The notes beneath the pieces were generated by a model that was not told the DNA's origin, did not search any database, and was given only the letters and a program-made list of their open reading frames with translations. From the IMG/VR virus record IMGVR_UViG_3300006117_000466, positions 1 through 46,978 of that record: 46,978 nt of DNA. One strand, given 5' to 3'. This DNA comes from a virus. The position numbers and the translations under genes were made by a program. This document shows, in pieces, positions 1 through 46,978 of this stretch. Within the stretch, counting starts at the first letter, position 1. Every line of letters starts with the position of its first letter.

Positions 1-99
1 ATCGCCTAGAACTTACCATCCGGTAGGCCGCCCACATTAAGCCGATGTTTTAAGTGCCAGCAGGGTCGCGTTCCCTATACACACTTTTTCGAAAGTCTA
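1..99. other. Left edge, no gene recognised
   Basis: No convincing reading frame or RNA family is visible. There is a short hairpin-like AGGG...CCCT element near 62-76. The segment lies downstream of the leftward terminator at 100-133, so it is probably the 3' flank of whatever lies to the left of the window. Confidence 0.3.
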
Positions 100-133
100 A
101 AAACAAAAAACCCCAGGGTTGTTAATCCTAGGG
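98..133 (-). terminator. Rho-independent terminator, leftward
   Basis: On the minus strand a 7-bp stem (127-133 with 111-117, one G-U pair) and a 9-nt loop are followed by a T-rich run (110 down to 98). It would end transcripts started by the three tandem promoters at 374-588. Confidence 0.65.
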
Positions 134-159
134 TCCTTGGAGTGAGTGTAAACTTACGC

Positions 160-354
160 TTACATTATGTCCTCCCGGACCCTACTATTAATCTCTGGTG
201 TGCGATCAAGTGATAATAGACTTCCACAATTAATCGCTGACCAATAAGAGGCTATTACACCTACCTGTTTGGGCATCGTATTAAATTGATGTTGTCTAAA
301 ATTCGATTGCATTTTAAGTTTCTCTTTTATCCTTTGTTTGCTAAAAAGCACCAT
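160..354 (-). CDS. Small ORF or leader RNA behind a strong promoter
   Basis: A 64-residue basic reading frame that I do not recognise. It begins about 13 nt after the start point predicted for the consensus promoter at 374-402 and ends 27 nt before the terminator stem at 111-133. The transcript would be only about 265 nt, so it could equally be a small non-coding RNA. An AAGAAG stretch before the ATG is a weak ribosome site. The frame ends with a good GGGAGG site placed just before an ATG-TAA start-stop, which is odd. The promoter and terminator are clear; whether the peptide is made is uncertain. Confidence 0.35.
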   Translation of the reverse strand: MVLFSKQRIKEKLKMQSNFRQHQFNTMPKQVGVIASYWSAINCGSLLSLDRTPEINSRVREDIM

Positions 355-373
355 TGCTTCTTAACATGTGTTT

Positions 374-402
374 ATTATAGTGTCTTGTTGGACACTTGTC
401 AA
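374..402 (-). promoter_or_regulatory. Consensus sigma70-type promoter P1
   Basis: Minus strand TTGACA (402-397), exactly 17 nt, TATAAT (379-374): a perfect match to the bacterial vegetative consensus. It is the nearest of three tandem leftward promoters and would start the short 160-354 transcript near 367. Confidence 0.75.
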
Positions 403-461
403 CAACTTTTGTAAAATCTTTTTGTTGTATTTCTACAACACCTTGAAACTACATTGTTTGC

Positions 462-568
462 TAACTAGTCTCTATTGTATTGCCTTTCAGCAACCTAGTC
501 AACCACTTTTGGCTAACTTTGTTCAAGTTATTTATGCCTCTGTTGTTTAACTAGTCTCTATTGTATTG
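462..568 (-). repeat. 21-bp direct repeat carrying two -10 boxes
   Basis: The same 21 bases occur at 462-482 and 548-568, 86 bp apart. Each copy contains a TACAAT -10 box (minus strand) plus the presumed transcription start region. The repeat therefore looks like a duplicated promoter core rather than an attachment site. Confidence 0.7.
474..502 (-). promoter_or_regulatory. Sigma70-type promoter P2
   Basis: Minus strand TTGACT (502-497), 17 nt, TACAAT (479-474). The -10 box lies inside the left copy of the 21-bp repeat. It points the same way as the promoters at 374-402 and 560-588. Confidence 0.6.
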
Positions 569-588
569 TATATATGTCTTTGTGTCAA
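560..588 (-). promoter_or_regulatory. Sigma70-type promoter P3
   Basis: Minus strand TTGACA (588-583), 17 nt, TACAAT (565-560). The -10 box lies in the right copy of the 21-bp repeat, and the -35 overlaps the left arm of the hairpin at 588-610. Confidence 0.6.
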
Positions 589-610
589 GACCATATGTGA
601 AATATGGTCT
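588..610. other. 9-bp hairpin after ahpD
   Basis: A perfect 9-bp stem (588-596/602-610) with a 5-nt loop, 13 bp after the ahpD stop. The T run lies on the plus-strand side (610-614), so it resembles a rightward terminator. On the minus strand it has no U tail and is a weak candidate for ending ahpD transcripts. Confidence 0.4.
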
Positions 611-622
611 TTTTAACACTTT

Positions 623-1129
623 TTAACTATTTAGAACTTTTGCCACTGAGTTCATCACTGCGGCAATACGACCAATGTCACGAAGTTGTTCTACTGTGTA
701 GCCTTCCTTCTTCAATGTTTCGTAGTGTGCCTTAACGCAGAAGTGACACTTGCCAACAATACTTGCGGCCAAACTAAATGCTTCAAAGTTGCTCTTAGTT
801 GTTCCACCGTGATTGGCAATAGCATTCATGCGTAGTTGTGCTGGCAGGCCTTTTAGTTGTTCATCATCGGCCATTTCAACATATGGGTACCATACATTGT
901 TCTGTGCCATGATACTTGCGGCAGTCATTGCTGAGTCAGCAAACTTAGGTGCGTCTGCTAACAGGATACTTAGTACTTTACCGTTACCAGTTGCGGCCAA
1001 TGCAGCTACGGCACAGCCAATAGCAACATCAGCATCTAAGGTACTACGCAAAAGGACAGCGTCCAAGTTTAACTTGGTGTCCTTTGCGTATTCTGGCAAC
1101 GCACTTTTAATAGTGTCGTTGAATGCCAT
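623..1129 (-). CDS. ahpD: Alkylhydroperoxidase AhpD
   Basis: 168 residues, the usual AhpD length. The catalytic motif is present as C128-H-F-C131 with H135, and E116 lies in the preceding helix. In the family (known best from Mycobacterium) AhpD is a thiol adaptor that reduces AhpC using lipoyl-protein electrons and has weak peroxidase activity itself. The ATG overlaps the ahpC stop (TAATG), and a GGGGAG ribosome site lies in the last ahpC codons, so the two are translationally coupled. Finding both partners in a phage-like contig is unusual. Family call is secure; activity is inferred. Confidence 0.9.
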   Translation of the reverse strand: MAFNDTIKSALPEYAKDTKLNLDAVLLRSTLDADVAIGCAVAALAATGNGKVLSILLADAPKFADSAMTAASIMAQNNVWYPYVEMADDEQLKGLPAQLRMNAIANHGGTTKSNFEAFSLAASIVGKCHFCVKAHYETLKKEGYTVEQLRDIGRIAAVMNSVAKVLNS

Positions 1130-1668
1130 TATAGTGTCTCCCCGCCTACTACACGGTTACAAGCACATAGTTCGCCAGTTTGAAGAGCATCTAAAATACG
1201 TAGAGTTTCTTCTGGGCTACGACCTACATCCAAGTTGTTAACAGTAACGTGTTGAATAACATTATCTGGATCAACGATAAATGTTGCGCGAAGTGCGGCA
1301 CCTGCTGGAGCATAAAATACGCCCAACTGTTCTGCCAAACTCAACTCGCCTCGCTGTGTGTCTGCAAATTGATTGTGTGTGATGTTGATCAAATCTGGGT
1401 GGCTCTTTTGCCATGCGATTTTACAGAACTCGTTGTCTGTTGAACCTGTTAGCAATACAGCGTCACGATCAGTGAAGTCACCGTTTAGTTTATCATAGGC
1501 AACGATTTCTGTTGGGCAAACAAATGTAAAATCCTTTGGATAAAACACAATTACTTTCCACTTACCTTCGAAACTAGTTTCGTCGATTGTGAAGAAGGCA
1601 TCTTCTGGTTGTCCTGGCTTAACGCCTGTTACTGCGAAATGTTCTAATTTATCACCAATTGTTTTCAT
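1129..1668 (-). CDS. ahpC: Peroxiredoxin AhpC (AhpD-partner type)
   Basis: A 179-residue two-cysteine peroxiredoxin that reduces hydrogen peroxide and organic hydroperoxides. The peroxidatic cysteine is C51 in the FTFVCPTE motif. The C-terminus carries LCACN (C168, C170), the arrangement of the mycobacterial AhpC that works with AhpD rather than AhpF. The start was chosen at 1668 because a strong AAGGAG site lies 7 nt upstream; the frame is open to 1776 without a ribosome site. The promoter is at 1726-1754 and ahpD follows with a one-base overlap. The oxidised form is presumably recycled by AhpD. Confidence 0.93.
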   Translation of the reverse strand: MKTIGDKLEHFAVTGVKPGQPEDAFFTIDETSFEGKWKVIVFYPKDFTFVCPTEIVAYDKLNGDFTDRDAVLLTGSTDNEFCKIAWQKSHPDLINITHNQFADTQRGELSLAEQLGVFYAPAGAALRATFIVDPDNVIQHVTVNNLDVGRSPEETLRILDALQTGELCACNRVVGGETL

Positions 1669-1725
1669 ATTAATCTCCTTGTGTGTGTTGAAAACTATAA
1701 CTCTCAGTGTTTGTACTGATATGTT

Positions 1726-1754
1726 ATTGTAATAGTATTTACTAATTAAGTCAA
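1726..1754 (-). promoter_or_regulatory. ahpC-ahpD promoter
   Basis: Minus strand TTGACT (1754-1749), 17 nt, TACAAT (1731-1726), giving a leader of about 50 nt that ends in a CACACAAGGAG ribosome-site region. No OxyR-type operator could be recognised by eye. Confidence 0.65.
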
Positions 1755-1818
1755 CGGTTTTTATTGATTTTTTCAATAATTATTTTAATAACGTTAATTG
1801 ATTTTTTTAATAACAAGA

Positions 1819-3123
1819 TCATTCAAATAATGAAGAATCTAGTTTTACTTGCTTGGCAATTTTATTTGCCAATTTAGTTGCACGTATTTTTGCTTTTACT
1901 TCTTCTGTACGTGGTTTACCATACATAGGATTTAGCTCGCCTGGAAATCCTCTAAAGCTACCATTCTTGCGTTTGGTTTCGAGGATTTTGGCAATAACTT
2001 CGGGGCTTTTTTTCCTACCCTTAGCAGGATTCACATACCCTTCTTCTTTCATTCTTGCCATTCTAGTTTCGACGCTTTTTTTAATACTTTCAGGATCTCG
2101 ACGTTTGCCCTTCAAGGGGTTAACATATACAACTCCGTTTTCTTTTGCTTTAGCAATAGTTTGTTTTCTTTTTTCATGCGAGGCTTGAATTTCTTCCGGT
2201 GATAACTTGCGTTTTCTTTTCTTTGGTTTCGATCCGATAATCCATCCATTAGATAGAAAATCATTTAATTCCTCTTCTTTAACAAATTTTTGTTCATTAT
2301 CTTTATGGATACAAGTCCTTGTAGAACCAGACAAGCATTTAATTGACCAGCCTCCAAATTTTTCTGTGGTTTTATTTTTTAGAAAATCCCAGCACCACCC
2401 TACGCTTATGAAATGCTCGTTACAAAATTTATCTAATCCACCAGTTATTGTATATTCTTTATTATTAGCATCTGTCAGCACATAAGTTTTAGCTCGACCA
2501 TTTTTCTCTCCTGCTGTAGCTTCACATCTTTTAGCATAGGATTCTTGAGAAAAATAGCCTGTACCATTAGCTCTATCCCTAGCTAACCTTTCCTTTTGTG
2601 CCTTACTGTTTTTAATTCTAACATCTAATCGTTTAGATGGGTTTTTATCGCCTTTTACTAATTCACTTTTTCTCTTTTTAGTCAAAGGATCATTGTGGTA
2701 TATGGCAAATTTTGCTTTAGTTTCTTCGGAATGTGTTTTTCCATAAAAGGGGTTACCTTCTCCCGAGTTATGTTTTAAGTAGTCTTCTCTTATTTTAGAA
2801 TAAATTCTAGAATTAACTTTATAATTTCTTGAACCTATTGTTTTTATCTGTGCCATAAATCGCACAGCACTAAGCATCTTCTTGTGGTACTGATCTGCAA
2901 AGTTCATTTTCCACAGTAGTAAATGTGCCACATAATGTTCTCTAGCTGATAATGTCACTAGATTAGACGGGGAATTATTCCCCCCAAAAGATCTTGGTAT
3001 TATATGATGACGTTCGTTATACTCTGGCGGAATTTCTCTGCTCTGAGCTTTTTCTACAAGATTACAATACCAACGACTATATTTGTTTTCTATAAATTTT
3101 ACTTTTGACGGCCAATTAATCAT
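1819..3123 (-). CDS. HNH homing-type endonuclease with NUMOD3 repeats
   Basis: 434 residues. An HNH nuclease core lies near the N-terminus (ERHHIIP at 37-43, NLV at 54-56, REHYVAH at 61-67). DNA-binding NUMOD3-like segments follow, with NPFYGK near 124-129, NPMYGK near 398-403 and several KGRKKSPE-like repeats between. This is the layout of free-standing phage homing endonucleases. The start at 3123 is the first ATG; the frame extends five codons to a TTG. No clear ribosome site or promoter is seen, and it lies directly behind the terminator at 3141-3165, as expected for a mobile insertion. It is in intact frame. Confidence 0.85.
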   Translation of the reverse strand: MINWPSKVKFIENKYSRWYCNLVEKAQSREIPPEYNERHHIIPRSFGGNNSPSNLVTLSAREHYVAHLLLWKMNFADQYHKKMLSAVRFMAQIKTIGSRNYKVNSRIYSKIREDYLKHNSGEGNPFYGKTHSEETKAKFAIYHNDPLTKKRKSELVKGDKNPSKRLDVRIKNSKAQKERLARDRANGTGYFSQESYAKRCEATAGEKNGRAKTYVLTDANNKEYTITGGLDKFCNEHFISVGWCWDFLKNKTTEKFGGWSIKCLSGSTRTCIHKDNEQKFVKEEELNDFLSNGWIIGSKPKKRKRKLSPEEIQASHEKRKQTIAKAKENGVVYVNPLKGKRRDPESIKKSVETRMARMKEEGYVNPAKGRKKSPEVIAKILETKRKNGSFRGFPGELNPMYGKPRTEEVKAKIRATKLANKIAKQVKLDSSLFE

Positions 3124-3140
3124 AATGTAGTATAGCAAAT

Positions 3141-3165
3141 AAAAAAGGGCCTGTAAAGGCCCTTT
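3141..3165 (-). terminator. Terminator of the 8917-3185 operon
   Basis: Minus strand 8-bp GC-rich stem (3158-3165/3144-3151), 6-nt loop, then a T-rich tail. It lies 20 bp after the outer-membrane protein gene and closes the long leftward operon. Confidence 0.75.
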
Positions 3166-3184
3166 GAGTAAACTAATCCTAAGA

Positions 3185-3769
3185 TTAGAAACCGCGTGTG
3201 TACTCTAGAGCAACACCGTTTGTACGATAGTCGCCACGCTCTTTGAAGTACTTAACTTCAACTAGGTCTTTTTGTGTAACAGCATAACCGGCACCAACTT
3301 TCCATGTACGTGTTAGGTACTCGTTGTTGTCTTTAAAGCTATCACGGAATCTCCAACTTGCCAATGCTGACAATTTGTCAGTAAGCATATACTCAGCTTT
3401 TGGTTCAGCTGTGTAGTAACCAAAGTCAACTGTCTTGCCAGCTTGGTCAACACCGTTGAAAACTTCACCAACGCCTAAACGTCCACCTAAATGTAGACCT
3501 GGGTAAACTTCAACCATGCGTTGAACACGAGCTTCTGCTGTGTTTGTCAATGGGTTGTTGTTGCCACTTACTTGACCATCAGTACGCTCTGCGCCCAATT
3601 GAATATCAAGTTTATAACCACTGATAGTTGTAAATGGTGCTACTTTAACTGTGTTAGAATAAGCGTTTGTTGTCTTATCCTTTTCACGTTCTAGTTCAAC
3701 GTTAATACCTGTGTCTGCGAAAGCAGATGTTGCAGCCGCTAGGGCTAAGATTGCTACGATTTTCTTCAT
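3185..3769 (-). CDS. Exported outer-membrane beta-barrel-like protein
   Basis: 194 residues. A clear Sec signal peptide (about 1-18, cut after SAFA) leads into alternating beta-strand-like sequence, and the protein ends in a terminal phenylalanine (RGF). This is the C-terminal signature recognised by the BAM outer-membrane insertion machinery. A GAGGAAA ribosome site supports the start. It lies 11 bp behind the permease-like gene and is last in its operon. Its role is unknown: changing outer-membrane permeability or masking the phage receptor are possibilities. It could also be a soluble periplasmic beta protein. Confidence 0.65.
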   Translation of the reverse strand: MKKIVAILALAAATSAFADTGINVELEREKDKTTNAYSNTVKVAPFTTISGYKLDIQLGAERTDGQVSGNNNPLTNTAEARVQRMVEVYPGLHLGGRLGVGEVFNGVDQAGKTVDFGYYTAEPKAEYMLTDKLSALASWRFRDSFKDNNEYLTRTWKVGAGYAVTQKDLVEVKYFKERGDYRTNGVALEYTRGF

Positions 3770-3780
3770 TTAATTTCCTC

Positions 3781-4857
3781 TTATAAGAATGTAAAAACAC
3801 CTGCGACCGATAGTAGTAGAACGGCCCAGGCAATTAGTGCGGTATAATATGTTGTTAGGCTGGTACCAAAATAACGTTTGCCTATCATAACGCACTCGTG
3901 CATTGGGGTTAACAAGTAACCACAATAATCCAAAGCAAAGAACCACAGTAAGTATTCCTTACCGAAGGCACTTGCCATTAAAACGGTCAAGGCGGCAAAC
4001 TTGCCATCTGACCCCATTGAAAAACTTGCTAAAAACGTAAGCAAACTGATATAAAACATACCTTTGAAAGTATGTATATCTAAGCCGATACTCTTAACAA
4101 CTTCCTCAAACCATGCGCGATGTTCTTGCATATAGCCAGAACTCGCAAACACTACTGCTACAATAGCAACAGTGGTCCAATTAATATAACTGTTTAACTT
4201 GCGAATGTCAAATGTTTTGGTGATTAAAATATAATATACTGACAATGCTCCAAAGATAGGAAACACAGCTTCTGGTCCTTCGCCGCCCATATACATGTAG
4301 CCAAAGATAGCGACTAGGAATGGTAGTGTATTTTTTGCAAAGTCTCCAAAGCCACCGGACTCTGGACATTCGGCAATTTCGACTTCTTCTTCTTTTACGC
4401 TTAACCAGCAGTAAAGCACAATGAACAATGCACTAACAACAATTAAGGGAGCCAACATACCCAACCAAGCCATATAGCTTAGACCAAATGCGGCCATTGG
4501 TAGTATAACTGGTTTCTCAATTGGCGACCACATATAAAAGTGATGCGTGGTTAAGAAATCAATAATACCCAATTTCTTACGGCTATCACTGTTTAGTTCT
4601 TCTCGTCCAACAATATTGTCTTTGCTGGTAGCAGTATCTAAGATACCTGCTGAAACGGTAGCACGACCTTCAATTGGTAAAATGCCACTTACAAAACTCA
4701 ATAACATGATTACTACTCTATTGCTTTTGAATTTGCTCTTTAGAAAACTATATGTTCCTGCAAACAAACTGTTGTCTTTAGCGATACCGCTAACGATCAT
4801 GATTGAGATCAAGACAAAGAGATAAATCTCATCATCCAAATATTGGAAGATTTCCAT
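3781..4857 (-). CDS. Integral membrane protein, DUF401/permease-like
   Basis: 358 residues with about ten hydrophobic membrane segments. The segment around 45-75 (FLKSKFKSNR, then SFVSGILPIEGRATVSAGI) and the late HECVMIG motif resemble the DUF401 family of bacterial and archaeal membrane proteins, related to ion/anion transporters. An AAGGAAAA site precedes the ATG. It would sit in the inner membrane of the infected cell. The substrate cannot be predicted. The family assignment is by memory of motif pattern and is moderately secure; a polytopic membrane protein is certain. Confidence 0.6.
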   Translation of the reverse strand: MEIFQYLDDEIYLFVLISIMIVSGIAKDNSLFAGTYSFLKSKFKSNRVVIMLLSFVSGILPIEGRATVSAGILDTATSKDNIVGREELNSDSRKKLGIIDFLTTHHFYMWSPIEKPVILPMAAFGLSYMAWLGMLAPLIVVSALFIVLYCWLSVKEEEVEIAECPESGGFGDFAKNTLPFLVAIFGYMYMGGEGPEAVFPIFGALSVYYILITKTFDIRKLNSYINWTTVAIVAVVFASSGYMQEHRAWFEEVVKSIGLDIHTFKGMFYISLLTFLASFSMGSDGKFAALTVLMASAFGKEYLLWFFALDYCGYLLTPMHECVMIGKRYFGTSLTTYYTALIAWAVLLLSVAGVFTFL

Positions 4858-4888
4858 ATTTTCCTTATTAAAAAATTAGTATTATTAC

Positions 4889-5464
4889 TTATTCCGCAAA
4901 ATATACATCAAAAACAATGTTGATGCGTTGTCTATCTTTGCTAGTGTTAGTGTCTACTTCGTGTGGAACCCATGCTGGCCAAAGTATTAAATCACCATCT
5001 TTAGGTGTAAAGTAGAAGTCTCTGATGAATGGTGCTTGCGTATTACATTCGTTAAGGATATTAGCAGGATTTACTAAACGTAAATGCCCTGTATCGGTTC
5101 CCTGTATGTAATAAACGGCACTAAACACAGCTTGCTTATGATCGTGCAGAATATTACGACTACCGGGATTGTTTACATTGCCCCATACATTTAATCTATA
5201 CTTCTTTGGAGTCTGAGGAAATGCGATATCCATGGGTTGATAGTATTCCATAGCTTTATCTGCTAAGTCGCAAACTTGCTCTGCTATCCAATGAAAGTTC
5301 CATTTGGTCCCATCTCCCATCCAACACCCTTCGTGAGGGCGGCCGACGCTAGGATTAACAGCCGCATCGGCCAATATCTGAGCTTTTAGTTGATCGCGCT
5401 GTTCTTGAGCACCAACGTCCTGTAAGGTAAAAACGTCTGAATGATGTAGTGGTATTGTATTCAT
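4889..5464 (-). CDS. 2-oxoglutarate/Fe(II)-dependent oxygenase
   Basis: 191 residues. The double-stranded beta-helix iron site is visible: H107-D-H109 followed by the AVFSAVYYIQ strand, the distal H168 in WVPHEV, and an arginine pair at 178/180 in DRQRINIVFD for 2-oxoglutarate. The pattern fits the small 2OG-FeII_Oxy_5 type common in T4-like marine phages. Such enzymes hydroxylate proteins, nucleotides or small molecules; the target here is unknown. The ribosome site is weak. Family call strong, function open. Confidence 0.8.
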   Translation of the reverse strand: MNTIPLHHSDVFTLQDVGAQEQRDQLKAQILADAAVNPSVGRPHEGCWMGDGTKWNFHWIAEQVCDLADKAMEYYQPMDIAFPQTPKKYRLNVWGNVNNPGSRNILHDHKQAVFSAVYYIQGTDTGHLRLVNPANILNECNTQAPFIRDFYFTPKDGDLILWPAWVPHEVDTNTSKDRQRINIVFDVYFAE

Positions 5465-5482
5465 GTTTATACTTATTTCAAA

Positions 5483-5692
5483 TTAAGATACGCCCATTAA
5501 AAACATGAGCGCATCATATTCGTTTCTAAATTCAAAGTCCATCCATTCTTCGTTTGAATGGCATTCAAACCTTTCCCCAGGAAGACCAAAATTTTCAACT
5601 GCATATACACAGGCCTTATCCCAAGTGCGATTGTCATCCTTGCTTTCCCAAGAAAGTCGTACTGTGTGTTTGTTGTATGATTTGACTTTCAT
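5483..5692 (-). CDS. Small array protein A (MFLMGVS end)
   Basis: 69 residues, unknown function. It is the last member of a set of small related genes sharing a C-terminal pattern F-x3-[KE]-[DE]-x2-[ML]-F-[LT]-x-R-W-S; here the end is degenerate (MGVS). The ATG at 5692 shares one base with the upstream stop (TAATG), and the ribosome site GGTGGAG is formed by the codons of the upstream protein's R-W-S end. The frame is open to a GTG at 5701. Confidence 0.65.
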   Translation of the reverse strand: MKVKSYNKHTVRLSWESKDDNRTWDKACVYAVENFGLPGERFECHSNEEWMDFEFRNEYDALMFLMGVS

Positions 5693-5964
5693 TAACTCCA
5701 CCGCAGGGTAAACAGAAATGCATCTTTGCTATCTTCAAATATAAAGTGTGCTCCATTTCTATGGAACTGTCCTTTAATGTTTTCATCTATCCAATGCGTT
5801 ATATCTACAGCATGGTTATTGTCTGTATAACGATCGATATTGACCAAAGTCCATCCCTTTTCTTTACAGTCGACTACTCGGATGGACCACAGAACTTCTT
5901 GGTCGATTTCTTTCGATATTTGATTTGCCAAAAATACAACAACATCATCTTCCAATAATTTCAT
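5692..5964 (-). CDS. Small array protein B (TLRWS end)
   Basis: 90 residues, unknown function, member of the RWS array. The C-terminus reads FEDSKDAFLFTLRWS. The ATG at 5964 overlaps the preceding TGA by four bases (ATGA), and AGGTGG, encoding Arg-Trp of the preceding protein, serves as its ribosome site. The middle holds an aromatic-rich segment (HWIDENIKG) that looks weakly alignable with the other members, suggesting a small alpha/beta fold. Confidence 0.65.
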   Translation of the reverse strand: MKLLEDDVVVFLANQISKEIDQEVLWSIRVVDCKEKGWTLVNIDRYTDNNHAVDITHWIDENIKGQFHRNGAHFIFEDSKDAFLFTLRWS

Positions 5965-6293
5965 GACCACCTCATCAGGAACATAGTAATTTCTTTTTTG
6001 CTTTTAAACCGCCACATGTCGAACGATATACGTGTACCGCAATTACACTCTTTACTCCATTCTTGTATAGGATCCATATCTTCTTCGCGCAGTCCCCAAA
6101 CTGATACATTTCCTGTTGGATCTACAAAAGCCTGTAGCTTATTGCCAGGAAGCTCTCTCCAAGATAATTTTATAGGAGGTCTCATATTGGCGTACAAATT
6201 TTTAAGTATATCAGCAACATGTGATTTTCCCATTTGTCTTCCTGTAATTTGAACCAATCCACGGCCTTTGAATTTATATCCATCATTTTTCAT
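5961..6293 (-). CDS. Small array protein C (FLMRWS end)
   Basis: 110 residues, member of the RWS array, ending FKSKKEITMFLMRWS. The first 20 residues (KFKGRGLVQITGR) resemble the substrate-binding stretch of GH19 chitinase/lysozyme-type enzymes (the common GRGxxQxTGR motif). The rest does not look like a hydrolase, so this may be a fused remnant. The ATG overlaps the upstream stop by four bases. Function unknown. Confidence 0.65.
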   Translation of the reverse strand: MKNDGYKFKGRGLVQITGRQMGKSHVADILKNLYANMRPPIKLSWRELPGNKLQAFVDPTGNVSVWGLREEDMDPIQEWSKECNCGTRISFDMWRFKSKKEITMFLMRWS

Positions 6294-6493
6294 AACTGTA
6301 TTCTAGTAGAGCTAAACCTTAACACAAACATCATGTGATCGCGTTTATCTGCAAAATAGATATTAGGATGTTTAAATCCCCATCGGCCGTCGGACCCATC
6401 TCCACAATTTGAATTTAACCAATCGAATACTTCTTTAGGTGGTTGTACATTATTGCATTCAACTATGTGATATTCGTGTTCAAGATTGAGCAT
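6290..6493 (-). CDS. Small array protein D (FVLRFS variant end)
   Basis: 67 residues from the ATG at 6493, which overlaps the nucleotidase 3' end by 14 nt; the frame is open to 6595, but that start lies deep in the nucleotidase. It carries the array motif as FADKRDHMMFVLRFS plus a six-residue tail. The variant end fits the loss of the ribosome-site role: the downstream start (ATGA overlap) has no GG-rich R-W codons before it. Function unknown. Confidence 0.6.
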   Translation of the reverse strand: MLNLEHEYHIVECNNVQPPKEVFDWLNSNCGDGSDGRWGFKHPNIYFADKRDHMMFVLRFSSTRIQL

Positions 6494-6980
6494 GGAAAAT
6501 ATTATCCAACCATTCTTTACAAGGTTCCCAAGTTTTATAAATGAATGCTTGACCCCCGGCGTTTTCCCATTGTTCGCAGTTACTGGTACGATCATCGATT
6601 AAGATATCGCCAGGCTTACAATGCATCCATTTGTCATGGCTATAAGGGCCAAGGAATACGGGAATGCCTTCAAAGTGTTCATGTGCCCACCAAACTTTAT
6701 CCTGTGGAGCCCATTGCATATCGTTGTTACGCGGTAATGCTGATAAGAAGGCTAAGCCGTTTGCGTATCCTTTATCTACTGCTTCACGACAATATTGCAC
6801 TAGATCATGTGCATTTTCTTTTAAGGGCAAATGACGATAGAATCTACTGTTCATTTTGATCTTATCCCAATCTTCTTGTGGAATACGTTCACCTTCTTTG
6901 TCCCAGCGCATCTGCAAAAACGATTGTGCGGCAGAATGCCAATCAGCAACCACATCATCCATATCTAAATATATAATCAT
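6480..6980 (-). CDS. 5'(3')-deoxyribonucleotidase-like HAD phosphatase
   Basis: 166 residues. The N-terminal YLDMDDVVADW carries the HAD nucleophile and acid (D6, D8), and the C-terminal ILIDDRTSNCEQWENAGG is the acidic motif IV of the NT5C type. These enzymes dephosphorylate deoxynucleoside monophosphates, fitting a phage with its own nrdAB and thyX. The ATG at 6980 is read from GGTGGAGTTAATG, shared with the end of array protein E; the GTG nine bases earlier is less likely. Its insertion inside the small-gene array is notable. Confidence 0.75.
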   Translation of the reverse strand: MIIYLDMDDVVADWHSAAQSFLQMRWDKEGERIPQEDWDKIKMNSRFYRHLPLKENAHDLVQYCREAVDKGYANGLAFLSALPRNNDMQWAPQDKVWWAHEHFEGIPVFLGPYSHDKWMHCKPGDILIDDRTSNCEQWENAGGQAFIYKTWEPCKEWLDNIFHAQS

Positions 6981-7354
6981 TAACTCCACCTTAAAAGAAA
7001 CATTGTTACATCTTTTTCATCTCTAAACCAAAATTTAGCATTGTTCGCATACCACCGTGCGCCAGTATCTTCCCAAATGCTTATAGTAGGTCCGAGTGTA
7101 TTAACTGTCCATTCCAACATACCAGGCCACTTGTCTTCTGCGTTAATTGGAGCAATAGTAATATACTTTTTACCTAATACAGTACCTTCACTTGTTTCTA
7201 ATCTATACTCATTGATATTACCCACAGTTTGAATCTCAACCCATATTGTATTATCGTATATTTCTAAACGATTAAGCACTGAGTTAAAACGTACCTCTCC
7301 TTGTACAGGTTTCTTAGGAGAAAAGTCAGTTCCAACAAACGTCATATTAGACAT
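6980..7354 (-). CDS. Small array protein E (FLLRWS end)
   Basis: About 124 residues, the largest array member, ending FRDEKDVTMFLLRWS. The start is ambiguous: ATGs at 7357, 7354 or 7345 all lie at the stop of the preceding gene, and none has a good ribosome site. I give 7354. The central part (VRFNSVLNRLEIYDNTIWVEI) looks like the short beta segment often found in phage structural proteins. The R-W-S-stop codons form the ribosome site of the nucleotidase gene. Confidence 0.65.
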   Translation of the reverse strand: MSNMTFVGTDFSPKKPVQGEVRFNSVLNRLEIYDNTIWVEIQTVGNINEYRLETSEGTVLGKKYITIAPINAEDKWPGMLEWTVNTLGPTISIWEDTGARWYANNAKFWFRDEKDVTMFLLRWS

Positions 7355-7643
7355 CATCGATGCCAGGTCTAAATGTTCTGGTATCACCCCATCTACCGTG
7401 AGGTGGACCAATACCTTCTGCATACCTTAAAGTGGTAAAAGGCCACTCATAAGGGAAGCTACAAAGATGTCGTAAAACAACATCCTCGTAGACCCAAACT
7501 ACTTTTGGAAAACTTTTTGACATCCTACTAATGTTTGTTTTTAATAGAACGCCATCCTTACTCAAAGGAACCCAATCTTTAGCACCACTGGGTTCTTTTT
7601 CCCCTGTGTATATTTCTCTTATGTACAGCGCATGTCTAGACAC
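7347..7643 (-). CDS. Hypothetical small protein
   Basis: 98 residues, not recognised, rich in aromatic residues and arginine. It starts with GTG at 7643, two bases after the phosphoesterase stop; a GAGGT ribosome site is formed by the last codons of that gene, so translation is coupled. It does not carry the RWS end of its downstream neighbours. Confidence 0.6.
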   Translation of the reverse strand: MSRHALYIREIYTGEKEPSGAKDWVPLSKDGVLLKTNISRMSKSFPKVVWVYEDVVLRHLCSFPYEWPFTTLRYAEGIGPPHGRWGDTRTFRPGIDDV

Positions 7644-7645
7644 GA

Positions 7646-8470
7646 TTATACCTCGAATGTAAATGTAGGATCAAAACCGTTTTCGGCTTCGTAGGGCAAG
7701 TAACCTCTAGGATTACAATGCACCCAAGTGTCACCTACTTGATAGTGGACAGGATCATGCACATGACCATGCACCCATCTTTTTATGTTAGGATGATCTA
7801 AGATAAGTTCACTTAGATCGCTAACATAAGCACCGTTGCTATGGGTTTCATGTTTGTACTTTTCATTTACGCTCATAAAGGTTGGCCCCATGTGCGTAAT
7901 GACTACTACAGGCTTATCTGCATTTTCTTTCACTACCTGTTTCACGTATCGTTTAGAAATTAAATGCATATCTACAGTATCATGCGGACGTAATTTATGA
8001 TACGTTGAGAGCTTTTCATTCTTGTAGGTAATCAACTTATAGTCCATCATATAGTCTTTAATCATAGCTAGAGTTAAAGGATCCTGTTTGTTCATGTCAG
8101 TCCACATAGTGGCACCAACAAAAACAACACCTTCATATTCTACACTTTGATTTTCTAACAATGTGACATTATCTGGCATGAACCTTGCAAGTTCTTCCTG
8201 AGTCTTCCACATCTTGTTATGATAGTGCTCATGGTTACCCATAACATAAAATACCTTTTTGTACTTTGGGCATTCATGTTGGAAAAATTCCGAGCATGGA
8301 AATTCTTTGTTAGGAACACCAATAGGATACAAGGTTTTAGTGCTATGGAAATCATTTCTAATGCTACGAGTTTCGCAAGCATCCCCGGCGATAATTAGGA
8401 CATCGCCGCCGGGCAGATCCAGATATCCAGAGACATCCAAATGCAAGTCGCTAATCAAACTAATTTTCAT
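7646..8470 (-). CDS. Calcineurin-like metallophosphoesterase
   Basis: 274 residues with all binuclear-metal motifs in order: SDLHLD (D8, H10), GDAC (D30), GNHEH (N79, H80), THMGP near 193 and GHVHD near 235. Phage members can be nucleases, phosphodiesterases or nucleotide phosphatases; the specific substrate is not predictable. It is second in the operon driven by the promoter at 8943-8971, and ends inside the ribosome site of the next gene. Confidence 0.85.
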   Translation of the reverse strand: MKISLISDLHLDVSGYLDLPGGDVLIIAGDACETRSIRNDFHSTKTLYPIGVPNKEFPCSEFFQHECPKYKKVFYVMGNHEHYHNKMWKTQEELARFMPDNVTLLENQSVEYEGVVFVGATMWTDMNKQDPLTLAMIKDYMMDYKLITYKNEKLSTYHKLRPHDTVDMHLISKRYVKQVVKENADKPVVVITHMGPTFMSVNEKYKHETHSNGAYVSDLSELILDHPNIKRWVHGHVHDPVHYQVGDTWVHCNPRGYLPYEAENGFDPTFTFEV

Positions 8471-8482
8471 TTTATATCTTTC

Positions 8483-8917
8483 TTAAAAATCTAAATCTTC
8501 ATTAAAATTTCCAAACGCAGTATCTTTACTAGGTGTAACTAAATTTTCAATCATCTGCGCTTGTTCCCATGCTTTTGACAACATTGGATTAGCATCGCGA
8601 TCTTCTTTAGTATGTACCAGATCCATCCAAACAAACGGGCTACGTTGACGATGAGCACCGAATACTCTAGGTTGGTGTACTTTACCATAATCCCATAAGT
8701 CTTGTGCTATTTCCATTACACGCTGTTTGTCCAATTCTGCCAAACTGCGTTCGTCATATACTCCAATTTGGGTATAGGCATCAATTACTTCCATCCAGTG
8801 TTCTAACGTCGGACACTTAGTTCCTGTAGTAATAAACACTACAGATTCAAAACTTACTTTATCCTCTACAATATCTCGGATACAGCGGCTGGCTGAAAAA
8901 CCAATTTTTTTAATCAC
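8483..8917 (-). CDS. Hypothetical protein, first gene of the 8917-3185 operon
   Basis: About 144 residues, not recognised. The start was set at a GTG at 8917 because an AAGGAG site lies 8 nt before it; upstream ATGs at 8935 and 8971 lack one. The predicted transcription start is near 8936. Aspartate/glutamate-rich, with no membrane segment. Confidence 0.6.
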   Translation of the reverse strand: MIKKIGFSASRCIRDIVEDKVSFESVVFITTGTKCPTLEHWMEVIDAYTQIGVYDERSLAELDKQRVMEIAQDLWDYGKVHQPRVFGAHRQRSPFVWMDLVHTKEDRDANPMLSKAWEQAQMIENLVTPSKDTAFGNFNEDLDF

Positions 8918-8942
8918 GGTTCGCTCCTTATACATTACTAAT

Positions 8943-8971
8943 ATTATATGTTCAAATGGTAAATGTGTCAA
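8943..8971 (-). promoter_or_regulatory. Consensus promoter of the 8917-3185 operon
   Basis: Minus strand TTGACA (8971-8966), 17 nt, TATAAT (8948-8943): perfect consensus. It overlaps the presumed 5' region of the divergent hemA gene, for which a weak plus-strand TTCAAA-16-TATAAA (8951-8978) can be drawn, so the two may exclude each other. Confidence 0.75.
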
Positions 8972-8994
8972 GTATAAAATGCTTAAATACTGGT

Positions 8995-10215
8995 ATGATT
9001 AAACCAAAAACACAAGACGCGATCGCCAAAAGTCTTGAAAAATTAAAAACAGAAGGCAACTACAGAGTATTTACGGACATACTGCGCCAGCGTGGAGATT
9101 TTCCACGTGCAATTTGGTATGGTCGTTATAATATCAAACAAATTACAAACTGGTGCTCAAATGACTATTTGGGCATGGGTCAGCATAAAGTAGTACTAGA
9201 TGCTATGCACACAGTTTTAGATACTGCGGGTGCAGGATCCGGAGGAACACGTAATATTTCGGGTACTACCCATTATCACGTTGCTTTAGAAAACGAACTA
9301 GCCAAATTACATGATAAAACAAGTGCTCTTACATTTACTAGCGGCTACGTTGCTAACCAAAGTACGCTTTCTGTGTTAGGTCTAGTATTGCCAAACGTGC
9401 ATTATATCAGCGACAAACACAATCACAATTCAATGATTGTAGGTATTAAATCAAGTAAAGTTCCACGTACAGTTTGGGAACACAACGATTTGAAACACTT
9501 AAAACAAATATTGGAAAGCATGGAAGATGGCGCACAGCCTATCATCGCACTGGAAGGTGTTTACTCGATGGATGGAGATAAGGGCCGTGTTGCAGATGTT
9601 TGTGAACTAGCTAGAAAATATGGTGCTATGGTTTATGTCGACGAAGTCCACGCGGTTGGCCTTTACGGCAACCGCGGAGCTGGGGTCGCAGAAGAACAGC
9701 ATTGTGTTGATGGTGTAGATATTATACAAGGTACACTTGCTAAGGCATTTGGTGTACAAGGTGGATATATTGCGGCGGGGCGTGATCTAATAGATATGGT
9801 TCGCTCTTATGCACAGGGTTTAATCTTTTCAACATCAATGGCTCCTGTACTATGTGCCGGTGCTCTTGCTAGTGTTAAGTACGTTCAAGATCATCCAGCA
9901 CTGCGTACTAGGATTATGGATGTAGCAGAAATGACTAGACAGCATTTGAAAGATGCAGGATTAGAAGTGAACCCATTATCAGAAGGCGGACACATTGTTC
10001 CTGTTATGGTACGTGACGCTAAGAAGTGTAAAGCTATTAGTGATTGGTTATTGGATGAAAAAGGAATTTACGTACAGCCCATAAATTACCCCACTGTTCC
10101 GTGGGGTACTGAGCGACTACGCTTTACACCTACTCCTAATCATACAGAAGCAGATATCTACTATCTAGCCGAAAGTCTTAAAGAAGCCTTTAACGTCTTT
10201 TCACAGACTTCTTAG
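8995..10215 (+). CDS. hemA: 5-aminolevulinate synthase (ALAS)
   Basis: 406 residues from the ATG at 8995 (an in-frame ATG at 8956 is possible; neither has a ribosome site). ALAS condenses glycine and succinyl-CoA to 5-aminolevulinate, the first step of haem synthesis by the C4 route. Family marks are EGNYRVF near the N-terminus, WCSNDYLGM, GAGSGGTRNISGT, VDEVHAVGLYG (PLP aspartate near 216), GTLAKAFG (PLP lysine near 250) and INYPTVPWG. The last two motif sets separate ALAS from 2-amino-3-ketobutyrate ligase and BioF. It is full length, and the only rightward gene for several kilobases. Its origin is probably alphaproteobacterial. Confidence 0.93.
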   Translation: MIKPKTQDAIAKSLEKLKTEGNYRVFTDILRQRGDFPRAIWYGRYNIKQITNWCSNDYLGMGQHKVVLDAMHTVLDTAGAGSGGTRNISGTTHYHVALENELAKLHDKTSALTFTSGYVANQSTLSVLGLVLPNVHYISDKHNHNSMIVGIKSSKVPRTVWEHNDLKHLKQILESMEDGAQPIIALEGVYSMDGDKGRVADVCELARKYGAMVYVDEVHAVGLYGNRGAGVAEEQHCVDGVDIIQGTLAKAFGVQGGYIAAGRDLIDMVRSYAQGLIFSTSMAPVLCAGALASVKYVQDHPALRTRIMDVAEMTRQHLKDAGLEVNPLSEGGHIVPVMVRDAKKCKAISDWLLDEKGIYVQPINYPTVPWGTERLRFTPTPNHTEADIYYLAESLKEAFNVFSQTS

Positions 10216-10318
10216 CAGGACGCCTAGGAGGTTTAGGATCCTCCATCAATCGCCGCAAGTGTTCTAATTGTTTTTGACGCTTGCGGTTTTTTACGGCGTC
10301 CTTTAATTTCTTAAGCAC
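10190..10318 (-). CDS. 42-residue basic peptide, antisense to the hemA end
   Basis: GTG start at 10318, overlapping the exonuclease stop, with GGTAAGA upstream. The predicted peptide is very rich in lysine and arginine (LKKLKDAVKNRKRQKQ start, PKPPRRPAKK near the end). Its last 26 nt are antisense to the hemA 3' end. The base bias and coupling suggest a real small gene, perhaps nucleic-acid binding, but nothing else supports it. Confidence 0.4.
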   Translation of the reverse strand: MLKKLKDAVKNRKRQKQLEHLRRLMEDPKPPRRPAKKSVKRR

Positions 10319-10841
10319 TCTTACCTAACTTACGATAAACAGTCTGAACACCTTTGGCTTGACGAATAGCATCAAACAATGCATTGTGTTGCTCTGCACT
10401 TTTTTCCATCTCTGGGTCAGCTAGGTCAAACAATGTACGTGTATCACGACAACGCCAAAACTCCCAAGGCGGAGTACGATTAACTTGACGATACATATCT
10501 TCCAAAATCATCAAATCAAATACAGCCCCGTGGCTCCAAAACTTATCACAACCCCAAGCAAACTTATGGAACTGAGAGATCGCATCTTCAAAACTGATAC
10601 GGCCATCAGGACTGAATGCTTCTTCCATTACTTCGGGATTTTGTTTAGCCCACCAATCCAATGTATTAGGATCAATGTCACGACCTAATTTGTCTTGATC
10701 ATCCAAATCGATCTTAAAGTAAAGTTCGTCATAGATGTCATTACTAAAAGGATCAAAAGTTACTGCACCAAGAGTTAATACAACAGTACGTGGGGTTACG
10801 GCCATTGTTTCCAAGTCGACCATTAGATGTTTTTTTGCCAT
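10311..10841 (-). CDS. 3'-5' exonuclease, DexA/DnaQ-like
   Basis: 176 residues. The DEDD-type exonuclease motifs are visible: LMVDLETM (ExoI, D-x-E), a central HGAVFDLMILEDMY segment (ExoII) and EQHNALFDAIRQAK (ExoIII, H-x4-D). This matches the Rv2179c/T4 DexA-like group of exonucleases acting on single-stranded DNA or RNA. The start at 10841 has an AAGG site; the open frame runs to 10943 across the promoter, so the longer form is rejected. Confidence 0.8.
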   Translation of the reverse strand: MAKKHLMVDLETMAVTPRTVVLTLGAVTFDPFSNDIYDELYFKIDLDDQDKLGRDIDPNTLDWWAKQNPEVMEEAFSPDGRISFEDAISQFHKFAWGCDKFWSHGAVFDLMILEDMYRQVNRTPPWEFWRCRDTRTLFDLADPEMEKSAEQHNALFDAIRQAKGVQTVYRKLGKSA

Positions 10842-10869
10842 GATATGTGCCTTGTTAATTAATACATTA

Positions 10870-10898
10870 ATTATAGCAGATATTTTGGTAAATGTCAA
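10870..10898 (-). promoter_or_regulatory. Exonuclease promoter
   Basis: Minus strand TTGACA (10898-10893), 17 nt, TATAAT (10875-10870), perfect consensus, with a TGC extended -10 as well. It overlaps the last codons of rpsU, so exonuclease expression has its own start. Confidence 0.75.
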
Positions 10899-11134
10899 TA
10901 CATTTTTGGGGGAAGTTGCTGATCTCTTAGGTGGCGTTTCCAACGTGCTTTGGCCGCACCTTTTTTGCGTTTGCGCTCTGTAGTAGGTTTTTCGTAACTC
11001 TGTCGTTTTAGGACTTCTTGCAATAGTCCAGATTCGTCGACTTTCTTTTTGAATTTACGTAGGGCAGAGTTGAAATTGTCTCCTACTTCTACATGGCAAC
11101 CTTTATGTTGTTTTTTATTATTTGGATGGCTCAT
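10895..11134 (-). CDS. rpsU: Ribosomal protein bS21
   Basis: 79 residues. The core FNSALRKFKKKVDESGLL, then YEKPTTERKRKK, is the hallmark of the small-subunit protein bS21, which sits near the anti-Shine-Dalgarno region and helps initiation. The N-terminal 20 residues (SHPNNKKQHKG) are unlike cellular copies, and the tail (RWKRHLRDQQLPPKMY) also differs. Phage-encoded bS21 is known from large phages and a pelagiphage and is thought to bias host ribosomes. It is the last gene of the lipoprotein operon from 14119; the ribosome site AGAAG is weak. Confidence 0.92.
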   Translation of the reverse strand: MSHPNNKKQHKGCHVEVGDNFNSALRKFKKKVDESGLLQEVLKRQSYEKPTTERKRKKGAAKARWKRHLRDQQLPPKMY

Positions 11135-11160
11135 CTTCTAGTTATTAACTATTCTGTTAA

Positions 11161-11556
11161 TTACTTATCACTATTAAACAATTTTATTAAAAAATCTGTA
11201 ACACTTTCAACGTACCCACCGTTTAAATGCTCTAAAACTGATCGTAAATCTGGGTTTTCGGTGTGCCAGAACACATTAGGGCGAGAAACTATATAGCTAG
11301 ATAGTACATTAGTCATTCCGTCATCGCTGTCCAAATTAATGTATTTGTAGTCGCTTCTAGCCAAAGCATAAAATAACCATTCTACATTAGGTTCGCCCTG
11401 ATATGTATACAGGTTTAGATCCTCTGGTAATTTGTTGTCTTTTAGCCACACACTTACTTCTTTTTGTTCTTCATCAGAGATACTTAAAAATAACAAACTC
11501 AGATTACCATTTTCGTAGAAATCCGGAGGTGTTATTAGCGTCAATTTACTTTCCAT
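11161..11556 (-). CDS. Conserved-type hypothetical protein
   Basis: 131 residues, unrecognised, acidic and soluble. An AGGAAAA site precedes the ATG, which lies inside the end of the preceding membrane protein (11-nt overlap), indicating coupled translation. No motif allows a function. Confidence 0.6.
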   Translation of the reverse strand: MESKLTLITPPDFYENGNLSLLFLSISDEEQKEVSVWLKDNKLPEDLNLYTYQGEPNVEWLFYALARSDYKYINLDSDDGMTNVLSSYIVSRPNVFWHTENPDLRSVLEHLNGGYVESVTDFLIKLFNSDK

Positions 11557-12946
11557 TGTTTTCCTGTTTTTTCTGTTCTAGCGTATTAAGATACTCTTCT
11601 TCGCTGACAGTTTGAGTTTTTGCGACTACGTTCATCCATTTATTAGATTCTGCTTGCTCTTCGTTTTGGACATAGGTCTTTTCATTAGGTTTGATATGCG
11701 GAGGAGCCGCACCCTCATGATACATCTGTCCTTCTACTACTATGTATCCGGGAGCATTTATAATCTCAGCAACTGGTAACTCTGGCTTTAATGGGATCAC
11801 CATAGTGCCTGCATCGTCATGCACGATGATTTTATCTTGTTCGTGAGTAAATGTTGTATTAGTAGGGGGCTCTGGCCAATCGGCTTCGCTGTCCTCGTCT
11901 AACACTTTATAATCTACTACCGGAGGATCGTTTTTCAAACCAATGTAGTAGGATTTTTCTTGCTCTTTTGTCAACGTGTTGAACGCTTCATCCTCTTCTG
12001 GTGTAGTTTCTTCAGACGGTGTAACAGTTGTATAGGTGAAGCTAGGACCTGTTTGAATCCATTCACCTGTTGTGGGATCTTTGACCCCTTCAAACGCTTC
12101 TTTTATAACAGGCTCTTGTTCCTCGGCGGTAGGTTTATCACCAACATCTGCTACATAAGGATCAGGTGTATCTTCTTTCAATTCTTTTTGTTCTTTAGCC
12201 CATGCAAAACTATATTGGCTAGCTAACAATAGCACAACAGCCAATGGATCTAATACTATAACGATTAAAATAGTAATCCATGTTACGGCACGTTCTAACA
12301 TATTAGCATCTGGAGAGCTACCGTAGACTAATGCCGCGATATATTTTATCGGGCCAACGTCCGCTTCAACTTTTCGAACTTCTGCACGAATAGGTGCGGC
12401 TTCGTCGTTAAGTTGGCTAATGATCTTCTGGTTGGCTTCAATGTCTTTGGAAAGAGCAATGCGATCCCTTTGTTGGCTTTTACGTATAGAATTGGATTTG
12501 TCCGCACCTTTTTCGTCCTGGGATCGTGCCATAACTTGGTCCACAGCTTCATCCATTTGTTTAAGTTGCTTGCGGTCACTTTCAATATTTTCTTTTGCCG
12601 TTTTAATTTTCTCATCATATATTGATATCCTTGATTGTACGTCGCCGGAAACTAGACTTTGATCTGAGTGAGCTTTACTTAAGAATCCAAAAACGCCAAT
12701 GCTTGTAATCAACATCAGTACTGCTATAGCAGGCATCATATAGGCTTTAAGGAATACAGGAGCACGTTCCCAATTTTGTTTGAGCCAAACAGTAAGACTC
12801 AGCTTACCCAACTCAATTACTACACCCATGATCACAATGGGAATGACCATAGCAGGATAGATCGCGACCAATCCTTCTACGGAATAATAAATGGCTATGG
12901 CACTAATTAATAGGCCTGATAGCAGAGTTAAGTAACCGACTAGCAT
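11546..12946 (-). CDS. Large membrane protein with cytoplasmic coiled coil
   Basis: 466 residues. Three hydrophobic segments lie in the first 95 residues, a long charged coiled-coil stretch at about 95-205, a fourth membrane segment near 225-245 (TILIVIVLDPLAVVLLLAS), and an acidic proline-rich C-terminal tail of about 220 residues. Similar proteins occur in T4-like marine phages, but I know of no proven role. An AAGGGA site precedes the ATG. Candidate jobs are inner-membrane remodelling or superinfection control; this is speculation. Confidence 0.7.
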   Translation of the reverse strand: MLVGYLTLLSGLLISAIAIYYSVEGLVAIYPAMVIPIVIMGVVIELGKLSLTVWLKQNWERAPVFLKAYMMPAIAVLMLITSIGVFGFLSKAHSDQSLVSGDVQSRISIYDEKIKTAKENIESDRKQLKQMDEAVDQVMARSQDEKGADKSNSIRKSQQRDRIALSKDIEANQKIISQLNDEAAPIRAEVRKVEADVGPIKYIAALVYGSSPDANMLERAVTWITILIVIVLDPLAVVLLLASQYSFAWAKEQKELKEDTPDPYVADVGDKPTAEEQEPVIKEAFEGVKDPTTGEWIQTGPSFTYTTVTPSEETTPEEDEAFNTLTKEQEKSYYIGLKNDPPVVDYKVLDEDSEADWPEPPTNTTFTHEQDKIIVHDDAGTMVIPLKPELPVAEIINAPGYIVVEGQMYHEGAAPPHIKPNEKTYVQNEEQAESNKWMNVVAKTQTVSEEEYLNTLEQKKQENNGK

Positions 12947-12958
12947 AATATCCCTTAT

Positions 12959-13339
12959 TTATTTGTAAAACTGCCACCCATTTGATCCAACTTGTTGACA
13001 AGCACGTTCTTGATAATACTGAGACTTGCCCTTGATAACAACTTCAGTTTGGAACACCCTACAAAATCCATCACCGATTGGATACGTATACACCACACGA
13101 ACATGTCCATTGGCCGCATTATATTTTGACCACCAATCCACGATCTCGCCGTTTTGAGTGTTGTTTAGAGCAACAGCTACAGCTCGTATCAGGAGTTGTT
13201 CGTCCTCCGGTTCTAGACTATTGCCCCAACCCCAAGCAAATGCTTGAGTACTACAGAGCAATAAACTAATTATTAACCACTTCCCAGCGGCCGTCAAATT
13301 TTTGGCAAGCGAGTCCACGTTGTTGCACCATGTTTCCAT
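12959..13339 (-). CDS. Exported protein, 17-kDa-surface-antigen-like C-terminus
   Basis: Up to 126 residues. A signal peptide (KWLIISLLLCSTQAFA) is followed by a domain whose end (CRVFQTEVVIKGKSQYYQ, then ERACQQVGSNGW) resembles the C-terminal domain of the rickettsial 17-kDa surface antigen family. The start is uncertain: ATG at 13339 overlaps the neighbour by 74 nt; GTG 13318 or TTG 13297 would put the signal peptide nearer the N-terminus. The upstream gene has a related end, so the two look like a tandem duplication. Confidence 0.6.
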   Translation of the reverse strand: METWCNNVDSLAKNLTAAGKWLIISLLLCSTQAFAWGWGNSLEPEDEQLLIRAVAVALNNTQNGEIVDWWSKYNAANGHVRVVYTYPIGDGFCRVFQTEVVIKGKSQYYQERACQQVGSNGWQFYK

Positions 13340-13607
13340 TTAGGTTAATATAATAAATGTATTCACCACAATTTTTAGCAATACCTGCTTGTTTGATAGT
13401 GATACGATCTAACTGATTATCAGTACACACCATAACATCCTTAGTACGCTGGCCCTGAGGCGTTGATACTGTTTCACTTCGCAGATTACACATCTGTTCT
13501 GTGGGCGGTCTGTTAGGTGTTGAACTGCACCCCGATAACAAAGCAATAAGAGCAAACATTAGGACAATAGATATCCACATGATCTCTTTTACACGATAAG
13601 GATGCAT
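13266..13607 (-). CDS. Lipoprotein, relative of the 17-kDa antigen domain
   Basis: 113 residues. A hydrophobic segment ends in the lipobox LLSGC, predicting acylation and anchoring in the host envelope. The C-terminus (CGEYIYYINLNG, then GLACQKFDGRWEV) parallels the next gene. The ATG at 13607 overlaps the LPP20-like stop (TGATG), with AAAAAGGTG as ribosome site; the GTG three bases earlier is less likely. Confidence 0.65.
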   Translation of the reverse strand: MHPYRVKEIMWISIVLMFALIALLSGCSSTPNRPPTEQMCNLRSETVSTPQGQRTKDVMVCTDNQLDRITIKQAGIAKNCGEYIYYINLNGNMVQQRGLACQKFDGRWEVVNN

Positions 13608-14119
13608 CACTGCACCTTTTTAGCGTCAAATGCCGAAGCCAATGTTTGCACATCTTTTTGGCTAATCTTCAACATAACAAACGCACGGTAATTACCTTGC
13701 TCTGGATTGTAGGTTACAACCTTCTGATCGACTCCGTAAGTGCGAAGTACATTATCTGTGATCTTGTTCACAATAACATCACTAGCATGTCCTTTGCCGA
13801 TTGGATTAGCTGGATTGCCGGATTCTGTATAACTGATCGAAGTTGTATTTGACAACTCGCCTGCTACACGATCTGCAATTTTAGCTTTGGCCTTGAGTGT
13901 TGCTTTCTTAACAGCCATCTCCATGCTTGGGCTTACGTCTTCGGCAACTGCATAATACATGCCTTGGCGATCCCAAATCCATCCTTCATTACCTTTGTCT
14001 GCGTGATCCAAATACCAACTAGGTACCTGTTTCTCTTTGACGTTTTCGGTTTTCAATGTAGTCATGCCCGAACAAGCTGTAAGAGCAACTACGATTGGAA
14101 CTAACATAAACTTCTTCAT
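13607..14119 (-). CDS. LPP20-family lipoprotein
   Basis: 170 residues from the ATG at 14119, supported by an AGGAGG site. It has a lipobox VALTAC at residues about 11-16. The body fits the LPP20 lipoprotein family: PSWY near the start, YYAVAEDVSPSMEMAVKKATLKAKAKIA, then the terminal FVMLKIS strand. Cellular members are outer-membrane or periplasmic lipoproteins. It leads an envelope operon of three proteins upstream of the coiled-coil membrane protein and rpsU. Confidence 0.75.
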   Translation of the reverse strand: MKKFMLVPIVVALTACSGMTTLKTENVKEKQVPSWYLDHADKGNEGWIWDRQGMYYAVAEDVSPSMEMAVKKATLKAKAKIADRVAGELSNTTSISYTESGNPANPIGKGHASDVIVNKITDNVLRTYGVDQKVVTYNPEQGNYRAFVMLKISQKDVQTLASAFDAKKVQ

Positions 14120-14146
14120 ACTACCTCCTGTGTGTGTTGATGTATA

Positions 14147-14175
14147 ATTGTAACACGGTTTTACCTGTGTGTCAA
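14147..14175 (-). promoter_or_regulatory. Promoter of the lipoprotein-rpsU operon
   Basis: Minus strand TTGACA (14175-14170), 17 nt, TACAAT (14152-14147). The leader ends with ACACACAGGAGG, a leader shared with other genes in the window. Confidence 0.65.
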
Positions 14176-14178
14176 CCA

Positions 14179-14580
14179 TTATCGTCTCATTTTGGAAATA
14201 TCAACTGCTTGTTCGTCCGAGAATACCGGAACAGCATTTGACTTGTGCATAGTAGCAATACCCAAAACTTTAGTTCCTGTGTAGACTTTTGGAGCCGGAA
14301 GTGTTGCATTCCCGCCACCCGAATCTCTACTAGGAATATGGGCTGTGGTATTACGACCTTCAGGAATCTTCAAACTATACCCGGTACTAGTTAAGTTACC
14401 AGCACTCATAGCACGTTTGCGTTTCTTTTCTTCCTGTTCGATACCCTGTCGTTTGAGCAGTTCTTTCCACGCACGATCAGCTTCTTCAGCCTTACGCTTG
14501 TGTTCGGCACTGGCCCATTTTACCTTGCCTCTTTTCTTGCCTGTAGTGGATAACCACGGGCCTTCCAAATGCATACTCAT
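14179..14580 (-). CDS. Conserved phage hypothetical (MHKSNAVPVF motif)
   Basis: 133 residues, charged N-terminal half (KVKWASAEHKRKAEEA) and a C-terminal half with PSRDSGGG and IATMHKSNAVPVFSDEQA, ending in SKMRR. I recall this motif from many phage hypothetical proteins, but know of no function. Its ATG overlaps the stop of the 30-residue membrane peptide by four bases (ATGA). Confidence 0.65.
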   Translation of the reverse strand: MSMHLEGPWLSTTGKKRGKVKWASAEHKRKAEEADRAWKELLKRQGIEQEEKKRKRAMSAGNLTSTGYSLKIPEGRNTTAHIPSRDSGGGNATLPAPKVYTGTKVLGIATMHKSNAVPVFSDEQAVDISKMRR

Positions 14581-14669
14581 ATATCACACTCTATAAAAAT
14601 AAATGTAATGAATAAAGCCAAAATCCAATGGCCTGTAAGTATAAGAACGATTGGTACTAGCCAAGCCAT
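14577..14669 (-). CDS. 30-residue single-membrane-span peptide
   Basis: An ATG at 14669 follows the upstream stop by one base (TAATATG), and its TGA overlaps the next start (ATGA), so it exactly fills the gap between two coupled genes. Nearly the whole peptide is hydrophobic (WLVPIVLILTGHWILALF...), predicting one membrane span with an acidic tail. No ribosome site of its own is seen; translation is presumably coupled. Possible roles are a holin-like or membrane-modulating peptide. Confidence 0.55.
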   Translation of the reverse strand: MAWLVPIVLILTGHWILALFITFIFIECDI

Positions 14670-14670
14670 A

Positions 14671-14997
14671 TTATACTGTTACAGTTTCGGTTTCTGGAAT
14701 CGCAACGTGTACTTCACGCAATGATAATACTTGTTCAACCAATTTCTTGTTTAAACCAGTAAAACGAGCGATAGTACCGTCTGGCATGATTTTAAGCGAT
14801 CCTGCGACTACCCAAATCTGTTTACCACTTACATCGATGCCGGCTAACTTGCGGACAACACCATTAACGATGCCTTGCGGAGTAACCTTACCAATATTCC
14901 AGTAGTAGGTACCGGCATTACCAGACCAAATTTGCTCATCGCTACTATTAGCCTTACAAAACTTCTTAACTGCATTAATCGTAATATCTGCGTTCAT
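14671..14997 (-). CDS. Hypothetical protein, first gene after promoter 15030-15058
   Basis: 108 residues, not recognised. A strong AAAGGAGG site precedes the ATG at 14997. Regular beta-like pattern in the middle (KQIWVVAGSLKIMPDGTIARF). First of three leftward genes in a small operon. Confidence 0.6.
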   Translation of the reverse strand: MNADITINAVKKFCKANSSDEQIWSGNAGTYYWNIGKVTPQGIVNGVVRKLAGIDVSGKQIWVVAGSLKIMPDGTIARFTGLNKKLVEQVLSLREVHVAIPETETVTV

Positions 14998-15029
14998 AAT
15001 GAACCTCCTTTGATTATACTACAGTAACT

Positions 15030-15058
15030 ATTATATGGTTTTATCTGTAATAAGTCAA
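15030..15058 (-). promoter_or_regulatory. Promoter of the 14997-14179 operon
   Basis: Minus strand TTGACT (15058-15053), 17 nt, TATAAT (15035-15030), about 30 nt before the start codon. Confidence 0.65.
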
Positions 15059-15083
15059 TACCTAATTTTACCAAAATAGTTTA

Positions 15084-15091
15084 GGTAAATA
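15084..15091 (+). promoter_or_regulatory. Late-type box GGTAAATA
   Basis: GGTAAATA lies 17 bp before the lipoprotein ATG at 15109. It resembles the T4 late promoter core (TATAAATA) and recurs before other structural-side genes of the window. No -35 box is visible, as expected for late promoters. Confidence 0.4.
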
Positions 15092-15108
15092 CCTCGGGAG
15101 GATATGCT

Positions 15109-15513
15109 ATGTCCAAAATACTATCAATTTTATTAGTAACATCTACTGTAGCAGGTTGTGCTTGGATAACACCAACAGCACCATTTGATTCAGCGGAATA
15201 TAACACTATAAACAGGATCTATACAGATGCAGAGTGGTATAAAGCAGAATGTGACGATCAGATTAAAACCAAACAAAACTTCTTTAATCTAGAAAGAGAA
15301 ACGAGACTTTTGGTAAACTACAGTAAAGATCTGCCTAACAATGACAGCACGATTGTTATGACGCAGAATTTGGATAAGGTAGTTGGAGAAGCATATAAGG
15401 CTTACCAAAACAATGAAACCCGCACTAAATTTTATTGTACTTTGAAATTAAATGCAATCGAAGAAGCCGCTGGAACAATTAAATCAGCAGTAGCACAACG
15501 TAGGAGACCATAA
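15109..15513 (+). CDS. Small lipoprotein
   Basis: 134 residues. Signal peptide with lipobox VAGC at about 14-17, then a soluble helical domain containing two further cysteines and many charged residues, ending RRRP. A GGGAGG ribosome site supports the start. Envelope location of the infected cell or a spanin-like outer-membrane partner are possibilities, but no paired i-spanin gene was recognised. Confidence 0.65.
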   Translation: MSKILSILLVTSTVAGCAWITPTAPFDSAEYNTINRIYTDAEWYKAECDDQIKTKQNFFNLERETRLLVNYSKDLPNNDSTIVMTQNLDKVVGEAYKAYQNNETRTKFYCTLKLNAIEEAAGTIKSAVAQRRRP

Positions 15514-15758
15514 TGGACCCAATTCAGCAATTAACACAATTAATGGGCTATCCGGCAGTGAGCGGACGTAGCCAGCAGGCAGTTCAAATAGCGCAGGCTA
15601 TACAGGCTAATCAAATTACTAGACAAGAAGCCGCAGAGTTATTGGAAGATTTAAAAACTCAAAATCAAATAGAAGGTCAGGCAAACACTCTGCAAGAGCA
15701 TCTTGCTTTTGATCAAGCTGTTTCTGGTTTGATTATGTTGGTAAGCGCAACGGCTTAA
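15513..15758 (+). CDS. Small helical hypothetical protein
   Basis: 81 residues. The ATG shares a base with the lipoprotein stop (TAATG) and uses AGGAG, which encodes its Arg-Arg, as ribosome site. Rich in Gln and Ala, predicted helical. Function unknown. It converges with the zinc-finger gene on the other strand (four-base overlap of 3' ends). Confidence 0.65.
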   Translation: MDPIQQLTQLMGYPAVSGRSQQAVQIAQAIQANQITRQEAAELLEDLKTQNQIEGQANTLQEHLAFDQAVSGLIMLVSATA

Positions 15759-16015
15759 GCGCCGTAGAGTTTTTTACGCTTGTCGAGAAGTTCTTGGCAT
15801 GTAATACAACGTGTTACACCCTTGATTGCTTCTCTTCGAGCTTGTGGAATATCTTCTCCACAATCTTCACATTCTTCCAGACTAGGTTGTTCTGCTTGCT
15901 TTTCTAGCTTGCGTCGAACATCTGCCACAGCGTTCATGTGTAAGTGAATAGAATGAAGTTGAGCCATTTCGGCTTCTTCTTCGTTATTATATTCAAAATC
16001 ATCTTTGTTGTTCAT
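15755..16015 (-). CDS. DksA/TraR-type zinc-finger protein
   Basis: 86 residues. An acidic N-terminal helix is followed by a C4 zinc finger, C49-x2-C52 ... C70-x2-C73, in the order CEDCGEDIP...RCITCQ typical of TraR/DksA-like phage proteins, which bind in the secondary channel of RNA polymerase and alter promoter choice. It has its own promoter at 16048-16076. The length matches short TraR-like members. Target inferred from family. Confidence 0.8.
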   Translation of the reverse strand: MNNKDDFEYNNEEEAEMAQLHSIHLHMNAVADVRRKLEKQAEQPSLEECEDCGEDIPQARREAIKGVTRCITCQELLDKRKKLYGA

Positions 16016-16047
16016 AGCAGATCGATATTAAAGTTTATAAGTGCATT

Positions 16048-16076
16048 ATTGTATATGAAAACTTTAATTTTGTCAA
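16048..16076 (-). promoter_or_regulatory. Promoter of the DksA/TraR-like gene
   Basis: Minus strand TTGACA (16076-16071), 17 nt, TACAAT (16053-16048). It overlaps the stop of the 16073-16405 frame. Confidence 0.65.
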
Positions 16077-16405
16077 CCCCAGCGTTGTTTATAAACATTT
16101 AATGCTTTCATCCTAGCCAACGCTAATCTTATTTTCACATAGTCACTGAGTTCTGTATTGCGTACTATTTCAATACGGTTACGATTTCGACCAAATACTA
16201 TATCATCGTCTACTATCAGTTCTTCTGGATCAGTCGGCGGGTTTATCGCTATCGTCGATTTTAATCGTAGTTTTGGTTTTCCATGGGCCCGAACGTTTTT
16301 GGTCACATGCCGCGTCTGGGCAACGACAGGAATAGACATATTCGCCATCCCATTTTGAGCCTTTATCATCAAAGCTATAGTGATTAAAATCAAAAACCTT
16401 TTCAT
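16073..16405 (-). CDS. Small exported-like protein, overlapping another frame
   Basis: 110 residues with a signal-peptide-like N-terminus (KRFLILITIALMIKA) and a charged C-terminal half. An AGGACTAGGAATG context gives a possible ribosome site. The first 176 nt overlap, in another frame, the 16230-16424 ORF, whose ribosome site is better. Both proteins look natural; the pair may be overlapping genes, or only one is real. Confidence 0.45.
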   Translation of the reverse strand: MKRFLILITIALMIKAQNGMANMSIPVVAQTRHVTKNVRAHGKPKLRLKSTIAINPPTDPEELIVDDDIVFGRNRNRIEIVRNTELSDYVKIRLALARMKALNVYKQRWG

Positions 16406-16424
16406 TCCTAGTCCTCATTAGCAT
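16230..16424 (-). CDS. 64-residue protein with hidden ribosome site
   Basis: Starts at the ATG at 16424, four bases after an AAGGAGGG site. It has two near-C-terminal cysteines in CRCPDAACDQK (three Cys in all) that could bind metal, and an acidic N-terminal half. Function unknown. The ribosome site is inside a 9-bp hairpin (16431-16466), so translation may be regulated. Confidence 0.5.
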   Translation of the reverse strand: MLMRTRNEKVFDFNHYSFDDKGSKWDGEYVYSCRCPDAACDQKRSGPWKTKTTIKIDDSDKPAD

Positions 16425-16430
16425 AATTCC

Positions 16431-16466
16431 CTCCTTAGGGTGCATATACTAATAACGCCTAAGGAG
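16431..16466 (-). promoter_or_regulatory. Hairpin masking a ribosome site
   Basis: Perfect 9-bp inverted repeat, 16431-16439 with 16458-16466, loop 18 nt. The AAGGAG of the downstream gene (start 16424) is one arm. Such a structure could act as a thermosensor or a switch opened by an upstream ribosome or ligand. Confidence 0.5.
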
Positions 16467-16479
16467 AGGGTTTAGTTGA

Positions 16480-16506
16480 CAAAAGAAAAGCACCCGAAGA
16501 TGCTTT
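16480..16506 (-). terminator. tmRNA terminator with UUCG loop
   Basis: Minus strand 8-bp stem (16499-16506/16487-16494) closed by a TTCG tetraloop (16498-16495), then TTTTCTTTT. It lies about 50 nt after the tag stop codon and ends the tmRNA precursor. Confidence 0.75.
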
Positions 16507-16838
16507 CTGCTATTTTGGATGACAAGGTATAACTACCTCGCAAGAGCGGTTTCTTAGGCCGCTAATTCGAACGCGAAGTCGTTGCTAGCAACTTCTTCTA
16601 CGCTGAAAGTCTTGAATTCAAATGTGTTTGCATTTGTATAATTTGCTTGATTTACAGTCATCGCCTACTGTGTTGCCGTCTCTACTATCTCGCCACGTCG
16701 AAGCCAATACAGGCCCATCAAAAGTGTACCAGCCTGGCCAGCTTTCGTATCGAATACTATACGATACACTTTTGGTGGACCTGCCGGGAGTCGAACCCGG
16801 GTCCGCAACGCCTTCGCTTTGAAGGAATTACAACAATA
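16507..16838 (-). ncRNA. ssrA: Circularly permuted (two-piece) tmRNA
   Basis: tmRNA rescues stalled ribosomes and tags the nascent peptide for proteolysis. Here the order is permuted. The acceptor piece comes first (about 16838 to 16773): T-arm 16784-16800 with loop TTCGACT, acceptor strand 16777-16783, discriminator A and encoded CCA (16775-16773). A 56-nt spacer follows, flanked by AAAAGTGTA/TACACTTTT. The coding piece then begins at 16716 with GGGCCTG, pairing with the acceptor strand, then the typical GGCTTCGACG. A P2 pair GGCAAC/GTTGC is possible. The tag frame ends ASNDFAFELAA-stop (16589-16554); the resume codon may be GCT 16589, GCA 16631 or further upstream. The promoter is 16845-16873. 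Such genes are known from alphaproteobacteria, cyanobacteria and some betaproteobacteria. Confidence 0.92.
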
Positions 16839-16844
16839 ACTTTA

Positions 16845-16873
16845 ATTATACTATCTTTTGACGAGCCCGTCAA
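16845..16873 (-). promoter_or_regulatory. tmRNA promoter
   Basis: Minus strand TTGACG (16873-16868), 17 nt, TATAAT (16850-16845). Predicted start near 16838, giving an acceptor piece of about 65 nt. Confidence 0.75.
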
Positions 16874-16937
16874 GACCTACTCTCGCCTAATAATAATCTG
16901 GAATTGCTATGCAACTACGCTTAACGGATAATATTAT

Positions 16938-17792
16938 TTAACGCTTTGCAGGCGTGAATATCATCATTAGACTGTAAGAACCGGGCTTATCAATACTTGG
17001 ACTCCATTTGGATCCATTAGTAACACTACTACCACTAGGGTTATTATTGTTAACAGTTTTACCGCCTTGATTTCCACCGCAGAATTGCAATGTACTGCCT
17101 AAATTTGCATATACAAAATTAACGTGACTACCTTTGGGATTTCCGTAATCCCAAATGGAAATATCCCCGGGACTGGCTGATTGCCAATTGGTTGCAGTTG
17201 TGCCACGCTGATATTTTACAGTACCGCCCCATTTACTTGGATTGGCATAAATCGATGCTACTCCTAAATCTTGTGTATATTTGTAACCAGTATTTTTTAA
17301 TGTAAAATTAACAAAGCCTGCACACCATGGAGTTTTTTCATCTTGTGCCCAAGTACCACAACCTAGATCTTTGAATATACCTACGATATTTTGATTTCCA
17401 CCAGGACCTAACGGTGCGGCACCTCTAGTCCAAGTTGCGGCTTCTGCTAGCCTTGCATCAAGGAAGGCTTTAATATCGCCATTAGTTTGAACAACAGTAC
17501 CTGGAGGTGCGCTTGTTATAGCCGGTGCATCTGTGTCTGGCAATGCAACTGAAGCAGGTTGATCTCCGCTTACAGTTGTTGTGCTTCCCGGATTGGATGG
17601 TTTATCTAATGGAGTTAATTCCGGAACGGACATCGCTAAAGTGATGCTAGGATTATTTCCGTTCATCGATGGCTCACCGTACAATACTACCTTTTGTCCG
17701 TTGATAATAACGTTAGGACTTTTGTAGAGATCATGAACGCCAGGATCACTACTTAATCGTTGTATGCTACTGCTTATCCATGGGGTTGCCAT
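16938..17792 (-). CDS. CHAP/NlpC-like peptidoglycan hydrolase
   Basis: 284 residues. The N-terminal 60 residues (DPGVHDLYKSPNVIINGQKV) look like a virion-attachment segment; a Pro/Thr/Ser-rich linker runs to about 105. The C-terminal catalytic domain has TPWCAGFV (nucleophile C157) and KGSHVNFV (H223), in the order of CHAP-type amidases/endopeptidases of the TIGR02594-like kind. It cuts cell wall either during infection as a tail enzyme or at lysis; the N-terminal segment favours a baseplate role. An AAGGAA site supports the start. Confidence 0.75.
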   Translation of the reverse strand: MATPWISSSIQRLSSDPGVHDLYKSPNVIINGQKVVLYGEPSMNGNNPSITLAMSVPELTPLDKPSNPGSTTTVSGDQPASVALPDTDAPAITSAPPGTVVQTNGDIKAFLDARLAEAATWTRGAAPLGPGGNQNIVGIFKDLGCGTWAQDEKTPWCAGFVNFTLKNTGYKYTQDLGVASIYANPSKWGGTVKYQRGTTATNWQSASPGDISIWDYGNPKGSHVNFVYANLGSTLQFCGGNQGGKTVNNNNPSGSSVTNGSKWSPSIDKPGSYSLMMIFTPAKR

Positions 17793-17812
17793 ATCTATTC
17801 CTTGTTAAACTA

Positions 17813-18103
17813 TTATTTAACCAGGGCGATTCCGGTAGTGCCTTCCATATACTGATCGGCCGCATCTTTCTTGCTTGGAACAACAAAAAATACGTGATTG
17901 CGCTGTAGTGTAATCTTTTCTGAATTACCTAAAAATACCCAAGGAATCATGCCTAATCCGCCCTGACCCATAGTAAGTGCTAGAGGACGACTGATTGTAA
18001 CACTATCTTTATCCTCACTTTCAAAACGTGCAATGATTTCATCACCGTTGATAATTTTAATACTGACAACGTCTCCGTTGCTCAAACCTTTGTTAATTAA
18101 CAT
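17813..18103 (-). CDS. Sm-like small beta-barrel protein (conserved phage)
   Basis: 96 residues. The start NGDVVSIKIINGDEIIARFESED, followed by ISRPLAL, is the strand pattern of Sm/LSm-like barrels, often seen in T4-like marine phages. No Hfq RNA-binding residues can be claimed. An AGGGAAA site precedes the ATG, which overlaps the DUF2452 stop by 11 nt. Confidence 0.6.
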   Translation of the reverse strand: MLINKGLSNGDVVSIKIINGDEIIARFESEDKDSVTISRPLALTMGQGGLGMIPWVFLGNSEKITLQRNHVFFVVPSKKDAADQYMEGTTGIALVK

Positions 18104-18569
18104 AATTTCCCTGTTCGTCTATTTCTTGCCAACTATAATCGCCTAGGTATTTTACCTGGGCTATATAATCGTAGTTTTCTGGTTTACCAGTGGACCAATC
18201 ATTTGGTCCATGATGTGTTAGTATAGTACATTTATGCCTTGTGTCCCATGCTAACCAATATATTTGACCATGGGCTACTTGGAACTGATATTTGGCTTCG
18301 TGTACTGCATCTGTAATTTCTAGTCTGCGCTTAATGCCAGCCGCTTGTTTTTGTAGAACAGCTACCAGTTCCATTATACGATTGTATTCTTGTTGCCCGT
18401 GTAGTCTAGCAATATTGACCATTAGGTCTTTTTGCTTTTCTACAGGAATTAGATCAAATGCAGGACCGCCTACTTCTGTAGGGTAAGGTGTTACATTCCT
18501 ATTAAAAAATGCAACTAATCCTGTACTAGTTGAATCGTAGCTATTACGACCTTTGGCTAGGTTGGACAT
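18093..18569 (-). CDS. DUF2452-like protein
   Basis: 158 residues. NVTPYPTEVGGPAFDLIPV, the central helical QQEYNRIMELVAVLQKQA and the C-terminal WLAWDTRHKCTILT, then DYSWQEID fit my memory of the DUF2452 family (function unknown). A GGGGAA site precedes the ATG; the gene overlaps the thyX 3' end by 26 nt. Confidence 0.6.
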   Translation of the reverse strand: MSNLAKGRNSYDSTSTGLVAFFNRNVTPYPTEVGGPAFDLIPVEKQKDLMVNIARLHGQQEYNRIMELVAVLQKQAAGIKRRLEITDAVHEAKYQFQVAHGQIYWLAWDTRHKCTILTHHGPNDWSTGKPENYDYIAQVKYLGDYSWQEIDEQGNYVN

Positions 18570-19239
18570 ATTCCCCTACCATTGGAAATACTTCCGAAAT
18601 TACTTTTGCACAGGCTATAGCAACTTCTTGGTGTTCTTTTTGTGTACCGTTGGCACTACGTAATTCAATAAAGTGTACCCATGAGCGTAGGGTGCCGTTC
18701 ATGTATATACGGCTTTCAATTAGACCTTCTGGTAATACAGCTCTTGCTTGTTCTTTAGCTATGCCACGACTGACAGCCCATTCGTAGGTTTCTCTTGACT
18801 TAGCAATGATATCTCTTTGTAAGTTTTCCCACTGATATGCGATCTGGCGGTGCATATCATCTTCGAGGTTGAGATCTCTTGAATTTTGTCTGTTGGTTGT
18901 GTCTTGCAGTCTTGCTTCTCTTGTGACAAAGTTAAGGTCTTTAGTAGGGTCTGCGTATCGCTGAGAAAATTCTTGAAAGCTAAAAGATCTATGTCTGAGG
19001 ATCTGTCGGGCAATATCACGGGTAGTTGTGATTTCGATACAGGCTGAGACCATTTCGAGTGGACTCCAGTGCTGGTGCTTGACCAAGTATCGTATGAGTT
19101 TCTCCGATGTTTCGGTGTTAAGTTGATTGGAGGGATTGCTGACACGGGCGCAATAGGCAATGAGCTCTTGTGCGTCATTAATTCCCACGCTTGCAAATTC
19201 TTCAGTTGGCTGGCTGTAACTAAGTAGTCGAACATTCAT
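18544..19239 (-). CDS. thyX: Flavin-dependent thymidylate synthase
   Basis: 231 residues. The ThyX signature RHRSFSFQEFSQRY is at 82-95. The enzyme methylates dUMP to dTMP using methylene-tetrahydrofolate and FAD-bound hydride. C-terminal ESRIYMNGTLRSWVHFIELR carries the substrate arginine region. It is downstream of nrdA-nrdB-glutaredoxin and completes a dNTP supply module. No ribosome site is evident before the ATG. Confidence 0.95.
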   Translation of the reverse strand: MNVRLLSYSQPTEEFASVGINDAQELIAYCARVSNPSNQLNTETSEKLIRYLVKHQHWSPLEMVSACIEITTTRDIARQILRHRSFSFQEFSQRYADPTKDLNFVTREARLQDTTNRQNSRDLNLEDDMHRQIAYQWENLQRDIIAKSRETYEWAVSRGIAKEQARAVLPEGLIESRIYMNGTLRSWVHFIELRSANGTQKEHQEVAIACAKVISEVFPMVGEYVQPSQRS

Positions 19240-19245
19240 TTATTT

Positions 19246-19407
19246 TTACTTTCTGGTTATATGCTGTGCTATGTTGTTTATGTTATCTTTTCTGCGAGTG
19301 TTCTCACGTTCTAGATAGGAAATTTTACCTGCTAGGATTTTAACAACTCTTTCGAGTTCGTTGATGCGTTTTTCTAGTTTTTCAATTTGTGGATCTTTAG
19401 GAGTCAT
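19246..19407 (-). CDS. 53-residue coiled-coil peptide
   Basis: Fills the gap between the 19397-19897 gene (11-nt overlap) and thyX. The sequence has regular heptads (IEKLEKRINELERVVKILAG, then ISYLEREN) predicting a coiled coil. It ends seven bases before the thyX ATG. No separate ribosome site, but placement and composition support a real small gene. Confidence 0.55.
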   Translation of the reverse strand: MTPKDPQIEKLEKRINELERVVKILAGKISYLERENTRRKDNINNIAQHITRK

Positions 19408-19897
19408 TTGAATCTTTTGGAAGCTCGCATAGTGCTTCTAACATTTTGTAATGATTGTAGGCTTTTTTAAGTGCCTCGAAGTGTTCTAGCTTATCAGGAT
19501 CAGGTACAAGTATAGCAAGGCGTTTGTTAATATCTTCGAGTGTTTTAGTAATACTAATACCTTTGATCGTTACATCGCCATCGAAGTTAGCTTCGCCTGT
19601 TACCTGTAGACTTGATTGGGCATCGTTAGCAGTAATATTACTCCAACTGTATCCGCCGGCACCACTTCCATATATTAAACCACTACCACTAGATCCGCCG
19701 TTGCTAATCGTTATATTTCCATATGATGAAGTTGAATAGTTTCCCATGACTGAAGAAACACTAGCACCGTATGACGACAAGTCGGACATGTCTATGGCCA
19801 TAGTGCTGGCATATTCAGTTCCACCTACTGTGATAGTGTTGCCACTATTATTAGGATCATTTAGTGTCAAAGTATCGTTTGAGTTCTGTGAATCCAC
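19397..19897 (-). CDS. Probable structural/fibre-associated protein
   Basis: 166 residues. The first 85 residues are Ser/Gly/Thr/Asn-rich beta-like sequence; then LQVTGEANFDGDVTIKG, a repeat style typical of phage fibres; then a helical C-terminus (DPDKLEHFEALKKAYNHYKMLEALC) common in phage virion proteins. Starts with GTG after GAGGAA, inside the glutaredoxin end. Its place in a metabolic operon is unusual. Confidence 0.6.
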   Translation of the reverse strand: MDSQNSNDTLTLNDPNNSGNTITVGGTEYASTMAIDMSDLSSYGASVSSVMGNYSTSSYGNITISNGGSSGSGLIYGSGAGGYSWSNITANDAQSSLQVTGEANFDGDVTIKGISITKTLEDINKRLAILVPDPDKLEHFEALKKAYNHYKMLEALCELPKDSNDS

Positions 19898-20084
19898 CGA
19901 TTAATTCCTCATCTAAGAATATTTGTGGAACTGTACGAGCAGTTGGAACTGCTTCTAATAGTTCTTCTTTAGTGTAGCCATCTCCAATTTTCTTTTCTTC
20001 AAATGGAATGTTACGCTGTTTTAATAATGCCTTTGCTTGGTCGCAATATGGGCAGTTGTATTTGCTCCAGACTGTTGCTTTCAT
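19857..20084 (-). CDS. Glutaredoxin
   Basis: 75 residues, the compact phage/NrdH-like size. Active site C11-P-Y-C14; TVPQIF (cis-proline, 52-57) and GGFTEL follow in the usual places. It reduces the C-terminal cysteine pair of NrdA (C780/C783). A GGAG site precedes the ATG, which begins right after the nrdB stop. Confidence 0.93.
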   Translation of the reverse strand: MKATVWSKYNCPYCDQAKALLKQRNIPFEEKKIGDGYTKEELLEAVPTARTVPQIFLDEELIGGFTELKRYFDTK

Positions 20085-21185
20085 TTATAACTCCGGTAAT
20101 TCATCATAACTAACACTATCGCTCATTACCCCAATGACGTAGTTAGTAGATTCGTTTTCTTGTAATGCTGTTTGTTTCTTGTTGATATTTACGTGTTTGT
20201 TAAACCATGGGATTGGACTCTGGCGAGGATGTTCTTCTAGGTACTTGATACCAATTTCTTTTAATCTAGTAAACGCTGTATAATCTACGAAATCTTTTAG
20301 GATCTGTGCATTAAGTCCAATAACAACACCCTTGCTGAATAGATAGTCTGCCCATGCTTTTTCTTCATGTATAACATCTAAGTACATTTGATATACTTCT
20401 TGTTCGCAATCAATCTTAGCCTGTGCAAAACGTTCATCTTCTTTAACAACTTGCATAATTAGGAAAGCTGTCCATTCTGCATGTAAGATTTCATCTTGTA
20501 GGATCAAGCTGATAATATTACCATTACCAATATATATCTTATTTTCTACCATGGCTAAACTTGTAGCAAAGCTAACCATAAAGCGGAACGCTTCTAGTGC
20601 ATAGCTAGCATTTAGAGCTAACCAAATAGCTTTGACATGTTCTGCTTCATTAATATCGCCGTCCATTTCTTTCTGGCAGTTGATTCTGTGTAGTTGTTCG
20701 TAGTACCTGCCGATATTTGCGGCCATATCTACGATTTCTTTAGTATCGTGTATCTTGTTGAATTCTTCTTTAGGTACACCGTAGACGTTGCGAATAATGT
20801 GCGAGTAAGATTTTGAGTGAATATTTGTTTCAAAGAAACTCCAATTACTGACCAATGCTTCAAGTTCTGGAATCGATATAACTGGGCTGAAAACCTGTGA
20901 TGGTGCACGACCTTGAATACTGTCTAGTGCTGTTTGACGCAATAGATTACTAGTAAAAATATGTTTAACAGCATCAGATGCTTCTTTATGATCAATTTTA
21001 TCTTTGGTTAAACTAATTTCTTCCGGTACCCAAAAGAAACCACGTGCTGTTTCTTCATACTTGGCAATCTTAGGATATTTTACTTCTTCGAATCGTTGGA
21101 CTGTAACTGGACCTTCTGGATCCAGAAACATCTTTCTTTTGAGGTAATTAGTCTGACGACTAATGTCGTATTGTGCTTTGCTCAT
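20085..21185 (-). CDS. nrdB: Ribonucleotide reductase beta subunit (class Ia-like)
   Basis: 366 residues. Radical/iron-site residues: D88 (LDSIQGR), E119, H123, Y127 (SKSYSHI), the LEAFRF glutamate and the QDEILHAEW pair. Compared with E. coli NrdB (ETIHSRSY), one residue is inserted between E119 and H123 (ETNIHSKSY). The C-terminus (SDSVSYDELPEL) is the tail that docks on NrdA. An AAAGG site precedes the start, and glutaredoxin follows without a gap. Confidence 0.95.
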   Translation of the reverse strand: MSKAQYDISRQTNYLKRKMFLDPEGPVTVQRFEEVKYPKIAKYEETARGFFWVPEEISLTKDKIDHKEASDAVKHIFTSNLLRQTALDSIQGRAPSQVFSPVISIPELEALVSNWSFFETNIHSKSYSHIIRNVYGVPKEEFNKIHDTKEIVDMAANIGRYYEQLHRINCQKEMDGDINEAEHVKAIWLALNASYALEAFRFMVSFATSLAMVENKIYIGNGNIISLILQDEILHAEWTAFLIMQVVKEDERFAQAKIDCEQEVYQMYLDVIHEEKAWADYLFSKGVVIGLNAQILKDFVDYTAFTRLKEIGIKYLEEHPRQSPIPWFNKHVNINKKQTALQENESTNYVIGVMSDSVSYDELPEL

Positions 21186-21194
21186 GTTAACCTT

Positions 21195-23552
21195 TTATAA
21201 TTTACAACTTTCACAATCGTCATCTAATGCTTCGTAAAGCACAGCGTTGTCTGCGGTGATAATACCAGTAGCATGACCGTTCACACCAATTGTATTAGTG
21301 CTGGTTCCAGCCATTGATGCTTTCGCACCAACTTTGTTGATTAGACTATAGTATATAGTCTTGATGCCCCACTTGTAGGCTAACATTAGATTCTTAGCAA
21401 TCAATGTTCCAGGAACTTTACCTTCTGCAAAATGCGCAGGATTATAAAATGTGTTAGTTGATAGACTTTGATCAATATAAGCCGCAAGTACAGCCGCGGT
21501 TTTCAAATAACCATCACAGTCTTTTTGATCCCACATTAGTTGGTAACGATTTTTTAGACGTTTGTATTCTGGTACTACCTGTACGAACGATCCTGCTTTT
21601 GATTCCTTAACAGAAATCATTTCCATTGGCATTTCAATACCGTTGGTAGAATTTAAAACAACAGAACTAGATTCAACTGGTGCTACAGCCATAAGTGTAG
21701 CATTTCTAATTCCATATTGCAACATATTTTTGCGTAGACTTTCCCAATCCATACTTGGAGTAAAATCAGTTAATTCATTTACTCCAGCATTTCTACGTTC
21801 CCAGGGAAATACGCCTTTACCATAATAAGTGTATTGACTACGTCCGCATGGGCCCTTCTCTTGGGCAAGCTCTACACTCATTTCAGTTAGGAAATATGCC
21901 TGATGTTCCATCCAGCGTTTGACTTCGGCCAGGGCGTCAGTTTCGCCGTATTTCAAACTACGTTTAGCATGCCAGTAAGCTAGGTTAGTAATACCAACGC
22001 CTAATGGTTCAAAATCTTCATTAGCAAGTTTACTTTGAATACTTAGGAAATCTTGATAGCTCAGCAAGTTACTTAAACTACGAACTAGTACACGGCATGC
22101 TTTACGCATCTGTTGTGGGTTGTTGAACGCTCCCCAATTTATGCTTCCAAGTGTACATAGGGCAATACGTCCGTTAGGGTCTTCAATTCTTTGAAAAGGT
22201 CGTGTAGGCAATAGTATTTCTTGACACAAGTTGCTTTGATATATCGGATCGGTCTTTGTATCGAACGGACCTTGATTGATGACGTTGTCGATATTGACAA
22301 GGTAAATTCTTCCTGTATCTGTACGTTCTTTTAAAATACCGTTCTTGAAGATATCCTCTGCTGATACAACTTTCTTTTTAATTGTTGGATGCTTCTCGTA
22401 ATTTAGATATAACTTTTCAAATTCTGCAGAGTCGCGATAGTATGCTTGGTATAAGTCTGGAACTTCTGCGGGATTAAACAAAGTAATGTTTTCGCCTTTA
22501 CGATAGCGATTCCAAAACATCTTATTGACTACGATACTGTAATCCATTTGACGAACACGAACTTCCTCAGTACCTTGATTATTTTTCAATACGATAAAGT
22601 CTTCAAACTGCGCATGCCAAACAGGTAGTGTAACTGTGCATGATGCATTTCGGATACCACCTTGCGAGCATGATCTTAAATCAGCGAACCACTTCTTTAG
22701 AAATGGGATTAGACCAGTGTGTTTTATTTCTCCATTCCTAATAGGGGCGCCTAAAGGACGTATACGACCAATCTCTAATCCAATGCCAGCACGTTTACTA
22801 GCGTACTTGGCCATCATCTCGCCGGCGGCGAAGATTGAATCTAATGTGTCGTCACTACTAATAAGAACACACGAACTAAATTGTTTAGTAGGTGTGCCAA
22901 GACCGGCCAACACAGGAGTAGCAAGAGTAAAGTGACCATCACTCGCACATTCGTAGTATTCTTTGACATATTTTAACCTCTTATCTGCGGGCTCATTATG
23001 AAATGCTGTCGCGGCCGCAATAGCATAACGTATCTGCGGTGTTTCATAAATTTGACCAGTGGCACGATTCTGTACCAAATACTTTTCAGCCAACTGGGCG
23101 ATAGCCGCGTAAGTATATTCTTCGTCCTTGGCATGATCGATAAACAAATCGATAATGTTCCATTCATCCTCGGTATACCACTCTAGAAGTTCTGGAGTGT
23201 ACATGTTTAGTTCTACATTCTTTTTAACTATGTCGTATAGTTTTGGTGGAGTATATGTTCCATATACTTCCTTGCGTAGCATCGATACCTTCTGGCGTCC
23301 TGCTACGTATTGATAATTTACATTGTTGATTTCTGGATTTTCTTCTTCGTCGATTAAATCTACCATCGCTTTTAATAGTAGTTCGTCAATCGTTTCTGTC
23401 GTCATTCCATCGTGTAATTCTATTTGAGCCTTGATCTCAATCATTGACGGGCTTACCCCATCTACTCCCTTGCATCCAAATGCAACTTGTCTTTGTATTT
23501 TTGCTATGTCTAGAGGCACTCTTTCGCCACTACGCTTGACAACTGTGATCAT
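21195..23552 (-). CDS. nrdA: Ribonucleotide reductase alpha subunit (class I)
   Basis: 785 residues, full length. N-terminal ATP-cone (residues about 1-90, VVKRSGERVPLDIAKI), catalytic SSCVLISSDDT cysteine region, NLCQE active-site loop (N-x-C-x-E), and the C-terminal redox tail CESCKL (C780, C783). It converts ribonucleoside diphosphates to deoxy forms together with NrdB. AGGTGA ribosome site. First gene of the nrdA-nrdB-grx-thyX operon. The ATP-cone indicates dATP control. Confidence 0.96.
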   Translation of the reverse strand: MITVVKRSGERVPLDIAKIQRQVAFGCKGVDGVSPSMIEIKAQIELHDGMTTETIDELLLKAMVDLIDEEENPEINNVNYQYVAGRQKVSMLRKEVYGTYTPPKLYDIVKKNVELNMYTPELLEWYTEDEWNIIDLFIDHAKDEEYTYAAIAQLAEKYLVQNRATGQIYETPQIRYAIAAATAFHNEPADKRLKYVKEYYECASDGHFTLATPVLAGLGTPTKQFSSCVLISSDDTLDSIFAAGEMMAKYASKRAGIGLEIGRIRPLGAPIRNGEIKHTGLIPFLKKWFADLRSCSQGGIRNASCTVTLPVWHAQFEDFIVLKNNQGTEEVRVRQMDYSIVVNKMFWNRYRKGENITLFNPAEVPDLYQAYYRDSAEFEKLYLNYEKHPTIKKKVVSAEDIFKNGILKERTDTGRIYLVNIDNVINQGPFDTKTDPIYQSNLCQEILLPTRPFQRIEDPNGRIALCTLGSINWGAFNNPQQMRKACRVLVRSLSNLLSYQDFLSIQSKLANEDFEPLGVGITNLAYWHAKRSLKYGETDALAEVKRWMEHQAYFLTEMSVELAQEKGPCGRSQYTYYGKGVFPWERRNAGVNELTDFTPSMDWESLRKNMLQYGIRNATLMAVAPVESSSVVLNSTNGIEMPMEMISVKESKAGSFVQVVPEYKRLKNRYQLMWDQKDCDGYLKTAAVLAAYIDQSLSTNTFYNPAHFAEGKVPGTLIAKNLMLAYKWGIKTIYYSLINKVGAKASMAGTSTNTIGVNGHATGIITADNAVLYEALDDDCESCKL

Positions 23553-23607
23553 GCTTCACCTATTCTTTTTGTTATTATTTTGAAATTCTGTATACTGGAG
23601 TTGATAT

Positions 23608-24042
23608 TTACCTAGGCCTGGTTAAGGTGACCATATTTTCAAGCCTGTATAAACTCGGTACATTATCAGCACTAATCACTTCGCCGTCGGAAAAATTCAA
23701 AACTACAGTTTCATCTATATACACTATATTATAGAGCCTATTGTGTTCATCGTCAACTAGGGTTTTGATTGTGATTGCGGAATCTTTAAAACGATCTGTA
23801 TATAGCAGACTGTAGCCCATCATCACACTTAAGGTAAAATCATCATACTTATTTTCTACTATGATTTCCCAAGGAGTTGGCCAACTTACTGGATAGAATG
23901 GATCTATTTTTGCATTGTAGGGAATTAAAGGAGCCTGTTTCCAAAAAACAGCAACTTCTTTTAGTGGATTCTTGGATAACTCGAGTGAGTTCCTGAAATC
24001 AGCCCAATGGGATAACCGGTTGTCCGGATCGGCGTTGAACAT
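23608..24042 (-). CDS. Conserved phage-type hypothetical protein
   Basis: 144 residues. PFYPVSWPTPWEIIVENKYDDF is a segment I associate with conserved T4-like marine phage proteins, function unknown. It begins two bases after the tailspike stop and ends at TAA within a GGTAAATA box (23605-23612). Probably virion related. Confidence 0.55.
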   Translation of the reverse strand: MFNADPDNRLSHWADFRNSLELSKNPLKEVAVFWKQAPLIPYNAKIDPFYPVSWPTPWEIIVENKYDDFTLSVMMGYSLLYTDRFKDSAITIKTLVDDEHNRLYNIVYIDETVVLNFSDGEVISADNVPSLYRLENMVTLTRPR

Positions 24043-24044
24043 TG

Positions 24045-25721
24045 TTAATACAACTGATAGTATTCGAATTCTAGATAGGTTTGTGTATACGGAACCAAAG
24101 CACTGATAGTCAATGCACTAGATGATGTTGTTATAGTAGCTGTAAAAACTATTTGTCCATCATTGGCACCTATGTATGTATATGTGTCTGTTACTGCAGG
24201 ACCATTGCTGTTGCAGGTCACTAATAGATCGCCACGTCTAGTAACACTAGCTTGTGTGGCAATATATGATAATTTTATAGATTGATCTGTTGGAGTCTTA
24301 GCCACAGTTAATACTGGTTGAAATGTTAAGATCGACGGATTAAGAGTCGCAGTAACAGGAGCTCTACTTTGTATGTAAGCAGGACTCATAACAGTAGGTA
24401 AGTATGCTGTTGCTGTATTAGTTACAGTATTATATTCATCTGTTCTAAAGAAATAATCATTGAAGCTGGTATTGTTTGGAGTATAATATCCTAGCACTTC
24501 ATAGCTCTGCGAAGCTTCAGTTGTTAATCTATTACCGCAATTAAAATATTCATTGTTGGTACTGTTAATGAAAGAAGGTGTATTGTTTGTATTTGTTCCT
24601 ACGAATACTGCTTGCTCATAGATATTCTCAAATCTATTGTTTTGAATAAACACGTGTTGTGGACCAACGCTAACAGGAACAGAGTACGCAGGCACGTTTG
24701 GCCAGCTTCCGTATCCGCCTGCTCTGTAGTCAAAGAAATCAATACCAATGGTTAGATTTCGAAACTGACTATTAGAAATATAAATTTCACTGCTGTCGTA
24801 TTTTGAAACAATAGCTGTACTTAATTTCTCAAATATACAGTTATTGATTTTAAGATTCTTAGTAGTAGTCGCTCCAAGTCCTCGTATTTCGATTCCTGCT
24901 ACGCCAGGTAGTGATGCCGGAGGAGTTGTATTTGCGCCTTCAAATTTTACATTAGATATTTTAGAATCTAAAACACAGTCGGCTTCGATTAATCCTTGTT
25001 CTCCAACTTCTGCTAATGCCGATGCATATCCGATAGTCATACCATCGATTGAAATTTCTTGAGGTTGGTAACGACCGCCTTGTATGCTACTAGCGTTCCA
25101 TGTTGTTAATACACCTGGTTGGCTAGCACTTAGTCCGCAAAATTGCATGACAGCGGTACCAGTGGTTAGTTGTTGTATGATTGTTTTATCAATACCATCG
25201 CCTATGATTGTTGCGTATGGAGGAATAAACAATGTGCCTGTTATTAGATATGTACCTGCGGGAATTCTTAGAGGTTTACGACTAGATGGATTGTTGGCAT
25301 CAGTATTTGCATACAACTGACTGATAGCTTGTTGCAGAGCTTTAGTATCATCAGTTGCGCCATCACCCACTGCGCCAAAATCGTTGGCTGTAACACTATC
25401 ATCTAGTTTAGATTGTAGGGTTCGAATAACAGGAAAATTCGTAGGTCCTGTTTGTATAATTGGGTTGTTCTTTTCGTATTGATAAGATTCTAGGCTGAAC
25501 AGATTACCATTGGCAATGCTGTTAATAGTTAAAATTTCAGTGTTACCTACAGTTGGAGCACCATCACCGCCGGCTGTAGGACTAGCTGTACTACCGTTAC
25601 CAATATATAGTTTTTGTACGTCAGTTGACCAGGCAAATTCACCTGCTGATAAGGTAGGTACACCTGTAACTAACTCTTGTCCTCTACGGACCTGTATTTT
25701 GGAAATCTGTAAAACGGCCAT
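24045..25721 (-). CDS. Tailspike with right-handed beta-helix
   Basis: 558 residues. The N-terminus (ISKIQVRRGQELVTG, LSAGEFAWSTDVQKLYIGNG) is the short virion-binding module of many phage tail fibres. From about 110, VTANDFGAVGDGATDDTKALQQAI marks the start of a pectate-lyase-like beta-helix, continuing through many G-x-N-x2-F-like turns to about 400. Such spikes bind and often cleave host surface glycan. Fucose- or pectin-type specificity cannot be read. A late-type box lies at 25744-25751. Confidence 0.85.
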   Translation of the reverse strand: MAVLQISKIQVRRGQELVTGVPTLSAGEFAWSTDVQKLYIGNGSTASPTAGGDGAPTVGNTEILTINSIANGNLFSLESYQYEKNNPIIQTGPTNFPVIRTLQSKLDDSVTANDFGAVGDGATDDTKALQQAISQLYANTDANNPSSRKPLRIPAGTYLITGTLFIPPYATIIGDGIDKTIIQQLTTGTAVMQFCGLSASQPGVLTTWNASSIQGGRYQPQEISIDGMTIGYASALAEVGEQGLIEADCVLDSKISNVKFEGANTTPPASLPGVAGIEIRGLGATTTKNLKINNCIFEKLSTAIVSKYDSSEIYISNSQFRNLTIGIDFFDYRAGGYGSWPNVPAYSVPVSVGPQHVFIQNNRFENIYEQAVFVGTNTNNTPSFINSTNNEYFNCGNRLTTEASQSYEVLGYYTPNNTSFNDYFFRTDEYNTVTNTATAYLPTVMSPAYIQSRAPVTATLNPSILTFQPVLTVAKTPTDQSIKLSYIATQASVTRRGDLLVTCNSNGPAVTDTYTYIGANDGQIVFTATITTSSSALTISALVPYTQTYLEFEYYQLY

Positions 25722-25743
25722 GAATATATCCTCGTTGTACGGA

Positions 25744-25751
25744 TATTTATC
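25744..25751 (-). promoter_or_regulatory. Late-type box GATAAATA
   Basis: Minus strand GATAAATA, 22 bp before the tailspike ATG, in good late-promoter position. No -35 box. Confidence 0.45.
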
Positions 25752-25754
25752 TTA

Positions 25755-26525
25755 TTACCAGCCGCGCCATCTAGAGGTCAAATAGGGTAGTTCAACTTGA
25801 GCAAGTTTTTCGTTAGGAGCACAGATCATGTTTTGTCCATCATCTGTGATAAACCAATGGCTATAGTCGGGTGCGATTTCATTAACTAGAGCTTTTATAG
25901 TTTCGTGTATATAAGAGCCTTGGCAGTTATTGTATTCTACCCATAACCACGGACGATGCGCTCTAATAGTTTGGGCACCGCCGTGTATAGCTTGTGGTTC
26001 GTACCCCTCTACGTCCAACTTAATAAAATCAACTTTAGGTAGGTTTAAACTATCTATAGTAACCATTTGGGTTAGATTAGGGTTGGTATAATCATATTCC
26101 GGAACTTGTGAATCTACAGCAACAGATCCATAATCATCTACTTCTTTATAGTTTACATCTGGCATGCGGACAACACCCGTAACGTCACCTAATGCTTGAT
26201 TATAGATATGTACGTTGTATAGGTCGTTGATAGCGACTGTTCCAGCAAGTGCATAAAACAGACGTTTTTGAGCCTCAAATGAAATTATTTTTGCTGATTT
26301 TGACTCTAATCTGCGTGATAATGGCACAGTTACAAAGCCAATGTTTGCACCTCCATCAATGATTACAGCGTCATCTGGAAGACTATCTATGATTAGATAC
26401 ATACGCTCTAACTCTTCTTCGATGTGAGTCTTGCCTGTAGTTTCTAATGCTTCGCCTTGGAACTTGCAGTATTGATTTACTACAAACTGTCCATAGTCAC
26501 TGTTGTATATTTTAAAGTCGCTCAT
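25755..26525 (-). CDS. FkbM-type methyltransferase
   Basis: 256 residues. SAM-binding VIIDGGANIGFVTVPLS (motif I, near 53-69), FEAQKRLFYAL, then TIDSLNLPKVDFIKLDVEGYEPQAIHGG, the FkbM family hallmark. Targets are often sugars. Neighbouring a second methyltransferase and a tailspike, it may modify surface glycans or virion components; DNA modification is less likely. The ATG overlaps the next gene's end by four bases. Confidence 0.85.
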   Translation of the reverse strand: MSDFKIYNSDYGQFVVNQYCKFQGEALETTGKTHIEEELERMYLIIDSLPDDAVIIDGGANIGFVTVPLSRRLESKSAKIISFEAQKRLFYALAGTVAINDLYNVHIYNQALGDVTGVVRMPDVNYKEVDDYGSVAVDSQVPEYDYTNPNLTQMVTIDSLNLPKVDFIKLDVEGYEPQAIHGGAQTIRAHRPWLWVEYNNCQGSYIHETIKALVNEIAPDYSHWFITDDGQNMICAPNEKLAQVELPYLTSRWRGW

Positions 26526-27190
26526 ATTTCTAAATACTCTCCATCTGGTCCTGGATGGCCACCATCTGGTTCTACACCATAATTAGCGTGTACAAATATT
26601 TTTTCAACTGAGTTATCTTCGATTCCTAGTTTATGGAATTCTTCTTTGACAATATAAAATGCAGTAGCACCCCATTGATCAACTCCGTAAAGTTCGTATC
26701 CTTTTTCGTTAGCCATCTTAGTGATGCTAGCAAGGCTTGATCCCATATAGCGAGTGCCGTTCCATACATAGTCTGACTTGTAAGGAGGTACTGCTAGTGT
26801 CGGAGGAACTTTGATTCCGTTGTATTCAATAAACACTACCCTAGGTTTATAATCAAGGGCTTTCCATAACCAGTAGTCCATACCGTCAACGTCGATACTC
26901 AAGAAATCAAACTCTTTGGGAACTTCTCCTTGTGCAAATAACTGATTGATATTTTCTGCTGTAATGAAGCCTTTGACGACTTTAACAGGATACTCCATAC
27001 AATTAAAAACTATTTGATGATACTGTTTTTCATCTGCTTCTAAGTATGTGGCTTTCCAACCTTGTTTTCTTACTAGATTTACTGTATGATCGCTCACTGC
27101 GTCATACACACCAAACTCAACACAATATTTGTTGGTGGTGCCTATCTTTGCAAAAACGTCATCGATATTTGGAATTAAACTATAGCTCAT
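26522..27190 (-). CDS. SAM-dependent methyltransferase, FkbM-like
   Basis: 222 residues. YCVEFGVYDAVSDHT (motif I region), YLEADEKQY, and FDFLSIDVDGMDYWLWKAL correspond to the FkbM-like fold, though motif I lacks the usual DxGxNxG. It ends GHPGPDGEYLEI. Coupled to both neighbours; probably acts with the adjoining FkbM enzyme. Confidence 0.7.
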   Translation of the reverse strand: MSYSLIPNIDDVFAKIGTTNKYCVEFGVYDAVSDHTVNLVRKQGWKATYLEADEKQYHQIVFNCMEYPVKVVKGFITAENINQLFAQGEVPKEFDFLSIDVDGMDYWLWKALDYKPRVVFIEYNGIKVPPTLAVPPYKSDYVWNGTRYMGSSLASITKMANEKGYELYGVDQWGATAFYIVKEEFHKLGIEDNSVEKIFVHANYGVEPDGGHPGPDGEYLEI

Positions 27191-27191
27191 A

Positions 27192-27890
27192 TTATTTTGT
27201 GATGTTGTAATATTCTTCTACTTTACTTAACCATTTGTCTTGATACTGGTTAAAGTCTTTGGGCAATAAGTCGAACTGTTGATAAATTAAATCTCTACTA
27301 CACATAAAGATATGTCCTTCTCGGATATCAGTTCCGTAGACTTCATTGTGAGCCAAAATGTAAGCAACCAACTGTAAGTAGTAATCTTCAACCCATTCTG
27401 CTTTTTTAGGTTTGTTAGTTTGTTTGTAATCGCATACGCTAGGATTATCTTTATAAACAGCAACTAAGTCTGTTGTTCCAGAATACAGTCCTGGAAAGTA
27501 TAAACTCTGTTCCATTGCCCACACTTCGCTGATATCTACGATAGCTTGGCCGATGATAACGTCTGCCATCTTGTGTGCTTGATCATGCACAAGATTTCCG
27601 CCCGGTTGACGTTCTAGTCCTGCAAGGAATCTTTCTAGATTGCCATGCATACTTGTGCCCACCCCAGCGGCTTCTTTAGTAATTTGATTTGCTTTTTCAT
27701 GTCCGACACGGTCGCGCCATTCATTAATGGCTGTCATGTCTTTGGTAGCTGAAAGAATCGTAGTAACGCTGGGAAGACGCTCGCCATCGGGAGTGACGTA
27801 TACTCGTTTTCTAGTTACTGGATCGTTTACTTGTTTGCAGTTTTTGTATTGAAACCGCTCTACAAATGGCGGTGGTGTTATAAGGTCCAT
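27192..27890 (-). CDS. PD-(D/E)XK nuclease, RecB-like
   Basis: 232 residues. GTSMHGNLERFL (78-89), GTTDLVAVYKD (D141), CDYKQTNK (D154, K156) and YYLQLVAYILAHNEV (Q173) give the RecB-type motif order H...D...DxK...QLxxY. Such phage nucleases process DNA ends in recombination or packaging. Complete and in intact frame. It lies at the border between virion and DNA-processing genes. Confidence 0.8.
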   Translation of the reverse strand: MDLITPPPFVERFQYKNCKQVNDPVTRKRVYVTPDGERLPSVTTILSATKDMTAINEWRDRVGHEKANQITKEAAGVGTSMHGNLERFLAGLERQPGGNLVHDQAHKMADVIIGQAIVDISEVWAMEQSLYFPGLYSGTTDLVAVYKDNPSVCDYKQTNKPKKAEWVEDYYLQLVAYILAHNEVYGTDIREGHIFMCSRDLIYQQFDLLPKDFNQYQDKWLSKVEEYYNITK

Positions 27891-27907
27891 CCCTTATTTT
27901 ACTTTCT

Positions 27908-28267
27908 TTATCTATCTTTTGCAACCACGTTGTGGGCCATTTGATCTACTGATTTACCAGCGGATGTATTTGGATTTGTATTTGACTGTTGGTCATCTGC
28001 ACCAACTTTGGTTTTAAGTTTGATACCTTGGCTATCCCAAGATCTAATAGCGTTCTTTAACTCTTTGTTTTGAGGATCTTTCAATAAACTATCTAACGCA
28101 TCATAGTTCAATTCGCCGAGTCCTTGCGAATGCATGAATCCCTGTAGTTCGGGATCCTCATAGGACATTTCTAATGGTTGTCCCATTTCATCAGCAGTGC
28201 CGATTTTATTGGTAAAAAATACGGCCAGTGAATCTGCGATATCACTGACCGCTTCGAATAAACGCAT
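27908..28267 (-). CDS. Small protein with capsid-targeting-like N-terminus
   Basis: 119 residues, function unknown. Starts MRLFEAVSD, matching the M-[RK]-[IL]-x2-x-x-[SE] start shared by several proteins in the right half. The remainder is acidic with a C-terminal NTNPNTSAGKSVDQ tail. Candidate internal virion protein. Confidence 0.55.
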   Translation of the reverse strand: MRLFEAVSDIADSLAVFFTNKIGTADEMGQPLEMSYEDPELQGFMHSQGLGELNYDALDSLLKDPQNKELKNAIRSWDSQGIKLKTKVGADDQQSNTNPNTSAGKSVDQMAHNVVAKDR

Positions 28268-28268
28268 A

Positions 28269-29672
28269 TTACCTTGTGCCTAAAATCTTCATTAAACGAT
28301 CGCCACGGTAGATACTTTCACGTATCATTGACTCACGCATTTCACGTGATGTAGCCGCATCAGCTGTAGCAAATTCATCTTCGCCGCCCATATCCATTTC
28401 TGGACCTTCTTCACCTGGCATACCTGGCATTGGTTCTTCCATACCTGACTCTGGAGGCATACCCATTGGCTCTGCACCTGCTTCTTCGTTGGCTAAGTTA
28501 GTAACTGCACCGCTGATTGTTTCACGTGCTTGACGTAGAGCTTCTTGTGCTTGTTGTAGTGCACCTTCAACTGTGCTCTTGAAAGCTTCAGCCATCTCTG
28601 GACCAAAGTTTGCTTTGATGCTGTCTGACAATTCAATCATAGACTTAGTCTGATATTGACCAACACGTTGCATCCAACTTGTAAAGTCATTAACCATATC
28701 GATACCTGCTGTAACGTCTTTGGCTTTTTCTTCTTGGTCTTCGTTGATCATACGAACAACAGTTTGAACTAGGCTTTCTTTAACTTTCTTCTTGCCAATT
28801 GCCTTGCTAACTGCGGCACGGCGATTTTTTAAATACTTGTCAGACTTAGTGTTTTTCTTACCATCATTGTCGATATCATCATCTTCTTGGCCAACTGGAT
28901 CAAGAGCTTCTGTTTTTGCTTTCTTCTTGTTAAGATCATTTTTACCTTTACCATCTGCCGCAAACGCAGGAACCTTCTTACCATTAACTGTCTTCATTGG
29001 TAATTTGCCTTCGCTCATAGTGCCTTCCCACATACCGGAGCACTCGTATGGCATACCATTGTTTAGCTTTGGATGAGTATGGTGGCAACCGCCTTTGCCT
29101 GTTGTGATTGTACCACCACACTTTTCACATTCAGCTTTGTGATGCATAGCTACTTCTAACATACCATTGTGATATGCTTCTGCACATTTTTGTGCATGGT
29201 AGTGAGCCATGTGATGACCTTCCATACCTTCATTTGTTGTTGTTTTTTTATTCATTTTTTTACCCTTGGCGATGTTTGTAGCGACGGCATACATTTCTTC
29301 CTTACCGCCTTTGAATTTTTGACCTTTTAATTTCTTAACAGTCTTTTCTCTCTTAGCTTTTTCTGCAGAACTTAGTTTACGCTCTGCAATAGTTGATTTT
29401 AATTCAGCAATACTTTCACCTAACATTTCTTTAATCTTTTGATTAAGCATATTCAACATATACTTGTCACGTTGATAAACATCGTCATTTAACAAAGAGT
29501 TAAAGTTGGCTTGTGTTTCAGCATGATATGTCTTGCTACGTAATAGATTGCGATAATCTTCTAGTTGCTCTCTGGAGTACTTATCAAAGTTGATTTTGAC
29601 ACCAAATTTTTTGTACATATTCTCATTCAACTGAGCCGCTGTAACTTGTTTAGAAAGGTCGTTTGTGTTCAT
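28269..29672 (-). CDS. Large charged helical virion-type protein
   Basis: 467 residues. The N-terminal 150 residues are helical and lysine-rich (YSREQLEDYRNLLRSK, KAKREKTVKKLKGQK). A His/Cys segment (HHMAHYHAQKCAEAYHNG, then HHKAECEKCGGTITTGKGGCHHTHP) could bind zinc. An Asp/Lys stretch near 255-285 follows, and the end is Met/Pro/Gly/Glu-rich. It resembles scaffold or internal proteins of T4-like marine phages; the exact role is unknown. A late-type box lies at 29699-29706. Confidence 0.6.
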   Translation of the reverse strand: MNTNDLSKQVTAAQLNENMYKKFGVKINFDKYSREQLEDYRNLLRSKTYHAETQANFNSLLNDDVYQRDKYMLNMLNQKIKEMLGESIAELKSTIAERKLSSAEKAKREKTVKKLKGQKFKGGKEEMYAVATNIAKGKKMNKKTTTNEGMEGHHMAHYHAQKCAEAYHNGMLEVAMHHKAECEKCGGTITTGKGGCHHTHPKLNNGMPYECSGMWEGTMSEGKLPMKTVNGKKVPAFAADGKGKNDLNKKKAKTEALDPVGQEDDDIDNDGKKNTKSDKYLKNRRAAVSKAIGKKKVKESLVQTVVRMINEDQEEKAKDVTAGIDMVNDFTSWMQRVGQYQTKSMIELSDSIKANFGPEMAEAFKSTVEGALQQAQEALRQARETISGAVTNLANEEAGAEPMGMPPESGMEEPMPGMPGEEGPEMDMGGEDEFATADAATSREMRESMIRESIYRGDRLMKILGTR

Positions 29673-29698
29673 AATTGTATTCCAAAAATCCGATATTG

Positions 29699-29706
29699 TA
29701 TTTATT
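29699..29706 (-). promoter_or_regulatory. Late-type box AATAAATA
   Basis: Minus strand AATAAATA, 26 bp before the ATG at 29672; same position as the other late-type boxes. Confidence 0.45.
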
Positions 29707-29719
29707 TCAGTTATTCAAT

Positions 29720-30184
29720 TTATCCTAGCCTGCGGATTTGATTAAACACACTTAATATGCTAGATTTGTATTGATTTTTCTGTTGTTTAGCTAGTTCCGC
29801 TTTGATTAGCAACACATCTGCTTTATCTGGATCCTTGCGTTTTATACACATCCTAGCACCATGTAGACTAGATTCTTCATCAAACTTTTTATATCCGAAC
29901 CATTTGTCTTTTTCTAACAAGTTATGGTCTAATTGTTTTCCCAGTGCTAGGTTATTAGCTGTTATGATAGCAGATTCTGCTAAATTTATGGGTCCGCAAA
30001 CTTCCTTGTCGTTTTTACGGATATGAAAACCATCATTTTCTCTGACTATGGAATAGTCTCCTACTATGACTGATCCGTCTTTGTTTTTAGAAGGTACGAT
30101 AAAGCCCTTGCCCTTAAGATCAGTTTTGACCTTAGAGGCTAGATACTTAACGTCTTCAAATAATTTTGGTGTTAGATTCGTCAT
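29720..30184 (-). CDS. Conserved-type hypothetical protein
   Basis: 154 residues, basic. A C-terminal AKQQKNQYKSSILSVFNQIRR helix. Not recognised, but similar short proteins accompany the internal-protein genes of T4-like phages. Overlaps the preceding gene's end by 29 nt in another frame. Confidence 0.55.
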   Translation of the reverse strand: MTNLTPKLFEDVKYLASKVKTDLKGKGFIVPSKNKDGSVIVGDYSIVRENDGFHIRKNDKEVCGPINLAESAIITANNLALGKQLDHNLLEKDKWFGYKKFDEESSLHGARMCIKRKDPDKADVLLIKAELAKQQKNQYKSSILSVFNQIRRLG

Positions 30185-30377
30185 CTTGTTTCAACATTAA
30201 TTTCTTACTATCGTTACTTATTTCATAAACTCCCTTGCGTACAAGGGTCTGGGCAATAATACGATCTCTATGATAGAGACTACTTATAGAAATTTCTTTT
30301 GGATGACTGTTAACAAACTTGCTTTCTTCGTTTGTTAGAATGATTGATGGGGTCTGTACAAGGTGATGGATTCTCAT
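30156..30377 (-). CDS. Small protein with MRIHHL start
   Basis: 73 residues, function unknown. The N-terminus MRIHHLVQT belongs to the shared capsid-targeting-like set. The ATG shares a base with the upstream stop (TAATG). Confidence 0.55.
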   Translation of the reverse strand: MRIHHLVQTPSIILTNEESKFVNSHPKEISISSLYHRDRIIAQTLVRKGVYEISNDSKKLMLKQDDESNTKII

Positions 30378-30982
30378 TATACTGCTCCACCTGTGGTACC
30401 TGTGCCACCTGCACTTGATTGAACTTGATTTCTGTCTGCTTGTTGAGCATCTTTTTCAGCTTGCTCTGCATCTTGTTTGGCTTGTAGTTGTTTTAGATTA
30501 CCTAATGCACCAACAAATGTATCTTTGTTTAATGATATAGGTGACCCTAGTTGTGAACTATCTACTTCAACTGAATCTTTGTTACCTGGACCATTAACAC
30601 TTTTAACTGTAAGGTTACCAGGTATCTTATCTAGACCAAATGCTTTCTTTAAATCTGGTGGAAGGGCTCCTTGATTTGGAATTCCCATAGCTTTGGTTAC
30701 TTGATTGATGGGCATGTTAGTAATGCCTTTGGGATTTGATAGGATTTTTGCGCCCTGTGAACCAGCGGCACTAATTGATTTTTGCAAAGTACTTGTTGCA
30801 GTTTTTGCGGCTTGGCCTGTCGCTTGACCTACTGCTTTAACACCTTGACCCACTGCTTGTGCACCTTTAGCTAGGCCCTGGCCTACTGCGGCCGCACCTC
30901 TTGCTAATCCACCGACTGCGGCTCCAACTGCGGGCAAGAACTCATCGACGCGATCTTCGCTGACTAGCTCGCTAATACGCAT
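30377..30982 (-). CDS. Gly/Ala/Gln-rich probable internal protein
   Basis: 201 residues. Starts MRISELVSEDRVDEFL, the best T4-like capsid-targeting match in the set. A low-complexity Gly/Ala/Val/Gln segment (about 16-75) could insert in membranes or coil, followed by a compact domain and a Gln/Ala/Asp tail. Candidate ejected internal protein. Confidence 0.55.
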   Translation of the reverse strand: MRISELVSEDRVDEFLPAVGAAVGGLARGAAAVGQGLAKGAQAVGQGVKAVGQATGQAAKTATSTLQKSISAAGSQGAKILSNPKGITNMPINQVTKAMGIPNQGALPPDLKKAFGLDKIPGNLTVKSVNGPGNKDSVEVDSSQLGSPISLNKDTFVGALGNLKQLQAKQDAEQAEKDAQQADRNQVQSSAGGTGTTGGAV

Positions 30983-31219
30983 TTAGTGTGCCTTTGTAAT
31001 AATAACAGCTAACAAGCTAAGGATACCACAAATAACGGTACCTGCTGTACCGATGAGAATTTTAACCATGCTGTTGTGGCCAGCTTCTATGGTTGATTGA
31101 AGGGTAGTTACTTTACCTTCGATGCTTGTTAAACGTTTGTCTAGTGCATCATATCGTTGAGCGCATAGCTCGACGTGTGCTTCTAGATTTTCTTTTTCTA
31201 TTGCTGTAGGGTTTGACAT
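30983..31219 (-). CDS. Coiled coil plus C-terminal membrane span (XhlA/holin-like)
   Basis: 78 residues: about 50 of amphipathic coiled coil (YDALDKRLTSIEGKVTTLQ) then one membrane segment (ILIGTAGTVICGILSLLAVII) and a short charged end. This is the plan of XhlA-type lysis accessory proteins; it could also be a phage tail membrane peptide. AGGAG ribosome site. Confidence 0.6.
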   Translation of the reverse strand: MSNPTAIEKENLEAHVELCAQRYDALDKRLTSIEGKVTTLQSTIEAGHNSMVKILIGTAGTVICGILSLLAVIITKAH

Positions 31220-31262
31220 CCCATTATCTCCTGGAGTTAGTTTTCTCTAATCTAAACTGTGC

Positions 31263-31676
31263 CTAAATGAGCCTAATGGTGGTGTTTTTGAATTTTTTAT
31301 CACTGAGGTCAAATACGGACCTATCTGTATTTATTGTCTCTGTGAGATTTTTAATAATTGGAACTCGGTCCATAGCAGTTAGTAATAGACCCAACTCATC
31401 GTCTTCTGTACTAAAAGCACCATCTCTATCGGGATAAAATCTAAAAGTCCACACCCGATGTTTGCCTTTATAATCCGCACCAAACCCTAGACCTTTTATA
31501 TCTATTTCTTCAAATGTAGGATCGTGATCAAACTCAACTAAGCTTCTTAGCTCAATGCATTGTTTAAGTGTCACCCAATTTCTATACTGATCTGCTTCTA
31601 CTGGAGTACCTTGATTAGGACGTCTAACATCAGTGTTAGTAATATCAATCAAAGTCTTCAATTCTATCTGTGCCAT
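31263..31676 (-). CDS. Probable virion/baseplate-type protein
   Basis: 137 residues, mixed alpha/beta, function not recognised. GFGADYKGKHRVWTFRFYPDRDGAF looks like a beta-sandwich. A CATAAATA box lies 24 bp upstream and a strong terminator precedes it, so it starts its own unit. Confidence 0.55.
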   Translation of the reverse strand: MAQIELKTLIDITNTDVRRPNQGTPVEADQYRNWVTLKQCIELRSLVEFDHDPTFEEIDIKGLGFGADYKGKHRVWTFRFYPDRDGAFSTEDDELGLLLTAMDRVPIIKNLTETINTDRSVFDLSDKKFKNTTIRLI

Positions 31677-31700
31677 ATATACCTACTTAATTGTTATAGG

Positions 31701-31708
31701 TATTTATG
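31701..31708 (-). promoter_or_regulatory. Late-type box CATAAATA
   Basis: Minus strand CATAAATA, 24 bp before the ATG at 31676, just after the terminator of the upstream gene, a logical promoter position. Confidence 0.5.
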
Positions 31709-31710
31709 GT

Positions 31711-31741
31711 CAAAAAGAAAGGACGTTAAAAAACGTCCTTT
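31711..31741 (-). terminator. Strong terminator after the 31766-32206 gene
   Basis: Minus strand 10-bp stem (31732-31741/31718-31727), loop of four T, followed by CTTTTTG. One of the best terminators in the window. Confidence 0.8.
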
Positions 31742-31765
31742 CGAGTGGTTTAACTTAATTAAAAA

Positions 31766-32206
31766 TTAAGCGGCCCAAGAAGCGCCTGTGAAACCTGTGT
31801 AAGTTGTTGTAGCAACTTGAGCGGCTGTAATACCACCAGCGGCGGCAATAGCGGCTTTCAATGCACCTAGACCAGTTGTAACACCAGAACCGTCAACACC
31901 GTCACCTTGGTTTAAGGAAGCGGCATCAAAACCGATGATAACTGTTGAGCTTGATGCTGTATCTGTGTTAGATGGGTTACCGTACATAATTACGGATCCA
32001 ACTGTTTCAACTGCACGGATCAATTGCTCAAATGCGCTGTTAACTGTACCAGCACCTGTGCCGAAGTCATAAGCGGCTGTTAAAGTTTGAACTTTAACAA
32101 ATACTGGCTGATAGCCACTGAAAAAACTTGATTTACGACCTGTTAGGTTCAATGAAGAACCGATTTCTGCGGTACCATGTACCTTTGTGATTCCTAATAA
32201 AGACAT
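31766..32206 (-). CDS. Probable major virion protein, small
   Basis: 146 residues, beta-rich, Ala/Gly/Thr/Ser-rich, with few charged residues (SGYQPVFVKVQTLTAAYDFGTG; GSVIMYGNPSNTDTASSSTVIIG). Monocistronic, with AGGAG site, upstream GGTAAATA box and strong terminator, the pattern of a highly expressed late structural gene. Tail tube, head decoration or similar; no family recognised. Confidence 0.6.
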   Translation of the reverse strand: MSLLGITKVHGTAEIGSSLNLTGRKSSFFSGYQPVFVKVQTLTAAYDFGTGAGTVNSAFEQLIRAVETVGSVIMYGNPSNTDTASSSTVIIGFDAASLNQGDGVDGSGVTTGLGALKAAIAAAGGITAAQVATTTYTGFTGASWAA

Positions 32207-32263
32207 AATAATTCTCCTATTCTCGTATGTCCTAAAACTCCTACTCTGGAGCTTTGGTATACA

Positions 32264-32271
32264 TATTTACC
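32264..32271 (-). promoter_or_regulatory. Late-type box GGTAAATA
   Basis: Minus strand GGTAAATA, 57 bp before the virion-protein ATG; a longer leader than the other boxes. Confidence 0.35.
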
Positions 32272-32305
32272 AAATATAGGAAAAACCTAAGGAAATGGAT
32301 CTAAA

Positions 32306-32602
32306 TTAGACCTCTTTTGATGAATCTTCTATGGATTTTAAGGTGCTAGCATCTTCACGTGTTTCGCGTAACTTACGTATACCGCGTGTGAATTTGGCAG
32401 GATCTGCGCCTTTGATGCTGTTTAGCAAACGGCGTTCTAACTCATAGGCCATCTCTGGTTCAAAGTTTTCGCGAATTAGCGTTAGAAGATTAATAGCTGA
32501 ATTAATAACATGTACAGCACGGGATTCGATTACTGCTTCGGTATCTTTCTTAACTGCAATATCGTTAAGTTCTTCGAGTAAACTACGGGTGTGTCGTTTC
32601 AC
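32306..32602 (-). CDS. Conserved helical hypothetical protein
   Basis: 98 residues from a GTG at 32602, chosen because AGGAG lies 7 nt upstream. KRHTRSLLEELNDIA is a start I associate with conserved T4-like marine phage proteins. Helical, charged, function unknown. Transcribed away from the rightward island. Confidence 0.6.
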   Translation of the reverse strand: MKRHTRSLLEELNDIAVKKDTEAVIESRAVHVINSAINLLTLIRENFEPEMAYELERRLLNSIKGADPAKFTRGIRKLRETREDASTLKSIEDSSKEV

Positions 32603-32628
32603 AGTGACTCCTATGTATCGCAATATTT

Positions 32629-32688
32629 ATTGTCAATTAAACATAAGTGTAACATAATAATTGACAATTTACAAGTTCGGTTTAATCT
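32629..32688 (+). promoter_or_regulatory. Divergent promoter region with inverted repeat
   Basis: Plus strand TTGACA (32661-32666), 16 nt, TAATCT (32683-32688). A 10-bp inverted repeat (32629-32638/32659-32668) covers the -35 and could be an operator. A weaker leftward TTGTCA-16-TATGTT can be drawn across the same region. Confidence 0.5.
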
Positions 32689-32706
32689 TGTTGTAATAAT
32701 ACTAAT

Positions 32707-32714
32707 GGTAAATA
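32707..32714 (+). promoter_or_regulatory. Late-type box GGTAAATA
   Basis: GGTAAATA, 41 bp before the ATG at 32756, downstream of the sigma70-type element; the island may thus be read early and late. Confidence 0.4.
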
Positions 32715-32755
32715 CTGAGTAGACAAAAACTACACATACATACAGGAGTCACAAA

Positions 32756-32941
32756 ATGACAACAATATCAATGAAAATGCTTTCTATCCTAGAAAAGCTA
32801 GCAGAAATGTTTCCAACACAGAAATATCAAAGCCGTTTGGAACAATATATCAACAGCAAAAACCCAACTAACGCGGCCGATGTAGACTACTGGCAACGTC
32901 AATACGAAACTGAAGCAAAGTACTGGGGACGTGGACTATGA
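32756..32941 (+). CDS. Small hypothetical protein
   Basis: 61 residues with CAGGAG ribosome site. Helical N-terminus (SMKMLSILEKLAEMF), aromatic C-terminus (DYWQRQYETEAKYWGRG). Not recognised. Its stop overlaps the next start by four bases (ATGA). Confidence 0.6.
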   Translation: MTTISMKMLSILEKLAEMFPTQKYQSRLEQYINSKNPTNAADVDYWQRQYETEAKYWGRGL

Positions 32942-33057
32942 AATCTATATTAAAGTCTATTTGGACAGTGTTAGAAGCTGTAGGCCAAGCAAGATATGCC
33001 GCACATCTAGCACGTCAAGGCAGAATTGCCGACGCCAAAGCAATCTACGGCGAGTAA
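32938..33057 (+). CDS. 39-residue peptide
   Basis: Starts at ATGA overlapping the preceding stop. Predicted amphipathic helical (KSILKSIWTVLEAVGQARYA, then HLARQGRIADAKAIYGE), reminiscent of short host DUF1127-like peptides but without its signature. A CGCC-CTAA-GGCG hairpin lies just after it (33063-33074). Confidence 0.5.
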   Translation: MKSILKSIWTVLEAVGQARYAAHLARQGRIADAKAIYGE

Positions 33058-33072
33058 TATCACGCCCTAAGG

Positions 33073-33080
33073 CGTAAATA
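33073..33080 (+). promoter_or_regulatory. Late-type box CGTAAATA
   Basis: CGTAAATA, 21 bp before the cupin ATG, overlapping a small hairpin at 33063-33074. Confidence 0.35.
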
Positions 33081-33101
33081 CACACACAGGAGGTCTTCTA
33101 G

Positions 33102-33518
33102 ATGACTACGAAATTTTCACACGTTAAGGGTTCCGAAGTAGAGTTCAAAGGTGGCGGGCTTCGCGACTTTTTTCTTTACAAGGATCTGGGCGTGGCAGAT
33201 GCAACCAACGGGCGAGTACTGGCCCATATTACCAAAGCTAACTTGCCACCAGAGGGTTCGGGCGGTACAGGCTGGCATATTCACGTAGCTGAGTTCCAAA
33301 TCGTTTACATGTTAAAGGGTTGGGCTAAGTTCATGTATGAAGACAAAATCCACCTAGTCGAAGCAGGCGACTGCGTACAGCAACGTCCGGGCATTGTACA
33401 CTACTTGTACGACTACAGCCCAGACATGGAATACTTGGAAATCATTACACCAGCTGACTACGGTACAGAGCCAGCAGAAGGTCCTTGCGCCATACCCGAT
33501 CCAACTCCTTGGGAGTAA
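33102..33518 (+). CDS. Cupin-domain protein
   Basis: 138 residues, single cupin. Motif 1: GTGWHIHVAEFQIVYMLKG with metal ligands H59, H61, Glu/Gln near 64-66; motif 2: AGDCVQQRPGIVHYLYDYS with H100. Cupins may be dioxygenases, isomerases or binding proteins; no substrate can be read. CAGGAGG ribosome site. The hydrolase follows at once, suggesting joint action. Confidence 0.8.
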   Translation: MTTKFSHVKGSEVEFKGGGLRDFFLYKDLGVADATNGRVLAHITKANLPPEGSGGTGWHIHVAEFQIVYMLKGWAKFMYEDKIHLVEAGDCVQQRPGIVHYLYDYSPDMEYLEIITPADYGTEPAEGPCAIPDPTPWE

Positions 33519-33521
33519 GTG

Positions 33522-34097
33522 ATGACATTGGTATATATTCACGGTGCCAGTGCCACCAGTGACAGCTTTAACTTTATCAGAAGCAAGATAGGTAAAGGTA
33601 TAGATCTCAATTACGACAGCCGCAACGGGTTCAAAAACAATCTAGCAGAAATGATAGAGCAGTTGAAGGATGAAAAAGATATGGCATTTATAGCCCATAG
33701 TCTGGGAGGTATATATGCACTCCATATTGCCAATGCCATGCCTGATCAAGTAGTAGGTGCAGTTACTCTAAGCACACCTTATGGTGGCGCAGAAGTAGCA
33801 GAGTATGCCAAATACTTTTTACCATTTAGCCGTCTAATGCGAGATATCGGTCCTAATAGTTGGGCATTTGAACAAGCGGATAAGATAAAGATACAACATC
33901 CCTGGACTAATATTGTAACTGTAAAAGGTCAAAGTCCATTTATGCTAGCCCATAACGATGGGGTAGTGACTATTGCCAGTCAAAAACATCATGAGGATAT
34001 GGAACTAGTAGAAGTAGACTTTAATCATTATGAAGTTGTTCTAGCAGAACCAGTAGTTAAGATTATTAAAGAACGAACAAAAAAGTTCAGAAAGTAG
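33522..34097 (+). CDS. Alpha/beta hydrolase
   Basis: 191 residues from the ATG at 33522 (GGAG site; the GTG three bases earlier is possible). VYIHGASATSDSF is the oxyanion HG motif, AHSLGGIYAL the nucleophile elbow (serine), followed by a late HNDGVVT (aspartate) and FNHYEVV (histidine). Short lipase/esterase type. With the cupin and the phasin-like gene it may act on lipid or polyester; this is inference. Confidence 0.8.
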   Translation: MTLVYIHGASATSDSFNFIRSKIGKGIDLNYDSRNGFKNNLAEMIEQLKDEKDMAFIAHSLGGIYALHIANAMPDQVVGAVTLSTPYGGAEVAEYAKYFLPFSRLMRDIGPNSWAFEQADKIKIQHPWTNIVTVKGQSPFMLAHNDGVVTIASQKHHEDMELVEVDFNHYEVVLAEPVVKIIKERTKKFRK

Positions 34098-34126
34098 TTG
34101 TATTTTTGCCGTTAGGCATATATAAT
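34098..34126 (+). promoter_or_regulatory. Promoter of the phasin-like gene
   Basis: TTGTAT (34098-34103), 17 nt, TATAAT (34121-34126). The leader ends ACACACAGGAG before the ATG at 34184. Confidence 0.6.
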
Positions 34127-34183
34127 AGTACATAGGGAAAAAGAAGTACCTATGAAACACAAACATACACACAGGAGAAAAAT

Positions 34184-34411
34184 ATGTTTAATTTTGATTC
34201 AATCATCGATACCGTTAGCGGTACACAAAAATCTTTCGTAGAGACTTACGTTACAGATAAAAAAGTCCAATCAGAGTTAGTTAAGCTAATCGAAGCTCAA
34301 ACTAAGTTTGCTAAGACATCTTACAAAAATACATTAGAAGTCACCGAAACAGCCGTTAAGAATTTTAACGATTCTGTTAAGGCATTTAGTCCTAAGAAAG
34401 CAGGAGTTTAA
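34184..34411 (+). CDS. Phasin-like helical protein
   Basis: 75 residues, wholly helical and amphipathic. FAKTSYKNTLEVTETAVKNFNDSVKAF resembles phasins, the surface proteins of polyhydroxyalkanoate granules, but it is half the usual length. Strong CAGGAG site and its own promoter suggest high expression. Could instead be a generic coiled-coil protein. Confidence 0.5.
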   Translation: MFNFDSIIDTVSGTQKSFVETYVTDKKVQSELVKLIEAQTKFAKTSYKNTLEVTETAVKNFNDSVKAFSPKKAGV

Positions 34412-34412
34412 T

Positions 34413-34676
34413 ATGTCCGATCTAACTCCAAAACTACCAGAAGTTAAATTTAACAAGAACGGTTACGAAATCCGTACAGATATCTTAGATATGGCCAAGG
34501 GCTTAGTTAGCGAAGAATTCCACTCTAAATTTAGAGGTTGGGAAATGTCAGTTCAGCGTGATGAAAAGACAGGACAAGTTATTACTAAGGTAGATATGCC
34601 AGAGTTTCCAGGACTTGAAAAAGTTTTAGAAACAGCAGAGAAGATGTACGCATTTGTAAACGGCGCAAAAAAATAA
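34413..34676 (+). CDS. Small conserved-type hypothetical protein
   Basis: 87 residues following the phasin-like gene by one base. PKLPEVKFNKNGYEIRTDILDMAKGLV and the end VLETAEKMYAFVNGAKK look like a DNA- or protein-binding helical domain; no family is certain. Last gene of the rightward island, before the bidirectional terminator. Confidence 0.6.
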   Translation: MSDLTPKLPEVKFNKNGYEIRTDILDMAKGLVSEEFHSKFRGWEMSVQRDEKTGQVITKVDMPEFPGLEKVLETAEKMYAFVNGAKK

Positions 34677-34724
34677 TACATTTGGCGTAGCCTTTTAAGT
34701 TTACTATACTATAATCCGTAAAGC

Positions 34725-34750
34725 AAAATACCACCCTAGGGTGGTATTTT
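34725..34750. terminator. Bidirectional terminator
   Basis: Perfect inverted repeat, 11-bp arms (34725-34735/34740-34750) with CTAG loop, A-rich on the left and T-rich on the right, between converging operons. It serves both strands. Confidence 0.85.
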
Positions 34751-34854
34751 CTTATCTGCGGTCACTTCAAGAATGGCTCCCAGGGCACGACTCCTACTAT
34801 TCTTGCCCAGCACCCGGGCACACCAAGTAACGCATAGCGTTCCTAAGGTAGGTG
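34751..34854 (-). other. Structured gap after the 34855-36000 gene
   Basis: No known RNA family recognised. It holds several inverted repeats: CAAGAAT/ATTCTTG, GCCC/GGGC and AACGC/GCGTT. On the minus strand a frame shifted from the upstream gene stays open from the gene's end to the terminator (NSRSRALGAILEVTADKK near its end). Confidence 0.35.
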
Positions 34855-36000
34855 TTAGTTTCCTTGTTCAGGCTCTGGAGCCTTTTCAAGTTTAAATGTA
34901 AAGTCATCAAAATTAGTGTTAGGATGACGAGTCAATAATTTGTGTTTGACATCTGCTAGATCGTCAGCTTCGATACGTGCAGACTTACCAGATGCTTTGT
35001 GTGTTACTACCCATGTACCTGGACCATCAGCTTCTTTTTCTGGTTCACTAGCCCAACTTAGTGGATAGGTCTTTTGTAGGTCAGCTACATCTTTAGCTAC
35101 ATCATAGCCTCTTCCATTTGTGATTTCTTTACTAGCTTCTTTAATTTCTTCAGCTTTAGCAGTCATAGAGTCACCGATGGCTTTCATCAAGCCTGGGAAT
35201 AGTTTGCTAAAACGTTCGTCATTCCAATTAGTGTCATGGCGGCGAGTTTGATCAGCATCCACGATTTGACGTGTCTGCGCATGTAACTGCCATTTGCCTT
35301 CTGCCTGTTCTATGTTGGTTTTATCTGTAACTGAAATAACAGGACCGTCCGGAGCATAGTTTTGAAACCAACGTAAGCCGGACGATGAACCTGTACAGAA
35401 ATTGGCTTGATAACCTGCGGAGTTGTTGAATGTATAACAAGCACCATAGTTCATAGGCATAACAACTAGGAAACGTTGATCGTCTACTAAAACAATTTCT
35501 TTACGTTCACGTTTATGTTTTTCAATAACTTCTGCGTCTGCGATCTTTCTTAGTTCGTCTCGATACTCTCGCATCTGTACAATACTCTGTATCTGCTTGA
35601 TGCTTTTGAATTTATTAAAGTCTTGAAATTTTGGTGCTAGTTTACCTCTAACACTTAGAGCTTTCCACGCACCTAAGGCATCACCGCCTTCACCGTTGAT
35701 ATCTTCGAAGTCAGCTTGTCCATTTATATACAAGCGTGTTAACCATTCATCAAACTTGCCGTCTGTAGAAATATTTCCATAGCTTGTATTGGATAATGAC
35801 TTATCTAATAATTCGCTCCATAATCCTAGTGTCTGTTCGGGAGTAGGTTTAGGACCTAACTTAGCTAAAGCATGTTTAGGCAAAGTACCATCATGAGTCA
35901 TAGCAATATAAATCTGTTTGACAGTTTTAGGATCTTTAATTTTATTGGCAACGTTTGCTTCAGCAACAACGATACCTTCAAATATTTGTGTAAGTCTCAT
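34855..36000 (-). CDS. Internal virion-type protein with MRLTQIFEG start
   Basis: 381 residues. MRLTQIFEG is a capsid-targeting-like start with an I-x-E site. A central segment, MPMNYGACYTFNNSAG, then NFCTGSSSGLRWFQNYAPDGPVISVTDK and LHAQTRQIVDAD, resembles a domain common in T4-like phage internal proteins. The C-terminus (GPGTWVVTHKASGKSARIEADD) is a small beta unit. Function unknown. Confidence 0.65.
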   Translation of the reverse strand: MRLTQIFEGIVVAEANVANKIKDPKTVKQIYIAMTHDGTLPKHALAKLGPKPTPEQTLGLWSELLDKSLSNTSYGNISTDGKFDEWLTRLYINGQADFEDINGEGGDALGAWKALSVRGKLAPKFQDFNKFKSIKQIQSIVQMREYRDELRKIADAEVIEKHKRERKEIVLVDDQRFLVVMPMNYGACYTFNNSAGYQANFCTGSSSGLRWFQNYAPDGPVISVTDKTNIEQAEGKWQLHAQTRQIVDADQTRRHDTNWNDERFSKLFPGLMKAIGDSMTAKAEEIKEASKEITNGRGYDVAKDVADLQKTYPLSWASEPEKEADGPGTWVVTHKASGKSARIEADDLADVKHKLLTRHPNTNFDDFTFKLEKAPEPEQGN

Positions 36001-36884
36001 CCTGAAATTAAACTCCTCTTAAAGAATGCTAATACTGTACCTAATTTTTTTTGGTCGCCGTTAGATAAATCAGCTAGCAACTTCTTAGGCCCGTCGGACT
36101 TGGCTGTGGAATAACCTCCACTGCCATATCTGGAACGAGTAATTTCTCCAGTGTCGTCTGGATAGTAATGTGCGGCCGCCATTGATACTGCTGAACTCAT
36201 TGCAGTTTTAATAAAGTCTGGAGTAGATTCTGTTTCCCCTGATTCAATAGTATCTAATGCACGTTCAAGGAATTTTAGTTGATTAAGTTTGCGTTCAGCT
36301 TTTTCAAAAGCATCATTCTTAATCATAGTAGTGACCATACCTTTAGCATCACCTATTGCAAGGGTAACAGCCTTGGCCCACAAGGGACGGAATTTTTTCA
36401 TTAGGGCATCTTGACTCATTTCTGCTTTAGGAGGTGCCATTTGCTTGCGACTATCTTGCTTGTCGCTTGCATATTTGTTTTCTGTACCTATCCAGTATGA
36501 ATAGTTTTCCCATTTGCCGCCTAATTTGCCTTGTAGGAAGTCTAGAACATTTCCGCCCTTGGCATCCTCAAATCCTACAGGTTCTTCACCTGTGCTGGCC
36601 ATTGCGGAATAGTTATTATTTCTAGCACGAATAGCACCTGATCCTTTAGGACCAGTTACTAACACCCAACCTCTAGGCCAACGTCCTTTAAGATCTGACC
36701 AAGAAATCTTTTTAATTTGACTAAAGTCTTGATTGTGACTCAACTTGTCTGTGCTGTGTAGTTTTTTAACTACTTGATTAGCGCCAGGATGTTTGCCTAT
36801 TAGAGATAGAGCAGTACTAGTTTCGTCTAAATCAATAAGAGATTCGCAAAGTTGAGCAAATAATTGATGTGTTGTCGGTTTCAT
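35997..36884 (-). CDS. Hypothetical, probable virion/internal protein
   Basis: 295 residues. Starts MKPTTHQLFAQLCESL, only loosely like the capsid-targeting set. SWSDLKGRWPRGWVLVTGPKGSG superficially resembles a P-loop but is not one convincingly. Helical middle; Gly/Ser/Tyr segment near 255. Its ATG is only 6 bp from a TAAATA box, so the real transcript probably starts elsewhere. Confidence 0.6.
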   Translation of the reverse strand: MKPTTHQLFAQLCESLIDLDETSTALSLIGKHPGANQVVKKLHSTDKLSHNQDFSQIKKISWSDLKGRWPRGWVLVTGPKGSGAIRARNNNYSAMASTGEEPVGFEDAKGGNVLDFLQGKLGGKWENYSYWIGTENKYASDKQDSRKQMAPPKAEMSQDALMKKFRPLWAKAVTLAIGDAKGMVTTMIKNDAFEKAERKLNQLKFLERALDTIESGETESTPDFIKTAMSSAVSMAAAHYYPDDTGEITRSRYGSGGYSTAKSDGPKKLLADLSNGDQKKLGTVLAFFKRSLISG

Positions 36885-36895
36885 AGAAATATTTA

Positions 36896-37711
36896 TCAGT
36901 TACCTAGTCTAGGATGGTTTCGTTCATGCCCTAGTTCACGTGTATTACGTGCATCTACGCTATCCTGCTCGGGCCAACTATAGATATAATCCCCAAATTC
37001 GTCACGGACAACAAGCCAACGTATGCCGGCCGCTACGTATTGATGTATATCTGCATCATATCCAGGTATAGATTGTGCAAAATCGATGTTTCCATCTCCT
37101 AGATCTTCACCGTGACTACGCAACCATCCTGCTACAGCATTAACTTCTTGACGGCTGTTTGGTCCTTGACCTGCTAGATTAGCGATCATCCAAATATCAT
37201 CTGTAGGTGTGCTGGTTAAACTGCGGAATAAATGACGACCTAATGTTCGTATACTGCGACTCATGTTGCCGGGTAAGTTTGCTACCTTATGGAAGTTTGG
37301 ACGTTGTACTCCACCTACGTCTAAAGCATGTCCTGCTATAGTAGGTAGATTTTGGTTGTCTACACGATGTGCTACTTGATTATCTTGCTCGGGTTCTGGA
37401 TATCCAGGATCATCTGGATCTGCTTCTATATCACGCATGCGATTTAACAAATCTCCCATACGTGGATTATAAGCGCCACCTGCCGCACGTTGAGTGTCTC
37501 GCTGACTAGCACGTTGACGAGGGTCTTGTTCTGGATGAGGTTGGTCTTGTTCTGGATGAGGTTCTTCAGGTTCTTCAGGTCTATGTGCTAACGGCTGATC
37601 GTCTGATTGTCCAAATAAATTATCAAAGGCGCTAAAGGGATCATGCTCTTTGTCTTGTGTAGGTTTAGGATTGCCCCGTTGATCCTCGGGTTTCTTTTTA
37701 GGTTCTGTCAT
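36896..37711 (-). CDS. Low-complexity acidic/Pro-Glu-Gln protein
   Basis: 271 residues. The N-terminal 120 residues are disordered (Pro/Glu/Gln/Asp with a PHPEQD repeat). The C-terminal domain ends IRWLVVRDEFGDYIYSW, possibly folded. The ATG overlaps the metallopeptidase stop (ATGA). Position suggests an internal capsid protein. Confidence 0.6.
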   Translation of the reverse strand: MTEPKKKPEDQRGNPKPTQDKEHDPFSAFDNLFGQSDDQPLAHRPEEPEEPHPEQDQPHPEQDPRQRASQRDTQRAAGGAYNPRMGDLLNRMRDIEADPDDPGYPEPEQDNQVAHRVDNQNLPTIAGHALDVGGVQRPNFHKVANLPGNMSRSIRTLGRHLFRSLTSTPTDDIWMIANLAGQGPNSRQEVNAVAGWLRSHGEDLGDGNIDFAQSIPGYDADIHQYVAAGIRWLVVRDEFGDYIYSWPEQDSVDARNTRELGHERNHPRLGN

Positions 37712-38886
37712 TTCTTTTTAGCCTTTGCTTTACCAGCTTTCATATTAGCTAACCAATGTGCCATACGAGCCTTTTCACCAGATGAGTGTTTGGCTGTGTT
37801 ACGTAAACTGCTTACTGATGCTTTTGTATTAACTCCACTACGTTTGGCAAGACCTTTACGTCCAGGATGCTTGCCATCTGCGAAGTTTTCTTTTAGGTTA
37901 CTAATATAGTTTTCACCTAGCATGATTAATTCCTGCATCTCTTCAATACTTTCACAATGCCATTTACGTAATGACTTGTTAATGCGACTATTTGGATCGT
38001 GTGCGGTCTTTGCACTAGTGCGGGACTTCTTCATTCCTTTCATTCTAGCGCAAAAACTTTTACGGCGTTTAGCGGATTTACTACCTGCTTTAAGTTCGCT
38101 GGGTTTTTTAGTAACGGCTGTTTGTAAGTGACTGCCTGGGTGTTCTCTGCGATAACTATCAACACCTTTCTTATTCAACCCACCATTCTTATTCTTGCCA
38201 CTTGATTTTTGCCATGCCGCAGATTCTTCTACTTGTTTCTTGATCCAGTTATCCGGAATCAATCTATTGGCTTTAACAAATTCATCGTGTAATTTTTGGC
38301 CTGTAATGTTATGTATCTTACATATCTTCTGCATCATAGCATCGATGTTTTCATAATTCATTTCAGTACCGGCTTTCTTGGCCTTTAGTAATGCACGTTC
38401 TAATGCGGCAACAGCACCCGACTTTTCTTTACCCTTAGCTGTTAGTGGTTCCATCGATCCGGAATACTTACCTTCATCTAGGTTGATAGCACGTTCTCTA
38501 AAATATTGCGGATGTTGTTTGTTGAAGTTACGCATAATAATACCTGCTATTTCATGCGCTTCATTTTCTATAGGACTACCAGTATGTCCGCTTGTAGCAT
38601 CTAATCTATGTTCTGTGCCTTGTTTGAAATGTACAAGCTCATGTGCTAGAGTGCGGATGATGTCTAACGGATGTCGATCTTCGATACCTACATAGATCCT
38701 GTTTTCATCATCAACATATTTGCCAAATGTAGGTTGCTGAGCATCCTCAATGTATTTTACTAGTTTTAAATCAGGTAATACATTTAATTTTAATTCTTTC
38801 ATTGCCAAGGGCAGAAAGTCACGCATGATTTTTAAAAAATCATTAGATTCGGATTTATGTTCTACTAGTAAATCATTAATTTTCAT
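37708..38886 (-). CDS. Zinc metallopeptidase, internal-protein type
   Basis: 392 residues. After the MKINDLLVE capsid-targeting-like start, an H82-E-L-V-H86 zinc site with E109 (ENEAHE) as likely third ligand gives a gluzincin-type site. The C-terminal 150 residues are very basic (PSELKAGSKSAKRRKSFCARMKG; KAGKAKAKKK end), suggesting DNA binding. It may be packaged and act in the new host. No ribosome site; possibly coupled or leader-driven. Confidence 0.75.
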   Translation of the reverse strand: MKINDLLVEHKSESNDFLKIMRDFLPLAMKELKLNVLPDLKLVKYIEDAQQPTFGKYVDDENRIYVGIEDRHPLDIIRTLAHELVHFKQGTEHRLDATSGHTGSPIENEAHEIAGIIMRNFNKQHPQYFRERAINLDEGKYSGSMEPLTAKGKEKSGAVAALERALLKAKKAGTEMNYENIDAMMQKICKIHNITGQKLHDEFVKANRLIPDNWIKKQVEESAAWQKSSGKNKNGGLNKKGVDSYRREHPGSHLQTAVTKKPSELKAGSKSAKRRKSFCARMKGMKKSRTSAKTAHDPNSRINKSLRKWHCESIEEMQELIMLGENYISNLKENFADGKHPGRKGLAKRSGVNTKASVSSLRNTAKHSSGEKARMAHWLANMKAGKAKAKKK

Positions 38887-39009
38887 ATGGGAGGCCGGCC
38901 ATACCGCAACCTAGTCTCGATAGCCCGTTATACAGGGCTGTAAGGATTTCTCGGACGATCTGTGCCGTCGTCGTCAGGATAGACTGGGTATTGGTTTTCA
39001 TCCATATAT
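38887..39009 (-). other. Leader of the metallopeptidase gene with a possible 25-residue ORF
   Basis: A frame of 25 codons (39005-38928, start MDENQYPVY, very acidic and proline/tyrosine-rich) follows AGGT at good spacing right after the methyltransferase stop. The remaining leader contains GGCCGGCC and an AGCCC/GGGCT hairpin. Translation is unproven. Confidence 0.35.
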
Positions 39010-39633
39010 TTACCTAGAATTCGCTTCATCCATCATCTGCTGTACATAGGGATATTTAGGAATTCTCTCGATTACACACTCTACTTCGTAAGTGCCTTCT
39101 GAATGTATTTCGCACGGAATCGTGTAATCAAACCCTAGATCATTGTCTTGACAGTGACGTAACCGCCATTCTCCCAGGGGTAAACTGTTATGTAGCTCTG
39201 TTAATAGCGTACCCGCATGATATAAACGCTTGTGATCGTCATTAAATCTGCTGGGTAAGAAGAATGTTTTTTCGTATAGTTGATAGTGCGGAACTACTAT
39301 TATTAAAAAACCGCCTGGCTTTAGTACCCTAAACCACTCGTGCAGGGCTGTTGAAAAATCTTCTATGTGTTCTAAGCAGTGACTAGAATATACAGCATCT
39401 TGTGTTTTATCTTCAAAAGGCAAATGTATTCCGTCATACCCGGGATATCCTAAATCGATGCCCTTAGCATTAGGCACTATACCTAATTCTGTTTCCCATT
39501 CGCCTGATCCTCGATGTCCTATTTCAAGTATCTTGTCTCCGCTTAGATACTTGTCCATAAAGCCGCTGTAGATCTTAGCGGCATAGGTCTTTAGGCTTTC
39601 TGCGCCTACTTTACGTTTTGCATTCCACGCCAT
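39010..39633 (-). CDS. SAM-dependent methyltransferase (type 11)
   Basis: 207 residues. ILEIGHRGSGEWE (degenerate motif I), IHLPFEDKTQDAVYSSHCLEHIED (motif II with HCLEH), then FRVLKPGGFLIIVVPHY, the class I methyltransferase plan. Substrate unknown; similar genes lie near phage fibre and glycan-modification genes. A TAAATA-like box lies about 25 bp upstream. Confidence 0.8.
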   Translation of the reverse strand: MAWNAKRKVGAESLKTYAAKIYSGFMDKYLSGDKILEIGHRGSGEWETELGIVPNAKGIDLGYPGYDGIHLPFEDKTQDAVYSSHCLEHIEDFSTALHEWFRVLKPGGFLIIVVPHYQLYEKTFFLPSRFNDDHKRLYHAGTLLTELHNSLPLGEWRLRHCQDNDLGFDYTIPCEIHSEGTYEVECVIERIPKYPYVQQMMDEANSR

Positions 39634-39671
39634 TGCTTTACCTTTTTGTTATACGAATATTTAATCGTAGA

Positions 39672-39692
39672 AATGCCGGCAATGCCGGCATT
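39672..39692 (-). other. 9-bp hairpin after the nuclease gene
   Basis: Stem 39672-39680/39684-39692 with a 3-nt loop, made of two tandem ATGCCGGC units. It follows the nuclease stop by 22 bp, but has almost no U tail on the minus strand; a weak terminator at best. Confidence 0.45.
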
Positions 39693-39714
39693 CTGATAGC
39701 TAAGTTAAACTATA

Positions 39715-40548
39715 TTAATCAACTGATGCGTTGGCACCGCAAAGTTTACGTTTTGCATTTGTTAAAGCACCAAAGTCTACTGGCCATTCTTTGCCTGGAG
39801 CAAGTTCTTGTGCGTTGCCTGGCATAGCAAACTTAACACCGGCTTGTTGTTCGATCTGTGCGATTGGTAAACGGAACTTGGTCAAGTCGTTGCCTAGGTT
39901 AGGATATGGAGCAACGTGTGGGAACCACCAACCTGCTACAGCACCTGTGTTTTGATCAACTACGATCTTGTAGAAAGCGTGTGGTACAACTACACCAGCA
40001 CCAATCTTCTTGTCTTGTGCATTATAAACACCGCCTGAGATAACATTGAAGTTATGACCGCCTTGGAATGCCCAACCACGTACTGAAGTTTCTAACAACT
40101 TCCAAATACCGCGATTCAATGAACCAGCTTGTGGGCTCATGTTAGTCATCAAGAATGATTCATATTCAACTTGTTGATCCCATGATTGGTCACCGTCTGG
40201 AGCCATGTGGCCTTTGTCGTAACCTGTACCTGCGTAGTCACCTGGAACAGCACCACCTTGGATGCTTTGGTCAGCTACGAAAGCGTTTGAACGAGCTACA
40301 CAACCTAGTGCGTGACCCGGTGTTAGTGTCCACATAACGAAACGTGGTAGTTTTGCTGGAGCATCATATCCAACTAGATATGCTTCGCGGCAAATTGGTT
40401 GTACTGCGCCCTGTACTTGTGGTAAGCCATATGGTGCGTGGACAGCACATTGTTGTACTGTACCCGGAGCACGTTGAGTCCAAGCAAGAGCTTGTGTGCT
40501 GGCTAGGGCTGTTAAGGCTAAGAATAAGCCTGCTAATAGTTTTTTCAT
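39715..40548 (-). CDS. Exported DNA/RNA non-specific endonuclease (NUC1)
   Basis: 277 residues from the ATG at 40548, backed by an AAGGAG site. Signal peptide (about 1-22, cut after ALA). The His-Me-finger active site is DKGHMAP (111-117, H114), followed by an asparagine-bearing NMSPQAGSLNRG, as in NucA/EndoG nucleases. Predicted to enter the periplasm, where it could degrade incoming DNA of rivals or released DNA. No inhibitor gene was recognised, consistent with export. Confidence 0.85.
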   Translation of the reverse strand: MKKLLAGLFLALTALASTQALAWTQRAPGTVQQCAVHAPYGLPQVQGAVQPICREAYLVGYDAPAKLPRFVMWTLTPGHALGCVARSNAFVADQSIQGGAVPGDYAGTGYDKGHMAPDGDQSWDQQVEYESFLMTNMSPQAGSLNRGIWKLLETSVRGWAFQGGHNFNVISGGVYNAQDKKIGAGVVVPHAFYKIVVDQNTGAVAGWWFPHVAPYPNLGNDLTKFRLPIAQIEQQAGVKFAMPGNAQELAPGKEWPVDFGALTNAKRKLCGANASVD

Positions 40549-40558
40549 TATATCTCCT

Positions 40559-40879
40559 TTAGATATGTTTATCGATTCCGCGGCTTTGAACACCGCCTTT
40601 CTTACGTTTTGTACTTAGTTCTTCTATACCGTGACGGATTTGTTCTAGGTTTTGTTCTAAGCCCATCATCATGCCGCCTTTAGCGTCACGACAAATACTT
40701 TGCCAAACTAACAGGTCATTTGATTCTGCTCGTTTGGCTAGATCTTGTAGTTGCCCTCTAGCTTGTGCTATACGGCTTTTTAGTTCCATAGGGTTGGCTT
40801 TTTGATGTCCGTGAATCAAGGGATTGTTTGGATCATCTGTAGCCGCTATTGGAGCTTCTGTTAGTTGATGTATTCTCAT
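40559..40879 (-). CDS. Small protein with MRIHQLTEA start
   Basis: 106 residues, charged, helical. MRIHQLTEAP carries an L-x-E site like a T4 capsid-targeting peptide. C-terminus basic (ELSTKRKKGG). Candidate internal capsid protein; function unknown. Confidence 0.55.
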   Translation of the reverse strand: MRIHQLTEAPIAATDDPNNPLIHGHQKANPMELKSRIAQARGQLQDLAKRAESNDLLVWQSICRDAKGGMMMGLEQNLEQIRHGIEELSTKRKKGGVQSRGIDKHI

Positions 40880-40943
40880 AATGTTATTTACTGTTATAAA
40901 CTACCGTTTCCGTAGATCCAAACACCGCCGATAGCAGTGATTG

Positions 40944-43900
40944 TTATACTGACGCTTTTACAAAACAATTCCCTGCTGTGTTATCCACACAAATATAAGT
41001 TACCCACATTGTAGGATGACTACAGAGATAAAATGATGTTCCTCCAACAGCGTTGTTACTGGTTGAAAGTCCGTGATTGTACTGCTGAGTGCCGCCAATA
41101 TTATTATAAACTATAACATTAACTTGTTTACCTGCGGTATAGTTAGTTAATGTTGCTGTTACAGTTGCGGCGTTTGTATGTAGGTGGATAGTTGTGTCTG
41201 TTGAAAAGTCGATAGTAAATGCAGTTGTGATTCCAGAAATAATCCTTGGTGTAGTGCTATTTGCTATCAGTGTATTAACTGTAGCAGTAGTTGTGTATCC
41301 TAGTCCTAGTACATAGCTTTGTGTAGCATAGTTGGTTAAACTGTTTGCTATCAATGCTGTTACTGTGGCAGTTGTAGTATAAGGACTTAGTGCAGAACTT
41401 GTGATAAAGCCTTGACTGTTTACATAAGTTTGTGTAGCATAGTTGGTTAGACTATTTGCTATCAAACTTGTTACTGTGGCAGTTGTAGTATAACCTAATC
41501 CTAGTACATAGCTTTGTGTGGCATAACCAGTTAATGCGGAACTGGTGATGTATCCACCATCATTGGCCCAGGATATGTTCACTGTGCCTGTAGAATGGTC
41601 AACACGTATGCCTGTACCTGTGGTAATGCTGGTAACGCCGATCGCAGGTGCGCCTGTAATCTGGCTCCATAAGACTGTTGCTGTTGAATTCCACGCTGTG
41701 ATCTGTCTTGTGCTGTCGCGGAATGTTATGCCGCCAAGTGGATTGCCAACAAAACTTAAACCTGTGGCGGTAATGTCTGCTGTCACAGTCTGTATTGTAG
41801 TTGAGTTCAGAGGTGTTAGTTGGAAGCGAACACCTGTGCCAGCAGTTGTATTAGTAAAATCTTGCAGAGCTTGGAAGTTCAAGCGTCCAATACTACTGAT
41901 ATAGCCAGTATCGCCCCAACCTTGTGTACTGATTCGGAATAGTGTGTCATCACTGATTGTGCGTGTAGGTGCTGAGACTGTGCCGCCTGCTTGGCGTCCT
42001 GCAATAATAGGATATGTACCTGTACCAAAACTGTCAATGCTTACGCGAGTGCTGGTGCTGTCCAGGCCAGTAATCTGTAACATTGTGTTGTTATAGTTAC
42101 GAGGTTGTTGAATGCCTGCGGCGTTGCCAATAATGCTTAATGCTGACTGTGTTGATAAGATCGTTGTTGGAGGAATGATTGTAGTCAACCCAGTTCTACC
42201 AACTGTAAATGCTGTGCGTCCTGTTGAGTCTGCTACCTTTATAGGGCGGTTAAAGTTAACAAATCCTGTAGCAGTGGTAACACCAATGTTGATGTCACGG
42301 TCAGGATTGCTAATATAGATATTGTTGTCACGAAGTGTAAACTGTCCTACATTTAGGCCAGCCGCACCTGCTACCACAAAGTCACCATTAATGGCTGTTA
42401 GTCGTAGGTCACTGCCCAGTGTTTCATCTTGTACATAGATGGAGCCAGGGCCTACCCATACTTCTTTCCAACGGCGAGTCGGCGAACCCAAGTTACTGAT
42501 GTTAGTACCAATAGGTATGATGTTGGTGTTGACTAGAACATCTCCCAAGCCTTGGCTGTTTAGGAAAATGTCCGTACCTGGTCTAGTCTGTATATCCAGT
42601 CCAGGTTTTTCTAACGGACGCAATAGAGTAAATGGAGCACCTGGTACAGGCAGTACTTGCCCCAGTATGCTCATGTCTAGGTCAACTACGATATAGTTTG
42701 TGAATGTAGTGCCTGTGGAACCTTTACTGATAACTGTGCTGGGAACAATACTTTGTCCTGCTAAGACATCGCCTAAATTTACCACCTGTGTATTGGTGTT
42801 TAGGTTGAATACAGCGTAAGGAGCCGCGACACCATTGATAATACCGTACTGGCCTATGGTCAATGTATCAGTGCTGGTAGTAGAGTATGTGACTATATTA
42901 CTCAGAACATAATTGGTTAGATATGCTTCAATTTGATTCTGCGTGATCAACAAGCCACCGTTAGGGAAACTTATACTTGGTACATGTACTGTAGCGGCAT
43001 TAGTGCCAGTTGATATTAAAACAAGGTCACCGCCAGGAGTTAATGGCTTGATTGAGTCAACGTTTAATCCTGTGCTGTCCATTGAGGCAACAATGCTATC
43101 GGCAGTATCAGTGGGACCAACAAAGAATTTGACATTAGAAGCAGTAGTACCTATGGCAAGGTTGCCCGAGTCTACGTACAGGTAACCATCGTTAGCACCA
43201 TTGATAACCCACGATGAAGTAGACCAACGACTTGAGTTGATACCCATGTCAATGTAGTGCTTGCCGTCTGTGCCTATATCGTTGGTAACCACATAGTCAC
43301 CACTTGCCCATGTACTGCTGGAATGGTTTTGGAAGTTGACCTGTGAGTAGGTATCCGAGGCCGCATCTATCTGTAGTAGTGCGTTGCTGAACTGGCCCAT
43401 TAGGTTTGAGTAGCCAATATTGGCTCCACCGGTAACAGTTAGGGTAGTAACTGTGGTTTTTGTTGCTATCAAATGTTCTACTTGGAATCCAGCATCATCC
43501 ATCGTGTACCAGTAGTTGTTGTTTAGACTGTAGAGTATGCCTGTGGTCCAAGTACTTGTTCCCAGTACGATACCGCCACCATCAATTTGTGTGTCTTGTG
43601 TTGAATTAGATGCTAGATATATTCTATAACCTTCTACTACTACTGGTGTAACTGAAGTCAGTGTGTTGAGTACGTTTAGGTTGTTGACAGTCAAGTTACC
43701 AAAAGTAACTGTGGCTGTGGTGTTGAGATTCTGCGGTGTGCTTAACTGTATGTCACGGTTGCCCAAGTCTGTAACAATAACTTGGTTGGCTGTGCCTGTA
43801 ACAGAGTGTACACCTGTTTCTACCTGTAGATAGTGTGCATCATTGATGAAGGTTGATACATTGGTAACTGTGAATATGTCAGCGGTAATAAAGCCTTGAC

Positions 43901-44438
43901 TGTTAACATACACCTGTGTGGCATAGTTTGTAAGACTATTTGCAATTAACCCAGTGACTGTAGCTGTTGTAGTGTAAGGATATACGATATCGCTGATTGC
44001 GTTAGTAACATAACCTTGTGTAGCATAGGTGCTTAGATCCGCTGGTTGGAATGTAAACACACCTGTTGTATGATCATATGACAGAGCGCCGCCACCAGTA
44101 GCCGATCCTGTGCCAACGCTCAACATGCTCAATGTGATGCCAGTAGCAGTAGACGCTATGTCTGGACTTGCATCTACCCAGTTGTTGTCGTACCAAACGT
44201 ATAAACGTCCTGTTACAGGATCAAACCATAGCTGTCCGTCTTGGGGATTTTGCGGAGCACCTTCACTGATGAATGTTATGCTTCCGCCACTTAGGGGAAT
44301 ACCGCCTGGAGTATGTCCGTCTGATATGCGGATTACATTGTCGTCTTGTGAGTAGAATAAATGTCCAACTTCACCTACAAAGGTAAGGACACCTCTTTCT
44401 CCTGTAACACGCCCTGATTTGATCTTGTAGAAAGCCAT
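40944..44438 (-). CDS. Long tail fibre with tandem repeats
   Basis: 1164 residues. The N-terminus (FYKIKSGRV, GEVGHLFYSQDDNVIRISDG) is a virion-anchor module. Tandem units YTTTATVT-x-LIANSLTNYATQ-x-YV occur near residues 150-180 and again several times between about 1000 and 1090. The middle is Gly/Thr/Asn-rich beta sequence with many LTVTGG-type turns. AAGGAGG site. The reading frame may be cut short: frame -1 continues 20 codons past the stop with a fibre-like end (see finding). Confidence 0.85.
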   Translation of the reverse strand: MAFYKIKSGRVTGERGVLTFVGEVGHLFYSQDDNVIRISDGHTPGGIPLSGGSITFISEGAPQNPQDGQLWFDPVTGRLYVWYDNNWVDASPDIASTATGITLSMLSVGTGSATGGGALSYDHTTGVFTFQPADLSTYATQGYVTNAISDIVYPYTTTATVTGLIANSLTNYATQVYVNSQGFITADIFTVTNVSTFINDAHYLQVETGVHSVTGTANQVIVTDLGNRDIQLSTPQNLNTTATVTFGNLTVNNLNVLNTLTSVTPVVVEGYRIYLASNSTQDTQIDGGGIVLGTSTWTTGILYSLNNNYWYTMDDAGFQVEHLIATKTTVTTLTVTGGANIGYSNLMGQFSNALLQIDAASDTYSQVNFQNHSSSTWASGDYVVTNDIGTDGKHYIDMGINSSRWSTSSWVINGANDGYLYVDSGNLAIGTTASNVKFFVGPTDTADSIVASMDSTGLNVDSIKPLTPGGDLVLISTGTNAATVHVPSISFPNGGLLITQNQIEAYLTNYVLSNIVTYSTTSTDTLTIGQYGIINGVAAPYAVFNLNTNTQVVNLGDVLAGQSIVPSTVISKGSTGTTFTNYIVVDLDMSILGQVLPVPGAPFTLLRPLEKPGLDIQTRPGTDIFLNSQGLGDVLVNTNIIPIGTNISNLGSPTRRWKEVWVGPGSIYVQDETLGSDLRLTAINGDFVVAGAAGLNVGQFTLRDNNIYISNPDRDINIGVTTATGFVNFNRPIKVADSTGRTAFTVGRTGLTTIIPPTTILSTQSALSIIGNAAGIQQPRNYNNTMLQITGLDSTSTRVSIDSFGTGTYPIIAGRQAGGTVSAPTRTISDDTLFRISTQGWGDTGYISSIGRLNFQALQDFTNTTAGTGVRFQLTPLNSTTIQTVTADITATGLSFVGNPLGGITFRDSTRQITAWNSTATVLWSQITGAPAIGVTSITTGTGIRVDHSTGTVNISWANDGGYITSSALTGYATQSYVLGLGYTTTATVTSLIANSLTNYATQTYVNSQGFITSSALSPYTTTATVTALIANSLTNYATQSYVLGLGYTTTATVNTLIANSTTPRIISGITTAFTIDFSTDTTIHLHTNAATVTATLTNYTAGKQVNVIVYNNIGGTQQYNHGLSTSNNAVGGTSFYLCSHPTMWVTYICVDNTAGNCFVKASV

Positions 44439-44451
44439 TTAGCAGGCCTCC

Positions 44452-44730
44452 TTATTGTTTGTGTGCGTCGTACGCTGAAGGAACACCCGCTACCTTCTTC
44501 AGTAGTTCTAGTTCTTGTTGTAAAGGACTGGCCATTGTGTCGGCGGCGGTGGCTGAAACAGGTTCTTGGTTAGTTGGTAATAACTTAGCAACTTGTGGCG
44601 CTTCATCGGGTGCTGTAACCTGTGCTGGCTGTACAACTGCCACGGATGCTGGAGGAGCAACTGCTGGCTGGCCACCTTCCACGCGATCAATCACGTTGGC
44701 AATGTGTCTTAATATTTCGGCGGCTCGCAT
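44452..44730 (-). CDS. Small fibre-associated protein
   Basis: 92 residues. Short helix MRAAEILRHIANVID, a Pro/Ala/Val/Gln linker, then a helix LQQELELLKKVAGVPSAYD. AAGGAG site. Similar small proteins lie between fibre genes in T4-like marine phages, perhaps as fibre chaperones or hinges; function unknown. Confidence 0.6.
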   Translation of the reverse strand: MRAAEILRHIANVIDRVEGGQPAVAPPASVAVVQPAQVTAPDEAPQVAKLLPTNQEPVSATAADTMASPLQQELELLKKVAGVPSAYDAHKQ

Positions 44731-44739
44731 GGTATCTCC

Positions 44740-45033
44740 TTAGGCTACTGGTGTAATTGAAATCCAACCATTTGCTCCACCACCTGTAACTTCTACAAAT
44801 GTGATAGTGCTGGTTGAATCTAGTTTGAAGTGTTCTACAGTACCTGGAGGAATCAACAAGTCTGAATTGTTGTCTGCTGTACCTTCTCCGCCAAAATTGA
44901 TCACACATGGCTGTCCTGATGTTGCTATTCTTACTTTAAGTGGAGCAACACCTGCGAATGTGGTTGCGTTGTGAGTACCAGTTGTACTTGAAATTTGATA
45001 TAAGCCTGTTGGGCCTAGTGGTTTTGATAACAT
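44740..45033 (-). CDS. Small beta-rich virion protein
   Basis: 97 residues, Gly/Thr/Ser-rich with regular strands (PLKVRIATSGQPCVINFGG; HFKLDSTSTITFVEVTGGG). AAAGGAA site. Probably a fibre tip, spike or decoration protein; no family recognised. Confidence 0.6.
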   Translation of the reverse strand: MLSKPLGPTGLYQISSTTGTHNATTFAGVAPLKVRIATSGQPCVINFGGEGTADNNSDLLIPPGTVEHFKLDSTSTITFVEVTGGGANGWISITPVA

Positions 45034-45045
45034 GTTTTTCCTTTG

Positions 45046-45308
45046 TCAGGACCTGTGTTGTTCCTGAAACAATAAAATATGGGCATTAAAATCTGCTGTG
45101 AAATCAGCGTCTAACTCTGCACCATCACCTTCGTTTAACTTAAAATCTGCGCCTGTAACTGTACCTTCTACAACATACAAGTACGCTCTAGATATATTTA
45201 GCGTAGTTTCTCCACGAATCCATCCAAACTGTTATTGCTGAATGTTCTGCGGCTTTTAATCCAACCTACATCCAGCATGCCCCTAGTGTTAGCAGGGCGT
45301 ATCCACAT
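45046..45308 (-). pseudogene. Frameshifted pirin/YhaK-like remnant
   Basis: An ATG at 45308 with an AGGA site directly follows the LamG-gene stop. The first frame gives ANTRGMLDVGWIKSRRTFS, like the N-terminus of pirins (RG..D.GWL.SR.TFS), and stops at 45198. The next frame over gives FGWIRGETTLNISRAYLYVV, then EGDGAELDA and AHILLFQ, like the C-terminal cupin of YhaK-type pirins, stopping at 45046. A single extra base in a TTT run would join them into 87 residues. The middle of a normal pirin (about 140 residues) is missing. Either a decayed gene or a sequence error. Confidence 0.55.
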
Positions 45309-45309
45309 G

Positions 45310-46020
45310 TTATCCTAACCTTCCTTTCATACCATGGTAATCTGTTAGTATCTCTGCAGAACTTAATGCTCTGTTGTACATCCTTAGGGTATTGATACGG
45401 CCATCGAGATAACTATCTTGAGGATAATTACTGCGACCAATGTAGTTATAATTACGAGTCACACTGCCTTCTGGGCCGCCTAACTGTTGTGCTACCTGTT
45501 GACCATTTATGAATAGTGTCTGAGTCGTGCCCGCCTGCGTTGCCGCCAGTTGAGCCCATTGATTCGGTGGAATTTGTGCTGGACTTTGTAGATTATTGGC
45601 ATTGGCATAGAAAACAGGATATCCACTGTTGCCAGACGTCACAGCAACAATCACATTGTCTTGGCCAGCACCGTTACCAAAGTCAAACAGTCTACTCCAA
45701 GACGCATAACTTCTAACATAAACCCAACCAATGGCTGTAAAGTCTCCGTTGAACATGTTGGCAGGTGCTATCTGTGCGTAGTTCTCGTTTGAAAAATCTA
45801 CAGATACGCTATCTGATGCGCTAAAATTTCCATATAATGGAGCATCATAGTGATTGTTACTGAGATCAACCCAAGTTTCAAATCCTGGTTGGTAACTGGT
45901 AGGATTAGCCGCATCTAACCACAATATTATGCCATTAGTGATTATGGGAATCAGTCCTGATAGTGTGATTCCAGGATTAATGGTTATACCAGGATTGATA
46001 GTTAATGTAGCCGCAACCAT
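45310..46020 (-). CDS. LamG/concanavalin-like fibre protein
   Basis: 236 residues. NGIILWLDAANPTSYQPG, then WVDLSNNHYDAPLYGN, FTAIGWVYVRSYASWSRLFDFG, TLFINGQQV and the end INTLRMYNRALSSAEILTDY are the landmarks of LamG-type sugar-binding domains, a complete single copy. Before it lies an ITINPGITLSG repeat, an attachment stalk. Likely a host-glycan-binding adhesin. Starts at TAATATG. Confidence 0.85.
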   Translation of the reverse strand: MVAATLTINPGITINPGITLSGLIPIITNGIILWLDAANPTSYQPGFETWVDLSNNHYDAPLYGNFSASDSVSVDFSNENYAQIAPANMFNGDFTAIGWVYVRSYASWSRLFDFGNGAGQDNVIVAVTSGNSGYPVFYANANNLQSPAQIPPNQWAQLAATQAGTTQTLFINGQQVAQQLGGPEGSVTRNYNYIGRSNYPQDSYLDGRINTLRMYNRALSSAEILTDYHGMKGRLG

Positions 46021-46021
46021 A

Positions 46022-46978
46022 TTACAGCAATCTCTCTACAGTGATAGCACCATATGTAATGCCAAAATCATTTGGGTTAACTGAGCCCATGAATGTTGCT
46101 CTAAATATTCTACCAGTGTCGATACATTGTATACGAACCGTGACATAATCGCCTGGTTGTAGCACAGATGATAATATAACGCTACCACCTGTGTTGTTTA
46201 CCTGGATTGGTGTTGTACCACTTGAACCGGCTATAGGATTTGCGCTATCATTTGCGGCGAGCCAAGCATCATAACTCCAAATACTGTTATAAAGGGGATT
46301 GCCACCGTTTGACGAATAACTCTGTATAGTAGGATGACCGGTTCCAGGATCAAAATAGAATTGATAATCTAAGTTAGCGATTCCACCACTGCTTGGATAA
46401 GTTGTTCCCCAAGGACTTTGTGATACTCCTTGTAGTTCAAATGCTGTTAACTGGTTTGTAGCATCTGGGAATTGAATAGAACCAGAATTAAATGTCCAAC
46501 TACTGCTGTTGCTTGTAAGAACGATTCCGCTGGTATTAACACTTACAGATGCTTGGCTTAGATAGTTCAATGTTATATAACCATAACTGTTTACATTACA
46601 GATTATGTCAATACCAGCACCGCCGTTGCCAATCTGTCCTTGACCGTTCGGTAATGTTATTATACCGGGTACTGTTAGGCTGGCATCTGTGCCAAAGCCC
46701 CAGGTGTTGCTATTAGATACTAACTGTAGTCCATTAGTTCCACCACTTATTTGTCCAGCGCCACTGGCAGTTATAGGAACTGTTAAAATACCAGTAGTAT
46801 CAAATGTCCAATTTAATTCAGTACCACCGCCTACCGCTGATCCAAGTTGAATAGGGCCATAAGTGTTACCAATTTGAACTGCTCCAGTTCCAGCATTAGC
46901 AGGTAATACGATACCGGCTGTAGCACCTACAACTCCTGCATTACTAATAACAATGCCATTAGTGCTTTGTATAGCACC
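46022..46978 (-). CDS. Tail-fibre protein, N-terminus beyond the window
   Basis: The frame is open to the right edge (318 residues visible; the N-terminus is missing), so the TTG at 46570 is not the start. Repeats of the type W-[TG]-F-x3-[GA]-x-LTVP-x-[IT] alternate with NTYGPIQLGS-like units. Typical Gly/Asn/Thr/Ser-rich fibre shaft; C-terminal half may be a folded tip (YVTVRIQCIDTGRIFRATFMGS). Confidence 0.75.
   Translation of the reverse strand, partial: GAIQSTNGIVISNAGVVGATAGIVLPANAGTGAVQIGNTYGPIQLGSAVGGGTELNWTFDTTGILTVPITASGAGQISGGTNGLQLVSNSNTWGFGTDASLTVPGIITLPNGQGQIGNGGAGIDIICNVNSYGYITLNYLSQASVSVNTSGIVLTSNSSSWTFNSGSIQFPDATNQLTAFELQGVSQSPWGTTYPSSGGIANLDYQFYFDPGTGHPTIQSYSSNGGNPLYNSIWSYDAWLAANDSANPIAGSSGTTPIQVNNTGGSVILSSVLQPGDYVTVRIQCIDTGRIFRATFMGSVNPNDFGITYGAITVERLL

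Follow-up and report, generated by a model that had tools for sequence, protein, structure and literature searches.

A superfamily of phage mini-proteins with dual-coded, chainable C-terminal ends

In bacterial and phage operons with ATGA-overlap coupling, the start codon of a gene overlaps the stop codon of the gene before it, and the Shine–Dalgarno (SD) site lies inside the upstream coding sequence. The gene arrays described here share both features, but differ from ordinary ATGA operons in that the overlapped codons belong to the fixed C-terminal peptide of one superfamily, are SD-tuned, and support chains of up to 13 genes. A second point of comparison is provided by the early host-takeover clusters of T4-like and jumbo phages, which are made up of small, lineage-specific, clustered genes of unknown function. 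The genes considered here (LRW genes, after their conserved Leu-Arg-Trp end) are likewise small, lineage-specific and clustered; to our knowledge, no common fold or dual-coded end has been found in host-takeover clusters. A third is Gol, the 29-residue stretch of the T4 capsid protein gp23 that binds EF-Tu and triggers Lit exclusion; it lies within the first quarter of gp23, of which it is the most conserved region (PMC3014915). We favor, with a probability of roughly 0.78, the reading that the LRW genes form a new β-α-β-β-α superfamily with dual-coded, chainable ends, for which we infer translational coupling and a role as early effectors.

The DNA analyzed here (hereafter the window) is a record of an uncultured phage, IMGVR_UViG_3300006117_000466, of 46,978 bases, with nrdA/nrdB, thyX, a dexA-like exonuclease and tail genes among its gene content. 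The array lies on its minus strand at positions 5483–7357, flanked by a metallophosphoesterase-like ORF (assigned by eye) and a 2OG-Fe(II) oxygenase, and comprises five small proteins with a common ending and one deoxyribonucleotidase; a 69-kb sister record is 98.2% identical over 8.8 kb, array included. Elsewhere in the window, we note a class I/II aminotransferase resembling 5-aminolevulinate synthase (8956–10215, plus strand, PF00155 4e-61), which is encoded opposite to most genes and is a possible auxiliary metabolic gene, as well as two features assigned by eye on the minus strand: adjacent AhpD-like and peroxiredoxin (AhpC-like) genes (623–1776), which are unusual phage cargo, and an HNH homing endonuclease-like ORF with repeated NUMOD-type motifs (1819–3138).

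Following the array in its direction of transcription (all features on the minus strand), a 98-aa gene (7347–7643) without the LRW motif, for which Pfam/PHROG profile searches found no family, overlaps with its 3′ end the start of member F (6980–7357). The ORF sequence of F has the LRW-family domain at its C-terminus and ends in ...F-RDE-K-D-VT-M-F-LL-R-W-S, i.e., FLLRWS. At the junction that follows (6978–6992), (A)AGG TGG AGT TAATG reads as Arg-Trp-Ser-stop and at the same time as an SD-like site and the start of a 5′(3′)-deoxyribonucleotidase gene (NT5C; 6480–6980; PF06941 3e-10, phrog_2643 1e-24). Member D (6290–6493) starts inside the 3′ end of the nucleotidase gene and has a degenerate, extended tail, LRFSSTRIQL, with no SD-like end. 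Member C (5961–6293) ends in MF-LM-R-W-S, and its end DNA, GAGGTGGTCATGA, contains the ATG that starts B; in this junction (5961–5974), GAGGTGG TC ATGA provides Arg-Trp-Ser-stop with a 4-nt ATGA overlap. Member B (5692–5964) ends in LF-TL-R-W-S, and in its junction with A (5690–5704), CGG TGG AGT TAATG, the ATG begins A. Member A (5483–5692), the last copy of the array, has the degenerate end LMGVS, no SD-like end, and no overlapping downstream gene. The sequence GGTGGAGTTAATG has exactly two occurrences in the window, both on the minus strand with first bases at 6990 and 5702, and none on the plus strand. The likely starts are the overlapping ATGs, rather than the upstream GTGs given by the ORF lister.

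The original prediction that Arg-Trp-Ser codons serve as the ribosome site of the next gene thus holds for F, C and B (AGGTGG or CGGTGG), and its coordinates, sequences and doubled GGTGGAGTTAATG were correct on re-check. Its opening statement that five proteins share the motif is loose: as its own further text indicates, the full RWS motif is present in these three and not in D and A, and neither of the degenerate ends, VLRFSSTRIQL in D and LMGVS in A, is SD-like.

We searched a viral collection using a degenerate DNA pattern for DAxMFx[LF]RW, with the final residue and the stop left unspecified. Nearly every match listed is the end of an ORF of 50–150 aa with its stop one codon past W, and the commonest end among the matches listed is TTGAGGTGG-NNA-TGA, i.e., an ATGA overlap. 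This seed set is biased to DAxMFxLRW, and family frequencies refer to the matches listed and to the 2.3 Mb of environmental phage DNA surveyed. As a guard against circularity, a masked profile was trained solely on the 17 residues that end in MF, LRW being hidden, and run over all frames of the 2.3 Mb. It recovered at least 430 copies with a tail of 20 aa or less, in which the unseen tail reads L-[R/K/T]-[W/F/Y]-x: among 430 members, the tail is of identical five-residue length in 294, with L in 96%, W in 82% and W/F/Y in 93%. Moreover, 423 of 440 matches lie no more than 15 aa from a stop, and none lie beyond 60 aa. Because the LRW-masked profile matches almost only C-termini, and because a 30-residue profile found no member in 13 reference phages (T4, phiKZ, G, P-SSM2, phiM12, Cr30 and others), a chance origin of the shared ending is excluded.

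With the tail included, the profile finds at least about 880 copies in the 2.3 Mb of environmental phage DNA, with 1 to 50 copies per genome (30-residue profile) and a median length of 77 aa (10th–90th percentile, 64–105 aa). The sole isolate matched by tblastn of members against isolates is Sinorhizobium phage Phosso (PV764938; L123–L128), which carries 27–35 copies depending on the cut-off (31 with the 30-residue profile), among them ATGA-chained arrays near the genome start. A strict motif pattern gave one match in 257 Gb of bacterial genomes, which a regex check of ORFs showed not to be an LRW protein. Sequence searches of Pfam, PHROGs and the PDB returned no family covering the C-terminal domain, 108 diverse members gave only scattered N-terminal or sub-threshold matches to Pfam/PHROGs, and the literature searched, mostly outside subscription journals, contained no description of the family or motif. 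The superfamily, with up to 50 paralogues in one genome, is newly defined here: it is large, previously unclassified, and absent from both Pfam and PHROGs. We note that a second conserved small family recurs in the arrays (WDWDWGMA...NRLTIKIR...KLMWS; L022:2986–3363, L041:1306–1659, L095:3041–3394, L111:1234–1608 and L140:12623–12976), apparently a diverged relative with an MWS end.

A common fold had been among the checks originally proposed, and the AlphaFold models of two members from different phages, window B (pLDDT 89.5) and a member from L005 (pLDDT 92.3, pTM 0.81), share the same predicted β-α-β-β-α core. The last helix of the models spans D-A-x-M-F-x-L-R-W to the end of the protein, with L-R-W as its last turn, and the primary reason for the conservation of this C-terminal end is probably that the fold is closed by it. 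We also considered a C-terminal signal peptide or degron, and set this reading aside since the helix end accounts for the conservation without it. Foldseek gave no match of the predicted domain in the PDB at E ≤ 0.001, and the best VIA structural match (Z 6.0, EF-G domain III) falls short of the level at which relatives can be told from common arrangements. In a library of predicted viral structures, over 30 uncharacterized proteins of uncultured Caudovirales have a matching fold, and thus the fold recurs, though unnamed.

An overlapping start was found in 611 of 880 copies (ATGA in 430, TAATG in 81), and in 421 of these 611 overlaps the partner gene is itself a family member, with head-to-tail chains reaching 13 genes. 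The other partners, some of which are themselves diverged family members, include genes for radical-SAM, epimerase, MazG-like, FkbM methyltransferase, gamma-glutamyl cyclotransferase and DNA polymerase proteins, in addition to the nucleotidase of the window. The nucleotidase gene, which its Pfam match shows to be real, is aptly described as captured, as had been suggested, given the range of enzyme genes that follow members elsewhere. Two adjacent FkbM-methyltransferase-like ORFs are also seen by eye in the window (25755–27190, minus strand), and a similar gene follows a family member at L137:8271–9017.

Upstream of the shared domain, the N-termini of some members are shown by sequence similarity to carry fragments of core phage proteins. 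Searches of the N-terminal parts against PHROGs gave major-head-protein matches in five members (best 4e-8) and one endolysin match, and comparing them directly with the long ORFs encoded by these phages (E-values per query, 720 queries) gave two capsid segments (best E 1e-9 and 7e-9) and a helicase P-loop (2e-4). In the window, the N-terminus of F contains a tail-fibre-like repeat, GEVRFNSVLNRLEIYD (phrog_2803 7e-4; E 6e-5 to a 409-aa tail-fibre-like Phosso ORF), and that of C a GH19-endolysin-like segment, DGYKFKGRGLVQITGR, of the form GRG-x2-Q-[LI]-TGR (phrog_181 1e-4; E 3e-4 against long ORFs, with 75% identity over 16 aa to an endolysin-like stretch; E 0.001 to an endolysin-like ORF in the sister record). 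C shares this stretch with GH19 endolysins, but is 110 aa overall and holds the segment only, without the complete catalytic domain. The "Walker A" look of C may derive from the endolysin stretch GRGFIQLTGK, and not from a terminase. The N-terminal helix of B resembles a major-capsid (gp23) segment with EIDQEIL (E 0.002; gp23-segment profile 9e-5); this is the weakest of the three fragment matches in the window, where E-values are modest for fragments of 20–40 aa.

Across the family, two capsid-segment profiles matched 4 and 12 of 880 members, compared to 2 and 1 of 3702 control small ORFs, with one of the two control matches being a missed family member; the NrdA loop SNLCxEI is present in four members. 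The first capsid segment, found in five mini-proteins, matches T4 gp23 at residues about 91–131, with E down to 3e-9. By position and conservation, this segment would correspond to the Gol region, the exact residue numbers of which in T4 gp23 are here our assumption. In comparison to T4 gp23, the mini-proteins hold a 20–40 aa piece, joined to an unrelated domain, of a capsid protein that measures 400–520 aa, with at most one capsid segment in each member and never a full-length HK97-type capsid protein. In one genome, a fragment and the genome's own capsid gene are 57% identical over 69 nt; as this identity is the same in DNA and protein, the fragment is not a recent capsid copy, and an origin of the fragments by recent copying of DNA is unsupported in the one pair tested. 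We further note an N-terminus that is a collage of enzyme motifs (L132:8656–8943, with pieces resembling the exonuclease motif VDLET, a P-loop, GGIPAGTINVISVGRQTGKS, and the NrdA loop SNLCKEI), and a conserved subfamily beginning PWQ..L..(x)n..ITGRNxGKSxFSxQA, in which a terminase/helicase P-loop-like sequence is fused to the LRW domain in the arrays of L071, L077, L034, L083, L010, L076 and L045.

Our first choice for the role of these proteins is that they may be fast-diversifying early effectors, taking part in host takeover or in anti-defence, and not structural proteins, an analogy which rests on the genes being small, paralogous, diverging and clustered. The main rival is recombination-driven gene birth, in which pieces of resident genes are joined to a chainable 3′ module and most products have little function. 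The strongly diverged bodies with their similar ends, the N-terminal capsid, endolysin, tail fibre, helicase and NrdA fragments, and the many copies in each genome would all fit such a process, and we regard it as unlikely but a serious contender, since many phages have the fragment families in the same position, the one fragment/capsid pair is no fresh copy, and fold and aromatic ends are retained, such that many products appear to be selected. Rather doubtful is the idea that mimics are carried on the LRW domain, with the N-termini displaying short stretches of the most conserved proteins of the phage itself. If true, these would include the Gol-like capsid segment, the capsid helix, the helicase/terminase P-loop, the NrdA active-site loop SNLCxEI, the endolysin and the tail fibre; the mimics could serve as decoys or adaptors, swamping host sensors of those proteins or disrupting their counterparts in competing phages, and chainable genes that bring their own ribosome sites would yield them one after another.

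The two constraints on the LRW codons were separated by comparing 394 nonredundant copies, including 228 coupled copies and 99 uncoupled copies, the latter "free" class being called mainly with ATG starts. An aromatic residue (W/F/Y) occupies the W position in 95% of coupled vs 89% of uncoupled copies (p = 0.06), whereas AGG makes up 124/162 Arg codons (77%) in coupled copies vs 11/45 (24%) in uncoupled ones (p = 4e-10), and 8.9% in gene bodies. W is preferred over F/Y in coupled copies (p = 2e-6, W among W/F/Y), Arg likewise goes with coupling, and G-ending Leu codons, by which AGGTG is lengthened to GAGGTG, increase from 39% in uncoupled to 74% in coupled copies. The same pattern is obtained once copies matching the original DNA pattern are removed, and the AGG effect holds within GC strata (Mantel–Haenszel odds ratio 4.3). 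Using an assumed universal anti-SD, which may differ from the 16S tail of the host, SD pairing in coupled copies is −8.5 kcal mol–1, vs −4.1 kcal mol–1 for synonymous recodings (4.4 better, p = 1e-22), while uncoupled copies do not differ from their recodings (p = 0.59). RW is the first of 400 dipeptides for SD strength at that position, and the exact AGG-TGG form occurs in 121/228 coupled copies; as nearly half of the coupled copies lack it, the SD is an aid and not a requirement. Fewer overlaps and lower AGG use are seen in lineages rich in KLTW ends.

The aromatic end is retained without overlap, and the protein is therefore constrained; AGG, the G-ending Leu codon and W over F/Y are concentrated in overlapping copies, and the RNA is therefore constrained too. 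This answers the question originally posed of whether the RWS end is kept or lost in copies not followed by a gene, and the comparative evidence establishes a dual-coded, chainable end: the start overlaps the upstream stop, and the SD is stronger than coding alone requires. The proposed lock between protein end and translation signal is supported in a statistical rather than an absolute sense, with Lys (AAA/AAG) in 27/228 overlapping copies and RF, TW and AW ends within chains. One could argue that LRW is simply a helix end or recognition tag, with AGG reflecting codon bias and the overlap ordinary phage packing, and both the persistence of the aromatic end without overlap and the position of L-R-W in the last helical turn of the model agree with this; it is nevertheless improbable, as AGG reaches 77% at this site in coupled copies vs 9% within the respective gene bodies, the gain in SD energy is limited to coupled copies, and the AGG effect persists within GC strata.

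We consider a role of the small proteins in the virion or its assembly (capsid decoration or assembly regulation) quite improbable: although a subfamily has gp23-like segments, fragments of unrelated proteins are also present, there are up to 50 paralogues per genome, and the 13 reference phages without members include T4-like ones. Finally, it is very improbable that LRW is merely what an SD encodes in the ATGA-overlap frame, in otherwise possibly unrelated proteins, since, although RW is the best dipeptide for an SD there and overlapping copies are enriched in AGG and W, a profile with LRW masked still detects the F-x4-DAxMF motif, from which the end can be predicted, uncoupled copies keep the aromatic residue, Lys codons that are poor as SD substitute for Arg, and the two predicted folds agree. 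Unrelated folds, with RWS only at overlapping starts, are thus not what we find.

Returning to the superfamily with dual-coded ends, the domain closes with a predicted C-terminal helix, [D/H]-A-x-[M/L]-F-x-L-[R/K/T]-W-x, with the stop about one codon past W. In chained, mostly AT-richer lineages, the next ATG overlaps this stop (ATGA or TAATG), such that the SD site falls exactly on the codons of the last helical turn, where Leu-Arg-Trp is preferentially written TTG-AGG-TGG to give GAGGTG. Each gene thereby brings a built-in ribosome site for whichever gene comes next; translation would be coupled along the chain, and new copies or foreign genes could join it with no need for a further promoter or ribosome site. 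That such coupling actually happens is the likely meaning of this arrangement of overlaps and SD-tuned codons.

These arrays offer a clear, countable case in which selection acts on the same DNA for its protein and for its ribosome site alike, with the uncoupled copies as an internal control, and Phosso, as the one cultured phage in which the family can be studied, provides a ready experimental model. They suggest a modular route of gene capture in phages, in which a gene brings the start signal of its neighbor, and the fragments of core proteins make a link to capsid-sensing bacterial immunity testable.
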